64,000 nt of DNA from Flavobacteriales bacterium (GTDB taxonomy: Bacteria; Bacteroidota; Bacteroidia; Flavobacteriales; CAJXXR01), in assembly GCA_025210805.1 (NCBI GenBank), contig JAOAQX010000023.1, forward strand, positions 248,001 through 312,000, read 5' to 3'. The notes below the pieces were generated by a model, which ran no database searches, had not been told where the DNA came from, and worked only from the letters and a program-made list of their open reading frames with translations. Made by a program: the position numbers and the translations under genes. This document shows, in pieces, positions 1 through 64,000 of the stretch. Position 1 is the stretch's first letter; each line of letters begins with the position of its first letter.

Positions 1-237
1 CGAAACCAATTTTGCTAATTTCTCTTTAGGTTCATGATAGTAAATCTTCATTAAAAAAGACAATAAAGACATACTAATGAAGGCACTAGCAAAAGTGCTA
101 AATGTATTAAAAAGGGATAATCCTCCCATACTCTCTTGCGATATTTCCACCGTTAGAAAGTGAATCAAGATTAAGGGAATCGCTTTTTGAGCCATCGAAA
201 AAATGACATATAAGCTAGAATTTTTTATAAAACTCAT
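1..237 (-). CDS. Flippase-like membrane protein (Wzx/MOP superfamily), partial at left edge
   Basis: Only the N-terminal 79 residues lie in the window; the gene runs off the left edge. The start ATG (235-237) overlaps the TGA of the upstream transferase gene by 4 bases, so the two are translationally coupled. The visible part has two hydrophobic segments (about residues 3-27 and 40-61) separated by a short loop containing ESMGG. This is the usual start of oligosaccharide flippases of the MOP superfamily, which move undecaprenyl-linked glycan units across the inner membrane. The place at the end of a nonulosonic acid operon fits export of the glycan. The family call rests on the pattern of the first two membrane helices and on context, since the diagnostic rest is missing. 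Confidence 0.6.
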   Translation of the reverse strand, partial: MSFIKNSSLYVIFSMAQKAIPLILIHFLTVEISQESMGGLSLFNTFSTFASAFISMSLLSFLMKIYYHEPKEKLAKLVS

Positions 238-1778
238 TTTTCTAACATCTTTTTAAAATTCGCATCGCTCTTTTGCTTTTCAAAAGGTTTTAAAATATCC
301 TTAAAAACAGGGAGTTGCCAACCTCTTCTCCAAATTTTACCTATCAATCCTAAATGATGGATATTTTGGTCTTTAAAAGTACAATGAAGAATATCTTGAG
401 CTTTAAAATATTTCCCAGATTGCCCCACAGAAATAAGAAAATAGAATGCTTTTAAAGACTCTTCAATGGGTTTTGGTTCAGGAATATTTTCAATCATTTC
501 CATCACCTCCTCATGAGTTTTTGGAATATAAACCGCATTGAGTTCTTGATAAAATGCTTTCCCAAGAAGCAAGGCAGGTTTTCTTAAATAATTTGCCTCT
601 ACTCCTACTGATGATCCAAAAACTAAAACAATATCCGCATGTTGAATTAAATCATAGGTGCTCACCTTAGATTCAGCAGGAATCACCATACTATTCTTAT
701 AAGTTTTGAGGTCTTTTATTCCTTCTACATTAGAGGTTTGAAGTTTCGTTAAATTTGGATGGACTCTTAAATAAACTTGGGTATTTTCGTGATTTTTTAA
801 TTCGTCAAAAATCTGTTGTGTGGCTTGATTTTGACCAGGATATAAATCCATTTTCCAACTATTATCCAAAGCTCTAAACTCATCCTCAGAAGAGTTGAAA
901 ATCACCACATTTTTTTTAGAAGTATCAAAACCTTCTGGTAGGACACCTTTGGTTTGCTGATCCGTAAATAGTTTAATATTTACTCCTTTCAGATTTTTCT
1001 CTTCAATTTCTTTCGAAAAGCCCATTTTACCTTGTTGGTACTGGTGGGCTAATTTATTGCGTTCTTCTTTATCCTCCGCTTGTTCCCAATGAGCATTAAT
1101 ATCAATACCCAGTTGTTTAATGTCATGAATTCCGCCATTTTCTGTTAAACGAATCAAATCGAGTTTAGCGCCTCTTTCAAAACAGTAAAATTTTACATTT
1201 TGGTTTGCACATGCGGCTCTAAAGGCTCTTTCATAAGCATAACGGCCATTGAGCACATAGGCTAAGTCTATTTGGTTTTCTTGTACAAATCTTTTGGTGA
1301 AAAGATAAATAGATAAAGCTGTTCTTGTTAGTTTATCTACAATATCCCAAATGGGTACTAAATCTGGCTCTGGCTCTCTAAACATATTAGAAAGAGAGGA
1401 TAATATTCCATAACCTATTTCATAATTTTCATAAGTGAGATTTCGTATTTCTTCATTCGAAAAATGAGGCTCAATTTTAAAATTTCTGACGATTTCTTTT
1501 TCTTGTTCATTGAGGTCAATAGATGAAATATCCAGTTGATCTGAAGCTTTTACATTTGATAAAAGATTTTTTCCTAATTTTTGTTTGCTTTTACAAACCT
1601 GACATTCTGTGTAAGTATGAAAAAAATTCTTATCGCAAGTAGCATATTCGCCCTTACAAGAAAAAACAAAAACACGATCCTTTTCATCAATGTGTTCTTG
1701 CACTAAATTGAGCATTATTTCATGGAAATAAGTAATCAAATAATTCGCATTAAAAAAAGCAATATTTTTTGTCTTCAT
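234..1778 (-). CDS. Capsule-polysaccharide-type glycosyltransferase-like protein
   Basis: A 514-residue cytoplasmic protein without a signal peptide. The C-terminal half carries the pattern of the capsule-synthesis (Kdo transferase-like) and CDP-glycerol-transferase-like GT-B families: a strand with FNSSEDEF (294-301), YLRVHPN (336-342), then a nucleotide-sugar-binding stretch with VFGSSVGVEA (386-395) before KPALLLG. The N-terminal part has a cysteine cluster (C41, C48, C59, C62) that looks like a small metal site, which is unusual. It follows the putative ptmA gene by about 60 bases and overlaps the flippase gene. The likely role is transfer of a nonulosonic acid or another sugar to a growing surface glycan. 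Donor and acceptor cannot be read from the sequence. Confidence 0.6.
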   Translation of the reverse strand: MKTKNIAFFNANYLITYFHEIMLNLVQEHIDEKDRVFVFSCKGEYATCDKNFFHTYTECQVCKSKQKLGKNLLSNVKASDQLDISSIDLNEQEKEIVRNFKIEPHFSNEEIRNLTYENYEIGYGILSSLSNMFREPEPDLVPIWDIVDKLTRTALSIYLFTKRFVQENQIDLAYVLNGRYAYERAFRAACANQNVKFYCFERGAKLDLIRLTENGGIHDIKQLGIDINAHWEQAEDKEERNKLAHQYQQGKMGFSKEIEEKNLKGVNIKLFTDQQTKGVLPEGFDTSKKNVVIFNSSEDEFRALDNSWKMDLYPGQNQATQQIFDELKNHENTQVYLRVHPNLTKLQTSNVEGIKDLKTYKNSMVIPAESKVSTYDLIQHADIVLVFGSSVGVEANYLRKPALLLGKAFYQELNAVYIPKTHEEVMEMIENIPEPKPIEESLKAFYFLISVGQSGKYFKAQDILHCTFKDQNIHHLGLIGKIWRRGWQLPVFKDILKPFEKQKSDANFKKMLEK

Positions 1779-1837
1779 AAAATTTTTCTATTAACTCTTG
1801 TCTTTATACCTTGTGATAAATCTCATCAAAAATGGAA

Positions 1838-2569
1838 TTAAATGGCTGTCCATCCACCATCAACTACTAAGTTTTGCCCGGTAATATAGCCTGCATCATC
1901 AGAAAGTAAAAACGATACACTTGGTGCTATATCTTTTGGTAAACCCATTCTTCCCATTGGAACTTTTTTATTGTATTGATTCACAAATTCCTCTTTTTGA
2001 TGATCAAAAATTCCTCCTGGGGACACCACATTTACTCGTATTCCTTTTCTTCCTAGATAAGAAGATAAATATCTACTAAAATTAACTATTCCACCTTTAA
2101 TTGCTGAGTAAGCAGCAGGCATCGTCATAGAAGTATTATCATACACCGTAAAATCTGGGCCTACAAGTCCATAAATGGAAGAAATATTTACAAGAGAACC
2201 TTTACTTTTCTCTAAATACGGAACCGATTTTTGACAGATATAAAACACGGCATTCATTTGCATATCTACATTTTTTTTCCATGAATCATAAGGAATATCT
2301 TCAAAAAAAGCACCCCAATCTTTAGTTCTAGGATAGGCATTATTGACAATTCCATCAATTTTTCCGAAATGTTTTTCTATTTCGGCTAAAGTAGCATCAA
2401 TAGATTCTGTGTCTAAAATATTGAGCTGTATATTTCTTTTTTCAAGGTCTGTTTCTATGTTGATATCAGCATTAATGGCTATTCCTCCTTTTTGGGTAAT
2501 ATCATCTATCATTGCCTTACCTAGTAAACCAGACCCGCCAGTAACTATTATAACTTTATTCTCAAGCAT
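1838..2569 (-). CDS. ptmA: SDR family oxidoreductase, PtmA-like (legionaminic acid pathway)
   Basis: A short-chain dehydrogenase/reductase of 243 residues, counted from the ATG at 2567-2569. An in-frame ATG 18 bases upstream (2587) would overlap the preceding gene, and the extra MFKIKK does not fit the family. Family motifs are present: TGGSGLLG near residue 10 for NAD(P) binding, NNAYPR, the serine in ISSIYG, and YSAIK as the YxxxK catalytic pair. In Campylobacter, ptmA lies in the legionaminic acid locus and is implicated with PtmF and PtmE in making the GDP-sugar precursor. The same neighbours occur here (ptmE, legF, legG, legI). The symbol rests on context; SDR enzymes alone do not reveal their substrate. 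Confidence 0.7.
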   Translation of the reverse strand: MLENKVIIVTGGSGLLGKAMIDDITQKGGIAINADINIETDLEKRNIQLNILDTESIDATLAEIEKHFGKIDGIVNNAYPRTKDWGAFFEDIPYDSWKKNVDMQMNAVFYICQKSVPYLEKSKGSLVNISSIYGLVGPDFTVYDNTSMTMPAAYSAIKGGIVNFSRYLSSYLGRKGIRVNVVSPGGIFDHQKEEFVNQYNKKVPMGRMGLPKDIAPSVSFLLSDDAGYITGQNLVVDGGWTAI

Positions 2570-2574
2570 TTTTT

Positions 2575-3480
2575 TTATTTTAAACAAAGGGTTAAGACTT
2601 TCAATGCTTCTTGAAAATCATTAAAAGGCTTTTGGTTTTCCAAAAAATATTTTAGTTGTGTAGTATAAGTGTCTAAAATAGTATTTTTTGATTCATAAAC
2701 CTTGTTTCCGTCTTGATAAACGGTGTTTTTTAATAAATCTACCAATAGCGTTTTGTCTGCAAAAACGATTTCCAAGGTCCTTTTTGGATCTTTTCTAAAA
2801 TAGTTTAGACTGATTTGAGTATTAAACTCCGTATATTCCCAAAAGTAGTAAGCAGCATCTACTGCTTCTATACCTAAAGAAGATTTTTTGGAATGAAAAT
2901 TCATCGTTTTCTTTGGTTCTCCAAACAGCCAATAAACATAATCTAATTCATGAATAAGGTCTAAATGGACGCCTCCACCTAACTCTGGAATAGAACTATA
3001 GTTTTTTTTATAATCTTGTCCAGGTCGCCAATCTGGTAGATGGGATCCACAATAGACATTTACTTCGTTTACCCTGTTTTTTGGGTCCGAAAGATATGCT
3101 TGCTTTACAAAGTTTATACACTCCAAAAACCTCAAATTACAAGCTATGTAAGTTTTTCTATCTTTTAGTTGGTCAGCTATTTTAGAAATCCCTTGATAAT
3201 GGCTTAGGGGTTTTTCTATAAACAAAGGAAAATCATATTTTAAGCAAGCTGTAATATGCTCTTCATGTTTAGAAGTTGGAGAACTAATGATACAAAAATC
3301 AATGAATTGAATCCCTGGAATTTCTTCTAGAGTATACACATTGATAATATTTTGATAAGACTGAGATGCTTTTGAAGATCTTAATGCATAGATCTCTAAT
3401 TCATTCTCAGGCACTAGAGATTGTAATGCCGAAATATGTTTTTTTGCAATACTTCCTAATCCAATAATTAAAACCTTCAT
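2575..3480 (-). CDS. Gfo/Idh/MocA family oxidoreductase
   Basis: A 301-residue NAD(P)-dependent sugar dehydrogenase-like protein. The N-terminal Rossmann fold starts at once with IIGLGSIAKKH (5-15). The EKP motif, whose lysine is catalytic in the family, follows in LFIEKPLSH. The C-terminal substrate-binding domain contains GGGVHLDLIHELD, with the His and Asp typical of Gfo/Idh/MocA active sites. It lies 3 bases after legF and 5 bases before ptmA on the same strand, so it is co-transcribed with the legionaminic genes. The canonical Campylobacter pathway has no such enzyme. It may oxidise or epimerise a pathway sugar or tailor the finished residue; the exact substrate is unknown. Confidence 0.75.
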   Translation of the reverse strand: MKVLIIGLGSIAKKHISALQSLVPENELEIYALRSSKASQSYQNIINVYTLEEIPGIQFIDFCIISSPTSKHEEHITACLKYDFPLFIEKPLSHYQGISKIADQLKDRKTYIACNLRFLECINFVKQAYLSDPKNRVNEVNVYCGSHLPDWRPGQDYKKNYSSIPELGGGVHLDLIHELDYVYWLFGEPKKTMNFHSKKSSLGIEAVDAAYYFWEYTEFNTQISLNYFRKDPKRTLEIVFADKTLLVDLLKNTVYQDGNKVYESKNTILDTYTTQLKYFLENQKPFNDFQEALKVLTLCLK

Positions 3481-3483
3481 AGA

Positions 3484-4221
3484 TTATATTTTTATGGCCA
3501 ATTTTTCTTGGGTAACCAAAAAATCTAAGAATTCAAAATCAACCAATTCATCTAAATCAAAAGAGATATGATGCATTAAATAGATATCGGCATGATCAAA
3601 AAGGTAGAGTTTTTCTTTATTAAAGAAAGATCTCTTATAGAAATAGAAAGAAGCATTCATTTCATAAACCTGCGGTGCTGTTTGCCTAGAAAGAACTTGC
3701 TCTTGTTTTTTAGACAAATCAAAACAACCGTCTTCACGCTTTTCTACCATATTAAAATAAGGGTTTTTGTGGGCGTGGTTTACCGAAAATAAATTCTCTG
3801 TGAGTGGATTTTCAAGAAATTGCGCATAAGCTTCTTGAAGGTCTTTTTGAGTTCTAAGAGGTGCCGAAATATCCAAATCGATGATATAATCATAGTTTTT
3901 TCCTCGGTTTTCTTCTTCAAAATGTATTACATCCTTAATAGCATCCAATTTACCTGCCGAATCATTAGCTAAAAAATCTGGTCTGGTGTAATTTGTATGT
4001 AATCCAAAACTGGCACAAACTTCTTGAATTTCTTTTGAATCTGTAGATAAAGCGATATCTACTTCTGTACCATATTTTTCAAGAAGCCAATTACCAAACT
4101 CTACAGCATGATCATAGCTATATTTAATCAGTGGTTTTCCTGCCAAAAGGCGAATATTTTTCCTTGGAATTCCTTTAGAACCACCTCTTGCACAAAGTGT
4201 TATTAGTATATTTTTTTTCAA
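3484..4221 (-). CDS. legF: CMP-nonulosonate (CMP-legionaminate) cytidylyltransferase
   Basis: A 245-residue NeuA-type enzyme that joins CTP and a nonulosonic acid to give the CMP-activated sugar and pyrophosphate. The N-terminal nucleotide-binding signature CARGGSKGIPRKN (11-23) is diagnostic for CMP-acylneuraminate synthetases. LSRQTAPQVYEMNAS later in the chain is typical of this branch. The gene is 4 bases after ptmE and 3 bases before the oxidoreductase gene. Neighbouring legI and legG make legionaminate the most likely substrate. Neuraminate is a possible alternative, but the presence of legB, legC and legH argues against it. Confidence 0.88.
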   Translation of the reverse strand: MKKNILITLCARGGSKGIPRKNIRLLAGKPLIKYSYDHAVEFGNWLLEKYGTEVDIALSTDSKEIQEVCASFGLHTNYTRPDFLANDSAGKLDAIKDVIHFEEENRGKNYDYIIDLDISAPLRTQKDLQEAYAQFLENPLTENLFSVNHAHKNPYFNMVEKREDGCFDLSKKQEQVLSRQTAPQVYEMNASFYFYKRSFFNKEKLYLFDHADIYLMHHISFDLDELVDFEFLDFLVTQEKLAIKI

Positions 4222-4225
4222 ATTG

Positions 4226-5257
4226 TTAGAATTCTATATGATTTACGTCCTGTTGAGCTTTTTCAAAATCTATTGGTTTCCCTATATCCAACCAATATGA
4301 AAGAATCGGATAATTAGTTACAACTCGATCTTCTTCAATCAATTTTTCTATCATATCTGTTGCATTATAAAAAGCTCTTTGCGGTATTTCGTTTAAGCAC
4401 TTTCTATTGAGAATATAAATTCCTGCATTAGAATAATAAGTATAGGTAGGTTTTTCTACAATAGACTTCACTCGTTGATCTATTGTTTCGATAATTCCAT
4501 AAGGAATTGCCACTTTATAAGGTACCGTTGCTACGGTCATTTGAGCTTCTGTTTTAAGATGTTCTAAATACAAATCTTCAAAATCAATATTGGTAAGAAT
4601 ATCAGAGTTCATGATCAATAAATCCTCTGTAAAATATTGCTCTACATAAGTTGCTGATCCAAGCGTACCTGTTATTTGGTCTTCTTCAATATAAATGATT
4701 TCTATCCCTTTACTAGAACCATCGCCAAAATATGCTTTGATCTGATCCTTTAGATAATTGATAGAAATATAGATTCTCCTTATTCCATATTGAATCAAGC
4801 GATCAATATTATATTCAATAATGGGTTTTCCACCTACTTCCAATAGTGGTTTTGGTTTTTCCAATGTCATGGGTCTCAATCGTGTTCCTTTTCCTCCTGC
4901 CATAATGATGGCTTCTAATGGAAGATTGGATTTTTGAAGAGTGAGATCAATGGTTCTTATATAACGACCATCGATATCTAAAAATGGAACATATCGGATA
5001 TTAGATTCTCTAAAACTCTTGAATTTTTCGATGGTATTTTCACCTTCTTTTAAGTATTTAAATGATTTTGACATAATTAAAGAGGCTTTCTCCTTAATAT
5101 TCCCATCATTTATTAAATAACGTCTAATGTCTCCATCACTAAGAGTTCCCAACATTTTTTGCTCATCATTCACCACAAAAAGTGTTGCCCCACGCATTTC
5201 ATTTATTTTCTTTAAAGCATCTTGTATGCTTGTTCTTTCGTTGATAATATTTTTCAT
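4226..5257 (-). CDS. ptmE: PtmE-like nucleotidyltransferase with CBS pair (GDP-sugar synthesis)
   Basis: A 343-residue two-domain protein. Residues about 8-110 form a pair of CBS domains (GTLSDGDIRRYLI in the first repeat). Residues about 113-343 form a sugar-1-phosphate nucleotidyltransferase with AGGKGTRLRPMT followed by KPKPLLEVGGKP. In Campylobacter jejuni, PtmE of this architecture makes GDP-glucosamine (GDP-GlcNAc precursor) for legionaminic acid, keeping the pathway apart from UDP-linked pseudaminic acid synthesis. Its place between legG and legF supports that assignment. The CBS pair may sense a nucleotide, but no ligand can be read from the sequence. Confidence 0.82.
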   Translation of the reverse strand: MKNIINERTSIQDALKKINEMRGATLFVVNDEQKMLGTLSDGDIRRYLINDGNIKEKASLIMSKSFKYLKEGENTIEKFKSFRESNIRYVPFLDIDGRYIRTIDLTLQKSNLPLEAIIMAGGKGTRLRPMTLEKPKPLLEVGGKPIIEYNIDRLIQYGIRRIYISINYLKDQIKAYFGDGSSKGIEIIYIEEDQITGTLGSATYVEQYFTEDLLIMNSDILTNIDFEDLYLEHLKTEAQMTVATVPYKVAIPYGIIETIDQRVKSIVEKPTYTYYSNAGIYILNRKCLNEIPQRAFYNATDMIEKLIEEDRVVTNYPILSYWLDIGKPIDFEKAQQDVNHIEF

Positions 5258-5271
5258 TTTTTGTAGAGTTG

Positions 5272-6426
5272 TTATATATTTTTCAAATCATAAAACTTCT
5301 TCTTCAATATATCTTCTAAAGAAATTTGTTCTAAAATCTCAATAATTTTCTCGCTAGAACCTCCATTTCCGTAAGGATTTTTTGTTTCACTTATATAAAC
5401 AGAGAAATTTTCGGACAAGGCTTTGTTAATCGCTGTTGTTATTTCCTTTTTTTCGGGTAAACAATCTATGACACTTTCTGCCTTCAATCGTCCTTTTTGT
5501 CGATCACCTATATTTACAGTAGGTTTATTAAAACTAGGAACTTCTATCAATCCACTTGAAGAATTACCTATCACCACAGAAGATTCCTTGATCATAGATA
5601 AATATCTTGTTTGTCCTAATGAAAAATAAGCATGAGCGTTGCTCCTTTGCAGACAATAGTTATCTATCAATTGATTAATGACTCTCCCATCGGCATCTGA
5701 ATTTGCCTTTGTAAAAATTAATGTAGCATCAGGAAATGAATCTAATGCTTTCAGTAATTCTAATGTTTGTGCTTTGGAAGTAGAATTTTCTAAAGTAACA
5801 GGATGAAAAGTTATTAAGAATACTTGTTCCTCTAGTTTTATATCTAAAGATTGCTCTAAATCCTTTTTGTTCATCAAGGGTAATTTCAGGATATTATCAA
5901 TCCCTAATCCGCCTACTTGAAATACACGATCTGGGTGTTCTCCCAGCTGCACTACTCTTTTTCTATACGCTTCCGCCGCAGTAAAATGCAAATGACTCAT
6001 TTTTGTGATCGAATGTCTCATGGCTTCATCAGTAGCGCCTTCTGAAGTTTCGCCACCATGAATATGAGCTACTGGAATTCTTGCCACTAAAGCGGCACTT
6101 ACGGCAGAAAATATTTCATATCGGTCGCCTAATACGATAACTAAATCAGGTGAAAGTTGTTCAAAAGCCTCGGCAAAGGAAATTTGCGCCAATCCCATGG
6201 ATTTACTGATCCCTGTAGGTGTATCTGATGAAAGCAACATTTCAATTTTACGATCCACCTTAAAATCTTTTTCAATTTCTCCAACGGTCATTCCAAATTC
6301 TGGTGACAAATGCATTCCTGTAGCAATGATTTGCAAATTGAGATTTTCAGATTGTTCTATGCCTTTCATAAGCCAATAAAACAAACCATATTCTGCCCTT
6401 GTTCCTGTAATTACACAACATTTCAT
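5272..6426 (-). CDS. legG: Hydrolysing nucleotide-sugar 2-epimerase (NeuC/LegG family)
   Basis: A 384-residue GT-B fold enzyme. In the legionaminic route it removes the nucleotide from GDP-2,4-diacetamido-2,4,6-trideoxyglucose and inverts C2, giving the free 6-deoxy-mannosamine derivative. Recognisable parts are the start GTRAEYG (8-14), HIHGGETSEGATDEAMRHSI in the middle, and GNSSSGLIEVP near the C-terminus, which holds the conserved NSSSG of hydrolysing epimerases. It overlaps the 3' end of legI by 4 bases. NeuC acting on UDP-GlcNAc is the near relative; the co-located legB, legC and legH make LegG the better call. Confidence 0.87.
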   Translation of the reverse strand: MKCCVITGTRAEYGLFYWLMKGIEQSENLNLQIIATGMHLSPEFGMTVGEIEKDFKVDRKIEMLLSSDTPTGISKSMGLAQISFAEAFEQLSPDLVIVLGDRYEIFSAVSAALVARIPVAHIHGGETSEGATDEAMRHSITKMSHLHFTAAEAYRKRVVQLGEHPDRVFQVGGLGIDNILKLPLMNKKDLEQSLDIKLEEQVFLITFHPVTLENSTSKAQTLELLKALDSFPDATLIFTKANSDADGRVINQLIDNYCLQRSNAHAYFSLGQTRYLSMIKESSVVIGNSSSGLIEVPSFNKPTVNIGDRQKGRLKAESVIDCLPEKKEITTAINKALSENFSVYISETKNPYGNGGSSEKIIEILEQISLEDILKKKFYDLKNI

Positions 6427-7418
6427 ATCAGCTCGTCTTTATCATAAGCCTTTTGAGCTTGTGTTCCTAAAATTTCTTCCCATTTCATTGGGCTTATTCC
6501 AGTACCAGGTCTTTTTACCGTAATATTTTCAAGTGTGAATGTTTCCCCTCTTTCTATTCGCTGATTTGCTACAATACTTTTTCTGGCGACTGCTCTATTT
6601 TTTGCTTCGCTTTTTGAAGGTTCTTTAACACCATTTCCTAAAGCTATTTCTATATTTCTAATAGCTGAAACCATTGCTTTTAATTCATTTGGTTCCAAAG
6701 AAGCTGCATGATCAGGGCCTTCCATTGTTCTGTCTAAAGTAAAATGTTTTTCAATCACTGTTGCTCCCAAAGCTACTGCTGCTATAGGTATTTCTATACC
6801 CAAAGTATGATCTGAATACCCTATTTTTACCGCTAGCTTATTACCAATAGTATTCATTGCCAATAAATTAACATCTTGCATTTGCGTAGGATAGTCGGTA
6901 TTACAATGTAAAATAGTTATTTGTTCTTTCGGAATTCCGTTTTTATTCAAAACTTCAAATGCTTCTTCTACTTCTTGCATGGTAGCCATTCCTGTACTCA
7001 TCACTATAGGAAGTTTGAGCTCGGCTACTTTTAAAAGGTAAGGAAAATTGGTAATTTCACCAGATGGAATTTTATAAAAATCTAATTTACCTTTGAGGTA
7101 ATCAATACTCTCGAAATCAAAAGCCGTGGATAGAAATTTGATTCCTTTTTCTTCACAATATTGCATAATTTCTTTATGCATTTCGTCTGTAAGCTCTAGT
7201 TTTTTGAGCATCTGAAATTGTGACTGATTGTTTCCTGTATTTTCTTTTTGATAACTGGCTTTTTCTGCCTTTTCGGTAACTAAATTCTCAGTTTTAAAAG
7301 TCTGAAACTTCACATAATCTGCTCCAGCATTGGCTGCAACTTCTATAAGTTTTTTTGCATTCTCAATACATCCATTATGGTTTACACCTGCTTCTGCTAT
7401 GATAATTGTTTTATTCAT
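6423..7418 (-). CDS. legI: N,N'-diacetyllegionaminate synthase (NeuB family)
   Basis: A 331-residue phosphoenolpyruvate-dependent condensing enzyme that makes the nine-carbon sugar. The TIM barrel begins with IIAEAGVNHNG (5-15). KFQTFKTENL, the metal-site region IGYSDHTLG and VIEKHFTLDR follow, and a C-terminal antifreeze-like SAF domain covers about residues 275-331 (ARKSIVANQ...ITVKRPGTGISP). The gene overlaps legH by 8 bases and legG by 4. The paralogue at 10569-11579 is clearly of the PseI branch (LSANHGG, IGLSDHTMG), so the two synthases serve different nonulosonic acids. Confidence 0.9.
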   Translation of the reverse strand: MNKTIIIAEAGVNHNGCIENAKKLIEVAANAGADYVKFQTFKTENLVTEKAEKASYQKENTGNNQSQFQMLKKLELTDEMHKEIMQYCEEKGIKFLSTAFDFESIDYLKGKLDFYKIPSGEITNFPYLLKVAELKLPIVMSTGMATMQEVEEAFEVLNKNGIPKEQITILHCNTDYPTQMQDVNLLAMNTIGNKLAVKIGYSDHTLGIEIPIAAVALGATVIEKHFTLDRTMEGPDHAASLEPNELKAMVSAIRNIEIALGNGVKEPSKSEAKNRAVARKSIVANQRIERGETFTLENITVKRPGTGISPMKWEEILGTQAQKAYDKDELI

Positions 7419-8055
7419 AATAAGAATGTTTTAATGGATTACTCTGAAAAAACATTCCAGATTTTCTGATATTTTTTCTGATGAGTGTTTTAGAAGCAAT
7501 GATACAATCATCGCAAATCGTTACTCCATGATTTATGGTAGAAGTAGAACCAATAAAACAATTGTTTCCTACAGTGACATCTCCATTAAGTACCGCAGCA
7601 GTAGAAATATGACAATGGTCTCCCACGCTTGCATCGTGCTCTATAAGTGCTTTTGAGTTTATAATACAATTTGATCCTATTTTGGCTCCAGCATTTACGA
7701 TTACTTGGTGCATGATAATTGTTCCTTCATCAATACTAGCGTGTTTTGAAACATGAGCATTTGAAGAAATAATCACAGGTAATGAAAATCCAAGTTTCTT
7801 TAGTTGGCTAAATATTTTCAAACGAACGGCATTACTTTTTATATGCCCTACGGTGATTAATGCTCCATCTACCTGATTTTTAAAACGCTCAATATCGTCA
7901 TCGCTTCCCACAATGGAATATCCGCATATTTTTTCGCCAATTTTTTCTGGTAGATCAATAATTCCAAAAACTTCCCAGTCTGCTGAGCTTTCCACGACAT
8001 CAATACAGGATTTACAATGACCACCACCACCTATGAGCAACAATTTCTTTTTCAT
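7411..8055 (-). CDS. legH: NeuD/LegH-type sugar N-acetyltransferase
   Basis: A 214-residue hexapeptide-repeat acetyltransferase. An N-terminal PglD-like nucleotide-sugar-binding domain begins with LLLIGGGGHCKS. A left-handed beta-helix spans about residues 95-205, with repeats such as VIVNAGAKIGSNCIINS and VTVGNNCFIGSTSTI. It should acetylate the C4 amino group installed by LegC, using acetyl-CoA. It overlaps legC by 4 bases and legI by 8. NeuD O-acetyltransferases have the same fold, but the position between legC and legI favours the N-acetylation step. Confidence 0.83.
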   Translation of the reverse strand: MKKKLLLIGGGGHCKSCIDVVESSADWEVFGIIDLPEKIGEKICGYSIVGSDDDIERFKNQVDGALITVGHIKSNAVRLKIFSQLKKLGFSLPVIISSNAHVSKHASIDEGTIIMHQVIVNAGAKIGSNCIINSKALIEHDASVGDHCHISTAAVLNGDVTVGNNCFIGSTSTINHGVTICDDCIIASKTLIRKNIRKSGMFFQSNPLKHSYYE

Positions 8056-9197
8056 AAAATCACACTACTTGGAATATTAACTACTCGATCTTCCAGCCAT
8101 TGAGAATTTGTCAAATCATCTTTTTGACAATTTTCAAACATGGGCATTTTATTCATCAAAGTCCAAATTGGACGTGTCATCACTCCGTTTTTATTGGTTT
8201 CTTCAAGAAATTGATCTCGTTCTTTTCTGTTAGGCAAAATCACTGTATTGAGCCAGTAATTTGCTGTTTCGTTTTCAGATTCCTGTTTAAAATGAATTTG
8301 ATCATCTTGTTCAAAAAACGATCTATATTTTTCTGTTAGAGTTCTCTTTTTCTTCAAGAAACTCGGCAATTGTTCAAGCTGAGCTAAACCTAAAGCGGCA
8401 TTCAAATTGGGCATTCTAAAATTGTATCCTACTGCATCATGCGTATATTCCCAAGGATGTGGCACTTTGGCTTGAGTGGTTAAATGTTTGATACGTTTTG
8501 CCAGATTTTCGTCATCTGTAATCAATATTCCACCACCACCTGTGGTCATTATTTTGTTTCCATTAAAACTTATGGCTCCTATTTTCCCAAAAGTACCAAG
8601 GCTTTTTCCTTTGTAAAAAGTTCCTAAAGATTCTGCTGAATCTTCTATAAGTTCTATACAATACTTATTACAAATTTCAGCTATTTCGTCTATTTTACAA
8701 GAAAATCCAAAAGTATGCATTGGAATACAAGCTTTGATTCTTTTTCCCGTAACTTTATTATAGCATTGACCGTTTTTTACATCAGCATTTTTATCTAAAA
8801 AATCCGATAAAGCTTTAGGCGAAAGCCCCATTGTCTCTTTATCAACATCAATAAAGATAGGTGCTGCCTTTAAATATGAAATCGCATTGGCTGTAGCAAT
8901 AAATGTGAGAGCCTGCGTTATTACCTCGTCATCTTGTTCTACACCTAAAGCAATCATTGCTATCTGGAGTGCATTGGTTCCATTTACACAAACAACGGCT
9001 TGTTTTGCACCTGTATAATCTGCAACGGCTTGTTCAAACTGATCTACAAATTTTCCTACGCTTGATACAAAAGTAGAATCAATACATTCATTGAGATACT
9101 TTTTTTCGTTCCCTCCAAAGGTGGGCGCATGTAAAGGAATAAATTCTTGTGTAGAAAAAGTTTCTTTTATAAATTCTATAGTTCTTTGATGCTTCAT
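8052..9197 (-). CDS. legC: LegC family aminotransferase
   Basis: A 381-residue fold-type I, DegT/DnrJ/EryC1-type PLP enzyme that should aminate the 4-keto sugar made by LegB. The PLP lysine is K215 in SFNGNKIMTTGGGG and the ring-nitrogen aspartate is D186 in LIEDSAESLG; NGTNAL (72-77) binds the phosphate region. The GNKIMTTGGGG form marks the LegC subgroup, compared with FHPVKHIACGEGGM in the PseC copy at 19759-20913. It overlaps legB by one base and legH by 4. Confidence is high because the LegB-LegC-LegH order repeats that of known legionaminic loci. Confidence 0.88.
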   Translation of the reverse strand: MKHQRTIEFIKETFSTQEFIPLHAPTFGGNEKKYLNECIDSTFVSSVGKFVDQFEQAVADYTGAKQAVVCVNGTNALQIAMIALGVEQDDEVITQALTFIATANAISYLKAAPIFIDVDKETMGLSPKALSDFLDKNADVKNGQCYNKVTGKRIKACIPMHTFGFSCKIDEIAEICNKYCIELIEDSAESLGTFYKGKSLGTFGKIGAISFNGNKIMTTGGGGILITDDENLAKRIKHLTTQAKVPHPWEYTHDAVGYNFRMPNLNAALGLAQLEQLPSFLKKKRTLTEKYRSFFEQDDQIHFKQESENETANYWLNTVILPNRKERDQFLEETNKNGVMTRPIWTLMNKMPMFENCQKDDLTNSQWLEDRVVNIPSSVIL

Positions 9198-10384
9198 TAC
9201 ATTTTGCTATCTAAATATTTGTGCGTTTCAACATGTCCGAAATTTGGGATCATATAATGGAAGAGCGCTACTATTTCCTCTTTATTCCATTTTTTTTCAT
9301 GACGCATTTTCATAATTTTTGAAAGAAAAATTTCCAATTTTTCCTCATCAAAGATAGCTTCGTTCTTTACAATTCCCAAATTATGATGTTTAATTAAATC
9401 TAAAGTTTCTTTTTCGGTAAAAAACTCTTCAAAACTTTTTTCTCCTGTGGTGTTACTCTCCGAAAATAAACAAGGCCACTTTTGATCTTTTACAAGTTCT
9501 TGAATGGTATTTCTTGCTTCGTCTTCTGTGGCTACTTTAAAAGGCTCATACCCTCTTTTTCGCAAATATCTCTCTGCAATTTCCGAGAAGGTGATTAAGT
9601 GTAATCCTTGATCTAGTTTTGGAAAATAGATATCTCTATTATCACCAAATATACAAGACATTAAACAGAGTTCTCCTGATTCTTGTGGAATTACAAAATA
9701 CCTTTTCACATCAGATGGTGCAGCTATTGGTTGTTCTTTTTTAAGTCTTTGATCAAAGCCATGAAGTAAAGAACCATCTGAGAAAGCTACATTTGCAAAT
9801 CTGGCAGTTGAAATTTTTATTTCCCCACTTTTTTGCATCAAAAACATTTCCATAATTCTTTTGGACCCTCCCATCATGTTTACAGGATTTGCAGCTTTAT
9901 CTGTGGAAACACAAAAGTATTTTTTTACGCCTTTTTCTATCGATTGATTGATAGTTTTGATGGTATTCAAGATATTTACATCAATCATCCTCATTAAGGT
10001 AAATGGATCTTTTTCACTCCTCACATGTTTGAGAGCCGATAGGTTCAAAACATAATCATATTCTCCATCTAGATTGATAAAAGCATCGTATTCTATAGAA
10101 CCGATATCTAGAGCAAATGTTTTGAATTCTCCATCAATATAGCCAAAAGAACTTCGAATATCTCGAACTAATTCTACTAAATTATTCTCGCTAATATCTA
10201 CAACATGAAGTTTTTGTGGATTTCTTTTGAAAATTTCTTTGGTTACGGCCTGACCTATTGTGCCTGCTCCACCCAATACAAGAAATTTAGCGTTTGAAAC
10301 GGCCTCATGAAGCAATTTTTCGTTTTCTTGAATATCTTGATCAAATAGCCTATTATTTCTGTTGATTAATTCTAAAAAATCCAT
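9197..10384 (-). CDS. legB: Nucleotide-sugar 4,6-dehydratase LegB
   Basis: A 395-residue extended SDR of the polysaccharide-biosynthesis type that makes the 4-keto-6-deoxy intermediate from GDP-GlcNAc. The NAD-binding motif GGAGTIG lies at residues 38-44. The catalytic block STDKAANPVNMMGGSK holds K163 and K175, but methionine (M171) stands where SDR enzymes normally have tyrosine. This substitution is normal in LegB- and WbpM-like dehydratases. The extra C-terminal 60 residues, absent from PseB, are also a LegB trait. It is the first gene of the nine-gene leg block, with a candidate -7 element just upstream. Confidence 0.88.
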   Translation of the reverse strand: MDFLELINRNNRLFDQDIQENEKLLHEAVSNAKFLVLGGAGTIGQAVTKEIFKRNPQKLHVVDISENNLVELVRDIRSSFGYIDGEFKTFALDIGSIEYDAFINLDGEYDYVLNLSALKHVRSEKDPFTLMRMIDVNILNTIKTINQSIEKGVKKYFCVSTDKAANPVNMMGGSKRIMEMFLMQKSGEIKISTARFANVAFSDGSLLHGFDQRLKKEQPIAAPSDVKRYFVIPQESGELCLMSCIFGDNRDIYFPKLDQGLHLITFSEIAERYLRKRGYEPFKVATEDEARNTIQELVKDQKWPCLFSESNTTGEKSFEEFFTEKETLDLIKHHNLGIVKNEAIFDEEKLEIFLSKIMKMRHEKKWNKEEIVALFHYMIPNFGHVETHKYLDSKM

Positions 10385-10420
10385 GAATTCTATATCTAAA
10401 TTTTTAAGTTCAATGAATTA

Positions 10421-10428
10421 CAAATATA
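10421..10428 (-). promoter_or_regulatory. Candidate -7 element upstream of legB
   Basis: The minus strand reads TATATTTG, an exact match to the Bacteroidota -7 consensus TAnnTTTG, 37 bases before the legB start. No convincing -33 TTTG is seen at the usual distance, so the element alone supports the call. The 184-base gap between pseI and legB holds no ORF, and this site suggests that leg genes can be transcribed apart from the pse block. Confidence 0.4.
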
Positions 10429-10568
10429 GTAATAATAAGGCTTAACTCCGATTTTTATTTATTAATTGTATGAAGTTTTATCGCTGTGGGAAAACAAATT
10501 AATTTCAATACTTTTTTCGATTTTTATAAGCTTTTTTTCTTTCTTACAACAGACATAAATTTTGAAAA

Positions 10569-11579
10569 TTAGTCAATAATAAATCGGTCTCCTTTTTCCC
10601 AGTTTTTAGTTGCGGGTGTTCCAAGAGTAGCTTCTAAATGCTTTGGGTGAGCCCCTAAACCTGGCCTTACAGATCGTAGGTTTTCCTCCGTAAAAATCTC
10701 ACCTTCTGCAATATCTTTTGCAATGTACAAACTTCTGGCATACTGTCTTCCTGCTTGTTGTTTTTCTGTTAAAGTGTAAGTAGCATTTCCTAAAGCACTT
10801 TCTGCGAGCCGAACTGCCTGAATCATTTCTTCAAACTCTTTTACATCTAAACTAAATGAGGCATCGGGTCCTCCGATAGATTTATCTAAAATAAAATGTT
10901 TTTCTATCACTGACGCTCCTAAAGCAGTTGCCACAACAGGTAAGGTAGTTCCCATAGTGTGATCTGACAAGCCTATTTTTACTCCAAAATCTTTTTTAAA
11001 TTGTTGCATCAAGAGCATATTTGCTTCTTCTATCGGTGCAGGGTAAGATGAAGTACATTTCAAAATGGTTATGTCTTCATTGCCAGTATTTCTACAGGTT
11101 TCTATGGCTAATTTAATATCTTCATATTCTGCAATTCCAGTGGACATAATAATCGGTTTCCCTTTTGAGGCAATATACTTTATAAGTGGAATATCCGTAA
11201 TTTCAAAAGAGGCAATTTTATAAATAGGACAGTTTAAAGTTTCTAATAAATCAACAGCGGTTTTATCAAAAGGTGAAGAAAAGCAATCGATCCCTATTTC
11301 TTTAGAATATTCAAAAATTTCTTTGTGCCACTCCCAAGGTAAGTGAGCCTCGTCATACAAATCATGCAAGTTTCTTCCTTCCCAAATAGTACCTTTAATC
11401 ATGAAATCTTCTTTCTTGCTATCCAAAGTCATGGTATCTGCTTTGTAAGTTTGCAATTTTATTGCATCGGCACCAATATCTTTCGCAGCTTGAATGGTCT
11501 TTTTTACGATCGAAATATCTCCACCATGATTGGCTGATAATTCTGCTATGATATACGTTTTTGCTGTATGAAAGTTCAT
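10569..11579 (-). CDS. pseI: Pseudaminic acid synthase
   Basis: A 336-residue NeuB-family enzyme that condenses phosphoenolpyruvate with 2,4-diacetamido-2,4,6-trideoxy-altrose to give pseudaminic acid. The chain starts with YIIAELSANHGGD and continues with KLQTYKADTMTL, CFSSPFD, KIGLSDHTMGTTLP and VIEKHFILDKSIGGPDASFSL, all typical of PseI. A SAF domain lies at about 280-336 (ARSLYIAKDIAEGE, SVRPGLGAHP). It is the last gene of the pse block, 13 bases after the WbqC-like gene. Compared with LegI in the same locus it has the longer GGPDASFSL loop of PseI. Confidence 0.93.
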   Translation of the reverse strand: MNFHTAKTYIIAELSANHGGDISIVKKTIQAAKDIGADAIKLQTYKADTMTLDSKKEDFMIKGTIWEGRNLHDLYDEAHLPWEWHKEIFEYSKEIGIDCFSSPFDKTAVDLLETLNCPIYKIASFEITDIPLIKYIASKGKPIIMSTGIAEYEDIKLAIETCRNTGNEDITILKCTSSYPAPIEEANMLLMQQFKKDFGVKIGLSDHTMGTTLPVVATALGASVIEKHFILDKSIGGPDASFSLDVKEFEEMIQAVRLAESALGNATYTLTEKQQAGRQYARSLYIAKDIAEGEIFTEENLRSVRPGLGAHPKHLEATLGTPATKNWEKGDRFIID

Positions 11580-11592
11580 CTTTATAAAAATT

Positions 11593-12336
11593 TTATGCTT
11601 CTTTTTTTATGACATCTTGTGAGCTAAAATAGGGAGCTCTACCCGCTCTGATAAGTTCTAAACTTTTTTCAAAACCGACATAGAATAACACATCTATAAT
11701 ACTCAAATGAGATATATACTCTCCAAATGCTTGATCGTACTTTGGGTGCTGATAGTTTTGATAAAGTAATTCGATTTGATGATCCGTAAATGCTCCACCT
11801 GGTTGATGTTCTTCAATATAAATAGAAGAACCATAAGGTGAAAGGTACGTTTTACACTTGAGTTCATGACAAATATCTACTAATCTAGCGTCTTTAGTTC
11901 CATCTAGAGACTGTAGCTCTGAACTGATATGGAATATTGTTTTAATTCCAATTTTGTTCGCAATTTCCCGAACTAAAAATAGGTTATTTTCTGCAAGGTT
12001 TTCAAAGTCTTTTTTTAAAATATTTTCCAAAAAAGGATACACCTCATTAAAAAATGGTGCTTTTTGGTAAGTATAAAAAATGGTTTTCAGGAGTTTCTTT
12101 TTCCAAGGTTTTTTATACTCAATTTGAATTTCGTTGATATTGGAATCCAAATTATTTTTTTTTGTAAGAACATTAATATATTGAACGCCATTAGCTGTTT
12201 TTATTCTGTTTCTTACTTGCCAGCTTTGTTTCACAAATTGTACATCATCATAAAACACAAAATGATCGGCATTGTCTATTAAATCAAAATACCCCAGCCA
12301 AGGGAAAAATGTGGGCTGCATGACGGCACAAATCAT
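11593..12336 (-). CDS. WbqC family protein
   Basis: A 247-residue protein whose opening AVMQPTFFPWLGYFDLID (4-21), followed by FYDDVQFVKQSWQVRNRIK, is the hallmark of the WbqC-like family. These proteins are common in O-antigen and nonulosonic acid loci, and their reaction is not established as far as I know. It overlaps the stop of the DegT-like gene by 4 bases and lies 13 bases before pseI, so it is co-transcribed with pseudaminic acid genes. Conserved Tyr/Asp/Gln-rich motifs suggest an enzyme. A tailoring or acyl-transfer step on the sugar is possible but only inferred from neighbours. Confidence 0.8.
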   Translation of the reverse strand: MICAVMQPTFFPWLGYFDLIDNADHFVFYDDVQFVKQSWQVRNRIKTANGVQYINVLTKKNNLDSNINEIQIEYKKPWKKKLLKTIFYTYQKAPFFNEVYPFLENILKKDFENLAENNLFLVREIANKIGIKTIFHISSELQSLDGTKDARLVDICHELKCKTYLSPYGSSIYIEEHQPGGAFTDHQIELLYQNYQHPKYDQAFGEYISHLSIIDVLFYVGFEKSLELIRAGRAPYFSSQDVIKKEA

Positions 12337-13295
12337 ATTTTTAAAGTCTTTTTTAGAAGTTCAACAGTTTGCTCTGCTTGAGACTTAGAATATCTAAAAT
12401 CGTTAAATAAGTTAATAATATTATTCTGAATTCCATCCCAAAAAGGCGTTTTTTCACTCGGAAATATTTTTGATAAAGAGTAATAATGTTTACTTGCAAA
12501 CAAGTCATTTTCCGCAAAAAGATTCAATACTTTATCTCTGTTATCCACCACAATATTGAAACGCCAAAGACTTGCCGAATTCTTTAGTTTAATGGACTCC
12601 AAACCTGCTTCGTAAATAACATTAATCTCTTTTTTAGTTTTAGATATTTCTTCCCGTTTCTGTATAACAAGTTTTTGATATTTTTCTTTATCCAATGATG
12701 AAGATTTTAGCCAATTAAGCTGAACTGTAGCATTCAGTTCTTCTTTAATTATTGGTTTAGATTCAAAAATAAGGGCTCGAAAGTATTGATCAAAAATTGC
12801 CTCCTCTTTTTCTAAAAACGGAATACTCTGCTCTTCATATTTTAGATGATTTTGGATTTTTGCGTAACCGCCAAAACCTATATCTACATATTTTGAGTAA
12901 CCTGTACTATACAATTCTAAATCTACCAATGGATTTAGCAGACGATCAAAATTGGGTACAGAAAGACACAAATCATCAACAATAAAAAGATTTTTGTTAA
13001 TGGTTTTTATGGCATCAAAAAATGAATTCACCTCAAGATCTACCCCGAAGGTTCGCACATAGATAATTCCCGCATAGTGGTCATTATTTCTAAGTTTTTC
13101 AAGTGTTTTCTTACGGTCCAGACATAAAGTTGAATCCACATCAAGTATTTCTATTTGGGCACCAGCTTTTAGAATAGTTGCAGCCACATAATGACATACG
13201 TTTGTGGGAATGATCCAAACTTTATTTGCGTGCTTATTTGACTTGATAAAATGATAGAGAATCGCAGATGCTCTATGATTAAATACTAAATTCAT
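12333..13295 (-). CDS. Short DegT/DnrJ-like PLP-dependent protein, substrate unknown
   Basis: A 320-residue protein with the outline of a fold-type I PLP enzyme of the DegT/DnrJ/EryC1 family. Visible parts are WIIPTNVCHYVAATILKAGA near the N-terminus, the cofactor aspartate in FIVDDLCL (D107 or D108), and a lysine in YSTGYSKYVDIGFGG (K135) at the place of the PLP Schiff base. It is about 50-60 residues shorter than PseC and LegC, with the N-terminal arm before the first large-domain strand reduced. It overlaps the WbqC-like gene by 4 bases and follows the methyltransferase gene by 5. It could be a third sugar aminotransferase or dehydratase, or a PLP fold with a changed role. Confidence 0.62.
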   Translation of the reverse strand: MNLVFNHRASAILYHFIKSNKHANKVWIIPTNVCHYVAATILKAGAQIEILDVDSTLCLDRKKTLEKLRNNDHYAGIIYVRTFGVDLEVNSFFDAIKTINKNLFIVDDLCLSVPNFDRLLNPLVDLELYSTGYSKYVDIGFGGYAKIQNHLKYEEQSIPFLEKEEAIFDQYFRALIFESKPIIKEELNATVQLNWLKSSSLDKEKYQKLVIQKREEISKTKKEINVIYEAGLESIKLKNSASLWRFNIVVDNRDKVLNLFAENDLFASKHYYSLSKIFPSEKTPFWDGIQNNIINLFNDFRYSKSQAEQTVELLKKTLKI

Positions 13296-13300
13296 ATAAC

Positions 13301-13972
13301 CTAGAAATACTTTTTTAAGAGCTCATCATGGTATATTTTCTGAACATATTCGGGTTTTAAAACCGTTATTGTTTGTTCATAAAGTGGATAGGCATGATCT
13401 ACAATAACAAATCTTGAAAGTTCTTCTTTACAAAACTCCATTAAATCACCAGGATTTTCATAGTGCATAAGTTCATGATAGTATTCTGCAAAAGTGGACA
13501 AAAAGTTGAAAGTAATCCCCACTTCTGCCATTTCAAACATTTTCTTGATCATATTTCTCACAAAAACTTTCCAGTCTTCTCTTGGTACTTCACCAGGAAT
13601 ATTAAAAGTTCCTGCCAAAACGACAATATCGTATTTTTCAGAGATTTCTGTGTTGAGAATATCTCTGACTTTTACCTCAATTTCAGGATATTTTTTATTT
13701 GCAAGGGTCTTCATTCCTTCCACAATATCTGTTCCTGAGTATTTTGCAGATATTTTATGATCTTTCATATACTGATACAAATCACAAATTCCACAACCGA
13801 TATCATGAACAGAAAAATCATTATTCTCAAAATCATATTGTTTGAGCAGGCGTTCAAATCTCAGATTTTGAATAACCGAGTTTTGATTATAAGTTCCATC
13901 TGGAGAATCGCCGTGTTCTTCAAATTGTTTTTCGTAAACTTCTAACTGTTTTGAAACGATATCTTTTTTCAT
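13301..13972 (-). CDS. Class I SAM-dependent methyltransferase
   Basis: A 223-residue protein with the Rossmann-like methyltransferase core. Motif I is VHDIGCGICDLYQYM, with the glycine-rich SAM loop. An acidic residue ends the second strand (YSGTDIVEGM), and DIVVLAGTFNIPG resembles motif IV. It overlaps pseG by 4 bases at its start and is followed 5 bases later by the DegT-like gene. In nonulosonic acid loci such enzymes are expected to methylate a sugar hydroxyl or an N-acyl group; the acceptor cannot be read from the sequence. Not part of the canonical six-enzyme pseudaminic acid route. Confidence 0.75.
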   Translation of the reverse strand: MKKDIVSKQLEVYEKQFEEHGDSPDGTYNQNSVIQNLRFERLLKQYDFENNDFSVHDIGCGICDLYQYMKDHKISAKYSGTDIVEGMKTLANKKYPEIEVKVRDILNTEISEKYDIVVLAGTFNIPGEVPREDWKVFVRNMIKKMFEMAEVGITFNFLSTFAEYYHELMHYENPGDLMEFCKEELSRFVIVDHAYPLYEQTITVLKPEYVQKIYHDELLKKYF

Positions 13973-14955
13973 ATTTGTCTGATTAAATCAACTATGTTAT
14001 GGATAGAATTTGTTGTGAAATGTTTATCAGAAGATCCTTTTAATTGTTTGTGAAGCTCTTTGTTTTGTATAAAATCACCCATTTTGTCCAAAATTGAAAG
14101 TTCATCTAATTCTTCTATCTTCCCAAAATTATACAAAATTCCCAGTTTCTCAAGAATTAATGAATCTTGCAATTGAAGATCTGTAGTGGCTATTGAAGCT
14201 GGTAAAACTTTCGCAAAACTCGATTCATATTTAATCAATCCCCCACCGTTGATAATAGCGTCAACTTCTAGTAAAATATTCTCGATATCAAAAGTTGGGT
14301 AAAGCATCTTTATACGTTTTCGATTTTCTTCAGAAACATGATCAAAGTTACTTGCGATATACCAAATTTCGAGATCTTCTTTTTGCTTTTTTAAAGTATC
14401 TATAATCAAATCTATCTTTGAGTTTATTGCTTCCAATCCTCCAAAGAACAACAATACCTTTTCAATAGTATTTCTGCTAGATTTCTGAGCTCTTACATTC
14501 GACAATTCAGGTTTATAAATAAAAAAATTGATACCCAAAGCCGATTGTTTTGAGTGGTATTTAAACATTTTTTCGGCATTAAATCGAAAGTTGATTACCA
14601 AATCTACTCCTGTAAAATCGAGCGTACAGGTATCATCAATAAAAATGGTTTTGAAACCTTTATTGAGACTTTCATCAAGATAATTTTGATGAATAAAATA
14701 ACTATCAAAAAGCACATATTGATACTTTTTAAATATTTCAATATCAACCTTTTCAAACTTCTTTTCTTGAGTTTCCTGAAAGAGAATTTCGTATTTATCA
14801 AAAAGTGTTTTAGCAAATTCTGAATAATTGCCAAGAAAAGAAATGTCGTATCCAAAACCGACCAGATGTCGAGCAAGGTTCAAGCATCTCGAAAAGTGTC
14901 CGAAGCCACTAAACTCATTTTGATCACATCTAAATAAAATGCTATTTTGAATCAT
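13969..14955 (-). CDS. pseG: PseG-like UDP-sugar hydrolase
   Basis: A 328-residue GT-B type hydrolase. PseG removes UDP from UDP-2,4-diacetamido-2,4,6-trideoxy-beta-L-altrose before the PseI condensation. The N-terminal motif FRCDQNEFSGFGHFSRCLNLA has the catalytic histidine (H20) in the GxGHxxRC pattern of PseG and SpsG. The C-terminal half has FFGGLEA and INGGGLIKYESSFAKVLP, where family members bind the nucleotide. It overlaps the FAD enzyme gene by 4 bases and the methyltransferase gene by 4. Sequence outside the motifs seems divergent, so the exact substrate may differ slightly from the Helicobacter enzyme. Confidence 0.83.
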   Translation of the reverse strand: MIQNSILFRCDQNEFSGFGHFSRCLNLARHLVGFGYDISFLGNYSEFAKTLFDKYEILFQETQEKKFEKVDIEIFKKYQYVLFDSYFIHQNYLDESLNKGFKTIFIDDTCTLDFTGVDLVINFRFNAEKMFKYHSKQSALGINFFIYKPELSNVRAQKSSRNTIEKVLLFFGGLEAINSKIDLIIDTLKKQKEDLEIWYIASNFDHVSEENRKRIKMLYPTFDIENILLEVDAIINGGGLIKYESSFAKVLPASIATTDLQLQDSLILEKLGILYNFGKIEELDELSILDKMGDFIQNKELHKQLKGSSDKHFTTNSIHNIVDLIRQI

Positions 14956-16253
14956 TGAACAGATTTAAAAATATCTTGAATAACGTGATTCATAAACCAA
15001 GTTTTTCCTTTAGCCTTACCAAAAAACACAACGTTTTCACAGTTTTCTTTTACTATTTCAAGTTGTTTTTTAGACGAAACTCCAAAGGGAATATCAAGTA
15101 CTGGAAAACTATTTGGGTAAATTTCAGCTTCTTTTTCGAGTAGTTCTGTTTGTTCAGAAATGACTTTCATTTGTTTGAGTTCCTCGAAAATATCAAGTGT
15201 CATTTGATCCGTATTTTCAGGAATTTGATTGGTCATCGCTTCTACGGTTATTCTATAGAAACCTTCTATCCCTTGAGAATAATTATCATATAGCGTAACA
15301 CGAAAAGTTTGGTAATCAGGATCAAAATTATTGAAATAATACAAGTCTGTTAAGTATTTCTGATCCACTAAATAATGAAAAATACAACTTGTTAGCCTTT
15401 TTGGAGCTGCTGTTTTAATCTCAATACCTAGATTTTTCATAAGAAAAACCGTTGGGACTGTCCAAACGAGTTGATCAAGTTCTATGGTTTCGTTTTTCAC
15501 TTCCAAAGAAGTAATCGTTTTACCTTCTAAATGGATTTTCCCTACTTCAGTATCTTTTAATACTCGAACTCCAGCTTCTGTCAATGATTGTTCCATAGAA
15601 CGTATCCAATTTCCCACACCATACTCTTTTGGATACATACTTTTTAGTGAAGATAAACCTTCTTGATAGCTATGAAACGCCAAAACTTTATCATATTTTG
15701 GTTCTTTTTTAAGCTCCATAGTTTTATTGGCATCAGCCACCATTATCCTTGATAAACCGAATAATGCATGACTATTCTCTTCCAGTTTTTCGGCGGGAGT
15801 AAAAAAGAATTTTTCAGCAGCTTGAGCAATGATATTCCCAAAGGTTTTCCCATATTCGTTTTCTAAATGATCTTTCAGATTATGGTAAGATTCTTTGGGA
15901 GTATTTGCTATTAATTCTCTTAGACCTTCTTCTTTATTATCTATATGTTTATCTGATAAAAAACCATTACCCTCATTCAGTCCCTTATAAAAAGAACCTG
16001 TTTTAAGAAAATCAAATTCATTCACTTCCAAATCTTTAAACAAGATTGCATCTACCTCTGCTATTCCTGTTTGTCCAAGAAAATGAGTTCCATAATCATA
16101 AAAAAGGTCTTTTTTAAACAATTCTTTAGATCGCAGGAGTCCGCCAAGGCTTTTTTGTCTTTCGATAAGTGTTACTTCATATCCTTTTTTTCGATATAAA
16201 AGTGCACTAAAAATACCTGCAATACCACCACCTACGACAACAATTTTTTTCAT
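14952..16253 (-). CDS. FAD/NAD(P)-binding amine-oxidase-like protein
   Basis: A 433-residue flavoprotein of the protoporphyrinogen-oxidase/amine-oxidase/UDP-galactopyranose-mutase-like superfamily. The dinucleotide fold is plain at the N-terminus: VVVGGGIAGIFSALLYRKKGYEVTLIE (4-30), ending in the ribose-binding acid, followed by the family GG motif in LGGLLRS. DYGTHFLG continues the superfamily pattern. It overlaps pseG by 4 bases and begins about 70 bases after the SpsF-like fusion. It may oxidise or isomerise a sugar in the pseudaminic acid block, and the substrate is unknown. No membrane segment is evident apart from the hydrophobic Rossmann start. Confidence 0.75.
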   Translation of the reverse strand: MKKIVVVGGGIAGIFSALLYRKKGYEVTLIERQKSLGGLLRSKELFKKDLFYDYGTHFLGQTGIAEVDAILFKDLEVNEFDFLKTGSFYKGLNEGNGFLSDKHIDNKEEGLRELIANTPKESYHNLKDHLENEYGKTFGNIIAQAAEKFFFTPAEKLEENSHALFGLSRIMVADANKTMELKKEPKYDKVLAFHSYQEGLSSLKSMYPKEYGVGNWIRSMEQSLTEAGVRVLKDTEVGKIHLEGKTITSLEVKNETIELDQLVWTVPTVFLMKNLGIEIKTAAPKRLTSCIFHYLVDQKYLTDLYYFNNFDPDYQTFRVTLYDNYSQGIEGFYRITVEAMTNQIPENTDQMTLDIFEELKQMKVISEQTELLEKEAEIYPNSFPVLDIPFGVSSKKQLEIVKENCENVVFFGKAKGKTWFMNHVIQDIFKSVQ

Positions 16254-16323
16254 TTTTACGCTTTTCTTGTTTAAAATAACTTTTTTAGATCTTATGGTTT
16301 GTTCAGAATATTTATGTAAGAGC

Positions 16324-18393
16324 TTAATTCAACCTTTTAAAGCCACCATGACATACAGGTCCTTCTAAAAGTTCATCAATATTTCTTGATCCTTTTTCAC
16401 ATTCTGCAATCACTCTAAATACTTCATTGAGCTCATGGAGATATTGATCTACAATTTCCTTTGTATGTGCGGTACTAGAGTATAATAAAGTGGAAGCAAG
16501 ATAATTTTTCTTTAACATTTCTTGTGTGATCAATGTTTTGTATTTCAAAGAGTTTTTTGAAGTAAAAGCAAAACCTGCCAAAGAGTTTAATCCAAATGAA
16601 ATCATATCTAATTTGTTTTCTTCAGCCATTTTTACCCATTTATTTTTTACATACCCACCTATTTCTGTAATGTATTCCCAAGGTTTCTCTCCTCGCATTA
16701 CTTCAAGTGTTTTCAGTGCTGCTGCAGGACCTATTCTTTCTGTCCAGAAAGTAGAACTGATAAAAGTATCTTGAGCAGCTTCCATCACTTCTCTACGTCC
16801 TACCACTGCGGTGAGTGCATAACCATTCGCAATTGTTTTCCCGAAAACGGTCATATCAGGCATCACGTTATATTTCTTAAATAAAGGACCATAAGTCTCT
16901 CTAAAACCAGAAGTACATTCATCAAAAATGAGAACGATATTATTATCAGTTGCAAGTTTTCTTACCTTTTCTAAATATCCTTCTTTTGGTGGTTCGTTTC
17001 TCTGAACTTCCATTTTTATTACTCCAATATCTTGGGATTTCACAAGATTTTCAAGTTCTTCATAATCATTATAAAGAAATGGATAAACACTTCCTTTAAG
17101 ATGAGAAGGAACGCCCGCAGGATTTAAGCCAGGTAGTAAATGCTCATTAAGACCTTCATTATTCCCAAGGTTTGTAGATAAATACCAATCATGCCACCCA
17201 TGGTATCCACAAATAGCGACTTTGTCTTTTCCGCTAGCAGCACGAGCAATTCTAATAGCAATTGCATTAGCTTCACCACCAGTTCTGGCAAATCTTACCA
17301 TGTCTGCCCATGGATTCATTTCCATCAATTCTTCTGCCAAATAAACCTCTTCGGGACAGCTCAATGTGGACATATTCCCTGTATTCACCACATTTCTAAC
17401 AACATTGTCAATGGCTTCGTTTCCATACCCCAAAATATTGGTTCCAATTCCCATAATGGATACATCGGTAAATTTATTTCCGTCTAAATCCCAAATATTA
17501 CAACCTTGTGCTTTAGAATAATAAGAGGGCCAACGCTCGGGTAAAAACATCTCTGGGCGTTTTGAAAGAAGCATCGTTCCTCCAGGAATTAATGTTTTGG
17601 CTTTTTTATAAAGTTCTTGTCCTTTTCCGTGTGTCATGGTATCTTTTTTTAATGATTTGAGATATCCTTCATTTCTAATAATGGTATCATTTAGTGAACT
17701 AATATTTTTGGATTCTAAATATAAGTTTGTGTATTCTTGCCATCCTGCATCTAAACCAAGCTGTTCAATCAGTTTCTCTACAACCACCAAATCTTCTGGT
17801 GTATCCACTGTGAGTCTCACATGGTTATAGTTTACCTCAGATAAATAGGCATCTGATTTAAACAAGGTTTTTCCATAATGCGAGGAATTATTATAAATGA
17901 AAGGCGTTACATGTTCTTTTTCTGATTCTAAAGTAGATTCTTCCCAAGCTTTTACCAAAGCTGAATATTTAAATACTTCTACGTCTTGACCATCTGGATA
18001 GACTTCTTCAAGAGCATTTGAGCCATAGTCTAAGTCATTTTCAATAGTAAAATCAATTACTTTATCAATCAACTCGGCATCAATAATGGGACAATCTGAG
18101 GTGAGACGTACTACATAATCTGGATTTTCACCTTTAAGACATTGATAAAAACGATCCAATACATTGTATAAATCTCCTTGGTAAGTTTCTACTCCTACTT
18201 TTTTTCCAATGTCGAGTATTTCTGAAACCTTCTCTTCATTGGTGGTCGCAATTTTGAGTTTATCAATCCTTTTTGATTTCAAAATTCTTTTTAGATGAAG
18301 CTCTAGAAGAGAAACATTTTGAACTTCTTGTAATATTTTCTCTGGAAAACGGGTGGATCCTATCCTTGCTTGAGTAACCGCTACTATTTTCAT
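16324..18393 (-). CDS. Fusion: SpsF-like CMP-nonulosonate cytidylyltransferase + class III (GSA-type) aminotransferase
   Basis: A 689-residue fusion, started at the ATG 18391-18393 because that gives a 4-base ATGA overlap with the preceding gene; an ATG 9 bases upstream is less likely. Residues 1-240 are an SpsF-type cytidylyltransferase (VAVTQARIGSTRFP, then RLTSDCPIID), which should activate pseudaminic acid with CTP. No separate PseF exists in the block. Residues about 253-689 are a glutamate-1-semialdehyde-aminomutase-like PLP domain with GYHGWHDWY (396-404), D491 in FDECTSGFR and the PLP lysine K519 in VFGKTIANG. Both active sites look intact. The aminotransferase substrate is unknown. 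Internal methionine M253 sits exactly at the domain border. Confidence 0.85.
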   Translation of the reverse strand: MKIVAVTQARIGSTRFPEKILQEVQNVSLLELHLKRILKSKRIDKLKIATTNEEKVSEILDIGKKVGVETYQGDLYNVLDRFYQCLKGENPDYVVRLTSDCPIIDAELIDKVIDFTIENDLDYGSNALEEVYPDGQDVEVFKYSALVKAWEESTLESEKEHVTPFIYNNSSHYGKTLFKSDAYLSEVNYNHVRLTVDTPEDLVVVEKLIEQLGLDAGWQEYTNLYLESKNISSLNDTIIRNEGYLKSLKKDTMTHGKGQELYKKAKTLIPGGTMLLSKRPEMFLPERWPSYYSKAQGCNIWDLDGNKFTDVSIMGIGTNILGYGNEAIDNVVRNVVNTGNMSTLSCPEEVYLAEELMEMNPWADMVRFARTGGEANAIAIRIARAASGKDKVAICGYHGWHDWYLSTNLGNNEGLNEHLLPGLNPAGVPSHLKGSVYPFLYNDYEELENLVKSQDIGVIKMEVQRNEPPKEGYLEKVRKLATDNNIVLIFDECTSGFRETYGPLFKKYNVMPDMTVFGKTIANGYALTAVVGRREVMEAAQDTFISSTFWTERIGPAAALKTLEVMRGEKPWEYITEIGGYVKNKWVKMAEENKLDMISFGLNSLAGFAFTSKNSLKYKTLITQEMLKKNYLASTLLYSSTAHTKEIVDQYLHELNEVFRVIAECEKGSRNIDELLEGPVCHGGFKRLN

Positions 18394-19769
18394 ATTTTCC
18401 AATTTGAAGGGTTTAACAATTCAATTTTGTCGATGTCAATACAGTCTATTTCTTGAATCAATTCTTGAGGTAATTGTTTACTAAAAGAATCTAAATTCAT
18501 TAATAATTGGTCTTTTGTATCTACGCCAAAAACTAATTTGTCTATCAATCTATTTTGTTTCACATAATTTAATGCCAAATCCTGAATACTTAAGTTATTT
18601 GAACTAAGAGATTGTATTTTCTGAACACCAGAAAACAATTCAGGAATCTGTTTTTCTACCCATTCTAAGTCTTTAAAAAATAGGCCTTGTAAAAAAATGG
18701 ATCGGCAATGAATTTCTATGTTTTTATCTTTTGCTTTTTTGAATACTTGATTTCTTTTACTGGTATTATCCAGCATATTGAAAGGCACTTGAATGATGGA
18801 AACCAAAGAATCTTGTATTACTTCTTCTATTTCCTCATTGGTATAAACCGATACGCCTATTTTCTGAATTTTCCCTTCCTTTTGAAGATCCAATAAATCT
18901 TCCCTATTAAATTCTATATGATCTTTATAATCTTGAAAAGAATGAAATAGATAAGCATCAAGAGTATCCACCTTTAACACTTCTAGATGTTTTTGTACTC
19001 TTTTTTGGAAAGAATCATCAAGGTTTTTCATACTTGAAGAATACTTCGTAATGACTCCAAATCGGTTTTTGGATTGTTGATGGTATCTTCCAATAACTTC
19101 CATTGAAGTTCCATAACCTTCAGCAGTATCGAGTGTTCTAATCCCACTGGCAAAAGCTTGATCTAAAATTTCGAATACTCTTGCTTCTGTAGGTTTTCCT
19201 TTTTGGTTATTGATTCCATAGTCTAAACCAAATTGCACGGTACCTAAAGCTAATTTTTCTACAGAAATATTCTTTTTTATCATTCGGTATGATGGAATGG
19301 TATTTTCCCCGATTTCGTCGGTAATTATAAAACCTATTTTTTGGTACAGTTTAAAAGCACCGACATTTTCTTTTTCTACGCCAAGCGTTATGGAATCTAG
19401 TTGGAGTGTTTTAAAACAAAAGTTAATCACTCCTTCGCTCGCTTCTCTCGCATATCCTTTTCCCCAGCAATTTTTATCGCCTAATAGGATACCATATTCA
19501 CCAGATTTTGTTTGGGCATTTATCGGGTCAATCTTGATATTACCGATATGTTCATGATCTTCTTTCACAAATATTGCCCAAAAATAGCTTTGTTTTTCTA
19601 TATGTTGATTTACAAAATTTAAAACAGATTCCAAGGTTTCATTCCCCCCACTACTCAAGTGTTTATTGACCTCGGGGTCGTTCATCCAATCTACATATTG
19701 CTGGCTAACAATGGACTTTTCCATAGGTTTTAAAACCAATCTTTCTGTTTCTATAATTCTACTGGACAT
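18390..19769 (-). CDS. pseH: Fusion: PseH-like GNAT acetyltransferase + aldo/keto reductase
   Basis: A 459-residue fusion. Residues 1-165 are a GNAT domain (TERLVLKPM at the start, acetyl-CoA loop NCWGKGYAREA at 100-110, then NVGAFKLYQKIGF), matching PseH, which acetylates the C4 amine of the UDP-altrosamine intermediate. Residues 171-459 are an aldo/keto reductase with the catalytic tetrad visible as D214 and Y219 in DTAEGYG, K242 in VITKYS and H276 in YLFHSF. It overlaps pseC by 11 bases and the next fusion gene by 4. The reductase is not part of the canonical pathway and may act on a keto group made by one of the neighbouring accessory enzymes. Confidence 0.85.
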   Translation of the reverse strand: MSSRIIETERLVLKPMEKSIVSQQYVDWMNDPEVNKHLSSGGNETLESVLNFVNQHIEKQSYFWAIFVKEDHEHIGNIKIDPINAQTKSGEYGILLGDKNCWGKGYAREASEGVINFCFKTLQLDSITLGVEKENVGAFKLYQKIGFIITDEIGENTIPSYRMIKKNISVEKLALGTVQFGLDYGINNQKGKPTEARVFEILDQAFASGIRTLDTAEGYGTSMEVIGRYHQQSKNRFGVITKYSSSMKNLDDSFQKRVQKHLEVLKVDTLDAYLFHSFQDYKDHIEFNREDLLDLQKEGKIQKIGVSVYTNEEIEEVIQDSLVSIIQVPFNMLDNTSKRNQVFKKAKDKNIEIHCRSIFLQGLFFKDLEWVEKQIPELFSGVQKIQSLSSNNLSIQDLALNYVKQNRLIDKLVFGVDTKDQLLMNLDSFSKQLPQELIQEIDCIDIDKIELLNPSNWKI

Positions 19770-20913
19770 AAGACAGTACTTTTTCGATCACAAAATTTTG
19801 TTCTTCCTCTGTTAAAGTAGGAAACATGGGTAAACTAATGCAATGATTGTAATATTTTTCTGCATTAAAAAGCTCTGCTCCTTGATAACCGATTTCTTTA
19901 TAATAGGGTAATTGATGAACGGGAATATAATGTATTTGTGCAAAGATTCCATGACTGTGAAGATGGTCATACAACCCTTTCCTGTCTGCAACCTCTATTA
20001 CAAAAAGGTGATGAGCATTATAACATTGCTTTGGTAAGGATTGATATTTTATGATTCCTTCAAAGGCGTTTTTATATCGATCTGCAATTAGGTTTCTTTG
20101 CTTTACGCCTTCTGTATTTTTTTTCAATTGAGAAATTCCCAAAGCACATTGAATATCGGTAAGTCGATAATTGAATCCTAGGCTTTGCATTTCGTAATAC
20201 CATCCGCCATGATTTTCCATCATATTTTCCTTGGAAATACCATGAGTTCTGAGTTTTATAAGCTTTTTGTATAAATCTTCAGAATTGGTCGTTACCATTC
20301 CTCCTTCTCCACAAGCAATATGCTTTACAGGATGAAAAGAGAACACTCCAAGATCTGCAAACGCTCCATTTCCACAGAAATTCTTCTGAGACTTGGTGTC
20401 TTCAAAATAACCTCCAGGGGCATGACAAGCGTCTTCAATAATCCACAAATCGTACTGATCGGCAAAGGCTCGAAATTCCTCTAAGTCAACAGGAAGCCCT
20501 GCAAAATCTACAGGTATTATTCCCTTAAAAAAACCTTTTGGCTTAGATTCAACCAGCTTTTTTACACTATTCAAGTCCAACAAATAAGTATCAGGATCAA
20601 TATCGGCAAACCATACTTCTCCACCTGCATAGCGTATGCTATTGGCGGTAGCGGCAAAGGTAATTGGTGTAGTGATTACTCTTTCTCCTTCTTTTAAGCC
20701 CAAAGCTAAAACAGAAAGATGTAAGCCTGCGGTGGCGTTACTCACTGCTACGGCGTATTTGGCTCCCACATAATTTGCAAAATCCTTTTCAAATTCTTTG
20801 ATTTTTGGACCTTGGGTAAGAAAGTCAGCAGTTAATGTACTCACTACTGCGTCAATATCTTCTTGATCGATAGCTTGTTTACCGTAGGGGATGCGATATT
20901 CTTTTGTACTCAT
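19759..20913 (-). CDS. pseC: UDP-4-amino-4,6-dideoxy-N-acetyl-beta-L-altrosamine transaminase
   Basis: A 384-residue DegT/DnrJ/EryC1-family PLP aminotransferase that aminates C4 of the keto-sugar made by PseB. The PLP lysine is K197 in VFSFHPVKHIACGEGGM and the cofactor aspartate is D161 in IIEDACHAPGG; TPITFAATANSI (82-93) is typical of PseC. The last base of pseB is shared with its start, and its 3' end overlaps the PseH fusion by 11 bases. Length and motifs agree with Campylobacter and Helicobacter PseC. Confidence 0.93.
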   Translation of the reverse strand: MSTKEYRIPYGKQAIDQEDIDAVVSTLTADFLTQGPKIKEFEKDFANYVGAKYAVAVSNATAGLHLSVLALGLKEGERVITTPITFAATANSIRYAGGEVWFADIDPDTYLLDLNSVKKLVESKPKGFFKGIIPVDFAGLPVDLEEFRAFADQYDLWIIEDACHAPGGYFEDTKSQKNFCGNGAFADLGVFSFHPVKHIACGEGGMVTTNSEDLYKKLIKLRTHGISKENMMENHGGWYYEMQSLGFNYRLTDIQCALGISQLKKNTEGVKQRNLIADRYKNAFEGIIKYQSLPKQCYNAHHLFVIEVADRKGLYDHLHSHGIFAQIHYIPVHQLPYYKEIGYQGAELFNAEKYYNHCISLPMFPTLTEEEQNFVIEKVLSYVQ

Positions 20914-21932
20914 TATACTTCAAAATTGGGATCAACATGTTTTCTGACTAAAGCTCTTAGAGACTCTACTGTTTCCCATTGATCATTGGTTCCTGAATTG
21001 TAAGCAAAACCTGCTTTCACCTCTGTGGCATTAAATTTCGACATATATTCTTCTTTAGAATATTTATAAATATTCTGAGGAAGAATCGCATAATATTTCC
21101 CTAAATCTAAGGTGTTGTAAGAGTCTGAAGCAGTGATCATCTCTTCATGGAGCTTTTCTCCAGGACGAATTCCCACGATTTTCTTTTCACATTCTGGACC
21201 AATAGCTTCTGCCACATCCATAATTTTATATGAAGGAATTTTTGGAACAAACACCTCTCCTCCCCATGCATTGGCAATAGCATAAAACACCATTTCACAA
21301 CCATCTTCTAGAGAAATATTGAATCGGGTCATTCCTGCATCAGTAATCGGAAGGACTCCTTGGCTTTTTCTTTTCAAGAAGAAAGGCATTACGGATCCAT
21401 TAGAACCCATTACATTTCCATATCGTACCACCGAAAAACGAATATCTCTTTTCCCCTTTATATTATTGGCAGCTATGAATAATTTATCAGATGCAAGTTT
21501 TGTTGCTCCGTATAGATTAATGGGGGCAGCAGCTTTGTCAGTAGATAAAGCAACTACATCTGATACTCCTGTGAGTAATGCTGCATCTATCACATTTTCT
21601 GCTCCTAAAATATTTGTCTTCACACATTCCATTGGATTATATTCTGCCAAGTGTACGTGTTTCATTGCGGCAGCATGAATCACAACATCAATTCCTTCAA
21701 ATGCTCTAATTAATCTTTGCTTATCTCTTACGTCTCCAATAAAGAAACGCAATTGAGGAAATTCCCACTCGGGGTACTCTTGTTGCATCTGGAAATGTTT
21801 TTGTTCATCTCTTGAGAGAATGACCAATCTTTTTACTTTTGGATATCTTTCCAAAATCAATTTTGTGAACATTTTACCAAATGATCCTGTTCCGCCTGTT
21901 ATCAGAACTTCTTTTCCGTTAAGATCTAGCAT
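20913..21932 (-). CDS. pseB: UDP-N-acetylglucosamine 4,6-dehydratase (inverting)
   Basis: A 339-residue extended SDR that starts pseudaminic acid synthesis by turning UDP-GlcNAc into the 4-keto-6-deoxy-L-arabino sugar. The NAD motif ITGGTGSFG lies at 11-19. The catalytic residues K133, Y141 and K145 in STDKAAAPINLYGATK fall at the same numbers as in Helicobacter FlaA1/PseB, which separates it from the Met-containing LegB copy at 9197-10384. It is the first gene of the 10-gene pse block. A minus-strand match to the -7 consensus (TATTTTTG) lies 38 bases upstream at 21970-21977. Confidence 0.94.
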   Translation of the reverse strand: MLDLNGKEVLITGGTGSFGKMFTKLILERYPKVKRLVILSRDEQKHFQMQQEYPEWEFPQLRFFIGDVRDKQRLIRAFEGIDVVIHAAAMKHVHLAEYNPMECVKTNILGAENVIDAALLTGVSDVVALSTDKAAAPINLYGATKLASDKLFIAANNIKGKRDIRFSVVRYGNVMGSNGSVMPFFLKRKSQGVLPITDAGMTRFNISLEDGCEMVFYAIANAWGGEVFVPKIPSYKIMDVAEAIGPECEKKIVGIRPGEKLHEEMITASDSYNTLDLGKYYAILPQNIYKYSKEEYMSKFNATEVKAGFAYNSGTNDQWETVESLRALVRKHVDPNFEV

Positions 21933-21969
21933 CTATAAGAATTATTTATTCATACTTTTTTCAGAATAT

Positions 21970-21977
21970 CAAAAATA
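21970..21977 (-). promoter_or_regulatory. Candidate -7 element for the pse operon
   Basis: The minus strand reads TATTTTTG, matching TAnnTTTG, 38 bases before the pseB start in the 211-base divergent spacer. No clear TTTG is found 17-23 bases further upstream, so this is a tentative promoter for the roughly 20-kb minus-strand run. Confidence 0.4.
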
Positions 21978-22112
21978 CCAATATTTGTGAAAATTCTTAT
22001 GTGTTTCGGACAAAAAACACTTGATTCTAGAAAGTAAAATATTGATTTAACTACTTCTGTAAACTATATTGCTTAGTTCGTTTTATAAGAATGCATTTCA
22101 AAATTGAAACAT

Positions 22113-22120
22113 TATATTTG
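22113..22120 (+). promoter_or_regulatory. Candidate -7 element for the divergent transferase-like gene
   Basis: TATATTTG matches TAnnTTTG exactly and lies 24 bases before the GTG start at 22144. Together with the minus-strand element at 21970-21977 it makes the spacer a divergent promoter region. No TTTG was found at the expected -33 distance. Confidence 0.4.
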
Positions 22121-22143
22121 TAATCTTAAAAAAAGAAAAAACT

Positions 22144-23040
22144 GTGGACAAACTTTTCAAGGTATTTATTAAACTCGTTGGTTTCTTCAAAAAGATTTTT
22201 GAAACTTTCATTTCTTTTGCAAAAATCATTTACGAAAGAGGTTTTTTTGCAAAGAAAATATCTTTAGATCCCTCTAAAGATTATTTACTTCTTGCCAATG
22301 GTCCTTCTTTAAGCAAAGACTACGAAGAATTGAAGGACATATTTAAGGAAAAAGAAGTTTTTGTTGTAAACGCTTTTTGCTCTAGCCCAATATTTAAAGA
22401 AATAAAACCACAGCATTATCTGCTTTTAGATGGTCAATATTTCTTTGATAAAATCCCTTATGAAAGCATGCAAATCACCCAAGATGTATTAATAGACATT
22501 GAGTGGAAAATAAATGTTTACATTCCTTATAGATATCGAAAATCAAAATTTGTTAAAATAGTATCTAAAAATAAAAATGTCAACTTTGTATTTTTCAATA
22601 GCACTTTGATAAAAGGTGGATTTGATTCAATAAATCATCTTCTTTTTGAAAAAAACTTAGGTATGCTCCAAGCTCAAAATGTACTTATTGCCGTGTTGTT
22701 TAATTTGATAAAAAATGGGGCAAAAAATGTTTTTCTTTTTGGAGCTCAAAACGATTGGCATAAATTAGCTGTTGTTGGAAAAGATAATTTGGTTTATTTA
22801 ACAAATACTCATTTTTACGAAAAAGATTATACCAAGGTATCTTATAGTAATATTTATGATAAAATTCCTGTAAAAATGCATCAATTACTGATAAATTCTT
22901 CAAAGGCATTAAAAGGTTATCATAACTTAAACAAATATGCTGTTTATAAAAAAGTGAAAATATATAATTGTTCTTCTAATTCCTTTATAGATGCTTTTGA
23001 CCGACTGGATTATGAAGAGTTTAGGAAGATTGTTAACTAG
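22144..23040 (+). CDS. Maf/GT42-like candidate nonulosonate glycosyltransferase
   Basis: A 298-residue cytoplasmic protein with a GTG start; the next methionine lies more than 100 residues in, after the first conserved motif. LLLANGPSLSKDYEEL (about 47-62) followed by FVVNAF resembles the nucleotide-sugar loop (GNGPSL or GAGPSL, then an Asn-containing strand) of Maf proteins (DUF115) and GT42 sialyltransferases. AQNVLIAVLFNLIKNGAKNVFLFGAQND and the C-terminal KIYNCSSNSFIDAFDR also have counterparts in those families. It is divergent from pseB, which suggests it transfers Pse or Leg from CMP. Both families use CMP-linked nonulosonates, but the similarity is by motif only and should be treated as a hypothesis. 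Confidence 0.5.
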   Translation: MDKLFKVFIKLVGFFKKIFETFISFAKIIYERGFFAKKISLDPSKDYLLLANGPSLSKDYEELKDIFKEKEVFVVNAFCSSPIFKEIKPQHYLLLDGQYFFDKIPYESMQITQDVLIDIEWKINVYIPYRYRKSKFVKIVSKNKNVNFVFFNSTLIKGGFDSINHLLFEKNLGMLQAQNVLIAVLFNLIKNGAKNVFLFGAQNDWHKLAVVGKDNLVYLTNTHFYEKDYTKVSYSNIYDKIPVKMHQLLINSSKALKGYHNLNKYAVYKKVKIYNCSSNSFIDAFDRLDYEEFRKIVN

Positions 23041-23139
23041 ATACATATAAATTCCATTTTTGCCCAAAGGAACATTTATCACAATAATTGTTGAATAAAA
23101 TTATATATTTACATAACAAAATATTAATTCAAAATTATT

Positions 23140-23337
23140 ATGAAATTTTTTTCAAGCTTATTTATTCTATTCTTTTGTTTCCTTATTTCATCTTGTGAGA
23201 AAGAAAGTTGTTACAATTGTGAAATTGAGAAAAAAACAATTCCTATTTGTAAAGATGATTATCAGCCACAAGATCATAATGGTCTAACTTATGAGCAATT
23301 CATCAATAGTATGGAGCATCTTTGTGAAAAACAATAG
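23140..23337 (+). CDS. Small lipoprotein, function unknown
   Basis: A 65-residue protein with a classic lipoprotein signal: MKFF, a hydrophobic run, then the lipobox LISSC with the lipidated cysteine at 19. The mature part is only about 47 residues, is charged and has four more cysteines (CYNC plus two), so disulfides are possible. A strong terminator follows directly. Nothing in the sequence points to a specific role; it is probably an outer or inner membrane-anchored envelope protein. Confidence 0.6.
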   Translation: MKFFSSLFILFFCFLISSCEKESCYNCEIEKKTIPICKDDYQPQDHNGLTYEQFINSMEHLCEKQ

Positions 23338-23346
23338 AAATACAAA

Positions 23347-23385
23347 AAAAGGTTCCCATTAAAATACAAATGAGAACCTTTTTTA
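23347..23385. terminator. Bidirectional Rho-independent terminator
   Basis: AAAAGGTTCCCATT (23347-23360) and AATGAGAACCTTTT (23369-23382) form a 14-base stem with one mismatch, flanked by A and T runs. It can end the plus-strand small lipoprotein gene and the minus-strand yebC gene. Confidence 0.8.
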
Positions 23386-23408
23386 TTTAAAAATGTATAT
23401 TTATCAAC

Positions 23409-24113
23409 TTACTGCATTGTATGATAAACATTTAGCACATCATCATCTTCTTCTAATCGATCAATCAGTTTTTCAACTTCAGCCATTTGTTCTTCATTGA
23501 GTTCTTTTGTCATACTAGGAATTCTATCGAATCCAGACTCAACTATTTCCATATTACTTCCTTCTAAGTATTTCTGAATTTCTCCAAATTGCTTAAAGTC
23601 TGCATAAATCATGATATGTCCTTCTTCCTCAAAAACATCTTCTGCACCAAAGTCTATAAGCTCTAATTCCAGTTCTTCGATATCTAATTCTCCAACTGGG
23701 ATTTTGAAATTACATTTATGTTCAAACATATAATCCACAGAACCCGAAGTACCTAAAGCTCCATTACATTTATTGAAACTTGCTCGAACATTTGCAACCG
23801 TTCGGTTATTGTTATCTGTTGCTGTTTCAATCAAAAAGGCGATTCCATGGGGTCCATAACCTTCAAATAATACTTCTTTATAGTTCGAAGTATCCTTGTC
23901 GGAGGCTTTTTTTATAGCACGTTCTACATTTTCCTTTGGCATATTGGCTGCCTTAGCATTTTGTATAACTGCTCTTAGTTTTGAGTTCGATTCTGGGTCT
24001 GGACCACTTTCTTTTACTGCCATAGCAATTTCTCTACCTATTTTAGTAAAGGTTTTTGCCATTGCTGCCCAACGTTTAAATTTTCTTGCTTTTCTAAATT
24101 CAAATGCTCTTCC
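23409..24113 (-). CDS. yebC: YebC/PmpR family DNA-binding regulator
   Basis: A 234-residue protein counted from the ATG at 24111-24113. MGRAFEFRKARKFKRW is the usual start in this phylum, so the longer frame beginning MLQKTILIK is rejected. The three-domain YebC pattern is present: the basic N-terminal segment with AAMAKTFTKIGREI, then NMPKENVERAIKKA, YEGYGPHG-like FEGYGPHGIAFLIE, and a C-terminal RIPSM...DVLNVYHTM region. Family members bind DNA as regulators, and some relieve ribosome stalling at proline runs. Single gene, with a terminator at its 3' side shared with the converging lipoprotein gene. Confidence 0.92.
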   Translation of the reverse strand, partial: GRAFEFRKARKFKRWAAMAKTFTKIGREIAMAVKESGPDPESNSKLRAVIQNAKAANMPKENVERAIKKASDKDTSNYKEVLFEGYGPHGIAFLIETATDNNNRTVANVRASFNKCNGALGTSGSVDYMFEHKCNFKIPVGELDIEELELELIDFGAEDVFEEEGHIMIYADFKQFGEIQKYLEGSNMEIVESGFDRIPSMTKELNEEQMAEVEKLIDRLEEDDDVLNVYHTMQ

Positions 24114-24239
24114 CATCTTTATCAAAATTGTTTTTTGTAACACCTATTGATTCTCAAAAGTACAAGTGATAATTTATTTTTATCTCTTTCTATTTAAAAC
24201 CCAATTGGTGTAATCCTGTTTGTGTTTTTTTTAAAAAAA

Positions 24240-24446
24240 TTAATCTTCTGTGCTTTCTTCTTCTCTTTTCCTTGCTCTTATCAAGAGTAATGCAACCATG
24301 GGTCCGAAAACCACATAGAATAACGGATGCAGTTGTTTGATATAGCCTGCATTTCCTAAGAGAAAAATTGCTAAACATAAAACCAACGCCAATCCAATAT
24401 CAATGAATATGGAGTAGGGTTTATTTTTGAAGTCAAATTTAAACAT
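24240..24446 (-). CDS. Small two-helix membrane protein
   Basis: A 68-residue protein that starts 2 bases after the ettA stop, so it is co-transcribed with ettA. Two hydrophobic segments (about residues 13-31 and 40-55) are followed by a charged tail RARKREEESTED, placing the C-terminus in the cytoplasm by the positive-inside rule. It has no recognisable family motif. The tight link to ettA suggests a conserved pair, but I know no function for it. Confidence 0.6.
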   Translation of the reverse strand: MFKFDFKNKPYSIFIDIGLALVLCLAIFLLGNAGYIKQLHPLFYVVFGPMVALLLIRARKREEESTED

Positions 24447-24448
24447 AT

Positions 24449-26134
24449 TTAGTTTTGTGTGAATTTTTTGTACTTCAATCGTTTTGGAATAAGGTCTCCT
24501 TTTCTGGTTTTGTAGTTTTCTTCATATTCTGAATAACTTCCTTCAAAATATACGACTTCAGAATCTCCTTCAAAAGCTAAGATATGTGTACAAATTCTAT
24601 CTAAGAACCATCTATCATGGGAAATAACTACTGCACATCCTGCAAATTTTTCTAACCCTTCCTCAAGGGCTCTTAATGTATTAACATCTAAATCATTGGT
24701 AGGCTCATCGAGTAAAAGGACGTTTCCTTCTTGTTTTAAAGCCATAGCTAAATGCAAACGGTTTCTTTCTCCACCTGAGAGCATTTTTACTTTTTTACTT
24801 TGGTCTCCACCTGCAAAATTAAATCGGCTTAGCCAGGCTCTTGCATTCACACGTACTCCACCGATCTCAACCATTTCATCTCCACCTGCAATGGTTTCAA
24901 AAATAGATTTTTCGGGATCTAAGTCTTCGTGAGATTGATCTACATAAGACCATTTTACGGTTTCTCCTACCTCAAAGGTTCCAGCGTCGGGTTGTTCGAT
25001 ACCCATAATCATTTTAAAAAGAGTGGATTTTCCTGCTCCGTTTGCCCCTACAATTCCTACAATTCCTGCGGGTGGCAAGCTAAAAGTTAGATCTTCATAC
25101 AATAATCTTTCTCCAAAACCTTTCTTGATTCCTTGGGCTTCAAGAACTTTATTCCCTAGTCTTGGACCATTTGGAATAAAGATCTCTAGTTTTTGCTCTT
25201 GCTCACGTATGTCTTGATTCATCAAGTCATTATAATTTTTGATACGTGCTTTAGATTTTGTTCCTCTTCCTTTTGGGGTCATTTTGATCCACTCGAGCTC
25301 TCTTTCAAGTGTTTTTTGTCTTTTAGAAGCTTGTTTTTCTTCTTGGGCAAGTCTTTTTGATTTTTGGTCTAACCAAGATGAATAATTTCCTTTCCAAGGT
25401 ATTCCTTGTCCTCTGTCTAGTTCTAGAATCCATCCTGCTACATTATCCAAGAAATAACGGTCGTGCGTTATTGCTATTACTGTTCCTTGATATTTACCAA
25501 GGTGTTGTTCTAACCAATGAATGGACTGTGCATCGAGGTGGTTAGTAGGTTCATCAAGTAATAGAACATCAGGTTGTTTAAGGAGTAATCTACAAAGTGC
25601 TACTCTTCTTCTTTCTCCTCCAGAGAGGTGTTCTATTTTTGCATTTCCGTCTGGTGTTCTAAGCGCATCCATGGCGGTTTCTAGTTTGGAATCTAGATTC
25701 CAAGCATCTAATTGCTCAATTTTTTCTGTAAGAACAGCTTGTTCATCAATTAATTTCTGCATCAAGTCTGGATTTTCCAACACCTCTGGTTCAGCAAATC
25801 TTAAGTTAACAGCTTCATAGTCTTCAAGAACTTTAACGGTTTCGGCAACTCCTTCTTTTACAACTTCTAATACGGTTTTGGAGTCATCTAGTTTTGGTTC
25901 TTGTTCTAGATACCCAACACTACAATCTTTTGCCCAATGCAAATCTCCTTGAAATTCTTTTTCAACTCCTGCAATTATTTTAAGAACAGTGGATTTACCA
26001 GCTCCGTTTAGACCTAAAATACCAATCTTGGCACCATAAAAGAATGAAAGATTAATATTTTTTAATACTTGTTTATTTGGATAGCTTTTCGTGATTCTAC
26101 TCATCGAAAAGATGACTTTCTTATCGTCTGACAT
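24449..26134 (-). CDS. ettA: Energy-dependent translational throttle protein EttA (ABC-F)
   Basis: A 561-residue ABC-F protein without membrane segments. Two ATPase domains are visible: Walker A GLNGAGKST and GANGAGKST, signature LSGGERRRVALCRLLL and LSGGERNRLHLAMAL, Walker B with LLLDEPTNHLDA and LLLDEPTNDLDV. The inter-domain linker with WIKMTPKGRGTKSKARI is characteristic of EttA, and the arm region lies in the first domain. EttA binds the ribosomal E site and gates entry into elongation according to ATP/ADP. The downstream small membrane protein gene is 2 bases away. Confidence 0.94.
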   Translation of the reverse strand: MSDDKKVIFSMSRITKSYPNKQVLKNINLSFFYGAKIGILGLNGAGKSTVLKIIAGVEKEFQGDLHWAKDCSVGYLEQEPKLDDSKTVLEVVKEGVAETVKVLEDYEAVNLRFAEPEVLENPDLMQKLIDEQAVLTEKIEQLDAWNLDSKLETAMDALRTPDGNAKIEHLSGGERRRVALCRLLLKQPDVLLLDEPTNHLDAQSIHWLEQHLGKYQGTVIAITHDRYFLDNVAGWILELDRGQGIPWKGNYSSWLDQKSKRLAQEEKQASKRQKTLERELEWIKMTPKGRGTKSKARIKNYNDLMNQDIREQEQKLEIFIPNGPRLGNKVLEAQGIKKGFGERLLYEDLTFSLPPAGIVGIVGANGAGKSTLFKMIMGIEQPDAGTFEVGETVKWSYVDQSHEDLDPEKSIFETIAGGDEMVEIGGVRVNARAWLSRFNFAGGDQSKKVKMLSGGERNRLHLAMALKQEGNVLLLDEPTNDLDVNTLRALEEGLEKFAGCAVVISHDRWFLDRICTHILAFEGDSEVVYFEGSYSEYEENYKTRKGDLIPKRLKYKKFTQN

Positions 26135-26152
26135 GGGTTTGTTTTTTTTGTT

Positions 26153-26190
26153 AAAAAAAAGATAAGCCTAATTTCGAAAAATTAGGCTTA
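26153..26190 (-). terminator. Terminator of the gyrA-TPR operon
   Basis: TAAGCCTAATT (26163-26173) and AATTAGGCTTA (26180-26190) form a perfect 11-base stem with a 6-base loop. On the minus strand it is followed by eight T residues (26153-26160). It ends transcription from gyrA and the TPR gene before ettA. Confidence 0.85.
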
Positions 26191-26223
26191 AAGTTATTGC
26201 TTTTTTTGGAAGAAATTCCAATT

Positions 26224-27372
26224 TTATTTCTGCATCAAAATTTCTAGTTGATCTGTCATATCAAGATCGTAATAGAGTTTTTTAAGAAGTCTTTTGGCTT
26301 CTGCGTTTTTACCCTCAGAGTACGCATGAATACTTTCTAAATAAGGTAGTGCTTTTTTGAACTCATCATTTTTCATTTTTTCAAGTTCTGCATACTTCTT
26401 TTGATCGGCACGAGACATTCCTAAATCATTCATTTGCAATACATATTTGTTTGATTTAGCAATATAGATATTTGCCAAGTTGAAACTTGCATCTTCATAC
26501 TCTGGGTTTACATCCAATGCGTTTTGATATGCCTCAATTGCTTTTTCCTCTTGATCCATAGCTGCATAAGCGAATCCTTTTGCAAAGAATAATTTTTCGT
26601 TTTCTGGGTCTAATTCAATTGCCTCGTCTAGAGTTTTAGTAAGCTTATCATATTCTTTGTTACCAATATAATGGTTTACCAGATCCATAACAAAAGTAGT
26701 ATTCTCTGGACAGTTTTTTCTTGCATCAAAAAGTGCTTTTACATAGGCTTCAGACCCTTTTTCTTCAACGTTTAATTTTTGACGATTAAACTTCTCGCTT
26801 GTAGGATCTAATTTTATTAATTTATCTGCATATTCTTTCGCTGTTTCCATGTCTTTTCCATATTGAGCAGCAACAGAGATAAAGTATAAATTATTGGTAT
26901 CAATAGAATTGAAACCATTTTGCATATAATCCACAGCTCTTTTTAGATATACAACGGCAGTCTTATAATCTTTTTTGTCATAAGCTTTGTAACCATACGA
27001 TCTTGCTTTGTTAAGAGCTAAATTGAAATTATACTTAGATTTTTTTACAAATTTCCCATCATATTGGATACTTTTCACGAAGTTTTCCTCCATGATTTCC
27101 CAATTCTCTGGAAGTGCATTAACACTATCTTTTAAAGTTACTTTTGAATAAATAAGTCCTCTATAAAAATAATATTTATCAAGACTTTTTTTACTTAAAG
27201 AACCACCTTCATCTAGTTTGGTTTTCACCAAATCAATATAATGTTTAGCCTTTTCTGTGTTTTTACGGTTTTTATACTCTACAATAGATGATGTAAGATC
27301 AACTTGCTGAGCAAATGCAGGAATTGTCATGGCTCCCACGGCACCTATAAGTAATAGATTCTTTATTCTCAT
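26224..27372 (-). CDS. Secreted tetratricopeptide-repeat protein
   Basis: A 382-residue protein started at MRIKNLLLIGAVGAM, which forms a good signal peptide ending at PAFAQQ; the longer frame to 27450 would run into gyrA and adds a basic stretch unlike a signal. The mature part is alpha-helical with several TPR units, the clearest around YDKLTKTLDEAIELDPENEKLFFAKGFAYA and EKAIEAYQNALDVNPEYEDASFNLANIYI. It probably acts in the periplasm or outer membrane as a protein-interaction scaffold. It starts 10 bases after the gyrA stop and shares its transcript, a pairing common in flavobacteria. Confidence 0.8.
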   Translation of the reverse strand: MRIKNLLLIGAVGAMTIPAFAQQVDLTSSIVEYKNRKNTEKAKHYIDLVKTKLDEGGSLSKKSLDKYYFYRGLIYSKVTLKDSVNALPENWEIMEENFVKSIQYDGKFVKKSKYNFNLALNKARSYGYKAYDKKDYKTAVVYLKRAVDYMQNGFNSIDTNNLYFISVAAQYGKDMETAKEYADKLIKLDPTSEKFNRQKLNVEEKGSEAYVKALFDARKNCPENTTFVMDLVNHYIGNKEYDKLTKTLDEAIELDPENEKLFFAKGFAYAAMDQEEKAIEAYQNALDVNPEYEDASFNLANIYIAKSNKYVLQMNDLGMSRADQKKYAELEKMKNDEFKKALPYLESIHAYSEGKNAEAKRLLKKLYYDLDMTDQLEILMQK

Positions 27373-27382
27373 TGTTTTAGTT

Positions 27383-29917
27383 TTAGTTTTCTGTTTCGTT
27401 GTTATTTTGGATATTATCATCCGTTGTGTTCTCGTTTGATGTATCTTCAAAAGCTATGCCATCGTTCTCTTCTTCCTCTTCGTGAGGCACTTTGGCTACA
27501 GCTGCAATACGATCTTTTCCTTTTAAAGAAATAAGTCTTACTCCTTGCGTTGCTCTTCCCATAACTCGGATATTTTCCATCCCCATACGAATCATCACAC
27601 CAGATTTATTGATGATTACTAAATCATCTTCATCGGTTACGTTTTTAATAGCAATCAGGGCTCCTGTTTTCTCACTAATTGTAAGTGTTTTCACACCTTT
27701 ACCACCACGATTTGTCACACGATAACCCTCTACTATTGAACGCTTTCCGTATCCATTTTCTGAAACTACAAGTACACTAGATGTAGGATCTTCTACACAT
27801 ACCATTCCTATTACTTCGTCTTTTTCATCTGCTAAAGTTACACCACGTACTCCCATAGATGTTCTACCTACTGGACGACATTTATTTTCTGGGAATCTAA
27901 TGGCTTTACCTGATTTTACGGCCAAGATAATTTCGTTATTACCATTGGTTAATTTTGCTTCCAATAGTTCATCTCCATCTTTAATTACGATGGCGTTAAT
28001 TCCATTGGTTCTTGGTCTAGAATAAGCTTCTAATTTCGTCTTTTTCACCAATCCATTTTTGGTTGCCATTACGATAAAATTATTCTCTACGTATTCTTTA
28101 TCCTTTAAATCACCTGTATTTAAATAAGCTACAACACGATCATCTTTAGGAATATTTATTAAGTTTTGGATGGCTCTTCCTTTAGCCGTTCTGCTTCCTT
28201 CTGGAATTTGGAATACTCTTAACCAGAAACATCTACCTTGTTCTGTAAAGAACAACATATAATCGTGATTTTTGGCTGCAAAGATATTTTCGATAAAGTC
28301 TTTATCTCTTGTAGAAGCTCCTTTTTGCCCTACTCCTCCTCTGTTTTGAGAACGGTATTCGCTTAATGCTGTTCTTTTGATATATCCTGCATGAGACATG
28401 GTTACGATAACTTCTTCGTTAGGAATCATGTCTTCTACACTCAATTCTCCTCCAGCGTAATCAATTTCAGATCTTCTTTCATCTCCATATTTTTCGATGA
28501 TTTCTTGAGTTTCTTCTTTGATGATATTCATTCTCAAGTCTTCATTTTCTAATATTGCATTAAGACCTTTGATTGTTTCCATCAATTCTGCATACTCTTC
28601 CTTGATTTTGTCTATTTCAAGACCTGTAAGTTTTTGAAGACGCATATCAAGAACTGCTCTTGCTTGAATTTCAGACAATTCAAATCTTGACATCAATCCA
28701 TTTCTTGCTTCTTCTGGAGTTTTAGATTGCTTAATCATCTCGATTATCTCATCGATATTATTTAATGCAATCACCAAACCTTCAAGAATATGTGCTCTTT
28801 TTTCAGCTTGTTCTAGCTCATACTGTGTTCTTCTTACAACTACTTCATGACGATGATCTACAAAATGCTTGATCATGTCTTTTAAGTTCAAAAGCTCTGG
28901 TCTTCCGTTTACCAATGCAATATTGTTTACCGAAAAACTGGTTTGAAGCGCAGTGTATTTATAGAGTTTATTGAGAACTACGTTTGCTATTGCATCACGT
29001 TTAACGTGGTAAACAATACGCATTCCTTTTCTATCCGATTCATCCGTAATATTAGAGATTCCATCCAATTTTTTATCATTAATCAAATCAGCAGTTTTCT
29101 TAATCATGTCTGCTTTATTGACTTGGAAAGGAATTTCATCTACGATAATAACTTCACGATCTCCACTTGTTTCTTCAATTCTTGCCTTTGCTCTGAGAAC
29201 GACTCTTCCTCTTCCTGTATGGAAAGCATTTTTAACACCTTCGTATCCATAAATTACACCTCCTGTTGGGAAATCTGGTGCTTTTACAAAAGTCATCAGT
29301 TCGTCTATCTCTATATCGTTATTATCGATATAAGCAATCACACCATTACACACTTCTGTGATATTGTGAGGAGGCATATTGGTAGCCATACCTACGGCAA
29401 TACCAGAAGCTCCGTTCATCAACAAGTTTGGAATTCTTGTTGGAAGAACGATTGGTTCTTTTAAGGAATCATCAAAATTCAGTCTTGTATCTACCGTATT
29501 TTTTTCGATATCTCGAAGCATTTCTTCAGCTATTTTCTGAAGTCTTGCTTCTGTATAACGCATAGCGGCAGGACTATCTCCATCTACAGAACCGAAGTTA
29601 CCTTGACCGTCAACAAGGGTATATCTCAAAGACCACTCTTGTGCCATACGGACCATAGAATCATAAACTGAAGTATCTCCATGTGGGTGATACTTACCCA
29701 AAACTTCCCCGACAATTCTGGCGGACTTTTTATAAGGACGATTGGAGAGTACTCCTAACTCATACATTCCGTATAAAACACGGCGGTGTACGGGCTTAAA
29801 ACCATCTCTCACATCAGGTAAAGCTCTTGAAACAATAACCGACATCGAATAATCGATATAGGCTGATTTCATTTCTTCTTCTATGTTAATTTGTATTATT
29901 CTTTCTCCGTCTGACAT
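27383..29917 (-). CDS. gyrA: DNA gyrase subunit A
   Basis: An 844-residue type IIA topoisomerase subunit. The breakage-reunion domain has the catalytic tyrosine in [10 protein letters not shown] and the quinolone region [12 protein letters not shown], with threonine at the position of E. coli S83. The GyrA-box in the C-terminal beta-pinwheel appears as QNRGGVG. Six blades follow, and an acidic Asn/Glu-rich tail of about 35 residues ends the chain. GyrA cuts and rejoins DNA, and with GyrB it introduces negative supercoils. Its 3' neighbour, the TPR gene, is co-transcribed. Confidence 0.97.
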
Positions 29918-30056
29918 AAAATTGTTTTTTCATTTTTTTGCTACACGAATATACCATTTTTGTCGCATTTTTTTAATGCATTTGACAACGTTTTTTTTGC
30001 CTTTTATCGATTTATTTTATTTTCTCAACATTCTGTTTTTGGATCCGCTTAAAAAC

Positions 30057-30088
30057 AAAAAAACCGCTCAAGAATTTGAGCGGTTTTT
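30057..30088 (-). terminator. Terminator downstream of the outer membrane protein gene
   Basis: CCGCTCAA (30064-30071) and TTGAGCGG (30076-30083) pair around a GAAT loop. A runs and T runs extend the stem on both sides. On the minus strand it ends the two-gene envelope operon that begins at 32003. Confidence 0.82.
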
Positions 30089-30110
30089 GGTAAATACTTT
30101 TTGTTTTAAC

Positions 30111-30782
30111 TTATCTTTTATAAGGGCTAAGTTTTTCTGTTGCAATTCGGTAATTCAACCCAAGGCTAATCGTTCCTTTTGATTGATAATTCAATGAAGT
30201 GGACTCTTGAAACCTGATCATTGGTAGTTGATAGTTTGCATAAACTCCTAGACCAATTGGGCTTTCGTATTGAACACCAAAAAGTCCGTCGAAATAATTT
30301 TGTTCAAACAAATTAATGACTAAAGCTTTAAAGTGCTTGGACTCTGTTAAGAGTGTAGAATTAGTTACTTGAAAAGTGTTTCCGTAAATGCTCAATCTCA
30401 CATTTGCACCAAAAGTAAATGCCCATCTGTTGTTAAAATGATACTGAACCATTGGTGAAATTCTGAAATAGGTTTCATGAATATCTAACTCTTTCTCGTA
30501 AAAATCGACTTGATTTGGGTTATTTCTTTCGTTTATCCCTGTACTCGTTGATTGGATTCCTATTTGTTGTTCAAAACTCCAAAAATGACTTAAATCTTTT
30601 CTATAAAGCACTCCTGCATCAAATCCTAATCTAGGTTTTGTTGTGAATTCTACACCTTGAAAATTGATAAAGTCTGTTTCAAAACCATAGAGGTTAAAAT
30701 TCGTTCCCAAATAAGCTCCTATTTCTTGAGCTTGAGCTCCAAAAGTCACAAGAGCAAATAATGATAAAATAATCTTTTTCAT
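30111..30782 (-). CDS. Outer membrane beta-barrel protein
   Basis: A 223-residue protein with a signal peptide (MKKIILSLFALVTFGAQAQE). The mature part has alternating strands such as RLGFDAGVLYRKDLSHFWSFEQQIGIQ, YFRISPMVQYHFNNRWAFTFGANVRLSIYG and GTISLGLNYRIATEK. This fits an 8- to 10-stranded porin-like barrel of the kind often named PorT-like or 'outer membrane beta-barrel' in Bacteroidota. It lies 3 bases after the preceding secreted protein gene, so the two are one operon. Its ligand or partner is unknown. Confidence 0.75.
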   Translation of the reverse strand: MKKIILSLFALVTFGAQAQEIGAYLGTNFNLYGFETDFINFQGVEFTTKPRLGFDAGVLYRKDLSHFWSFEQQIGIQSTSTGINERNNPNQVDFYEKELDIHETYFRISPMVQYHFNNRWAFTFGANVRLSIYGNTFQVTNSTLLTESKHFKALVINLFEQNYFDGLFGVQYESPIGLGVYANYQLPMIRFQESTSLNYQSKGTISLGLNYRIATEKLSPYKR

Positions 30783-30785
30783 ACT

Positions 30786-32003
30786 TTAGATTGATGTTTG
30801 AAGATTTTTAGTGTATTTCGTTTTTGTATTCTGGTTAGCAAGAATGTAGGCTTCTACATTATTCCTTAGCTTTTCAACATATTTTCTTGTCAGTCCGTTG
30901 TACTTTTCTGTCAGTTTTTGCGAAGGCAAATTGTTTTTATATGCCAAATATTCTTCTTTTGAATAAAAATTCTTTTTACTACTAACCACTGTTTTATATT
31001 CCTCCATATTCTTTCTTTCTTGAATAAGTGTTTGAAGGTTTGTTTCAGTAAATTTAATAATTCCTTGATAAGATTTTTGTCCAATATTCAAATAGTACTT
31101 TACAAGTCTAAGAGCGCTATTTTTCAATTCATTTTCTGAACCCTTAAACTTTGGATATTTTGAGATTTCAAGGAATTCAATTTCGGCATGATATAAAAGA
31201 AATTTCTGTTTTTTCTTCATCGCTTCAAGATCCAAATCTTTTGCTGCTTTCCTAAATTCTGTATCTAGGGTAGCGAGTTTTTTAATTTTCCTAAGCAAAC
31301 CAAAATTATAGAGTGTGACTGCTTCATAATCATTAAGCTTTTCCTCTAACCTGATGAGTTTCTTATCTGCTCTATTGAGCGTTTTAAGGTTTTCTGGATC
31401 CTTTTCTATTTGTTCCTTCTTCTCATAAAGACTCATTTCTTCTTTTATGAAATCCCTTGCCGATACCGCTTTTTGTGTATGTTGATTGATGGAAATCAGA
31501 TTTTTTTTGTAGTCCTCATTACTTGGTGAAAAATCTTTTATAGGTCTTTCGGGATATTTTAAATAGTAGTCTAACTCTTTTTTAATTTCAATCCCGTGAT
31601 GATTTTTCTTTAACTGAAAATCCATCTCGTTTTTTAACTCCTTTCGGTAAAGGTTTTCATAATGATCAATAAAAGTATTTACTGATTTTTTCAGGTTGTA
31701 TTCTGGCAAATACTCCATTTTTCTACCAAGAAGATTTCTATAATAATCAAGTTTTTTCTGATTACTTTCTAATCTTTTAGAAATTAAACTTTTTCGAATC
31801 GTGGGTTTATCCAGTTCCTCTAAAAAAGTGTGGTAATCTGACAATACATGAACTTGTATCTTCTTTATGTATTTGTCATAATCTTCTTCGGTTTTTACTT
31901 CCTCAGAAAAACGTTTATCCAATTGTGAATTATACACTGATTGTGCATCACTATAATGACAAATTGAAATGAACCCAAGAATAAATAAGGATTTACGTAG
32001 CAT
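30786..32003 (-). CDS. Secreted helical coiled-coil protein, family not recognised
   Basis: A 405-residue protein with a signal peptide (MLRKSLFILGFISICHYSDAQS). The mature part is almost entirely charged alpha-helix rich in Lys, Glu and Leu, with long stretches such as the region around residues 190-300 that could form coiled coils. No catalytic motif, T9SS sorting domain or repeat family is recognised. It precedes a beta-barrel gene by 3 bases; a periplasmic helper or partner of that barrel is a reasonable guess. Confidence is high for a real gene because of length and operon position, but low for function. Confidence 0.6.
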   Translation of the reverse strand: MLRKSLFILGFISICHYSDAQSVYNSQLDKRFSEEVKTEEDYDKYIKKIQVHVLSDYHTFLEELDKPTIRKSLISKRLESNQKKLDYYRNLLGRKMEYLPEYNLKKSVNTFIDHYENLYRKELKNEMDFQLKKNHHGIEIKKELDYYLKYPERPIKDFSPSNEDYKKNLISINQHTQKAVSARDFIKEEMSLYEKKEQIEKDPENLKTLNRADKKLIRLEEKLNDYEAVTLYNFGLLRKIKKLATLDTEFRKAAKDLDLEAMKKKQKFLLYHAEIEFLEISKYPKFKGSENELKNSALRLVKYYLNIGQKSYQGIIKFTETNLQTLIQERKNMEEYKTVVSSKKNFYSKEEYLAYKNNLPSQKLTEKYNGLTRKYVEKLRNNVEAYILANQNTKTKYTKNLQTSI

Positions 32004-32075
32004 AAAAATCTCTTTCCTTCAATAAATGTTTAACTGCTAATATAGGTAATTTTTCTGTACTTCAAGAGTATTCTA

Positions 32076-32600
32076 TTACTCTTCTACTTTTGGTGGAAGT
32101 TCTTTGTAATCTTCGAGAGGCATTTTTTTACAATATAATGTAGTCGTAAGACTATTTAGAGAATCCGCTGTAGGATGTAAATCTTTATGAACCAACTTAA
32201 CACGCCATTTATCTATTGCATCTATGGAATATAAACGATCACCAACTCTTAAAATATCTTTTTCTTGTGAAAGTACGTCCCATACAGTTTGAAAAACAGT
32301 ATCTACCTCTATAGTTTTATTAGCAGAGGAGTCTAGATTTAAAAATGAAACAGGTACCCCAACATTAGTTTGCCCTTCAATACATTGAATAGACAAATAA
32401 TCTATTGGTAATTCTATATGATTTTCGATATCTCTATAAGGAATTTCAACTCCATTTTTTAATTCTAATGTTTGTACAGAACGGTAAATATGCCATTCAT
32501 CACAAAGGACTTTGTTTTCATCAAATTCTTCGTTTTCACAAGAAGCCCCAAAAAATGAAATAAGGGATAAAAATAAAATAGGTCTAAAAATTGAGGTCAT
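32076..32600 (-). CDS. Lipoprotein, function unknown
   Basis: A 174-residue protein with a lipoprotein signal: a hydrophobic run after MTSIFRP and the lipobox FGASC (cysteine at about 21), followed by acidic residues ENEEFDEN. Acidic residues after the cysteine resemble the lipoprotein export signal that sends Bacteroidota lipoproteins to the cell surface. No family motif is recognised. The stop lies about 70 bases before the start of the secreted helical protein gene on the same strand. A -7 match lies just upstream at 32617-32624. Confidence 0.6.
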   Translation of the reverse strand: MTSIFRPILFLSLISFFGASCENEEFDENKVLCDEWHIYRSVQTLELKNGVEIPYRDIENHIELPIDYLSIQCIEGQTNVGVPVSFLNLDSSANKTIEVDTVFQTVWDVLSQEKDILRVGDRLYSIDAIDKWRVKLVHKDLHPTADSLNSLTTTLYCKKMPLEDYKELPPKVEE

Positions 32601-32616
32601 ATATAGCTGTTTTGAA

Positions 32617-32624
32617 CAAATATA
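32617..32624 (-). promoter_or_regulatory. Candidate -7 element for the lipoprotein gene
   Basis: The minus strand reads TATATTTG, an exact TAnnTTTG match, 17 bases before the lipoprotein start. A TTG at 32641-32643 (minus strand) is 16 bases away and could serve as a weak -33 element. The spacer to the divergent rhomboid gene is only about 40 bases. Confidence 0.45.
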
Positions 32625-32642
32625 GTAATTTTATTGAATCCA

Positions 32643-33359
32643 ATGAAGAAGAAAAACCATAAGAAACACCCATTTTTACGCTCCATCAGAATCCCTATTT
32701 TGTTGGGGATGATCATGGTATTAACTCATTTGATTAAAGAAACCATTGCTCCAGATCTGTATCAATGGGGTATTTATCCTCGGGATTGGTCTGGATTAAA
32801 GGGGGTTTTCTTTTTTCATTTCATCCATGGTGACTGGAAACACTTGGGAAATAATCTAATTTCTTTCCTTCCTTTAAGTGCGATTCTTTTTGTTTTTTAT
32901 AGAAGAAATCGTTTTCAGGTTTACACTTCTGCCCTACTCATGTCTGGATTTCTTACCTGGATAGGTGGTAGAAGCAGCTATCATATTGGGGCGAGTGCTT
33001 GGATCTACGCATTAGCATCTTATTTATTTTTTAATTCTTTGAGAGACGCAAACCCAAAGAGCAAGGGAATCACCTTTACGATCGTATTATTTTATGGTTC
33101 TATGGTTTGGGGTATTTTCCCACAACCCGAATACTTAAATATTTCATGGGAAGGTCACTTAATGGGGTTCATCACTGGTATTTTCTTAAGTTATGCCTTT
33201 CCTAGTAGATTTCCTAAAAGGAAAAAATATTCTTGGGAAAAAGAAAAAGATCTTCTTGATGAACTTAAAGAGCCTGTGATTTATGAAGAGATTCATGCAA
33301 AAAAAACTGAAGATGATTCCTTATTTCAATGGCATAGCAATCACTCTTTTGAGCAGTAA
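32643..33359 (+). CDS. Rhomboid family intramembrane serine protease
   Basis: A 238-residue polytopic membrane protein from the ATG at 32643; a TTG nine bases upstream in frame is less likely. The rhomboid pattern is clear: HGDWKHLGNNL in helix 2 (the HxxxN block), the GxSx serine S118 in IGASAWIY, and the catalytic histidine H172 in WEGHLMGFITG. The charged cytoplasmic tail of about 50 residues after the last helix is not conserved in the family. It cleaves transmembrane segments of other proteins; its substrate is unknown. Divergent from the lipoprotein gene. Confidence 0.88.
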   Translation: MKKKNHKKHPFLRSIRIPILLGMIMVLTHLIKETIAPDLYQWGIYPRDWSGLKGVFFFHFIHGDWKHLGNNLISFLPLSAILFVFYRRNRFQVYTSALLMSGFLTWIGGRSSYHIGASAWIYALASYLFFNSLRDANPKSKGITFTIVLFYGSMVWGIFPQPEYLNISWEGHLMGFITGIFLSYAFPSRFPKRKKYSWEKEKDLLDELKEPVIYEEIHAKKTEDDSLFQWHSNHSFEQ

Positions 33360-33405
33360 AACTCTAACAAGTAAATTATTACCAATAAATAATTGTGCTA
33401 AATAT

Positions 33406-33434
33406 TTTGATCTATTATTTTTGGTATAATTTTG
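33406..33434 (+). promoter_or_regulatory. Promoter with -33 TTTG and -7 TAATTTTG
   Basis: TTTG (33406-33409) and TAATTTTG (33427-33434) are separated by 17 bases, matching the Bacteroidota promoter layout. The -7 element ends 43 bases before the start of the beta-barrel gene at 33478. This is the best two-part promoter match I found in the window. Confidence 0.6.
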
Positions 33435-33477
33435 GAGTACAACAGAATGTTAAACTAAAAAAACACTATTTCGAATT

Positions 33478-34074
33478 ATGAAAAAATTACTATTTATTAT
33501 GATGTTGATACCTATGGTATCATTGGCTCAAGAAAGCAGAAAAGATTTAGATAATCATGAAATTTCGAAAGGACTTTATTTTCGTTTGAATACGGATCTT
33601 ACTTCGGCTTTTGATGAAACATTCAATTCAAGAATAGGTGCAGGTGCACATTTTGATGGTTTTCATGTTGGAGTTCATTATTTAACTTCATTTGGTGAAG
33701 CAAAAAGTAAAATTGGAGACCCAACCATTGTCAATACCGCTAATACAAATCCAGAAAAAATGAATGTTAAATATAACGGATTTGGTCTAGACTTACTTTA
33801 TGAAGTAGAAATGGTGGAAAAATTTTCATTGGCACCGTATATGAATATGGGATTAGTGAGCATGGAATATATAGATTATCAAGAAGATCAATTTTTAAAT
33901 ACGCAACTTGGTGCTAAACTTTTGTTTGTTCCAGTAAGAAACGTAAAACTCGGTTTAAATCTTGGATATAATTTTGTAAGTGGTTTTGATTTTGATCACT
34001 TAGATAAAGCAGATTATCAAGGACTCAATTTTGGGATAACACTACAGTATAATCACTTTTTACCAAAATGGTAG
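33478..34074 (+). CDS. Outer membrane beta-barrel protein
   Basis: A 198-residue protein with a signal peptide (MKKLLFIMMLIPMVSLAQES). The rest alternates polar and aromatic residues as in small barrels: GLYFRLNTDLTSAF, GFHVGVHYLTSFGEA, GFGLDLLYEVEMV, LKLGLNLGYNFVSGF and the C-terminal GLNFGITLQYNHFLPKW. The aromatic end is typical of a strand recognised by the BAM complex. It is a single gene with its own promoter and a strong terminator. Ligand and role are unknown. Confidence 0.7.
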   Translation: MKKLLFIMMLIPMVSLAQESRKDLDNHEISKGLYFRLNTDLTSAFDETFNSRIGAGAHFDGFHVGVHYLTSFGEAKSKIGDPTIVNTANTNPEKMNVKYNGFGLDLLYEVEMVEKFSLAPYMNMGLVSMEYIDYQEDQFLNTQLGAKLLFVPVRNVKLGLNLGYNFVSGFDFDHLDKADYQGLNFGITLQYNHFLPKW

Positions 34075-34093
34075 TATAAAAAATATTACTCTG

Positions 34094-34133
34094 TAAAAAA
34101 AGGAAGACAAGTTGTTGTCTTCCTTTTTTTTTT
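34094..34133 (+). terminator. Rho-independent terminator
   Basis: AGGAAGACAA (34101-34110) and TTGTCTTCC (34115-34123) form a near-perfect hairpin with a GTTG loop. A run of T residues follows (34124-34133), and the matching A run lies before the stem. It ends the beta-barrel gene. Confidence 0.88.
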
Positions 34134-34254
34134 GCGTGTCAAATAATAAATAACGTTTAAACCTAATAATCATTTACTTTATCGAAAAGTATTTGACGTT
34201 CAAAAAATAATAATTTATTTATGCACAACCTTATTACTCAAATAAAGAATTGTT

Positions 34255-35865
34255 ATGAAAAAAGCTTATGCAATAATACTTCTGTTTATATTCAATTTAA
34301 ATCTAAATGCTCAAATAGGTATTGGAACTTCAACACCACATTCATCAGCAAAATTAGATGTAACTTCCACCACACGTGGATTTTTACCAACTAGAATGAC
34401 AACTGCTCAAAGAGACCTCATTAATTCGCCAGCTAGAGGACTTGTCATATTCAATATAACAACGAGATGCTTAGAATTCAATAGGAGCTCGAACCCGAAC
34501 CTTCCAGACTGGGTTAACGTTTGTGGTAATCTTCGAAGTTTTAATAATTGTTCCGTTGCAAATGCTGGAGCGCTACGTGTTGGTGTTCAAGCAACGAATA
34601 TCACTCAAACAATTTCCGCAACATTTACAAGTACCGGTGCAGAAAGTATTACAACAGATACGGTAAATGGTGTCTTTTTTAGATATTCTGGAAATGTAAA
34701 TTCAGGAACACATAATATAGTTCTAACCGCTGTAGGAACTCCTACTACTTCTGGTAATCATACTTATACCATTAGAAAAGATGGAAATACTTGTTCCTTT
34801 TCTGCAACTGTATTAAACCCACTACCCTGTACTACACCAACACCAACAATAACAGGTGCAACGAGTGTCGTTACGGGTAGCTCGATAAACTTATCAGTAG
34901 CTCCAAATAACTATGCAAATTATGTATGGAGCATACAATCAGGTTCAGGAACATTAAATACAACAACAGGAACCACTGTAACTCTAACACCAACAAATGG
35001 TGCAACAGGAAACATTGTAGTACGTGTAGTTGCTACAGGTAATACACCACAACCATGTACTCCTACCACTGGGCAAGATTTACACACCGTTACCATTTCT
35101 CCACCACCACCCTGTACAACACCAACACCAACAATAACAGGTGCAACAAGTGTCGTTACGGGTAGCTCGATAAACTTATCTGTATCGCCAAATAACTATG
35201 CAAATTATGTATGGAGCATACAATCAGGTTCAGGAACATTAAATACAACAACAGGAACCACGGTAACCCTAACACCAACAAATGGTGCAACAGGAAACAT
35301 TGTAGTGCGTGTAGTTGCTACTGGTAATACACCACAACCATGTACTCCTACCACTGGGCAAGATTTACACACCGTTACCATTTCTCAACCACTAACCTTA
35401 ACAGCTTCTGGAAACACCTGTGTATCTGGAGGACAAACTAATTACGAGAAAGCGTACAACTGGTCTGCTAGTGACGTTACTGGTGCAGGAGCAAATACTG
35501 TTACATTCACAAATGTATCGGTTACCCATCAATTCAACAGTTCTTGGACACAATCTTGGACTAGAGTTGTTCCACCAAATGGAACTTATCAAGTAACTAT
35601 CGTAGCAATGTCTGCAACTACAATAACTAATAATGCTAATTATGCATTAAGAGTAATTCATGGTGCTAGAGTTTTCCATACTTTGGCAGCCAATGCTGGA
35701 ATAACACAATCACAGTTACCTTTTACGTTGAATAACAATGTTACATTTACAGCCCCTGGACTGACAGGACATTCAAATCTTTTTGATCTTGCATTTCATG
35801 CAGAAGCAGGAGGAAACCAAACTGCCTGTTGGAATTATAATATTCGATTTACAAAAGTGAACTAA
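34255..35865 (+). CDS. Surface protein with two near-identical 95-residue repeats
   Basis: A 536-residue secreted protein. The signal peptide ends at LNAQ, and the mature start IGIGTSTPHSSAKLDVTSTTRGFLPTRMT is the pattern common to Bacteroidota surface and tail-fibre-like proteins. Two tandem 95-residue Ig/PKD-like repeats follow at about 191-285 and 286-375, each rich in Thr, Ser and Asn and ending in a PQPCTPTTGQDLHTVTIS stretch. The C-terminal 160 residues form another beta-rich domain with two cysteines. A typical T9SS sorting domain is not evident, so the export route is uncertain. Likely an adhesin or surface-layer component, single gene. Confidence 0.65.
   Translation: MKKAYAIILLFIFNLNLNAQIGIGTSTPHSSAKLDVTSTTRGFLPTRMTTAQRDLINSPARGLVIFNITTRCLEFNRSSNPNLPDWVNVCGNLRSFNNCSVANAGALRVGVQATNITQTISATFTSTGAESITTDTVNGVFFRYSGNVNSGTHNIVLTAVGTPTTSGNHTYTIRKDGNTCSFSATVLNPLPCTTPTPTITGATSVVTGSSINLSVAPNNYANYVWSIQSGSGTLNTTTGTTVTLTPTNGATGNIVVRVVATGNTPQPCTPTTGQDLHTVTISPPPPCTTPTPTITGATSVVTGSSINLSVSPNNYANYVWSIQSGSGTLNTTTGTTVTLTPTNGATGNIVVRVVATGNTPQPCTPTTGQDLHTVTISQPLTLTASGNTCVSGGQTNYEKAYNWSASDVTGAGANTVTFTNVSVTHQFNSSWTQSWTRVVPPNGTYQVTIVAMSATTITNNANYALRVIHGARVFHTLAANAGITQSQLPFTLNNNVTFTAPGLTGHSNLFDLAFHAEAGGNQTACWNYNIRFTKVN
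34825..35394 (+). repeat. Tandem direct repeat, 2 x 285 bp
   Basis: Copies begin at 34825 and 35110, exactly 285 bases (95 codons) apart, and are nearly identical at the DNA level, with few substitutions over about 275 bases. The similarity decays after about 35385. In-frame length and low divergence suggest a recent duplication, and the copy number could vary by recombination. Confidence 0.85.
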
Positions 35866-35876
35866 ATCAACAAACA

Positions 35877-35920
35877 ATATCCCCTATTTGTCCTAAGATA
35901 AATAGGGGATATATTTTTTT
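35877..35920. terminator. Bidirectional terminator between the repeat protein gene and dps
   Basis: ATATCCCCTATTT (35877-35889) and AAATAGGGGATAT (35900-35912) form a perfect 13-base stem, followed by a T run on the plus strand (35914-35920). It separates the convergent surface protein and dps genes. Confidence 0.85.
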
Positions 35921-35940
35921 AAAACCGCTTTTATCTATCT

Positions 35941-36381
35941 TTATGCCAACCAAGCATTAAACATCCAAAGCGCTTTTTCTTGTTCTCCGATAAAATCACT
36001 CATCATAGAATTTGTACCTTCGTCTTCACTCTCATCACTAAGATCTAATAAGTCTTTTTCTTGAGCCAAAAGCGTTTCTAAAGAAAATATTACTTCATGA
36101 ACTATTTTCTCATCCTTAGAGATATTTTTTACAGCTGTAACTTCTGCTTTTTCAAGGTAATCCTCAAAATGATGTATGGGTCTGCCTCCGAGTGTGAGAA
36201 TTCTTTCTGCTATTAGATCAATTTTATCCTGAGCATCAAGGTACATTTCTTCGAATTTCACATGTAATTCAAAAAAACTTTTTCCTTTTATATTCCAATG
36301 AAAACCTCTTAAATTTTGATAAAAAATTTGATAAGAAGCTAATAGTTTGTTTAATTTTTTCGTGGTCTTCGTAGTTTTCAT
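35941..36381 (-). CDS. dps: Dps family iron-storage/DNA-protection protein
   Basis: A 146-residue ferritin-like four-helix protein. The ferroxidase ligands of Dps are visible at the subunit interface: H28 in GFHWNIKG, H40 in FFELHVKFEEMY, and the acid pair D55 and E59 in DKIDLIAERIL. Dps assembles into a 12-subunit shell that oxidises Fe(II), usually with peroxide, and protects DNA. The chain lacks a long lysine-rich N-terminal tail, having only the short KTTKTTKK start. A -7 match (TATCTTTG) lies upstream at 36407-36414. Confidence 0.92.
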   Translation of the reverse strand: MKTTKTTKKLNKLLASYQIFYQNLRGFHWNIKGKSFFELHVKFEEMYLDAQDKIDLIAERILTLGGRPIHHFEDYLEKAEVTAVKNISKDEKIVHEVIFSLETLLAQEKDLLDLSDESEDEGTNSMMSDFIGEQEKALWMFNAWLA

Positions 36382-36406
36382 AATCGTATTTTGTTTAATG
36401 ATAGTG

Positions 36407-36414
36407 CAAAGATA
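36407..36414 (-). promoter_or_regulatory. Candidate -7 element for dps
   Basis: The minus strand reads TATCTTTG, an exact TAnnTTTG match, 26 bases before the dps start. The nearest TTG on the minus strand is about 24 bases further upstream, slightly beyond the usual spacing. Confidence 0.45.
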
Positions 36415-36482
36415 TTATTACAATTAACTATCAGAATACAATTCTTATCAATAAAAACTATAAAGATATAGAGAGGTAGAAT

Positions 36483-38003
36483 TTAAAATGGGATATCTTC
36501 TCCATCTTGAGGTCGAGCACCATCCATAAGACCTGCGGAAATATCACCTTCCTGACTATTCAATTTTGAACTAAACTCTGCCGTAAAATCATCCTCTTCC
36601 TCAAGGTTGTCAAATTTAGCAAACTGTCCTTCAAATTTTAGACGAATATTTTCAAGACCTCCATTACGGTGTTTTGCAACAATAAACTCCGCTTGACCGA
36701 TACAAGATGTCCCTTCATCATCATCCCAAGTATCTTGTTTATAGTATTCGGGTCTATAAATAAAGGATACAATATCGGCATCTTGCTCAATTGCTCCAGA
36801 TTCTCTAAGATCGGATAATAATGGTCTTTTAGAACCTGTTCTTGTTTCTACGGCTCTTGATAACTGAGAAAGTGCGATTACAGGAACATTCAATTCTTTT
36901 GCAATCCCTTTTAGAGAACGAGAAATTGTAGAAATCTCTTGTTCACGATTTCCTCCCTTCCCTCCTGCTGTCATCAGCTGAAGATAATCGATAATAATGA
37001 TTCGAACATCGTGTTGAGAAACAAGTCTTCTACATTTTGCTCTTAAATCGAAAATAGAAATCCCTGGGGTATCATCAATAAAAATTGGCGCTTTTTCTAG
37101 TGCTTTCACCTTGGTCATGAGCTGTTGCCATTCATGATCTTCAAGGTTTCCTTTTCTTAATTTTTCTGAAGTAAGTCCTGTTTCTGCAGAAATCAAACGA
37201 GTAATAAGCTGTACAGAAGACATCTCTAAAGAGAAAAAGGCGATACCGAAATGTCTATCCACGGCCATATTTCTTGCCATAGAAAGAACAAATGCGGTTT
37301 TTCCCATTCCAGGACGGGCTGCCAAAATAATTAAATCTGAGGGTTGCCAACCTGCAGTAAGTTTATCAAGTTTAAGAAAACCTGTAGGAACCCCACTTAA
37401 ACCTTCTTGGTTTGCTATTTCTGCTATCTTTTTGATCGCTTGCCTTACCAAATCTTGTGCAGACTCAAAGCTTTTTTTAATATTCCCATTGGCAACTTCA
37501 TATAGTTTGCTTTCGGCTGTATCCAATAGCTCAATAACATCTGTTTTTTCATCAAAAGCATCTGTAATTATTTCACTTGAAATATGGATCAATCTTCTTT
37601 GTAAATATTTCTGAAGTATGATTCTTGCATGGTATTCAATATGTGCTGACGAAGTGACTTTCTGAGTCAAATCCATTAGGTAAATTTCTCCCCCTACAGT
37701 ATCGATTTCTCCTTTTTTACGAATAGACTCAGAAATTGTGAGAATATCAATGGGTTGAGAATCACCAAACAACTCTGTTATAGTTTCATAGATTATTTGA
37801 TGTTTTTGATCATAAAAAGCCTCAGAACGAAGAATATCTACGACTTCATTAAGAGCTTCTTTATCAATCATAATCGCTCCTAGCACTGCCTTTTCCATTT
37901 CCAAAGCTTGAGGAGGTAACTTTCCTTTAACTAATTGAAAATCGGTAGCATCTAGTTGCTGTTGATAGCTTATATTATTGGATTTTTTTTCTAATTCAGA
38001 CAT
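36483..38003 (-). CDS. dnaB: Replicative DNA helicase
   Basis: A 506-residue DnaB-family helicase. The N-terminal domain has PPQALEMEKAVLGAIMID, and the RecA-like domain has Walker A in ARPGMGKTAFVLSM, the DnaB signature around IDYLQLMTAGG, and SQLSRAVETR with the arginine-rich region. A hexameric ring formed from this protein unwinds DNA at the replication fork and recruits primase. No intein or insertion is seen, and the length is usual. It follows the O-antigen-ligase-like gene on the same strand with a 77-base gap. Confidence 0.96.
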   Translation of the reverse strand: MSELEKKSNNISYQQQLDATDFQLVKGKLPPQALEMEKAVLGAIMIDKEALNEVVDILRSEAFYDQKHQIIYETITELFGDSQPIDILTISESIRKKGEIDTVGGEIYLMDLTQKVTSSAHIEYHARIILQKYLQRRLIHISSEIITDAFDEKTDVIELLDTAESKLYEVANGNIKKSFESAQDLVRQAIKKIAEIANQEGLSGVPTGFLKLDKLTAGWQPSDLIILAARPGMGKTAFVLSMARNMAVDRHFGIAFFSLEMSSVQLITRLISAETGLTSEKLRKGNLEDHEWQQLMTKVKALEKAPIFIDDTPGISIFDLRAKCRRLVSQHDVRIIIIDYLQLMTAGGKGGNREQEISTISRSLKGIAKELNVPVIALSQLSRAVETRTGSKRPLLSDLRESGAIEQDADIVSFIYRPEYYKQDTWDDDEGTSCIGQAEFIVAKHRNGGLENIRLKFEGQFAKFDNLEEEDDFTAEFSSKLNSQEGDISAGLMDGARPQDGEDIPF

Positions 38004-38080
38004 AAAAACAAAGGTAATTCATTTTTATTAATTCTTACAGAAAGGTGCATAAAGGAAATGGAAGATTTAAAACATTTTTT

Positions 38081-39322
38081 CTATTTCTTTTTGGCAAAAA
38101 AAAGAAAAAAGAACGCAAAATAAACCGTACCCCACTGTCTAAGAAGTATGCTCTCTGTAAACATTGTGGTGGCAATCAAAAAAATGATCCAAAATGCCGC
38201 TTTATCTGTTTGCTTTAGACTAAAACGCAAGGCAAAAATAATGGACAAAATAAGAGGGATAAAACCAAATAATCCTACTGTTGCAAGAGTTTGGATATAC
38301 TGAGAATGATAATTCAAATTTAAGGAGCCATAAGTGACATTTTTATTATCTAACCAAAAATACAAGTCTCTTTTTTTTGCTTTTTGTGTGAGTACCTGCT
38401 GCTCATCACCTAAACCAAATCCGAATAGAATTTGATCCTTAATTAAGGCGTAGGAATCTTGCCATATATAAAATCTTGGATTAGAGCTTGTATAATATGT
38501 TTCATCAAAAATGGAGTGTATTTCATCTTTAGTTTCATGAAATTTATACAAAATAGGCTGTCGATTGAAAAAAAGTAATAATAAAGCAACGAATATAAAG
38601 CTTAAAGAATATTTCCATTTTTTCACAAAAACATGTCTTCTTTTATAAAATTGAAATAAAGAATAGATTAATATGAATAAGAAATGAATTCTAGATGAGA
38701 TTAATAGAATTGCTGTTAAAAAGAACATTACTACAATTCCCAATAATAATTTTTGCCACCGTATGTTTGTTCTCTTTAAAAAGGAAATTGCAATAATTAA
38801 AGCAGTACATATATAGGTAGATAAATAGTGTTTGATGCCTTTTCCTAAAACAGAATCCCCCTTTTTTAAGCTTAATTCCACCTTATCGAAAAATGATAAA
38901 AACAAATCATAAACAACTGGTAAAAATAATATTACTAAAAAAAAGAGCTTTAAATTTGTTATCTTCTTTTCATTAAAATTTGTAGTTCCCCAAACGCCTG
39001 CAAACAAAAAAATGGAGGTAAGAAGCGTTAAAAGCCTACCATATTCTTTTGTATTTTCTACCCAAAAAATACTGAGCGCCTGAAAAAGCAAAAATATTAG
39101 AATATAGAAATGTGGTTTATTTGCTCTTAATAAAACCCATTTTTCATTATAATTTGGTTTTAAAAGCCAAAAGAATGAAACCAATGAAATACCAAGCGTG
39201 AGCAAAATCTTTGTAAAATCTTGATAAACAAGACCAAATAAAAAAATAAAGGAAGAATAATAAATGAGCGAATCAAATGGTAAACTTCTATAAAAACTCT
39301 TAAGTTTTTTTTCTTGAGGCAT
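38081..39322 (-). CDS. O-antigen ligase/polymerase-like membrane protein
   Basis: A 413-residue protein with about ten to twelve membrane segments. The large periplasmic loop between about residues 262 and 345 contains FYIWQDSYALIKDQILFGFGLGDEQQ and LNYHSQYIQTLATVGLFGFIPLI, the pattern with the conserved His that defines the Wzy_C/WaaL family. Such proteins polymerise or ligate undecaprenyl-linked glycans, or attach them to proteins or lipid A. It lies far from the nonulosonic acid locus but could use its glycans. A terminator separates it from the upstream T9SS gene. Confidence 0.75.
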   Translation of the reverse strand: MPQEKKLKSFYRSLPFDSLIYYSSFIFLFGLVYQDFTKILLTLGISLVSFFWLLKPNYNEKWVLLRANKPHFYILIFLLFQALSIFWVENTKEYGRLLTLLTSIFLFAGVWGTTNFNEKKITNLKLFFLVILFLPVVYDLFLSFFDKVELSLKKGDSVLGKGIKHYLSTYICTALIIAISFLKRTNIRWQKLLLGIVVMFFLTAILLISSRIHFLFILIYSLFQFYKRRHVFVKKWKYSLSFIFVALLLLFFNRQPILYKFHETKDEIHSIFDETYYTSSNPRFYIWQDSYALIKDQILFGFGLGDEQQVLTQKAKKRDLYFWLDNKNVTYGSLNLNYHSQYIQTLATVGLFGFIPLILSIIFALRFSLKQTDKAAFWIIFLIATTMFTESILLRQWGTVYFAFFFLFFAKKK

Positions 39323-39333
39323 ATTTTAAATAA

Positions 39334-39375
39334 TAAAAAATCTCGTTAGTATATAACCAACGAGATTTCAAAAAA
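39334..39375 (-). terminator. Terminator of the T9SS cargo gene
   Basis: AAATCTCGTT (39338-39347) and AACGAGATTT (39359-39368) form a 10-base stem. On the minus strand the stem is followed by T residues. It ends the gene at 39404-40159. Confidence 0.75.
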
Positions 39376-39403
39376 AATATTATCGTTTTGAACTTTTTTA
39401 CAG

Positions 39404-40159
39404 TTATTGGATCACAATTTCTTTGTTAAAAGATCCTTTACCGTTTGACACATTCAAGATATAAAGTCCTGAAGCAACTCCCGAAAGATCAAAATCAACA
39501 TTGTTTTCACCCTCTTGGTTTGTTGCAACTTTTGTCATCACAATTCTCCCCGCAGCATCCATAATCATATAGTTAATTCTAGATGATTCTTTAGATTGAT
39601 AACGCAATCTTATGTGTCCATCTTCTGATGGATTAGGAAAAACGGTTGTTTCTGTTGCAATTTCATATTCATCTACAGATACTTTATCATCTGTTTTCAT
39701 AATGATTGTACCTGGAAACTCTGTGAGCTGAGATTTTAATTGGTCATAAGTAAAAGTTCCCAAATTTGTTACTGCTTCAAGATCTAGTTTTAATTCATAT
39801 TGAGAGTTTTTATTCACACCAGAATTCGCCGTTCCCTGGATCACAATACACCCTTTTGCTCCACCTAGAATCACACAATCTGCTTGATCACAAGCATAAG
39901 TCAGACCTGCTGGTAGACCATTAATTCCCTTAACTTTCACACTTGTAATGTTCAAAACTTGAACGCTTGCTGGAATTGCCAATTGAAATACGGCTTCATA
40001 GTTTCCACTACTTAATGTTGGTAAAAATGCAGTATCTCCAGACATTGTAGTTCCTGCAGGAACTGATAAAGCATCATTGTTCGTTGCATCAACTGTACAT
40101 TGTGCTTGAGCATTTAATCCAAAAGTGAAAATACTCAATAAAAATAATAGTTTTTTCAT
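39404..40159 (-). CDS. Secreted protein with T9SS type A sorting domain
   Basis: A 251-residue protein started at MKKLLFLLSIFTFGL, a clear signal peptide ending at LNAQAQC; the frame open to 40183 adds a non-signal start. The C-terminal 80 residues form a sorting domain (VFPNPSEDGHIRLRYQSKESS, MIMDAAGRIVMT, LSGVASGLYILNVSNGKGSFNKEIVIQ), so the protein crosses the outer membrane through type IX secretion. The mature middle part is a small beta-rich domain with a C-x(n)-C pair, without a known family. Preceded by a -7 match (40181-40188). Confidence 0.8.
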   Translation of the reverse strand: MKKLLFLLSIFTFGLNAQAQCTVDATNNDALSVPAGTTMSGDTAFLPTLSSGNYEAVFQLAIPASVQVLNITSVKVKGINGLPAGLTYACDQADCVILGGAKGCIVIQGTANSGVNKNSQYELKLDLEAVTNLGTFTYDQLKSQLTEFPGTIIMKTDDKVSVDEYEIATETTVFPNPSEDGHIRLRYQSKESSRINYMIMDAAGRIVMTKVATNQEGENNVDFDLSGVASGLYILNVSNGKGSFNKEIVIQ

Positions 40160-40180
40160 GACAAATGTGTTTAGTTCTTT

Positions 40181-40188
40181 CAAAGATA
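40181..40188 (-). promoter_or_regulatory. Candidate -7 element for the T9SS cargo gene
   Basis: The minus strand reads TATCTTTG (TAnnTTTG), 22 bases before the start at 40159 and 11 bases past the pyrB stop. It suggests that this gene is transcribed apart from pyrR-pyrB. Confidence 0.4.
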
Positions 40189-40199
40189 TGCCTTTAGGC

Positions 40200-41156
40200 T
40201 TAGAAAGAGTTCGTTTCTATCTGTTTTTTTACCTTTTGTGCCAGCAAAAATAATACCGCCATTCTCACAGCCACTCCATTTTCCACTTGTTCCAATATGA
40301 TTGATTGATCACAATCAGCTACTTCTGAGCTAATTTCCACTCCCCTATTTATAGGGCCTGGGTGCATCACCACAATTTTTTTAGGCAAGCCGTCCAAAAT
40401 TTCTTTAGTGAGTCCATAAAGCTGCGTATATTCTCTTAAAGATGGGAAATAATTCACTTCCATTCTTTCTAATTGAATTCTTAGCATATTGGCAATATCA
40501 CACCACTCCAAAGCTTTTTGAAGATTGTGTTCAACTTTTACTCCCAATTTTTCTATATGTTTTGGAATTAATGTTGTGGGACCACATACCATCACCTCTG
40601 CTCCTAATTTTTGCAAACAAAGAATATTTGATAAAGCCACACGAGAATGTTTGATATCCCCAACAATTACTACTTTTTTCCCTTCAATATTATCGGCTCC
40701 TAAAGCTTGTTTCATTGAAAAACTATCAAGCAGCGCTTGTGTAGGATGCTCATGTGCTCCATCACCTGCATTCACAACGGCCGCATCAATATTTTCTGAT
40801 AAAAATTTTGCCGCACCAGGATGTGGGTGTCGCATCACGACCATATCCACTTTCATTGCCAAAATATTATTAACAGTATCCATCAAGGTTTCTCCTTTTT
40901 TTACAGAAGAACTGGCTGCTGAAAAGTTGATCACATCTGCTGAAAGTCTTTTCTCTGCTAATTCAAAGGATAATTTCGTTCTTGTAGAATTTTCAAAAAA
41001 TAAATTGGCAATAGTAATATCCCTTAAAGAAGGTACCTTTTTAATAGGACGATTGATTTGTTCTTTAAAAGTCTTTGCTGTTTGGTGAATTAAATCGATA
41101 TCCTCTCGAGTCAACTCTTTGATTCCCGTTACGTGATTTACACTCAAATTACTCAT
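40200..41156 (-). CDS. pyrB: Aspartate carbamoyltransferase catalytic subunit
   Basis: A 318-residue enzyme of pyrimidine synthesis that joins carbamoyl phosphate and aspartate. The carbamoyl-phosphate loop FFENSTRTKLSFELA (53-67) with the STRT motif is present. Further on are MRHPHPGAAK and HPTQALLDSFSMKQALG, the family active-site loops, and MHPGPINRGVEI near the C-terminus. It is of the shorter class without a linked pyrI in the window. It overlaps pyrR by 8 bases, so the two are co-translated. Confidence 0.95.
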   Translation of the reverse strand: MSNLSVNHVTGIKELTREDIDLIHQTAKTFKEQINRPIKKVPSLRDITIANLFFENSTRTKLSFELAEKRLSADVINFSAASSSVKKGETLMDTVNNILAMKVDMVVMRHPHPGAAKFLSENIDAAVVNAGDGAHEHPTQALLDSFSMKQALGADNIEGKKVVIVGDIKHSRVALSNILCLQKLGAEVMVCGPTTLIPKHIEKLGVKVEHNLQKALEWCDIANMLRIQLERMEVNYFPSLREYTQLYGLTKEILDGLPKKIVVMHPGPINRGVEISSEVADCDQSIILEQVENGVAVRMAVLFLLAQKVKKQIETNSF

Positions 41157-41700
41157 GACCTTTGCTAATTAGGGTTACTAAATCTTCTCCTCCTTGTTCT
41201 TTCCAGCTTACTTTAACTTTTTCAGATTTAATGGCATCTACCTCTTTTCCTATATATTTTGCTACAATAGGTAACTCCTTGCTAAACCGACGATTTATTA
41301 ACGTAAGTAATTCTATTTGAGCAGCTCTTCCAAAAGTATTTATAGCAGAAAGTGCAGACCTCACACTCCTTCCTGAATATAGTACATCGTCAATAAAAAT
41401 TACATTTTTATTCTCTACCACAAAATTGATTTCTGTCTGGTTTGGAACCAATAATTCTTCCCTACGCCTAAAATCATCTCTAAAAAAAGTAATATCTAGT
41501 TTACCGTAAGTAAAATGATCTTTTCCTGTTATTTCTTTCAGTTTTTTGATAATTCTGTCTGCAAAAAACACTCCTCTAGGCTGTAAACCTACAAAACAAG
41601 TATTTTCAAAATCTTGATGAACCTCAATAAGTTGCCAACACAATCGTGTGATAATGATATCAATTTCTTGACTGTTGAGCAAAATCTTTTCTTGAATCAT
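41149..41700 (-). CDS. pyrR: PyrR: pyrimidine regulator/uracil phosphoribosyltransferase
   Basis: A 183-residue phosphoribosyltransferase. The PRPP-binding loop VIFIDDVLYSGRSVRSAL is exact for the PyrR family, and LQPRGVFFADRI is the N-terminal part of the fold. In Firmicutes PyrR binds pyr mRNA and controls attenuation; it also has uracil phosphoribosyltransferase activity. The leader here is only 54 bases to the divergent prmC gene, and no attenuator hairpin is seen. The enzymatic role therefore seems the more certain one. Confidence 0.88.
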   Translation of the reverse strand: MIQEKILLNSQEIDIIITRLCWQLIEVHQDFENTCFVGLQPRGVFFADRIIKKLKEITGKDHFTYGKLDITFFRDDFRRREELLVPNQTEINFVVENKNVIFIDDVLYSGRSVRSALSAINTFGRAAQIELLTLINRRFSKELPIVAKYIGKEVDAIKSEKVKVSWKEQGGEDLVTLISKGHE

Positions 41701-41754
41701 ATTCGCTTTGCTTATAAATTAGCTAAATTCCGTCTGGATAATTTTTAATACCCC

Positions 41755-42609
41755 ATGACTGTCAAAATTACAACATTAAGAGATTGGAAAAAAAGATTCC
41801 AAAAAGAATTAGCAAGTATTTATGATTCTTTGGAGTTAAATAGTTTATTTTCAATACTCATTTCCGATCGATATTCCCATAACCATGCGCATTTATTATA
41901 TATAGATGATCCTATTCAAAACACACACTTAGATCAGCTTGAAAAGGATCTAAAAAGACTTAAAGCCAATGAGCCTATTCAACATATTTTGGGCTATGCT
42001 TATTTTGATGATCTAAAAATAGCCGTTAATTCCCATGTTCTTGTGCCAAGGCAAGAAACGGAAGAACTTGTGGATTGGATTTCTCAAAACCTTCAACCTA
42101 ACAATAAAGTCCTTGATTTATGTACAGGTTCTGGTTGTATTGCTCTGGCCCTTAAAAACAGAAAAGAACAAATAAATGTTTTAGGAATAGACTTAAGTAA
42201 TCCTGCCTTAGAAATTGCCAAACAAAATGCCGAAAACTTAAAACTCTCGGTAACTTTTATACAAGAAAATGTGCTTGAAACATGGAATATAGGGAAAGAA
42301 CAGTTTGATATCATTGTGAGTAATCCTCCTTATATTCCCATCAAAGAAAAAGAAGAAATACATGCCAATGTTAAGGATTTTGACCCTGAAATGGCGCTTT
42401 TTGTCCCTGATGAAACACCCCTACTTTTTTATAAAAAAATTGCCATTCAATCATTGGATTATTTAAAAGAAAATGGACTTCTTTTTTTCGAAATTCATAA
42501 AGATTTCGGTCAAGAAACTGTAGCTTTACTTGCAGATTTAGGATATAAAGATATCGAACTTAGAAAAGACCTAAATGGTCTTGATAGAATGATTAAAGCC
42601 AAAAAATAA
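41755..42609 (+). CDS. prmC: Release factor glutamine N5-methyltransferase
   Basis: A 284-residue SAM-dependent methyltransferase that methylates the GGQ glutamine of peptide chain release factors. The N-terminal helical domain is followed by the SAM motif VLDLCTGSGCIALALK and the substrate-binding NPPY in IIVSNPPYIPIKEKEEI. The chain start in AELASIYD-type context and VPRQETEELVDWI are further family traits. Divergent from pyrR, and its stop overlaps the start of mpl by one base (TAATG). Confidence 0.93.
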   Translation: MTVKITTLRDWKKRFQKELASIYDSLELNSLFSILISDRYSHNHAHLLYIDDPIQNTHLDQLEKDLKRLKANEPIQHILGYAYFDDLKIAVNSHVLVPRQETEELVDWISQNLQPNNKVLDLCTGSGCIALALKNRKEQINVLGIDLSNPALEIAKQNAENLKLSVTFIQENVLETWNIGKEQFDIIVSNPPYIPIKEKEEIHANVKDFDPEMALFVPDETPLLFYKKIAIQSLDYLKENGLLFFEIHKDFGQETVALLADLGYKDIELRKDLNGLDRMIKAKK

Positions 42610-43979
42610 TGAATAAGAAAAAAGTCCATTTTATAGCCATTGGTGGTGCTGCCATGCATAATCTAGCATTAGAACTACATCATAACGATTATATGGTATC
42701 GGGTTCTGATGATCAAATATTTGATCCCTCGAAATCTCGTCTTCAAAAAGCGGGTATTTTCCCAAAAAAATTAGGTTGGCACGAGGACAATATTACCGAA
42801 GATCTTGATTTTGTCATTTTAGGAATGCATGCAAAACCTGATAATATTGAGCTTAAAAAAGCACAAAAATTGGGTCTTGAAATTTTTTCTTATCCAGAAT
42901 TTCTCTTTCAAGTACACAAAAACAAAAAGCGTGTAGTTATTGGCGGAAGTCATGGAAAAACGACCACAACCTCAATGATTCTTCACGTTCTTCAAGATGT
43001 TCTTGGGAAAGATTCTATAGATTTTATGGTAGGTGCTCAGCTGAGTAATTTTGATAGAATGGTTAAAATAAGTCCCAATGCAGAATGGGTGATTTTAGAA
43101 GGAGATGAATATTTAAGTTCCCCTATTGACCGAAGATCAAAATTTCTCTGGTATCAACCTGATATTGCTGTACTCACAGGTATTGCATGGGATCATATTA
43201 ATGTTTTTCCCACTTTTGAATCCTATCTAGAAACTTTTAGGGCATTTATTAGAAGTATCAAAAAAGGTGGCGTACTCATTTATGATAAAAAGGATGAAAC
43301 ACTCACTAAAATTGTAAAAGAAACAGCAAAAGACATTATTTGCATTCCCTACGAACTCCCTAATTACGATATAGTTGATGGAAAAACGATCATAAAACAA
43401 AATGAAGATCTAGTTCCTGTTCATTTTTTTGGGAAACATAATTTAAGTAACTATTTAGCGGCTCATGAGGTATTGAAAAATATGAATTTAAGCGAAAAGC
43501 AAATTCATCTGAGCATTCAAAACTTTATGGGTGCCGATAAAAGATTGATGAAAATTTATGAAGACAAAAGTACTTTTGTTTTTAGAGACTTTGCTCATTC
43601 ACCCTCAAAGGTAATGGCATGTGTAAAAGCAGTAAATGAACAGTTTGAAAATTTTGATATCAAAATATTTTTAGAATTACATACCTACTCTAGCCTTACA
43701 AAACAATTTATTCCTCATTATAAAAACAGCCTACTGGGAACCGATAAACCTCATTTATTTTTTAGTAAAAAAGCACTAGAAATTAAAAAGATGGAACCTT
43801 TAAAGGATGAATTTGTTCGAGAGGCGTTCAATCAAGAAGATCTTATTATTTATCATGAAGCGAAAGAACTCGAGCAGAAGATCATTAGCCATAGAAAACA
43901 ACAAGAAAAAGCCACCGTTTACCTCTTTATGAGCTCAGGAAACTATGGCGGAATTAACTTAATGGAAGTTTTTAACTAA
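42609..43979 (+). CDS. mpl: UDP-N-acetylmuramate:L-Ala-gamma-D-Glu-meso-DAP ligase-like (Mur ligase)
   Basis: A 456-residue Mur ligase. It starts with a Rossmann-like fold (FIAIGGAAMHNLALELH) and has the ATP loop GGSHGKTTTTSMI (117-129 region), the central EGDEYLSSPIDRRSKF and the C-terminal FAHSPSKV. Mpl rejoins recycled murein tripeptide to UDP-MurNAc. MurC is the close relative; the GGAAMHNLA start and the EGDEY...DRRSKF block favour Mpl. It is coupled to prmC by a one-base overlap, and 7 bases separate it from the repair protein gene. Confidence 0.85.
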   Translation: MNKKKVHFIAIGGAAMHNLALELHHNDYMVSGSDDQIFDPSKSRLQKAGIFPKKLGWHEDNITEDLDFVILGMHAKPDNIELKKAQKLGLEIFSYPEFLFQVHKNKKRVVIGGSHGKTTTTSMILHVLQDVLGKDSIDFMVGAQLSNFDRMVKISPNAEWVILEGDEYLSSPIDRRSKFLWYQPDIAVLTGIAWDHINVFPTFESYLETFRAFIRSIKKGGVLIYDKKDETLTKIVKETAKDIICIPYELPNYDIVDGKTIIKQNEDLVPVHFFGKHNLSNYLAAHEVLKNMNLSEKQIHLSIQNFMGADKRLMKIYEDKSTFVFRDFAHSPSKVMACVKAVNEQFENFDIKIFLELHTYSSLTKQFIPHYKNSLLGTDKPHLFFSKKALEIKKMEPLKDEFVREAFNQEDLIIYHEAKELEQKIISHRKQQEKATVYLFMSSGNYGGINLMEVFN

Positions 43980-43986
43980 AAAAATA

Positions 43987-45102
43987 ATGGCAACTGCTTT
44001 AAAAGATTTATATACCCAAGATTTTATTGAGAATTTGGCTTCGCCTATCCAAAGGGTTCAACCAGATTTTGATTTTCAATCTTTTTCTGAGAGTGTTTTT
44101 GATAAAAATTGGAAATCCTTTGAACTAAAAGATAGAATGTCTTGGATTTCTGTTTGTTTACACAAAGGACTTCCTAAACATTGGGATTTTTCAAAACACT
44201 TAAACTTCTTAGTGGAATTCACCCACGAAATTGCAAAAACAGCTCCATCTGGCTTGAATTTTCTTTATATGTTTTTACCCGTTTATATAGAAAAAAATGG
44301 CACTAAAAATCTCAAAGAATCTCTTTTAGCAATTGAAAAAATAACCCAATTTACCAGTTGCGAATTTACCGTAAGACCCTTACTAATTGCTCATCCCAAT
44401 TTGGTTTTAGAAAGCATGAAAAACTGGTCTCAACACCCACACCCAATGGTCAGGCGTTTAGCAAGTGAAGGATGCCGGCTCTATCTACCTTGGGGAAAAA
44501 AAGTTCCCATTTTATTTGAAGAAACAGACTCTATCCTATTGATTTTAAATCAACTAATTAATGACTCACATGAGTCTATTAGGAAATCTGTCTCCAATAG
44601 TTTGAATGACTTGTCTAAGTTCAATAAAAACAAAGCAATCTTATTTACCAAGACTTGGATTAACAAAAACGAAACGATTAACAAGACACTTAAACACGGC
44701 TGTAGGACACTCCTAAAACTAGGAGATTCTCAGATTATGCCTCTCTTTGGCTACGCCTCTGCAGAACAAACAAAAATGGAAAACTTCGTGTTAAAAGAAG
44801 GAAGTATAAAAATTGGCGAAAAACTTTCTTTTTCCTTTACCCTAAAAAATATTTCGGAAGAAAAAATTCTTACCAGAATAGAATATTGTATCTATTTTTT
44901 AAGAAAAAATGGAACTTATCACAAAAAAGTTTTTAAAATCTCAGAAAAAATTACTTTACCATTACAACAAGTTTTTGTTAAAAAAAATCACGACTTTAAA
45001 ATCATCAGCACAAGAAAATACTACGGAGGAGTTCATAGTATTGGTATCATAATAAATGGTTCTGAACAACTTAAAGAGTCATTTATTTTATCAAAACAAT
45101 AA
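43987..45102 (+). CDS. DNA alkylation repair protein (AlkD-like HEAT-repeat)
   Basis: A 371-residue all-helical protein. The HEAT-like repeats include HPHPMVRRLASEGCRLYLPWGK (about 140-161), with the Trp/Arg surface residues used by AlkD-type glycosylases, and the following SHESIRKSVSNSLNDLSK. The C-terminal third beyond the helices forms a beta-rich segment (FSFTLKNISEEKI...), as in many family members of this length. Such proteins excise N3- and N7-alkylpurines without base flipping. The gene follows mpl by 7 bases and may share its transcript. Confidence 0.8.
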   Translation: MATALKDLYTQDFIENLASPIQRVQPDFDFQSFSESVFDKNWKSFELKDRMSWISVCLHKGLPKHWDFSKHLNFLVEFTHEIAKTAPSGLNFLYMFLPVYIEKNGTKNLKESLLAIEKITQFTSCEFTVRPLLIAHPNLVLESMKNWSQHPHPMVRRLASEGCRLYLPWGKKVPILFEETDSILLILNQLINDSHESIRKSVSNSLNDLSKFNKNKAILFTKTWINKNETINKTLKHGCRTLLKLGDSQIMPLFGYASAEQTKMENFVLKEGSIKIGEKLSFSFTLKNISEEKILTRIEYCIYFLRKNGTYHKKVFKISEKITLPLQQVFVKKNHDFKIISTRKYYGGVHSIGIIINGSEQLKESFILSKQ

Positions 45103-45120
45103 ATTAATTTAACAAAATAC

Positions 45121-45152
45121 TTGTCAGATTTAAAAAAAAATGTATAAAATTG
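45121..45152 (+). promoter_or_regulatory. Candidate rpoD promoter
   Basis: TTG (45121-45123) and TAAAATTG (45145-45152) are 21 bases apart. The -7 octamer has one mismatch to TAnnTTTG. It lies about 60 bases before the rpoD start. Confidence 0.35.
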
Positions 45153-45215
45153 AAATTCAAAATGTAAAAAAAAGAAACTCACAACTTTCACAAAAATCAT
45201 ACCAAAATATATAAT

Positions 45216-46079
45216 ATGAGACAACTTAAAATCACAAAACAGGTTACAAACAGAGAAACTGCTTCTCTAGATAAATATTTACAAGAAATAGGAAAAGTGG
45301 ATCTTATATCCGCCGAAGAAGAAGTAGAACTTGCTCAAAGAATTAAAGCTGGAGATAAGGTGGCTTTGGAAAAACTCACTAAGGCAAATTTGAGATTTGT
45401 GGTTTCTGTTGCCAAGCAATATCAAAACCAAGGACTTTCTTTACCCGATTTGATTAACGAAGGGAATGTAGGATTGATTAAGGCCGCCAAAAGATTTGAC
45501 GAAACAAGAGGTTTTAAATTTATTTCTTATGCCGTATGGTGGATTCGTCAATCTATTCTACAAGCCTTAGCGGAGCAATCTAGAATTGTTCGTTTGCCTC
45601 TCAATAAAATTGGATCAATAAACAAAGTAAATAAAAAATTTAACGAACTTGAACAAACCTACGAAAGAGAACCCTCTGCCCTAGAAATTGCCGAAAGTAT
45701 TGATATGACAGAAAGAGAAGTAAAAGAATTTCAAAGAAATTCTAGTCGTCATATCTCTATGGATGCCCCCCTTGTGGAAGGTGAAGAATCAAGCTTGTAT
45801 GATGTAGTTAAAAGTTCCGAAAGCCCGAACCCCGATAGAGAATTACTCCTCGAATCTTTGCGTACAGAAATTGAAAGAGCCTTGGTAACCCTACAACCCA
45901 GAGAAGCTGATATCGTAAGACTCTACTTTGGATTACACCTAGAACATCCCATGACCCTTGAGGAAATAGGAGAAAGATTTGATTTAACAAGAGAACGCGT
46001 TAGACAAATAAAAGAAAAAGCCATAAAAAGACTCAAACATAGCTCTAGATGTAAAATTCTTAAAACTTATTTGGGGTAG
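45216..46079 (+). CDS. rpoD: Primary sigma-70 factor RpoD
   Basis: A 287-residue sigma factor of the short Bacteroidota type, lacking region 1.1 and the non-conserved region. Region 1.2 ([11 protein letters not shown]), region 2 ([16 protein letters not shown], the -10-like element contact), region 3 ([12 protein letters not shown]) and the region 4 helix-turn-helix ([22 protein letters not shown]) are all present. It directs RNA polymerase to the TAnnTTTG promoters described in this window. The gene seems to be transcribed alone, and about 140 bases separate it from the next ORF. Confidence 0.96.
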
Positions 46080-46221
46080 TTTTTTTTGGAGGGTAGAAAG
46101 CTTAGTATTTGAATACTATTTGAGCTGAAGAAAGTATTGTTATATACTATAAAATACGAGATTTAGTTATCTATTTTTAGTAAATCAAACGACAAGCAAT
46201 ATTAAAATACTTAACGAGATT

Positions 46222-46878
46222 GTGAGAAAAATTAATTCATCACCAAGCTTATCGATAATTGCCATTCTTTTTTTTACTTTTTTTTCTTCCTGCAATCGGT
46301 ATTGGACTTGTGTTGAAGATAATGGGAAATATGTTTGGAAAAAAGAAAAAAATGAAAAAAGTATTTCTACTCGTGAAATAGAATCGGATAAATGTAAATT
46401 CTTAAAGAAAAACACAATGAATGTGTTTAAATTGGATAAATTTAATGTGTACAACTATGATTCTATTAGAATTTATATTCAAGAACAAGATTCTCTATTA
46501 AATAGATTAACAATTGAAGGATTTATACAAGGGCAATATTTTTTTCCCAATTATAGATCATATAGTTGTAATTCAATAAAGTGGGTCAAACCTACAAAAA
46601 CCAATCATAATGATTGGACTGGTTATCATATTTTTATAGGTAATATCAAAGAAATTGAAAACATTAAAACACCTCGAAAAGTTCGAAGAAATTGGAAATT
46701 ATTTAGAGGATGGAAATTTAATTATGAATGTTTAGGACAGGAGTATATTAATCCAAGTGTTTTTAGCATAGAAATTGTAAACACCGCATATAAGATGGAA
46801 CAAAAAGATATAAAACTAAAAGAGTTTCTTCAAGGAGCACAAACAAATTCTTTTTATCAATCAGGTGTTGAAATATAA
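46222..46878 (+). CDS. Lipoprotein, function unknown
   Basis: A 218-residue protein with a GTG start and a lipoprotein signal: a hydrophobic run and the lipobox FFSSC (C25). The mature part has aromatic-rich stretches such as YRSYSCNSIKWVKPTK and DWTGYHIFIGN, but no family motif. It begins the accessory pocket between rpoD and the small membrane protein gene, and the next ORF is 41 bases downstream. It may be a fast-evolving, strain-specific envelope protein; the composition is more AT-rich than its neighbours by eye. Confidence 0.5.
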   Translation: MRKINSSPSLSIIAILFFTFFSSCNRYWTCVEDNGKYVWKKEKNEKSISTREIESDKCKFLKKNTMNVFKLDKFNVYNYDSIRIYIQEQDSLLNRLTIEGFIQGQYFFPNYRSYSCNSIKWVKPTKTNHNDWTGYHIFIGNIKEIENIKTPRKVRRNWKLFRGWKFNYECLGQEYINPSVFSIEIVNTAYKMEQKDIKLKEFLQGAQTNSFYQSGVEI

Positions 46879-46919
46879 GGAATCGATAATGAAACTAATA
46901 ACCAACAGTTTATATATTT

Positions 46920-47321
46920 ATGAATAAGACATACAACATTCTTGTTAATGAACTTCTAATTGGAAAAACGGAATTAGAAAAAGCAGATGCACCAATGGGT
47001 GTTGTATATGGATTTATTGAATTTTATGAAATCAAATCGCCTTATCTTTTCTTTAGAGATTTATGTTTTGAAAATAATATTACAATAAATACTGACGACC
47101 CAGAATTTGAGTTTATTGACACTCAAATTATACCTGAATTAAAAGTATTTAGAAACGATGGACTAGAAATAAAAGGAATTATTGGAAATGCAATTACGGG
47201 TATGAAAGATGAAGGATATGAAATCTCAATTCTAGGAATTCCATATCCATTTTATCAAGATGAGTTCCCTCATCATACTAGAAAGTATGAAAATACATTT
47301 AAGAAAGATCAAGCTAATTAA
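46920..47321 (+). CDS. Hypothetical cytoplasmic protein, possibly immunity-like
   Basis: A 133-residue soluble protein without a signal. It opens with YNILVNELLIGKTELEKADAPMGVVYG, then has alternating strands and helices (SPYLFFRDLCFEN, FIDTQIIPELKVFRNDGLEIKGIIG) and ends in GIPYPFYQDEFPHHTRKYE. I recognise the overall pattern from small bacterial proteins of unknown function found as scattered accessory genes. A role as an immunity protein or as one of a pair with the upstream lipoprotein is only a guess from size and place. It is followed by a broken ORF. Confidence 0.45.
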   Translation: MNKTYNILVNELLIGKTELEKADAPMGVVYGFIEFYEIKSPYLFFRDLCFENNITINTDDPEFEFIDTQIIPELKVFRNDGLEIKGIIGNAITGMKDEGYEISILGIPYPFYQDEFPHHTRKYENTFKKDQAN

Positions 47322-47373
47322 AAGTCCATACTTGTCAAAACACACAATAAACATTCTAATTATTGAACTGTGA

Positions 47374-47607
47374 AAACAATATTCATCTTGTCCCGCGAGT
47401 AAAGTTGATATTATACCTGAGCCTGAATATAAATTAAAATTCATTTATAAAGGAAATACAACAGAAATCAAGTGGACAAGTAATACTGTTCATTTAGAAA
47501 CTGAAAAAGCTTTCAATCTTATGAAGATTATTAAGTTAATTGATCATTTTATTTTCACCTCATCTGAATTTAGAGACTTACCAAAATGTAAATACGAATG
47601 GCTTTGA
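47374..47607 (+). pseudogene. Broken ORF with no start, likely a decayed small lipoprotein gene
   Basis: An open frame of 77 residues runs from just after a TGA to the TGA at 47605-47607 and reads as a plausible protein end (IIPEPEYKLKFIYKGNTTEIKW, then LMKIIKLIDHFIF). It has no start codon at its head. In the next frame a GTG start at 47370 gives only VKTIFILSRE before a stop, which looks like the beginning of a signal peptide. The two parts suggest a gene damaged by an indel near its 5' end. Evidence is limited to the reading frame and composition. Confidence 0.35.
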
Positions 47608-47815
47608 AAAAACACACATTCTGCATAAGAAAAAATGAATTTATAAGTAGATCAGGATATTGTATTCGGAAAATACAATTTATTCGTTAAATTTGAGAAT
47701 ACGTGTTATTTAAGAAATATATATCTTATGAATCAAAATATAGCATAATTAACAGCAATGTACATTCTTAAAAACCAACACAACCATAACAAATTAACAT
47801 CAAAAACAGAATAAT
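47608..47815. other. Non-coding spacer in the accessory pocket
   Basis: No ORF or RNA gene is seen here. A weak hairpin (ATTGTATT and AATACAAT, at about 47663-47683) stands before a T-rich stretch and might act as a terminator for the broken ORF. Confidence 0.3.
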
Positions 47816-48094
47816 ATGAGCTTTGGAGGACATGTAATTGATATGATAAACCGAATGAAAGCAAACCGGGCTCAACGTCCGTCAAATCGGTCTAAATTCA
47901 AAGAGAATAACCGTTCTGGGATTTACAATGAAAAAACAGAACGCTTACAATTCAAAACCGTATCTGAAAAAGAACTTACTGAAATAAAGAAACAAATTCG
48001 TTTACGTGCAAAAGCTGAAAAAAGAAAGGAATTGATCATTTATGGAATTGTCATTGCCAGTTTTGTGATCATTACGTTTGTACTCCTAAAATGA
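47816..48094 (+). CDS. Small membrane-anchored protein, function unknown
   Basis: A 92-residue protein. The N-terminal 70 residues are highly basic and Asn/Arg-rich (RMKANRAQRPSNRSKFKENNR). A single membrane segment ends the chain (ELIIYGIVIASFVIITFVLLK, about 72-92). The topology puts the basic domain in the cytoplasm. Similar short basic-domain plus C-terminal-anchor proteins occur across Bacteroidota with no known function. It converges with the nucleoid-associated protein gene, 28 bases apart. Confidence 0.6.
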   Translation: MSFGGHVIDMINRMKANRAQRPSNRSKFKENNRSGIYNEKTERLQFKTVSEKELTEIKKQIRLRAKAEKRKELIIYGIVIASFVIITFVLLK

Positions 48095-48122
48095 TTACAA
48101 AATTGTTGAAACATCAATAAAA

Positions 48123-49172
48123 TTATTCCTCTTCGTTAAAAAAGACCTTATAAAAACTCATTCCTCGTTCTTCATCATAGCCTTTTTCAATATTATCCAC
48201 CACAGAATCTGCCTCTTTAAGATCTATTTTAATAGAGATTTTTGTATCTAATTTTATTTCACTCTTTATTTTTCTTTGGGCTTTTTTGAGCGTCTCATGA
48301 GCCACAAAAAAGTCTTCTTCAAGTTCTATTTCATAATCATCACGGTAAGTCTTTTTGAAATCATCATAAGATTCTACCACTTCAAATGGCTCTAAAAGTT
48401 CCTCTTCAATCATTTTTTTAGAGACAAATTCATTTTCATTGAGCATTTTCACACCTTGAGTGATAAAATCTTTCTGAACAAAACTATTATTTTCTTCCAC
48501 CAAAGTTTCCGAAAATTTCACCAATAAATCAAGATGATGTTTTGTTTGATAAGATTCATTGACCACAAAATCAAGATTTAAAAAGGAATTTTTCCAATAA
48601 ATCGTATCATAACTATTATTATCAAAACTATAGACTCTAAAACCGTCATCTGCATGGGTATTAAGAATCAAACAACCTTTATCTATTTTCTGAGGCTTCG
48701 TTCCTTTTCTGAGTTCAAAAAACATATTATCTTCCTCATCTGCTGCAAAATGAAGGTAATCTAATTTTCTTTCTACTTTAAAAATTCCAATAGCTTGAGT
48801 GGTAATTTCTTCAAACATGATATTTTCAAAAAACACTGTAAATACCTCACCAGATTTAATTTGTGCATGATCTGATTTTTCGTATAAATGATGCAATGTT
48901 TTTCTTGATAATTCTATAAAATCAAGGCTTCCATCAAAAAATTGCTTAACATTATCATAAACCAGATTATAGCTTAACTCAATATGATGGGTAAACTTCA
49001 TTAACTCATCTTCACTCCTCAAAGAGCTTAAAAAAAATCGCTTGAGCAACACCTCTTCTTCCTTATCGATACTAAGTTCAGAATCTGTGAAAAAACTCAA
49101 TTCGTTTCGGTGTTTATTCCCTACTCTTTGTAAACTTAATTTGGAAATATAGCTATTATTTGTTTTAATCAT
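48123..49172 (-). CDS. Nucleoid-associated protein (NdpA/YejK-like)
   Basis: A 349-residue protein with the order of the 37-kDa nucleoid-associated family. An N-terminal block holds HIELSYNLVYDNVKQFF, the middle has SGEVFTVFFENIMFEEITTQAIGIFKVERK, then KGCLILNTHADDGFRVYSFDNNSYDTIYWKNSFL, and the C-terminal half is charged and helical. YejK/NdpA proteins bind the nucleoid and interact with topoisomerase IV. The gene starts 11 bases after thiG on the same strand, so it may be co-transcribed with the thiamine operon, which is not an expected partner. Confidence 0.8.
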   Translation of the reverse strand: MIKTNNSYISKLSLQRVGNKHRNELSFFTDSELSIDKEEEVLLKRFFLSSLRSEDELMKFTHHIELSYNLVYDNVKQFFDGSLDFIELSRKTLHHLYEKSDHAQIKSGEVFTVFFENIMFEEITTQAIGIFKVERKLDYLHFAADEEDNMFFELRKGTKPQKIDKGCLILNTHADDGFRVYSFDNNSYDTIYWKNSFLNLDFVVNESYQTKHHLDLLVKFSETLVEENNSFVQKDFITQGVKMLNENEFVSKKMIEEELLEPFEVVESYDDFKKTYRDDYEIELEEDFFVAHETLKKAQRKIKSEIKLDTKISIKIDLKEADSVVDNIEKGYDEERGMSFYKVFFNEEE

Positions 49173-49183
49173 TTTTTAGTTTT

Positions 49184-49951
49184 TTAATCCAAAAAACCCG
49201 TCAAAGGGCTTGTAGCTTGTGCTTGATTATTTTGACTAGGAATCTTCGCCAAAAAGGCTTCTCTTCCTGCTTCTACTGCTTTTTTAAAGGCAATAGCCAT
49301 CATTTCGGTATTTTGGGCTGTGGCAATTGCGGTATTTACCAAAACGGCATCTGCACCAAGCTCCATTGCCTTGGCAGCATCTGACGGTGCTCCAATTCCT
49401 GCATCGACTACTACAGGTATATTCGCTTGCTCGATAATAATTTTCAAGAAGGTTTCCGCCTGAATCCCTTTATTGGTTCCTATGGGCGACGCCAATGGCA
49501 TTACGGCTGCTGTTCCCACTTCCTCAAGACGTTTACACAAAACAGGATCGGCATGTACATAAGGCAACACCACAAAACCTAGTTTTACCAATTCCTCTGC
49601 TGCTTTCAGTGTTTCAATTGGATCTGGCATCAAGTATTTTGGATCTGGATGCACTTCTAATTTTATCCAATTTGTTCCCAACGCTTCTCTTGCCAATTGT
49701 GCCGAAAAAACGGCTTCTTTTGCATTTCTTACACCAGAAGTGTTTGGTAATAAGTTGATTCTGTTATGAGAAAGATGTGCCAGTAGTTGATCTTCTTTAT
49801 CCTGCACATCTACTCTTTTGAGACCCACGGTTACCAATTCACTTTCTGAAGCTTCTAAAGCCACTTTCATTTCTTGGTTCGATGAAAATTTACCCGTTCC
49901 TGTAAATAATCTCGATCTAAATTCTTTATCTCCTATTTTTAGTAAATCCAT
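49184..49951 (-). CDS. thiG: Thiazole synthase
   Basis: A 255-residue TIM-barrel enzyme that builds the thiazole phosphate of thiamine from deoxyxylulose phosphate, ThiS thiocarboxylate and dehydroglycine. The N-terminal [12 protein letters not shown] and the central [15 protein letters not shown] are family motifs. The C-terminal phosphate-binding stretch [33 protein letters not shown] is strong. It overlaps thiE by 26 bases. The iminoglycine source enzyme, ThiH or ThiO, is not next to it. Confidence 0.94.
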
Positions 49952-50570
49952 CTTGTGTTTGTTCTAAAAATGTTTCTAATTCTTTCTCTGTCTTTTGCCT
50001 AAAAATTCCCGAAACAGCAATCCCTTCTATGGCAAACTCTTGTAAATCGGCAATATCTTCAGGAACAATTCCTCCTATTCCTACAATGGGGGGTATTTTT
50101 TTTTGTTTTCGAAAAGATGCCAGTTCTCCAAAAACCTCTTTACCCAAAACGGGACTTAAAGATTCCTTGGTTTTTGTAAAACGATAAGGTCCAAAACCTA
50201 TATAATCGATCGGTAAGCGCTGAACGTCTTCCAAGTCTTGAAAATTATTGCAGGTACGTCCTAATATTTTTTCAGCTCCAATAATTGCTCTTGCTTCCCT
50301 AGCTGGAAGGTCTTTTTTTCCAATATGGACACCATCTAAATCATATTTTGCCACCAAATCTGGATAATCATTCAAAATAAATGTAGCCTGATACTGCTGA
50401 CAAAGTTTTTTAACCTCAACAATTTGCTTTTCTACTTCCTGACGGTCATCTTTTACACGTAACTGAATCCATTGTACGCCACAATCCAATGCTTTTTGAA
50501 TACTGGGTAAATGATTTCCTTGTGCATCAGGAAAAGAAATAAACTGAAAAACGAAATGTTCTTTTTTCAT
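49926..50570 (-). CDS. thiE: Thiamine phosphate synthase
   Basis: A 214-residue TIM-barrel enzyme that joins HMP pyrophosphate and thiazole phosphate to thiamine phosphate. Motifs are WIQLRVKDD near residue 35, [39 protein letters not shown] and [14 protein letters not shown], which together form the pyrophosphate and phosphate sites. It overlaps thiD by 4 bases and thiG by 26. A second, divergent paralogue (TenI-like) lies two genes upstream in the operon. Confidence 0.92.
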
Positions 50571-51325
50571 CCTTTTTTATGATAAGCCAATTGGGTTTCG
50601 TTACTCACTAAGCAGTCAAAAGTGTAGCTTTTAGCCTTTAATACTGCTTTTATCTTTGGGTAACCCATTGCTAAAGCACTTGCCAATGATGATGAAAATA
50701 TGCATCCTGAACCGTGCTTTTGAGTAGCATTTCCCTTTTTGGGATTAAAAGGATAGATTCCTTTTTTCTCTATCAAAAAATCTTTTCCCAAAGCAGTTGG
50801 ATGATGACCGCCCTTGAGTACTACTTTTTGTTTATCGATTTTTTGTTGAATATTTTCAATGAGTTCTTTTTCTGAAAATTCACCAAAAAGTAACTGAGCC
50901 TCATCCCAGTTTGGAGTCATCCAATGAATTTTGTTCCAGTCAATTTTGTTGATCTCTGATTGATCCCAAAACAAATGCTCAGAAGAACTTTTGAGAACAG
51001 GATCCCAAACAATGGGAACATTGGGAAAATAGTTTTCACAAAAATCCAAAATATGATTCAGTTGCTCGGCATTTTTTGTAATCCCGATTTTGATAGCATC
51101 TATTTGATGTTTTTCTGCCAAAATCTTGAATTGAGCTTCTATTTTTGTCAATGCATGCCAAAAAACTTCTTCTATTCTATCTTCATTCTGAATTGTAAAT
51201 GCCGTTTGAATAGCAAAACCCAAACATTTGAATTGTTCAAAGGTTTTGATGTCTGCCAAAATACCTGCTCCCCCACTGGGGTCAAAGCCAGCAATACTCA
51301 CTATTTTCTTTCTAATTCCTGCCAT
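50567..51325 (-). CDS. thiD: Hydroxymethylpyrimidine kinase/HMP-phosphate kinase
   Basis: A 252-residue ribokinase-fold enzyme that phosphorylates HMP twice to HMP pyrophosphate. The start SIAGFDPSGGAGILADIKTF is diagnostic. DAIKIGITKN, WDPVLKSSS, WMTPNWDEAQLLFG and the anion-hole region KHGSGCIFSSSLASALA follow, with the catalytic Cys/Asp-type GSGC at the family position. It overlaps the TenI-like gene by 25 bases and thiE by 4. Confidence 0.93.
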   Translation of the reverse strand: MAGIRKKIVSIAGFDPSGGAGILADIKTFEQFKCLGFAIQTAFTIQNEDRIEEVFWHALTKIEAQFKILAEKHQIDAIKIGITKNAEQLNHILDFCENYFPNVPIVWDPVLKSSSEHLFWDQSEINKIDWNKIHWMTPNWDEAQLLFGEFSEKELIENIQQKIDKQKVVLKGGHHPTALGKDFLIEKKGIYPFNPKKGNATQKHGSGCIFSSSLASALAMGYPKIKAVLKAKSYTFDCLVSNETQLAYHKKG

Positions 51326-51867
51326 CTATTTTGTATCTCTTGCCAAGCTTTTTTATAGTCTTTTTGGTTCCAAAACCATCCTTTAATTGCTATTTGACTA
51401 AAGCCTCTTTCTTTTAGTTCCTTAAATTTTGAAGGCTCAACTCCTCCCAAGGCAATAATCCTTTTCCTTAATTTTGAAGGGATTTTTTCTAAATCAATAG
51501 ATTCATTTGCTGAGTAATTATCTTTAGAAATAGAATCAAAAACAGGGCTCCAAAAAAGGTTCTCATAGTTTTTTTGAGATTCCAAAACTTCCTCCAAACG
51601 GTGATCAGAACAGGAATGGAATTGACCTTCTTTTTTCTTGTTTTGCACAGAATGGTGAATAAGACAATCCCCTATCTTCTCTGGAAAATGACATACGATT
51701 TTCTTTTGAATAAAGCTATCAAATTCCTTAGTAAAATTCGCAAAATCCTCTTTATTCCAATTCGGTTTTCGAAGGTGATAAAAATCCAAACCATTCTGAA
51801 AGAGATAATTTATAGTTTCATTTTCTCCTACCATACTCTCCTCGTTTGATATGATTCGGATTGTCAT
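51301..51867 (-). CDS. TenI/ThiE-like thiamine phosphate synthase paralogue
   Basis: A 188-residue protein counted from the ATG at 51865-51867; the frame open to 51879 begins at TTG. It has a shortened ThiE-like barrel. HLRKPNWNKEDF corresponds to the first active-site strand, and IIALGGVEPSKFKELKERGFSQIAIKGWFW corresponds to the phosphate-binding GGI block. Several ThiE residues are changed or missing, as in TenI, which acts as a thiazole tautomerase rather than a synthase. The position between thiC and thiD is usual for flavobacterial operons. Confidence 0.75.
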   Translation of the reverse strand: MTIRIISNEESMVGENETINYLFQNGLDFYHLRKPNWNKEDFANFTKEFDSFIQKKIVCHFPEKIGDCLIHHSVQNKKKEGQFHSCSDHRLEEVLESQKNYENLFWSPVFDSISKDNYSANESIDLEKIPSKLRKRIIALGGVEPSKFKELKERGFSQIAIKGWFWNQKDYKKAWQEIQNRWQELERK

Positions 51868-51924
51868 GACTAATATCAATTGTTCACTATAATTCCCCCT
51901 TCAAAGGGGGAATTACTATTTTAT

Positions 51925-53802
<1,878 letters not shown>

Positions 53803-54006
53803 TTAACCTCCTTGGCTGGCGGTGATAATATTGATGATGTCGTTTTCTTGAATAACAAAAGTACTCCACTGGCTTTGAGAAACGATTTTTGTACCCACTG
53901 CCACGGCAATTCCTGTTTTGTTTTGCATTTCCAAAAGTTCCATTAACTGCGTAATGGTGGTATTATCGGGAATGTTTTTTTCTTCTTGATTAATGGTGAT
54001 TTTCAT
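53803..54006 (-). CDS. thiS: Sulfur carrier protein ThiS
   Basis: A 67-residue beta-grasp protein. It ends with the Gly-Gly tail (ITASQGG) that is adenylated and thiocarboxylated as the sulfur donor for thiazole synthesis. The chain start MKITINQEEKNIPDNTTITQL matches the family. It is the first gene after the TPP riboswitch, with about 60 bases between. The adenylyltransferase ThiF is not present in the window. Confidence 0.93.
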   Translation of the reverse strand: MKITINQEEKNIPDNTTITQLMELLEMQNKTGIAVAVGTKIVSQSQWSTFVIQENDIINIITASQGG

Positions 54007-54068
54007 CTGCCTTTGATGTTTTCTATCAAAAACAAAGGTGTATAGATCGATATCTATTGAGAAATGAA

Positions 54069-54147
54069 CAACTTTTCCCTACGTGAGTATAAGCTCAATC
54101 AGGTTCGGAGGGTATTTCTCAGTCCTAAACAGACACCCCTAAAGTTT
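54069..54147 (-). promoter_or_regulatory. TPP riboswitch (thi box)
   Basis: On the minus strand the thi-box blocks occur in order: GGGGTGTCTG, CTGAGAAATACCC, CCGAACCTGATT and a terminal ACGTAGGGAA. AACTTT at the 5' end pairs with AAAGTT at the 3' end as P1. It lies in the leader of thiS, 63 bases before the start codon. No terminator hairpin lies between it and thiS, so control by ligand is more likely at translation than at transcription, though this cannot be proved here. Confidence 0.95.
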
Positions 54148-54411
54148 TTGTAAAATTAAGGAATATTTGAGACTTTGATTCATTTTTATAAAAATTCCAA
54201 TGAGGAAGGCTTTTCTTAGTCTTTCTAATAAAAATAGATTAGGATCAATACCTCTATCAAATTACTCGATTATTCACGACTAGGATACTTGCTTATTGAT
54301 AACTTGAATAATCCAAGGGAACATTACAATCAATTGTAAGGCAATTTTATGAATAAATAAATTTGCACGTATCTTTGTTCTCCACTGGTTCATAATCGTT
54401 CATTTTTTTTT
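54148..54411. other. Divergent spacer between the thi leader and the kinase gene
   Basis: A 264-base stretch without an ORF. It holds a 16-base palindrome (TTACAAT-CA-ATTGTAA, 54324-54339) and a plus-strand -7 match TATCTTTG (54370-54377), 34 bases before the kinase start. No -7 match for the thi operon was found on the minus strand between 54148 and about 54210. Confidence 0.5.
54370..54377 (+). promoter_or_regulatory. Candidate -7 element for the histidine kinase gene
   Basis: TATCTTTG matches TAnnTTTG exactly, 34 bases before the kinase start. The nearest TTG at a useful distance lies inside the palindrome at 54334-54336, about 33 bases away, which is too far for a normal -33 element. Confidence 0.4.
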
Positions 54412-56367
54412 ATGATGAAATTCCTATATATTTTTCTTTTTTCGATATACACATTGACCATTAATGCTCAAGATTGTACTCCTAATTTCAATCCAAACAA
54501 ACTGGATACTACTCATGCTTTGGAGCGGGAAATCAAAGCTGCTTTTATGGATAAAAATATCCTAAATTCTATTCAAAAATTTGAAGCGATAGTACAAAAT
54601 AAATCCTTAGATCTTGGTAAATTCTTTGGCAAAACCCATATCCTACTGGCTAATAGATATAAAAACATTCAAGAATATCAAAAAGCTCTTTCCCACATAG
54701 CTATAGCAAAAAAATGGTCTTTAGAAAATTGTCCTGAACTTTTATTAGATTGTTATGCTACATTATCTATCATTTCTTGGAGAAAAAATGAATATGATTT
54801 AGCGCTTAAATATCGATTAAAAAGTAAATCTTATGCAAAGAATTTATTAGACACATTAGTGGCAAATTATAATTTACTGAGTCTTTTTGATGATTTAGGT
54901 GACACCACAATGGCAAAAAAATATATTTCTGATTTTCATAAAATTAAAAACCTTTACCCTAAAAAAATTCCGCCAATGCTTCAGTATGTCTATCAAATAA
55001 TGGAGCTGAACTATACTGGTGATTTAAAAAAAAATGAACAGATTATCCAACAATTAAAAGCATTTTCAAAAAAAACCAATGACTACTATGAGCTGCAACT
55101 TCTGGTAGCTGAAGCGAATGCCTATCTTAATTTTGATTCAGAAAAATCTTTCCACCTCTATCAAAAACTATTATATATTTCCGATTCTTTAGATCAAGAA
55201 TTTCATATAGCAACTGCTCAAATACAGTTAATAGATTTATTTATAAAAAAAAATCAGTTTAATAAGGCAATGAATTTGTTTGAGAAGATTCAAATTAAAA
55301 ACTTTGAGAACGATTGGAAAATGGAGCAATATCTCATGGCTGGTTTTAAAATCCACCACTCTTTAAATCATTTTGAAGAGTCCAACGAATACGCTAAAAA
55401 ATTATTGAACTATAAAGACTCAATTGCGATCATTAATAATAAAAAAGAATATGCAAAATGGTCTATAAAATATCAAACAGAAAAAAAGATACAAGAAGCA
55501 AAAATATTAGCATCTAATCTGCTACTCAAAAAACAAGAAATAGAAGATGAACGAAACAGTAAATTATGGTTAATTCTCATTGTTACGATAACCATAATAA
55601 CTTTGATTCTTCTATATTCTCGTTATCTACAAAAAATAAAGTATTCAGAAGTGATTCAGCACAATAATCAATTAATTTCTGAAAAAAATGAAGCACTTGA
55701 AAAAGAGAATAAGACTAAAAATAGACTTTTTAGCATGATTTCACATGACTTATTAAGTCCTTATAATGCGCTTCTGTTTCATACCAAAAAATTACGAAAT
55801 GAACTAAATCATCTTGAGGATAAACACATCGATAAATCCGTTAGTCAAATACAAAATGCGGTGAAAGTAAATCATCGTTTTGTTCAAGAATTACTAACAT
55901 GGGCAAAACTCAATAATGAGCAAATTAATATCTCACCTTCCAACTTTAAACTGAAACTATTAGTCCTGGAGGTTTTAGCCCCATTCAACTTGTGGATTCA
56001 GGATAAAAAAATACAACTGAACATAGAAATTCCCCTAGAAGTTTATTTGATATATGATCGAAATTTATTGTCAATCATTTTATCTAATTTATTGAGTAAT
56101 GCCGTTAAAAATACAGAGAAAAATGGTAAGATTACCATCCGTTTTTATAACAAAGAAGATTCCAAATTTTTACAAATTTACAACAGTGGTTCTGGTCTTT
56201 CCAAAGAAGAAATTGATAAAATTCGATCAAAAATAAATTGGTCTTCAGAACCTGAAAAAAAAGGTTTAGGAATATCTATATGTGAAGATATTGCTGAAGT
56301 CATAGGTGGAAAATTAAGGATTAGTTCTAATTTTGGAACAGGAACTACAGTTGAATATTACTTTTAG
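54412..56367 (+). CDS. TPR-containing sensor histidine kinase
   Basis: A 651-residue membrane kinase. Residues 1-20 form a signal peptide. About 30-350 form helical TPR-like repeats in the periplasm, and 384-403 form the single inner membrane helix. After a coiled linker the HisKA box FSMISHDLLSP has the phosphorylated histidine at H445. The HATPase domain has SNLLSNAVKNTEKNGKI (N box) and GLGISICEDIAEVIGGKL (G2 box). The downstream LytTR regulator starts 10 bases after its stop. The TPR domain suggests sensing through a protein or peptide, and the signal is unknown. Confidence 0.88.
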   Translation: MMKFLYIFLFSIYTLTINAQDCTPNFNPNKLDTTHALEREIKAAFMDKNILNSIQKFEAIVQNKSLDLGKFFGKTHILLANRYKNIQEYQKALSHIAIAKKWSLENCPELLLDCYATLSIISWRKNEYDLALKYRLKSKSYAKNLLDTLVANYNLLSLFDDLGDTTMAKKYISDFHKIKNLYPKKIPPMLQYVYQIMELNYTGDLKKNEQIIQQLKAFSKKTNDYYELQLLVAEANAYLNFDSEKSFHLYQKLLYISDSLDQEFHIATAQIQLIDLFIKKNQFNKAMNLFEKIQIKNFENDWKMEQYLMAGFKIHHSLNHFEESNEYAKKLLNYKDSIAIINNKKEYAKWSIKYQTEKKIQEAKILASNLLLKKQEIEDERNSKLWLILIVTITIITLILLYSRYLQKIKYSEVIQHNNQLISEKNEALEKENKTKNRLFSMISHDLLSPYNALLFHTKKLRNELNHLEDKHIDKSVSQIQNAVKVNHRFVQELLTWAKLNNEQINISPSNFKLKLLVLEVLAPFNLWIQDKKIQLNIEIPLEVYLIYDRNLLSIILSNLLSNAVKNTEKNGKITIRFYNKEDSKFLQIYNSGSGLSKEEIDKIRSKINWSSEPEKKGLGISICEDIAEVIGGKLRISSNFGTGTTVEYYF

Positions 56368-56377
56368 AAACCCGAAA

Positions 56378-57082
56378 ATGTTAGGTAAACACAAACTTCT
56401 TATAGTTGAAGATGATATTGATCAAGCAACTATTTTAGAAAATAATCTTCAAGAAAATTTCACTGATACTTTTGATATACAAACGGCATATACGCTGGAA
56501 AAAGCCTTGTTTTTGTATCATTCATTTGAACCAGATTTACTCATCTTGGATATTCATTTTGGAGATCGAACAATTTTTGATTTTCTATATGAAAAAGAAT
56601 ATAATGAAAAGGTTATTATTTTCACCACGTCTTCAAAAGAATTTGCTATTTCAGCAATTCCTTTTCGTCCTTTTGGGTATTTAGTGAAACCAATTCAACT
56701 TTTAGAATTAAATAAATTGATATTTTCGGGGGTTGAATTCCTTGAAAGCTTAAAAAGTAAAGCTTTCGAAGTTATCTCAATACATACGGCCAATAAAATT
56801 GAATTTATCAAAACAGAAGACATTCTGTATCTTGAAGCAGATGGATCCTATACAAATGTTTTTTTGGCAAATCAAACGATTACCTCTTCTAGGCACTTGA
56901 AGATAATAGAACATAAACTGCCTAATCATTTTATTAGAATTCATGCAAAATACTTAGTAAACACTCATAAAATACTGTCACTAAACAAATCTAAAAACCC
57001 TGAATTAGAAATGATTAACCTCCAAAAACTACCCATTGCAAGAAGACGACTTGACTTTGTATTAAACCAACTACCATCCTGA
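56378..57082 (+). CDS. LytTR family response regulator
   Basis: A 234-residue protein from the ATG at 56378; the frame open to 56333 begins at TTG inside the kinase gene and is rejected. The receiver domain (1-120) has LLIVEDD with acids D12 and D13, the phospho-acceptor D58 in LLILDIHFG and the conserved lysine in YLVKPIQ. The LytTR DNA-binding domain covers about 139-234 (YLEADGSYTNVFL, FIRIHAKYLVN, LPIARRRLDFVL). It is co-transcribed with the kinase and is its likely partner. Target sites are unknown, though the upstream palindrome is a candidate for self-control. Confidence 0.9.
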   Translation: MLGKHKLLIVEDDIDQATILENNLQENFTDTFDIQTAYTLEKALFLYHSFEPDLLILDIHFGDRTIFDFLYEKEYNEKVIIFTTSSKEFAISAIPFRPFGYLVKPIQLLELNKLIFSGVEFLESLKSKAFEVISIHTANKIEFIKTEDILYLEADGSYTNVFLANQTITSSRHLKIIEHKLPNHFIRIHAKYLVNTHKILSLNKSKNPELEMINLQKLPIARRRLDFVLNQLPS

Positions 57083-57431
57083 AAGAAATTAATACCCTTA
57101 TGTTGTTAATTTACCCACACAATGAATAATATAATTTACAATGGTTTTTTTTCCACAAAACAGAAATATGCTTTCTCCTTTGGCAACAAAATACTGTTGA
57201 TTATTTTACTCTCCAATTACTTTTTAATTCACCATTTATTCCGAAATTCATACCACTTATTTAATCAACCAAGCAAGACACCAAAGTAAGAAGAAAATAT
57301 GTAAAAAATAGACCTCCTATTCTTAATTTTGTAAAGATTCACGAATACAAGCACCTATTTATCATTTAACCAATAGCTCAAAATTTGTGTTATTGATATT
57401 ATCACATTTTATACTAAAAATATTATAGAAT
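57083..57431 (+). other. Non-coding stretch after the regulator gene
   Basis: About 350 bases of AT-rich sequence. The only ORF is a 55-residue frame at 57122-57289 with no coding signature, so I do not call a gene. No hairpin of note before 57432. Confidence 0.4.
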
Positions 57432-57466
57432 TAGCTTATCATTTAGCGAGTTTGATAAGCTTTTTA
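57432..57466 (+). terminator. Terminator, first of a tandem pair
   Basis: AGCTTATCA (57433-57441) and TGATAAGCT (57453-57461) form a perfect 9-base stem with an 11-base loop, followed by T residues. It lies 350 bases after the response regulator gene. Confidence 0.75.
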
Positions 57467-57505
57467 AAAGTATCGAATAGCGTAAAACCTTTCGATACTT
57501 TTTTG
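57466..57505 (+). terminator. Terminator, second of a tandem pair
   Basis: AAAAGTATCGAA (57466-57477) and TTCGATACTTTT (57491-57502) form a perfect 12-base stem with a 13-base loop and a T tail. It directly follows the first hairpin. Confidence 0.78.
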
Positions 57506-57605
57506 TTATGAAACCAATTATTTTGCACCATTATCCATTTATCAGCAGAAAATAACCATATACCAAACAAGAGCTTAATTATCGCTTTAAATGACACTCA
57601 ATGAA

Positions 57606-57613
57606 TAGTTTTG
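57606..57613 (+). promoter_or_regulatory. Candidate -7 element for the TSP3-repeat protein gene
   Basis: TAGTTTTG matches TAnnTTTG exactly, 19 bases before the start at 57633. No TTTG lies at the expected -33 distance. Confidence 0.42.
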
Positions 57614-57632
57614 TAGCTCAAAAAAAAAGCTC

Positions 57633-58829
57633 ATGACACGCACAAAGTTAAGCTTGATACTTTTTGTATTAAGCCTCAGTTCTCATCAAATATTATTTGG
57701 ACAAGTCGGAATCGGAACAACAAATCCACATGCTTCCGCAATAATTGACATTACCTCTTCTGAAAAAGGTTTTCTGCCTCCTAGAATGACCATTATACAA
57801 AGAAATGGCATCCCTAATCCTGAAGAGGGATTGGTCGTTTATTGCAAAAATTGCTGTGTAGAAGGAGCTATTTCATTCTACAATAGTAGTAAATGGGTAA
57901 ATATCACCAATTGTGAAACGTCTGATATAGACGATGATGGAATCCCTAACCATATTGATATCGATGACGACAATGACGGAATTGTAGATGGTATGGAATC
58001 AGGAATTCTTAGTGATCCAGGTTTTGAAACACCTCAAAACCCAAATTTCACAAGCAATGAGTACGAAAACTTTAATGCACAATATTTAAAAAATCCAAGA
58101 ACATGGGAATACCTTAATCATGGAGCTGGGAATCCTTTTGGAGGATTGTTTAAGAATGGAAACTCTTATTCTGGTTCTTCTCCAAATTTATTGACGGCTC
58201 AAGAAGGAGTATATTACACCATTTTTCACTCTGCTGGAACCTATAGAGGAGAAGCCCTTTTCAACAATTTATCCATCAGTATTGTAAACGGAGGAAGGTA
58301 TTTCTTTGGTTTTTCAGCTTACCAGCATCAACTACCTACTGTATTGATAAACGAAGGTTCTATAGTTATTTTTGGAATAAAAACGGGAATGAGCCTACCA
58401 AATTTTGGACTCACCTCATTTACACCGGCAATACTAAACGGTTACCCTGCAGTTTTCACTGAACTAGGTAGATCTTCACTAATAAATAATACCACAGAAT
58501 GGAAAACTTTTGATATAGAATTTACCGCCACTGAGGCCTATGATAGACTACTTATCGTGATTGACGGAAACAATGCCATGATTGGTGTTGACAATTTTAT
58601 TTGCACAAGAGATACTGATGGTGATGGGCTTTTTGATCATCAAGACATTGACTCAGATGCTGACGGATGTTCGGATGCTCAAGAAATTGGACACGGTGTC
58701 TATCAATTTATACATCAAGAAGTTGGACAAAATGGATTGATAGATTCCTTAGAAACGACTATTGATTCTGATATGTATTCTACTCCTCCTAGCAATTTAT
58801 CAGAAGCCTATGATGGAAATTGCCCTTAG
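57633..58829 (+). CDS. Secreted protein with thrombospondin-type-3 (calcium-binding) repeats
   Basis: A 398-residue protein. The signal peptide ends near LFGQVGIG, and the mature start GIGTTNPHASAIIDITSSEKGFLPPRMT repeats the surface-protein pattern seen at 34255. DIDDDGIPNHIDIDDDNDGIVDG and DTDGDGLFDHQDIDSDADG are aspartate-rich TSP3-like calcium-binding repeats that flank a central domain of about 210 residues (FETPQNPNF... to TAWKTF-type NTTEWKTFDIEF). The central domain resembles a carbohydrate-binding or jellyroll fold, but I do not recognise a family. No T9SS sorting domain is evident at the C-terminus. Confidence 0.68.
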   Translation: MTRTKLSLILFVLSLSSHQILFGQVGIGTTNPHASAIIDITSSEKGFLPPRMTIIQRNGIPNPEEGLVVYCKNCCVEGAISFYNSSKWVNITNCETSDIDDDGIPNHIDIDDDNDGIVDGMESGILSDPGFETPQNPNFTSNEYENFNAQYLKNPRTWEYLNHGAGNPFGGLFKNGNSYSGSSPNLLTAQEGVYYTIFHSAGTYRGEALFNNLSISIVNGGRYFFGFSAYQHQLPTVLINEGSIVIFGIKTGMSLPNFGLTSFTPAILNGYPAVFTELGRSSLINNTTEWKTFDIEFTATEAYDRLLIVIDGNNAMIGVDNFICTRDTDGDGLFDHQDIDSDADGCSDAQEIGHGVYQFIHQEVGQNGLIDSLETTIDSDMYSTPPSNLSEAYDGNCP

Positions 58830-58863
58830 AATTTATAGTACTATTAGAAAATATTAAGAATTG

Positions 58864-58895
58864 AAAAGTGAGTGTATAAAACACTCACTTTTTTG
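58864..58895 (+). terminator. Rho-independent terminator
   Basis: AAAAGTGAGTGT (58864-58875) and ACACTCACTTTT (58881-58892) form a perfect 12-base stem with a 5-base loop, followed by a T run. It ends the TSP3-repeat protein gene. Confidence 0.9.
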
Positions 58896-58905
58896 TTTTT
58901 TCAAA

Positions 58906-58928
58906 AAGCTAGGGCATTTTTGCAAATT
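58906..58928 (+). repeat. 23-bp direct repeat, left copy
   Basis: The 23 bases from AAGCTAGGGC to GCAAATT recur exactly at 62989-63011, where they form the 3' end of the desaturase gene. Here the minus strand reads only about nine in-frame codons (YSEFAKMP and stop) before meeting a stop, so it is a remnant of that 3' end and not a gene. Confidence 0.9.
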
Positions 58929-59003
58929 CACTATAACCTTAAAGTTCAGATACTAACTTATGATAACTTTAATATAATTAGACATAATACAACTCCGAAA
59001 TCT

Positions 59004-60809
59004 CTATTTACTGATCACCAACTTATAGGCCATTCGTGTTTTATGAACACCCTCCAGCACTAGAGTATAATATCCATTTTTCAGGAAAGAAATGTCTATC
59101 TCCACCATTTCACTTTGATTAGTGTAGGATTTTGACTGAACAACTCTTCCTGAGGCATCATACACAGATATATTAAAATCTTTTTCATCTACGTTTTCTA
59201 ATGAAACTTTAACAAGATCTGAAGCTGGGTTTGGAGATAAAATACCCGAAGATTTGTCATTTTCCGCAATATCATCTATCCACCCAATAGTCACTTCTAT
59301 TGCAGGCATAAATTGACTTCCGAAACCATGAATAAATCCAAAATCAGAATCTGTTGCACTAAAAAGTGAGGCTTTTGGACTTTGATCCTTAGTGATATCA
59401 GAAGTATAATGTTTGTAATTAAATGCATAATCCCTCTGGTTTCCATACCCCATAAATAATTCAGAATTTGTACTAAAAGCAACACATACTTGATAATGTA
59501 TATTAGGTTGTATTAAGTGATTCATTGGTATATAAACGGAAACATTTTTTTTGTTTTCATTTTCATGCTGAAAAGTGTAAGATCCTGATTGCAGGTGAGT
59601 CCTAGAATTCACTTGCCAGTTTAAAGGGTCCAAATCTAACTCATAGATATTGATATCGGCACTTTTATCTACGATACTCCCTGTTCCATTGAAAGCATTA
59701 AACTTTACATTGTCGACTAAAAATATATTCTCTTTCATAAAAGGAAGTTTAAAATTTATACAGTATTCTGGAGAAGATGTCGATAAATTTCTAAAATACA
59801 AATCTGGATCTAGTTCATCTTCTTCATTTATTGAGCAATAAGACAATTTACTATATGAACTCAAAGTTTGGACATTTCCAATTGACATTTTATCACTAAA
59901 ATGATTATCTGTTTGATCAGAATCCATTGAATCAGATAAAATCGAGTACTCTAGAATATATTGGTCATAATTCTCAAAACCAGCAGAATCACTATAATCA
60001 GGCAATATAAATGAATAGGAAGAATCACTTTTTAGCTGACTTATTACTTGTGATATTTCCTCATAAACAATGAAGCCATTCTTTTTTATTTGAGCCTTTA
60101 ACTGAACATTGCTTATATCATTTTTTCCAACGTTTGCAATATCAGATCCAATCAAAAATTTAAGATGATTAGAATCTTCATACATATAATGCGGCATTTT
60201 GGAATAAGGCAAAGAAGCAGCAAAACCTTTTCTGATAATTAAGTCGTTATTCAGTAATTTATTTCCATACTTATTTCCCATAAACACCTTACAATTTCCA
60301 ACTTTTATTTGGTCAATTAACTCAGCTCCTTTCGACTTAGAAATAAGGAGAACAGGAATCTTAATATCAAATGAAGAAAAATTACCTGTTAAAATACCAT
60401 AAGCCATTGGGTTACCTCTTGCTTTCTTTAATGTTTCAGCTGTGTCAATTACTAAAAGAGCTAGTGCTCCTTCACTTTGAGCACTTAATGCTTTCTGTTC
60501 TATTGAGCAACCTCCTTGATTTACCACAACCGTTTTGTTGTTTATATCTATCTGAAAGGTGTCACATCCTAAAGAATCTGTACCAAGGTTTGAAAAAACC
60601 AAATCACTTGTAATAGCATGTGGACTATAAAATAAGTTTACACTATCACTTGTTCCCCAAACACCTTGTGGTTCACTATACATGATAGAATCGATTTTCT
60701 GTGCAATATTTACGGGCTCCAAGAGGTACAGCTCAGGTTGGGCAAACATTTGAGAAAACACTTGAAAACTAAAGATAAATGCAAAAATAAATAATATATG
60801 TTTTTTCAT
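59004..60809 (-). CDS. T9SS cargo protein with PA (protease-associated) domain
   Basis: A 601-residue secreted protein. The signal peptide is MKKHILFIFAFIFSFQVFSQ. Residues about 95-175 form a PA-like domain (VVVNQGGCSIEQKALSAQSEGALALLVIDTA, then IPVLLISKSKGAELI), a fold that caps or regulates proteases. A CARDB/beta-rich middle part follows, and the C-terminal 80 residues form a T9SS type A sorting domain (ILSPNPASDLVKVSLEN, VYDASGRVVQS, LKNGYYTLVLEG). No catalytic protease motif is seen. It lies inside a 4.1-kb segment bounded by 23-bp repeats. Confidence 0.8.
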   Translation of the reverse strand: MKKHILFIFAFIFSFQVFSQMFAQPELYLLEPVNIAQKIDSIMYSEPQGVWGTSDSVNLFYSPHAITSDLVFSNLGTDSLGCDTFQIDINNKTVVVNQGGCSIEQKALSAQSEGALALLVIDTAETLKKARGNPMAYGILTGNFSSFDIKIPVLLISKSKGAELIDQIKVGNCKVFMGNKYGNKLLNNDLIIRKGFAASLPYSKMPHYMYEDSNHLKFLIGSDIANVGKNDISNVQLKAQIKKNGFIVYEEISQVISQLKSDSSYSFILPDYSDSAGFENYDQYILEYSILSDSMDSDQTDNHFSDKMSIGNVQTLSSYSKLSYCSINEEDELDPDLYFRNLSTSSPEYCINFKLPFMKENIFLVDNVKFNAFNGTGSIVDKSADINIYELDLDPLNWQVNSRTHLQSGSYTFQHENENKKNVSVYIPMNHLIQPNIHYQVCVAFSTNSELFMGYGNQRDYAFNYKHYTSDITKDQSPKASLFSATDSDFGFIHGFGSQFMPAIEVTIGWIDDIAENDKSSGILSPNPASDLVKVSLENVDEKDFNISVYDASGRVVQSKSYTNQSEMVEIDISFLKNGYYTLVLEGVHKTRMAYKLVISK

Positions 60810-60933
60810 AAGTACAAGGTTTATTAATTGTTGATTATCAAGTAAATATACGAAATAATTCTAAATAAAATATTATATTTCACTAATTTCCCTCATTATT
60901 TTAAACAAATTATTCATGATATCTATTGATAAT

Positions 60934-61010
60934 TAATACCGATTACTTGCTAAAATCACCCACTTCTTTCACTGCGTTCATAATTGGCTTTTAGCAATGT
61001 ATCGGCATTA
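60934..61010. repeat. Imperfect inverted repeat, 22-base arms
   Basis: Left arm 60934-60955 (TAATACCGAT-TAC-TTGCTAAAA) and right arm 60989-61010 pair at 18 of 22 positions around a 33-base loop. The inner 9 bases and the outer CCGAT block pair perfectly. It may be a remnant of a small mobile element or a structured RNA. No ORF or flanking duplication is evident. Confidence 0.6.
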
Positions 61011-61083
61011 TACCTATGAGTAAATTAACACCATAAATGGTATAAAATGGAGTCCTCCAAAAAAAGGGAATTAATCATAAACA

Positions 61084-61112
61084 AAAAACCTTCGTATTTC
61101 TCAAGGGTTTTT
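61084..61112 (-). terminator. Probable terminator of the Ycf48-like T9SS gene
   Basis: AAAAACCTT (61084-61092) and AAGGGTTTTT (61103-61112) form a short imperfect stem with an A-rich 5' side, so the minus-strand transcript ends in T residues. It lies about 60 bases past the stop at 61175. Confidence 0.5.
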
Positions 61113-61174
61113 GTATTTCTGCAAGTGCTATTAGTGCTTGTGAAAACTGAATGTAAGAAGCTTAAAAATTCATT

Positions 61175-62836
61175 TTAAGTTTTAATGAATTTTTTACTCA
61201 TACTTTTACCATTCGTTAAATGAAATTGAATTAAATAAATACCTTTTTCTAATTTTGAGATATTTATAACTGATGGATTATTAATTGAATCGTATCGATC
61301 TATATAGTCCACTCTTTTTCCATTAAAATCGAATATTTGAATTTTAGAAATTCCTTGATTATATATGTTTTTTATCAATAGTTCTTGCTTGTTATTTACT
61401 ATTTCAATAAAAGATTCTTCTTTGTCTTCTTCTATTGTAGTTAAGAGTTGAACATAAATAGACTTTGATGTTTTACATCTTTCACTTCCAATACTAAAAG
61501 TATATACTCCAGATACAGCAGGAACAAAACTTTTGTTATTGGATACTAAAACACCATTAAAATACCACTCATAAATACCATAATTTTGACTACAAGAAAG
61601 AGTTCCATTTACATATACTAAAGTTGGGTTGATATTTGGTAACACATATACGGTCGTCGTGTCATATGATATACACCCATTATTATCCGTTCCAGTAACA
61701 ATATAGTTTGTTTCTTGAGAAGGGCTAACTGGATTTGTTGACGTCGTTATAGAGTTATTCCAAGAATAATTCAGAACATTATTTGCTCCTAAGTATGCCG
61801 TATCCCCTACACATATTGAGGTATCATTTGAGGAAATTACATATTGTTGTCCGGAACTACAATCTACACCCTTCTTCAAAATAGTTCCGTTTTCCCCAAC
61901 AGCATATCCTATATTTGAATTAAAAAATTTAACTCTCGCAATTCTATCGGTATGAATATAATCTACTACCCAAGAATTTTGAGTATCACCACCAGTCGTC
62001 GTTTTATAGATTTTACCTTGTGAGGAATTGATCATCTTCCCCCCCATATAGCCATTGTGATTATCTATAAATGTTGATGTAGCATATTGAACATCTTGTC
62101 GGGCTATATTCGTAATATTTGACCAAGTATTTGTTTGGTTATTATATTTGTAATAGCTATTAGAGAAAAAGCCATTTACAAACAAATCACCATTAGGCTT
62201 TTGAGCTAAGTTTGTTGTTTGTTGATTCAAAGCACCAACAGCATGTTCTGTCCAATTCAGCCCATTATTAATTGATTTGTAAACTTTACCATTCCAAGCT
62301 CCAATGAACAAATCACCATTAGCCTGTTGAATTATTTGGTATAATGAAATACCAAAACTCCAAGTCTGTGAATTCCAAGTGAGCCCTCCATCTAATGAAC
62401 GGTAAAACCTTGGAGTGGTTGAATTGGTAACTCCACCGGTAGCAATCAATTCATTTTGAGAAAGAAACTTTACAGAACGAAAATTGACCAATGTAGCGTT
62501 TGGTAATGAGATTGGAGTCCAAGTAGAACCGCCATCTATAGATCTGGCAATAAAACTATTATCTCCAACAGCTATTAATGTGTTACCGTTTTGTACAATA
62601 TCATAAATCCATGTACTATTGTTGCTTCCATTATAAACTATATTCCAATTATTTCCACCATCTACAGTCCTAAAAATACTGGAATTATCACCAGCAACCA
62701 ACACAGTATCTGCAGATACAATGTGTAAGTTTATAAGGAAATTTGAAGTATTACTCTGTAAAACTTGCCAATTTGATTGTGCATTACCTTTCATCATTAG
62801 TATAAATATTAAGGTAATTAGTAAGATTTTCTTCAT
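61175..62836 (-). CDS. T9SS cargo protein with Ycf48-like (BNR-type) repeats
   Basis: A 553-residue secreted protein. The signal peptide ends at GNAQ. The N-terminal 330 residues form a beta-propeller-like series of repeats of the type DGGNNWNIVYNG, DGGSTWTPISLP, DGGLTWNSQTW and NNGLNWTEHAVG, the Ycf48/sialidase (BNR) pattern. An Ig/PKD-like segment follows (CVGDTAYLGANNVLNYSWNNS, DNNGCISYDTTTVYV). The last 75 residues form a T9SS sorting domain (IQIFDFNGKRVDYID, ISKLEKGIYLIQFHLTNGKSMSKKFIK). No catalytic sialidase residues are apparent. A -7 match lies upstream at 62862-62869. Confidence 0.8.
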   Translation of the reverse strand: MKKILLITLIFILMMKGNAQSNWQVLQSNTSNFLINLHIVSADTVLVAGDNSSIFRTVDGGNNWNIVYNGSNNSTWIYDIVQNGNTLIAVGDNSFIARSIDGGSTWTPISLPNATLVNFRSVKFLSQNELIATGGVTNSTTPRFYRSLDGGLTWNSQTWSFGISLYQIIQQANGDLFIGAWNGKVYKSINNGLNWTEHAVGALNQQTTNLAQKPNGDLFVNGFFSNSYYKYNNQTNTWSNITNIARQDVQYATSTFIDNHNGYMGGKMINSSQGKIYKTTTGGDTQNSWVVDYIHTDRIARVKFFNSNIGYAVGENGTILKKGVDCSSGQQYVISSNDTSICVGDTAYLGANNVLNYSWNNSITTSTNPVSPSQETNYIVTGTDNNGCISYDTTTVYVLPNINPTLVYVNGTLSCSQNYGIYEWYFNGVLVSNNKSFVPAVSGVYTFSIGSERCKTSKSIYVQLLTTIEEDKEESFIEIVNNKQELLIKNIYNQGISKIQIFDFNGKRVDYIDRYDSINNPSVINISKLEKGIYLIQFHLTNGKSMSKKFIKT

Positions 62837-62861
62837 TTTAAAGATATTATGAATTAATAAT

Positions 62862-62869
62862 CAAAATTA
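62862..62869 (-). promoter_or_regulatory. Candidate -7 element for the Ycf48-like gene
   Basis: The minus strand reads TAATTTTG, matching TAnnTTTG, 26 bases before the start at 62836. No -33 TTTG is found at 17-23 bases. Confidence 0.4.
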
Positions 62870-62988
62870 CATTTTTTTTATAATTCTATTTTCATAGAAA
62901 ATTCAATTAATTAAACAAACTATGATTAATCGTTTATCCTTTTATTTTACCTCATTTAAGCACAAAAAAAATCTTTATTTTGCGTTAT

Positions 62989-63011
62989 AAGCTAGGGCAT
63001 TTTTGCAAATT
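62989..63011 (+). repeat. 23-bp direct repeat, right copy
   Basis: The same 23 bases as at 58906-58928. Here they overlap the last seven codons and stop of the desaturase gene. The distance between copies is 4083 bases. Confidence 0.9.
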
Positions 63012-64000
63012 TATTGAGGATTTTCCCATGGTTATAAATAGCTCCAAACCATGTTTTTTCACAATGGTAGTTTAAATCAAAATCTTTTGCAGTTTGCTCT
63101 ACTATTTTTGAAAGATCTTTATAATGAACATGGCAAATACCAGGAAAAAGATGATGTTCTATTTGATAATTAAGTCCGCCAACAAACCAAGAAAACACTT
63201 TATTATTAGGCGAAAAATTTGATGTGGTTAATAACTGATGAATTGCCCATGTATTTTCTAAAGGCTCATTCTTATCTGGTAATGGAAACTGAGAAGTAGG
63301 CACTACATGCGCTGGTTGAAAGATGAGACTTAAAATGAGTCCAGCAACTAGGTGTAAACTCAAAAAACAAAGTGCAATAAACCAAGCAGAATATGGCATT
63401 AACAATATAGGTAATAAAAGTGTGACAGAGTAATACATCACTTTTGTTATGATAATTTCGGTCATCAATTTTCTATATTTTTTCCTCCCTTTGATATGAC
63501 CTTTTTCTTTAAACTCATTTATTTGCTTAAATTCTTTTTCAGTAATCCAAGAAATTGTCATAAGACTATAAAGAAACCATGCATAATAATGCTGATAGCT
63601 GTGCATCTTCATCTTTTTACCATGAGGTGAAAACTTCAATATTTTTGTTCTTGATATATCTTCATCCATTCCATAAATATTGGTGTAGGTATGGTGTAGT
63701 TTATTGTGCTGAATATCCCACATGGATACACTTCCTCCTCCTGCCCAGTTTAATGAGTAAGATAAAAAAGTATTTAACTTTTTATTTCTAGAGTATGCTC
63801 CATGACTTGCATCATGCATTACAGAGAGTCCTATTCCAGCTAAGCCTAATCCCATTAATACCCATAGGGAAAAATAAAACCCCGGGTTCGATAAAACAAA
63901 GAAGCTGGAAACAAAAGGCACAAGATAGAGAAGGAACATCACTATCGTTTTAATATACATACTCTTATTTCCATAGCGGTCAATTTGATTTTCTTCAAAA
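62992..64000 (-). CDS. Fatty acid desaturase, 5' end beyond right edge
   Basis: The frame stays open past the internal ATG at 63960 to the window edge, reading EENQIDRYGNKSM upstream of it. This matches the usual desaturase lead-in (rygN before the first helix), so the real start lies outside and at least 335 residues are seen. The three histidine boxes that bind the di-iron site are present: HDASH in VMHDASHGAYS, HNKLHH in IQHNKLHHTYTN and EHH in YQIEHHLFPG. It is a membrane-bound acyl-lipid or acyl-CoA desaturase that introduces double bases-chain unsaturation into lipids using oxygen. Position specificity cannot be read. Confidence 0.9.
   Translation of the reverse strand, partial: FEENQIDRYGNKSMYIKTIVMFLLYLVPFVSSFFVLSNPGFYFSLWVLMGLGLAGIGLSVMHDASHGAYSRNKKLNTFLSYSLNWAGGGSVSMWDIQHNKLHHTYTNIYGMDEDISRTKILKFSPHGKKMKMHSYQHYYAWFLYSLMTISWITEKEFKQINEFKEKGHIKGRKKYRKLMTEIIITKVMYYSVTLLLPILLMPYSAWFIALCFLSLHLVAGLILSLIFQPAHVVPTSQFPLPDKNEPLENTWAIHQLLTTSNFSPNNKVFSWFVGGLNYQIEHHLFPGICHVHYKDLSKIVEQTAKDFDLNYHCEKTWFGAIYNHGKILNKFAKMP

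Follow-up and report, generated by a model that had tools for sequence, protein, structure and literature searches.

A unique 23-bp repeat of a desaturase gene end around two T9SS cargo genes, most likely left by a past insertion or rearrangement

How did the last bases of an intact fatty acid desaturase gene come to stand a second time 4 kb away, on the far side of two genes for secreted proteins, and does the DNA between the two copies form a unit that can move? These questions are raised by a window of 64,000 nucleotides (the whole stretch of DNA analyzed here) from a Flavobacteriales bacterium. Here we report that the repeat is a real, unique and non-random scar, and that it was most likely left by a past DNA insertion or rearrangement, not by an active mobile element.

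The repeat and the genes around it

The exact 23-bp direct repeat AAGCTAGGGCATTTTTGCAAATT occupies positions 58906-58928 and 62989-63011 on the same strand, with a start-to-start distance of 4083 bases. The right copy (62989..63011, minus strand) is the in-gene 3' end of the desaturase gene, comprising 17 coding bases, the stop codon and the 3 bases after it, and the left copy (58906..58928, minus strand) is a non-coding remnant of the same gene end. A preliminary description of this DNA had reported the repeat and its spacing, both of which were confirmed when the two positions were re-read, but its count of seven desaturase codons has to be corrected, as the repeat holds two bases of a lysine codon, five complete codons (F A K M P), the stop codon TAG and 3 further bases. 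The flanks had been described as different, and their alignment indeed revealed no similarity beyond the 23 bases. When up to three mismatches were allowed, the 23-mer was found at two places in the entire genome (3,124,445 bases in 34 contigs), which rules out a widely scattered repeat, and no exact match was detected among the contigs of the viral collection searched. No match arose in 100 shuffled versions of the window, and 20 order-4 Markov simulations of the 333-kb contig contained no exact direct repeat of at least 21 bp at a distance of 0.2-20 kb.

The desaturase gene (62992..64000, minus strand; PF00487) runs off the window and encodes 361 aa in full (G000:C23:310992-312077). It is intact. 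Its C-terminus is variable among relatives, and comparison with them places its stop close to where theirs lie; since the tail ends as theirs do, the C-terminus looks native, and the gene copy of the repeat would be the native one.

The bracketed segment of 4,060 bp (58929..62988) carries two genes on the minus strand, namely cargo A (59004..60809; 601 aa), which encodes a PA domain and a T9SS type A sorting tail, and cargo B (61175..62836; 553 aa), which encodes Ycf48-like repeats and a T9SS sorting tail. The C-terminal type A sorting domain exceeds the curated cut-offs in both proteins, with scores for cargo A and cargo B of 34.4 and 30.4 bits against TIGR04183 (cut-off 23) and of 53.4 and 32.2 bits against PF18962 (cut-off 27), so that the earlier assignment of both genes to T9SS stands with a Por_Secre_tail domain in each. 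Both genes are rare. A paralogue of cargo A with 39 percent identity is located on contig C1. Homologues of cargo A at E 1e-10 or better were found in 15 of 395 genomes of the order, this genome included and the other 14 weak, and a search of 395 genomes of the phylum found cargo A homologues in 2, again including this one; cargo B homologues (E 1e-20) were found in 1 of the 395 order genomes, which is this genome itself. Neither a donor nor a conserved pair of cargo A and cargo B was detected among the 395 order genomes and, for cargo A, the 395 phylum genomes.

At 30.6 percent, the GC content of the segment is below the mean of 33.2 and falls at the 11th percentile among 415 sampled windows, and its tetranucleotide distance lies at the 93rd percentile. 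The composition is thus only mildly unusual and is no proof of a foreign origin. The interval between cargo A and cargo B contains a copy of a dispersed MITE-like repeat of ~108 bp (60936..61045), which was considered as the cause of the 23-bp repeat and rejected, as it is located inside the segment and not at its ends.

The preliminary description had also proposed that the segment is a unit that could move, and for this we find no evidence. The open reading frames and Pfam matches of the segment include no recombinase, transposase, integrase or relaxase gene; its ends do not form terminal inverted repeats, the best inverted match being reached by a fraction of 0.90 of shuffles; and neither the genome nor the viral collection contains a further copy of the 23-mer. 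Deletion of the segment by recombination between the 23-bp repeats is possible.

Insertion between the desaturase gene and a terminator

Beyond the left copy of the repeat lies a convergent TSP3-type gene (57633..58829, plus strand; 398 aa), which has no Pfam match and belongs to a large paralogous family, with 47 tblastn matches in its own genome. The terminator previously assigned to this gene is present as a hairpin with a 13-pair stem (58863..58893), which folds on both strands with a minimum free energy of -19.6 kcal/mol (z -5.3) on the minus strand and -19.4 (z -4.9) on the plus strand. On the minus strand it starts 16 nt past the duplicated stop codon of the left copy. No such hairpin follows the desaturase gene at its present 3' side (-8.8, z -0.2), and the best 40-nt fold is -15.5 by the remnant versus -4.5 at that side. 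As the terminator is TSP3's own, a remnant landing anywhere nearby would also be close to it.

A one-sided terminator is what would be expected if the desaturase and TSP3 genes formerly shared it and the T9SS genes arrived between them. The clue is a moderate one, because many gene ends lack a hairpin: in a sample of 853 kb, folds of -8 or lower were found at 76 of 124 convergent and 137 of 281 codirectional gene ends, leaving 48 and 144, respectively, without one.

We tentatively favour, at somewhat less than an even chance, a one-off insertion between the desaturase gene and its terminator that duplicated 23 bp. In the order of events that we infer, the ancestral desaturase gene would have ended 16 nt before a two-way terminator common to it and the convergent TSP3 gene, and a fragment with the two genes for T9SS secreted proteins would have been joined at the last codons of the desaturase. 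A single event would have copied the 23 bp, leaving one copy with the terminator and the other with the gene; because the gene kept a copy, the desaturase would have remained unbroken. The likely chemistry would be capture of the fragment at a staggered break followed by fill-in, or alternatively a template switch after which the polymerase resumed synthesis 23 bp back, and neither course would call for a dedicated recombinase. In bacteria, illegitimate insertion or template-switch duplication can, in a single event, insert a fragment and copy tens of target bases with no dedicated enzyme. The present locus would resemble this process in its combination of a fragment with copied target bases and no enzyme, and the process is a candidate mechanism here; the literature on it that we searched contained nothing directly on this repeat anatomy.

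The remnant is oriented as a desaturase end would be, the two cargo genes are both rare, and two other genes in 1.25 Mb of this genome have a partial copy of their 3' end downstream with a gene between. Against an insertion stand the frequency of hairpin-less gene ends, the only mildly unusual composition of the segment, and the MutS2 gene discussed below, where the tail of the gene is native-like and that of the remnant foreign, the opposite of what a simple target duplication predicts. The insertion with a duplicated site that had been proposed for this locus fits the anatomy best: the gene end is intact and looks native, the remnant points the same way and lies by a strong terminator, and the gene end at present has none; the insertion is unproven, since no genome with an empty site was found. 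The family comprises two genomes, and the other member has no orthologous desaturase (33 percent match only). The best desaturases elsewhere, among 40 relatives and in the GTDB contig collection, are 51-53 percent identical, the collection contributing 80 kept loci of 352 confirmed ones with a best value of 51 percent. No close relative with the desaturase locus was found by searches with the desaturase in the 40 relatives and the GTDB contigs and with TSP3 in the two-genome family. Beside the fetched desaturase and cargo A loci, of which those from the genome searches span only ~4 kb, no neighbour genes of the window were present besides cargo A, and no donor site for the segment was found.

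If the insertion reading is true, genes for secreted proteins can enter a Flavobacteriales-type genome without breaking the adjoining genes and without a mobile element.

Similar repeats at other gene ends of the genome

Taken alone, the desaturase locus is an ordinary rearrangement scar, and the one lead above the ordinary is the resemblance of two further gene ends in this genome. They come from a scan of 1,253,220 bases (40 percent of the genome) for sharply bounded direct repeats of 20-150 bp that are unique in the sample and 0.3-15 kb apart, which returned eight pairs. In three of them one copy extends to a gene's 3' end, and the remnant lies downstream, separated from it by one or two genes. 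In addition to the desaturase, the genes concerned are MutS2 (C5:134582-136675), which has a 58-bp remnant at 0.7 kb behind a 190-aa gene, and a gene that we take from its sequence to be oxidoreductase-like (C5:119842-120825), which has a 37-bp remnant at 3.3 kb behind a 497-aa gene and a GH25 gene. The fourth pair, of 59 bp, lies in intergenic DNA on C1 and encloses a single 434-aa gene. The remaining four comprise three pairs on C6, which by eye are part of a tandem array or of other repeats, and one 20-bp intergenic pair.

For a like-for-like comparison, 21-kb chunks were scanned with uniqueness judged within each chunk. From 63 chunks of this genome (1.31 Mb), 19 pairs were obtained, five of them at 3' ends, one of the five being the MITE-like repeat (C7) and one a tandem array (C6). 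The control from other Bacteroidota gave four pairs, none at a 3' end, in 68 loci (1.34 Mb); these are the loci longer than 11 kb among the 80 fetched, and they represent desaturase neighbourhoods of many genomes, not a matched sample. Three clean 3'-end cases versus none in this unmatched control suggest that this genome carries a background of such scars. Three gene ends in 40 percent of one genome and none in a similar control would turn scars at gene ends into a useful marker of gene acquisition. A broader generalization would be that accessory genes are repeatedly gained at the 3' ends of protein genes irrespective of sequence, the host gene staying whole and its last bases being duplicated (23 bp for the desaturase, 37 bp for the oxidoreductase, 58 bp for MutS2), with no common site and no encoded recombinase; we regard it as a long shot.

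The MutS2 locus is where the favoured insertion meets its closest competitor. Plain target duplication predicts a foreign gene tail and a native remnant, and at MutS2 the situation is reversed: the gene tail KIRKDYRK is like the lysine-rich tails of relatives, and the remnant tail KVIMLN is unlike those of the same-family genome G001 and of other relatives, which argues against a plain target duplication. A look for an empty site at MutS2 in G001 met a gene order that is not conserved there. From these tails, the MutS2 locus is better explained by a short templated copy or by a double event, and the same could hold for the desaturase. Applied to the latter, the T9SS genes would be old neighbours of the desaturase, and repair would have placed a copy of 23 bases of the desaturase end between cargo A and the TSP3 terminator; no 4-kb segment would ever have been inserted. 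This course of events is possible, although we consider it rather doubtful. It accounts for the foreign tail of the MutS2 remnant beside a gene tail like those of relatives, and the sample contains several further short unique repeats at 0.3-15 kb, including the 59-bp intergenic pair; the orientation of the desaturase remnant and its 16-nt spacing from the terminator, however, better suit an ancestral desaturase end than a random landing.

Duplication, site-specific elements and known systems

Also raised for this locus was a scenario in which the desaturase region was duplicated in tandem and one desaturase copy was then lost save 23 bp. Such duplications are present in the genome, as in the array near C6:69-73 kb, but no similarity to the desaturase is left in the 75 bp adjoining the remnant or in the flanks, and at least two further deletions would be required, so that we judge this course improbable.

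Still less probable is a decayed, CIME-like site-specific element, of which the 23 bp would be the attL and attR cores and whose integrase would be lost or acting in trans. In a review (PMC5704250), IMEs are described with direct repeats of 8-60 bp and with insertion at the 3' ends of protein genes without disruption, and CIMEs as having lost the integration genes; the present repeats fall within that size range, and one of them holds the end of an undisrupted gene. The genome has eight matches to the tyrosine-recombinase family PF00589. However, none of the eight lies on contig C23, and the segment has no integrase, relaxase or inverted ends. It differs from IMEs and CIMEs further in having no recombinase or transfer gene of its own, no second site in use elsewhere in the genome or in any viral contig, and a gene end so poorly conserved among relatives that it would make a poor integrase site. 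By eye, the repeats at MutS2 and the oxidoreductase-like gene share no obvious motif with the 23-mer. With neither terminal inverted repeats nor a transposase gene, the segment also lacks the features of a DDE transposon or insertion sequence. On the same contig, a cassette-like region (C23:182.7-186 kb) matched no immunity or integron family in Pfam.

Genes between short direct repeats of genic sequence are also known from Arabidopsis, where, in the passages of Woodhouse et al. 2010 (PMC2869330) that concern transposed genes with flanking direct repeats, the repeat was present at the orthologous target site in 13 of 18 cases, and excision as a circle followed by reinsertion is proposed. That system, as described there, differs in being a plant genome with repeats mostly longer than 30 bp and in having been compared between sister species; here there is no sister genome.

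An Rfam search gave a TPP riboswitch alone, distant from the repeat locus. No supporting point was found for an origin of the two copies by chance or by independent selection of the 23 bases, and such an origin is extremely improbable in view of the simulated contigs and window shuffles given above.

Dispersed repeat and TSP3 gene family

The interval between the two T9SS cargo genes holds a copy of a MITE-like repeat of ~108 bp (window 60936-61045), for which sequence searches gave 57 matches over the whole genome. The repeat starts with TATACCGATTACTTGC and ends with ACCATAAATGGTATTA, and its inverted arms are internal; 28 distinct copies were included in the alignment, and the Rfam search of the window returned no match to it. 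The TSP3 gene (57633-58829) belongs to a large family within the genome, with 47 tblastn matches, the majority of which fall in its N-terminal 120 residues, and tblastn detected no members in the single same-family genome.

Repeats elsewhere in the genome

Two further partial copies of gene 3' ends were observed on contig C5, downstream of their genes and with accessory genes between, in a stretch designated L254: those of an oxidoreductase-like gene (776-812 / 4066-4102) and of MutS2 (16582-16639 / 17302-17359). On contig C1, a nearly exact 59-bp intergenic direct repeat (L168 1035-1093 and 2523-2581; C1:81035-82581) encloses a single 434-aa gene without a Pfam match. Beyond the window, C23 carries a cassette-like array (L159 2700-6300; C23:182700-186300), in which intergenic stretches recur at intervals of ~1 kb and a single small gene follows each of them; the three small genes have no Pfam match above the cut-off.

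Additional features of the window

A tandem 285-bp duplication of 96 percent identity (34819-35388) lies within an ORF of 536 aa, which has a weak match of PKD-like type. A TPP riboswitch (RF00059, 72.6 bits) is located on the minus strand at 54059-54150.
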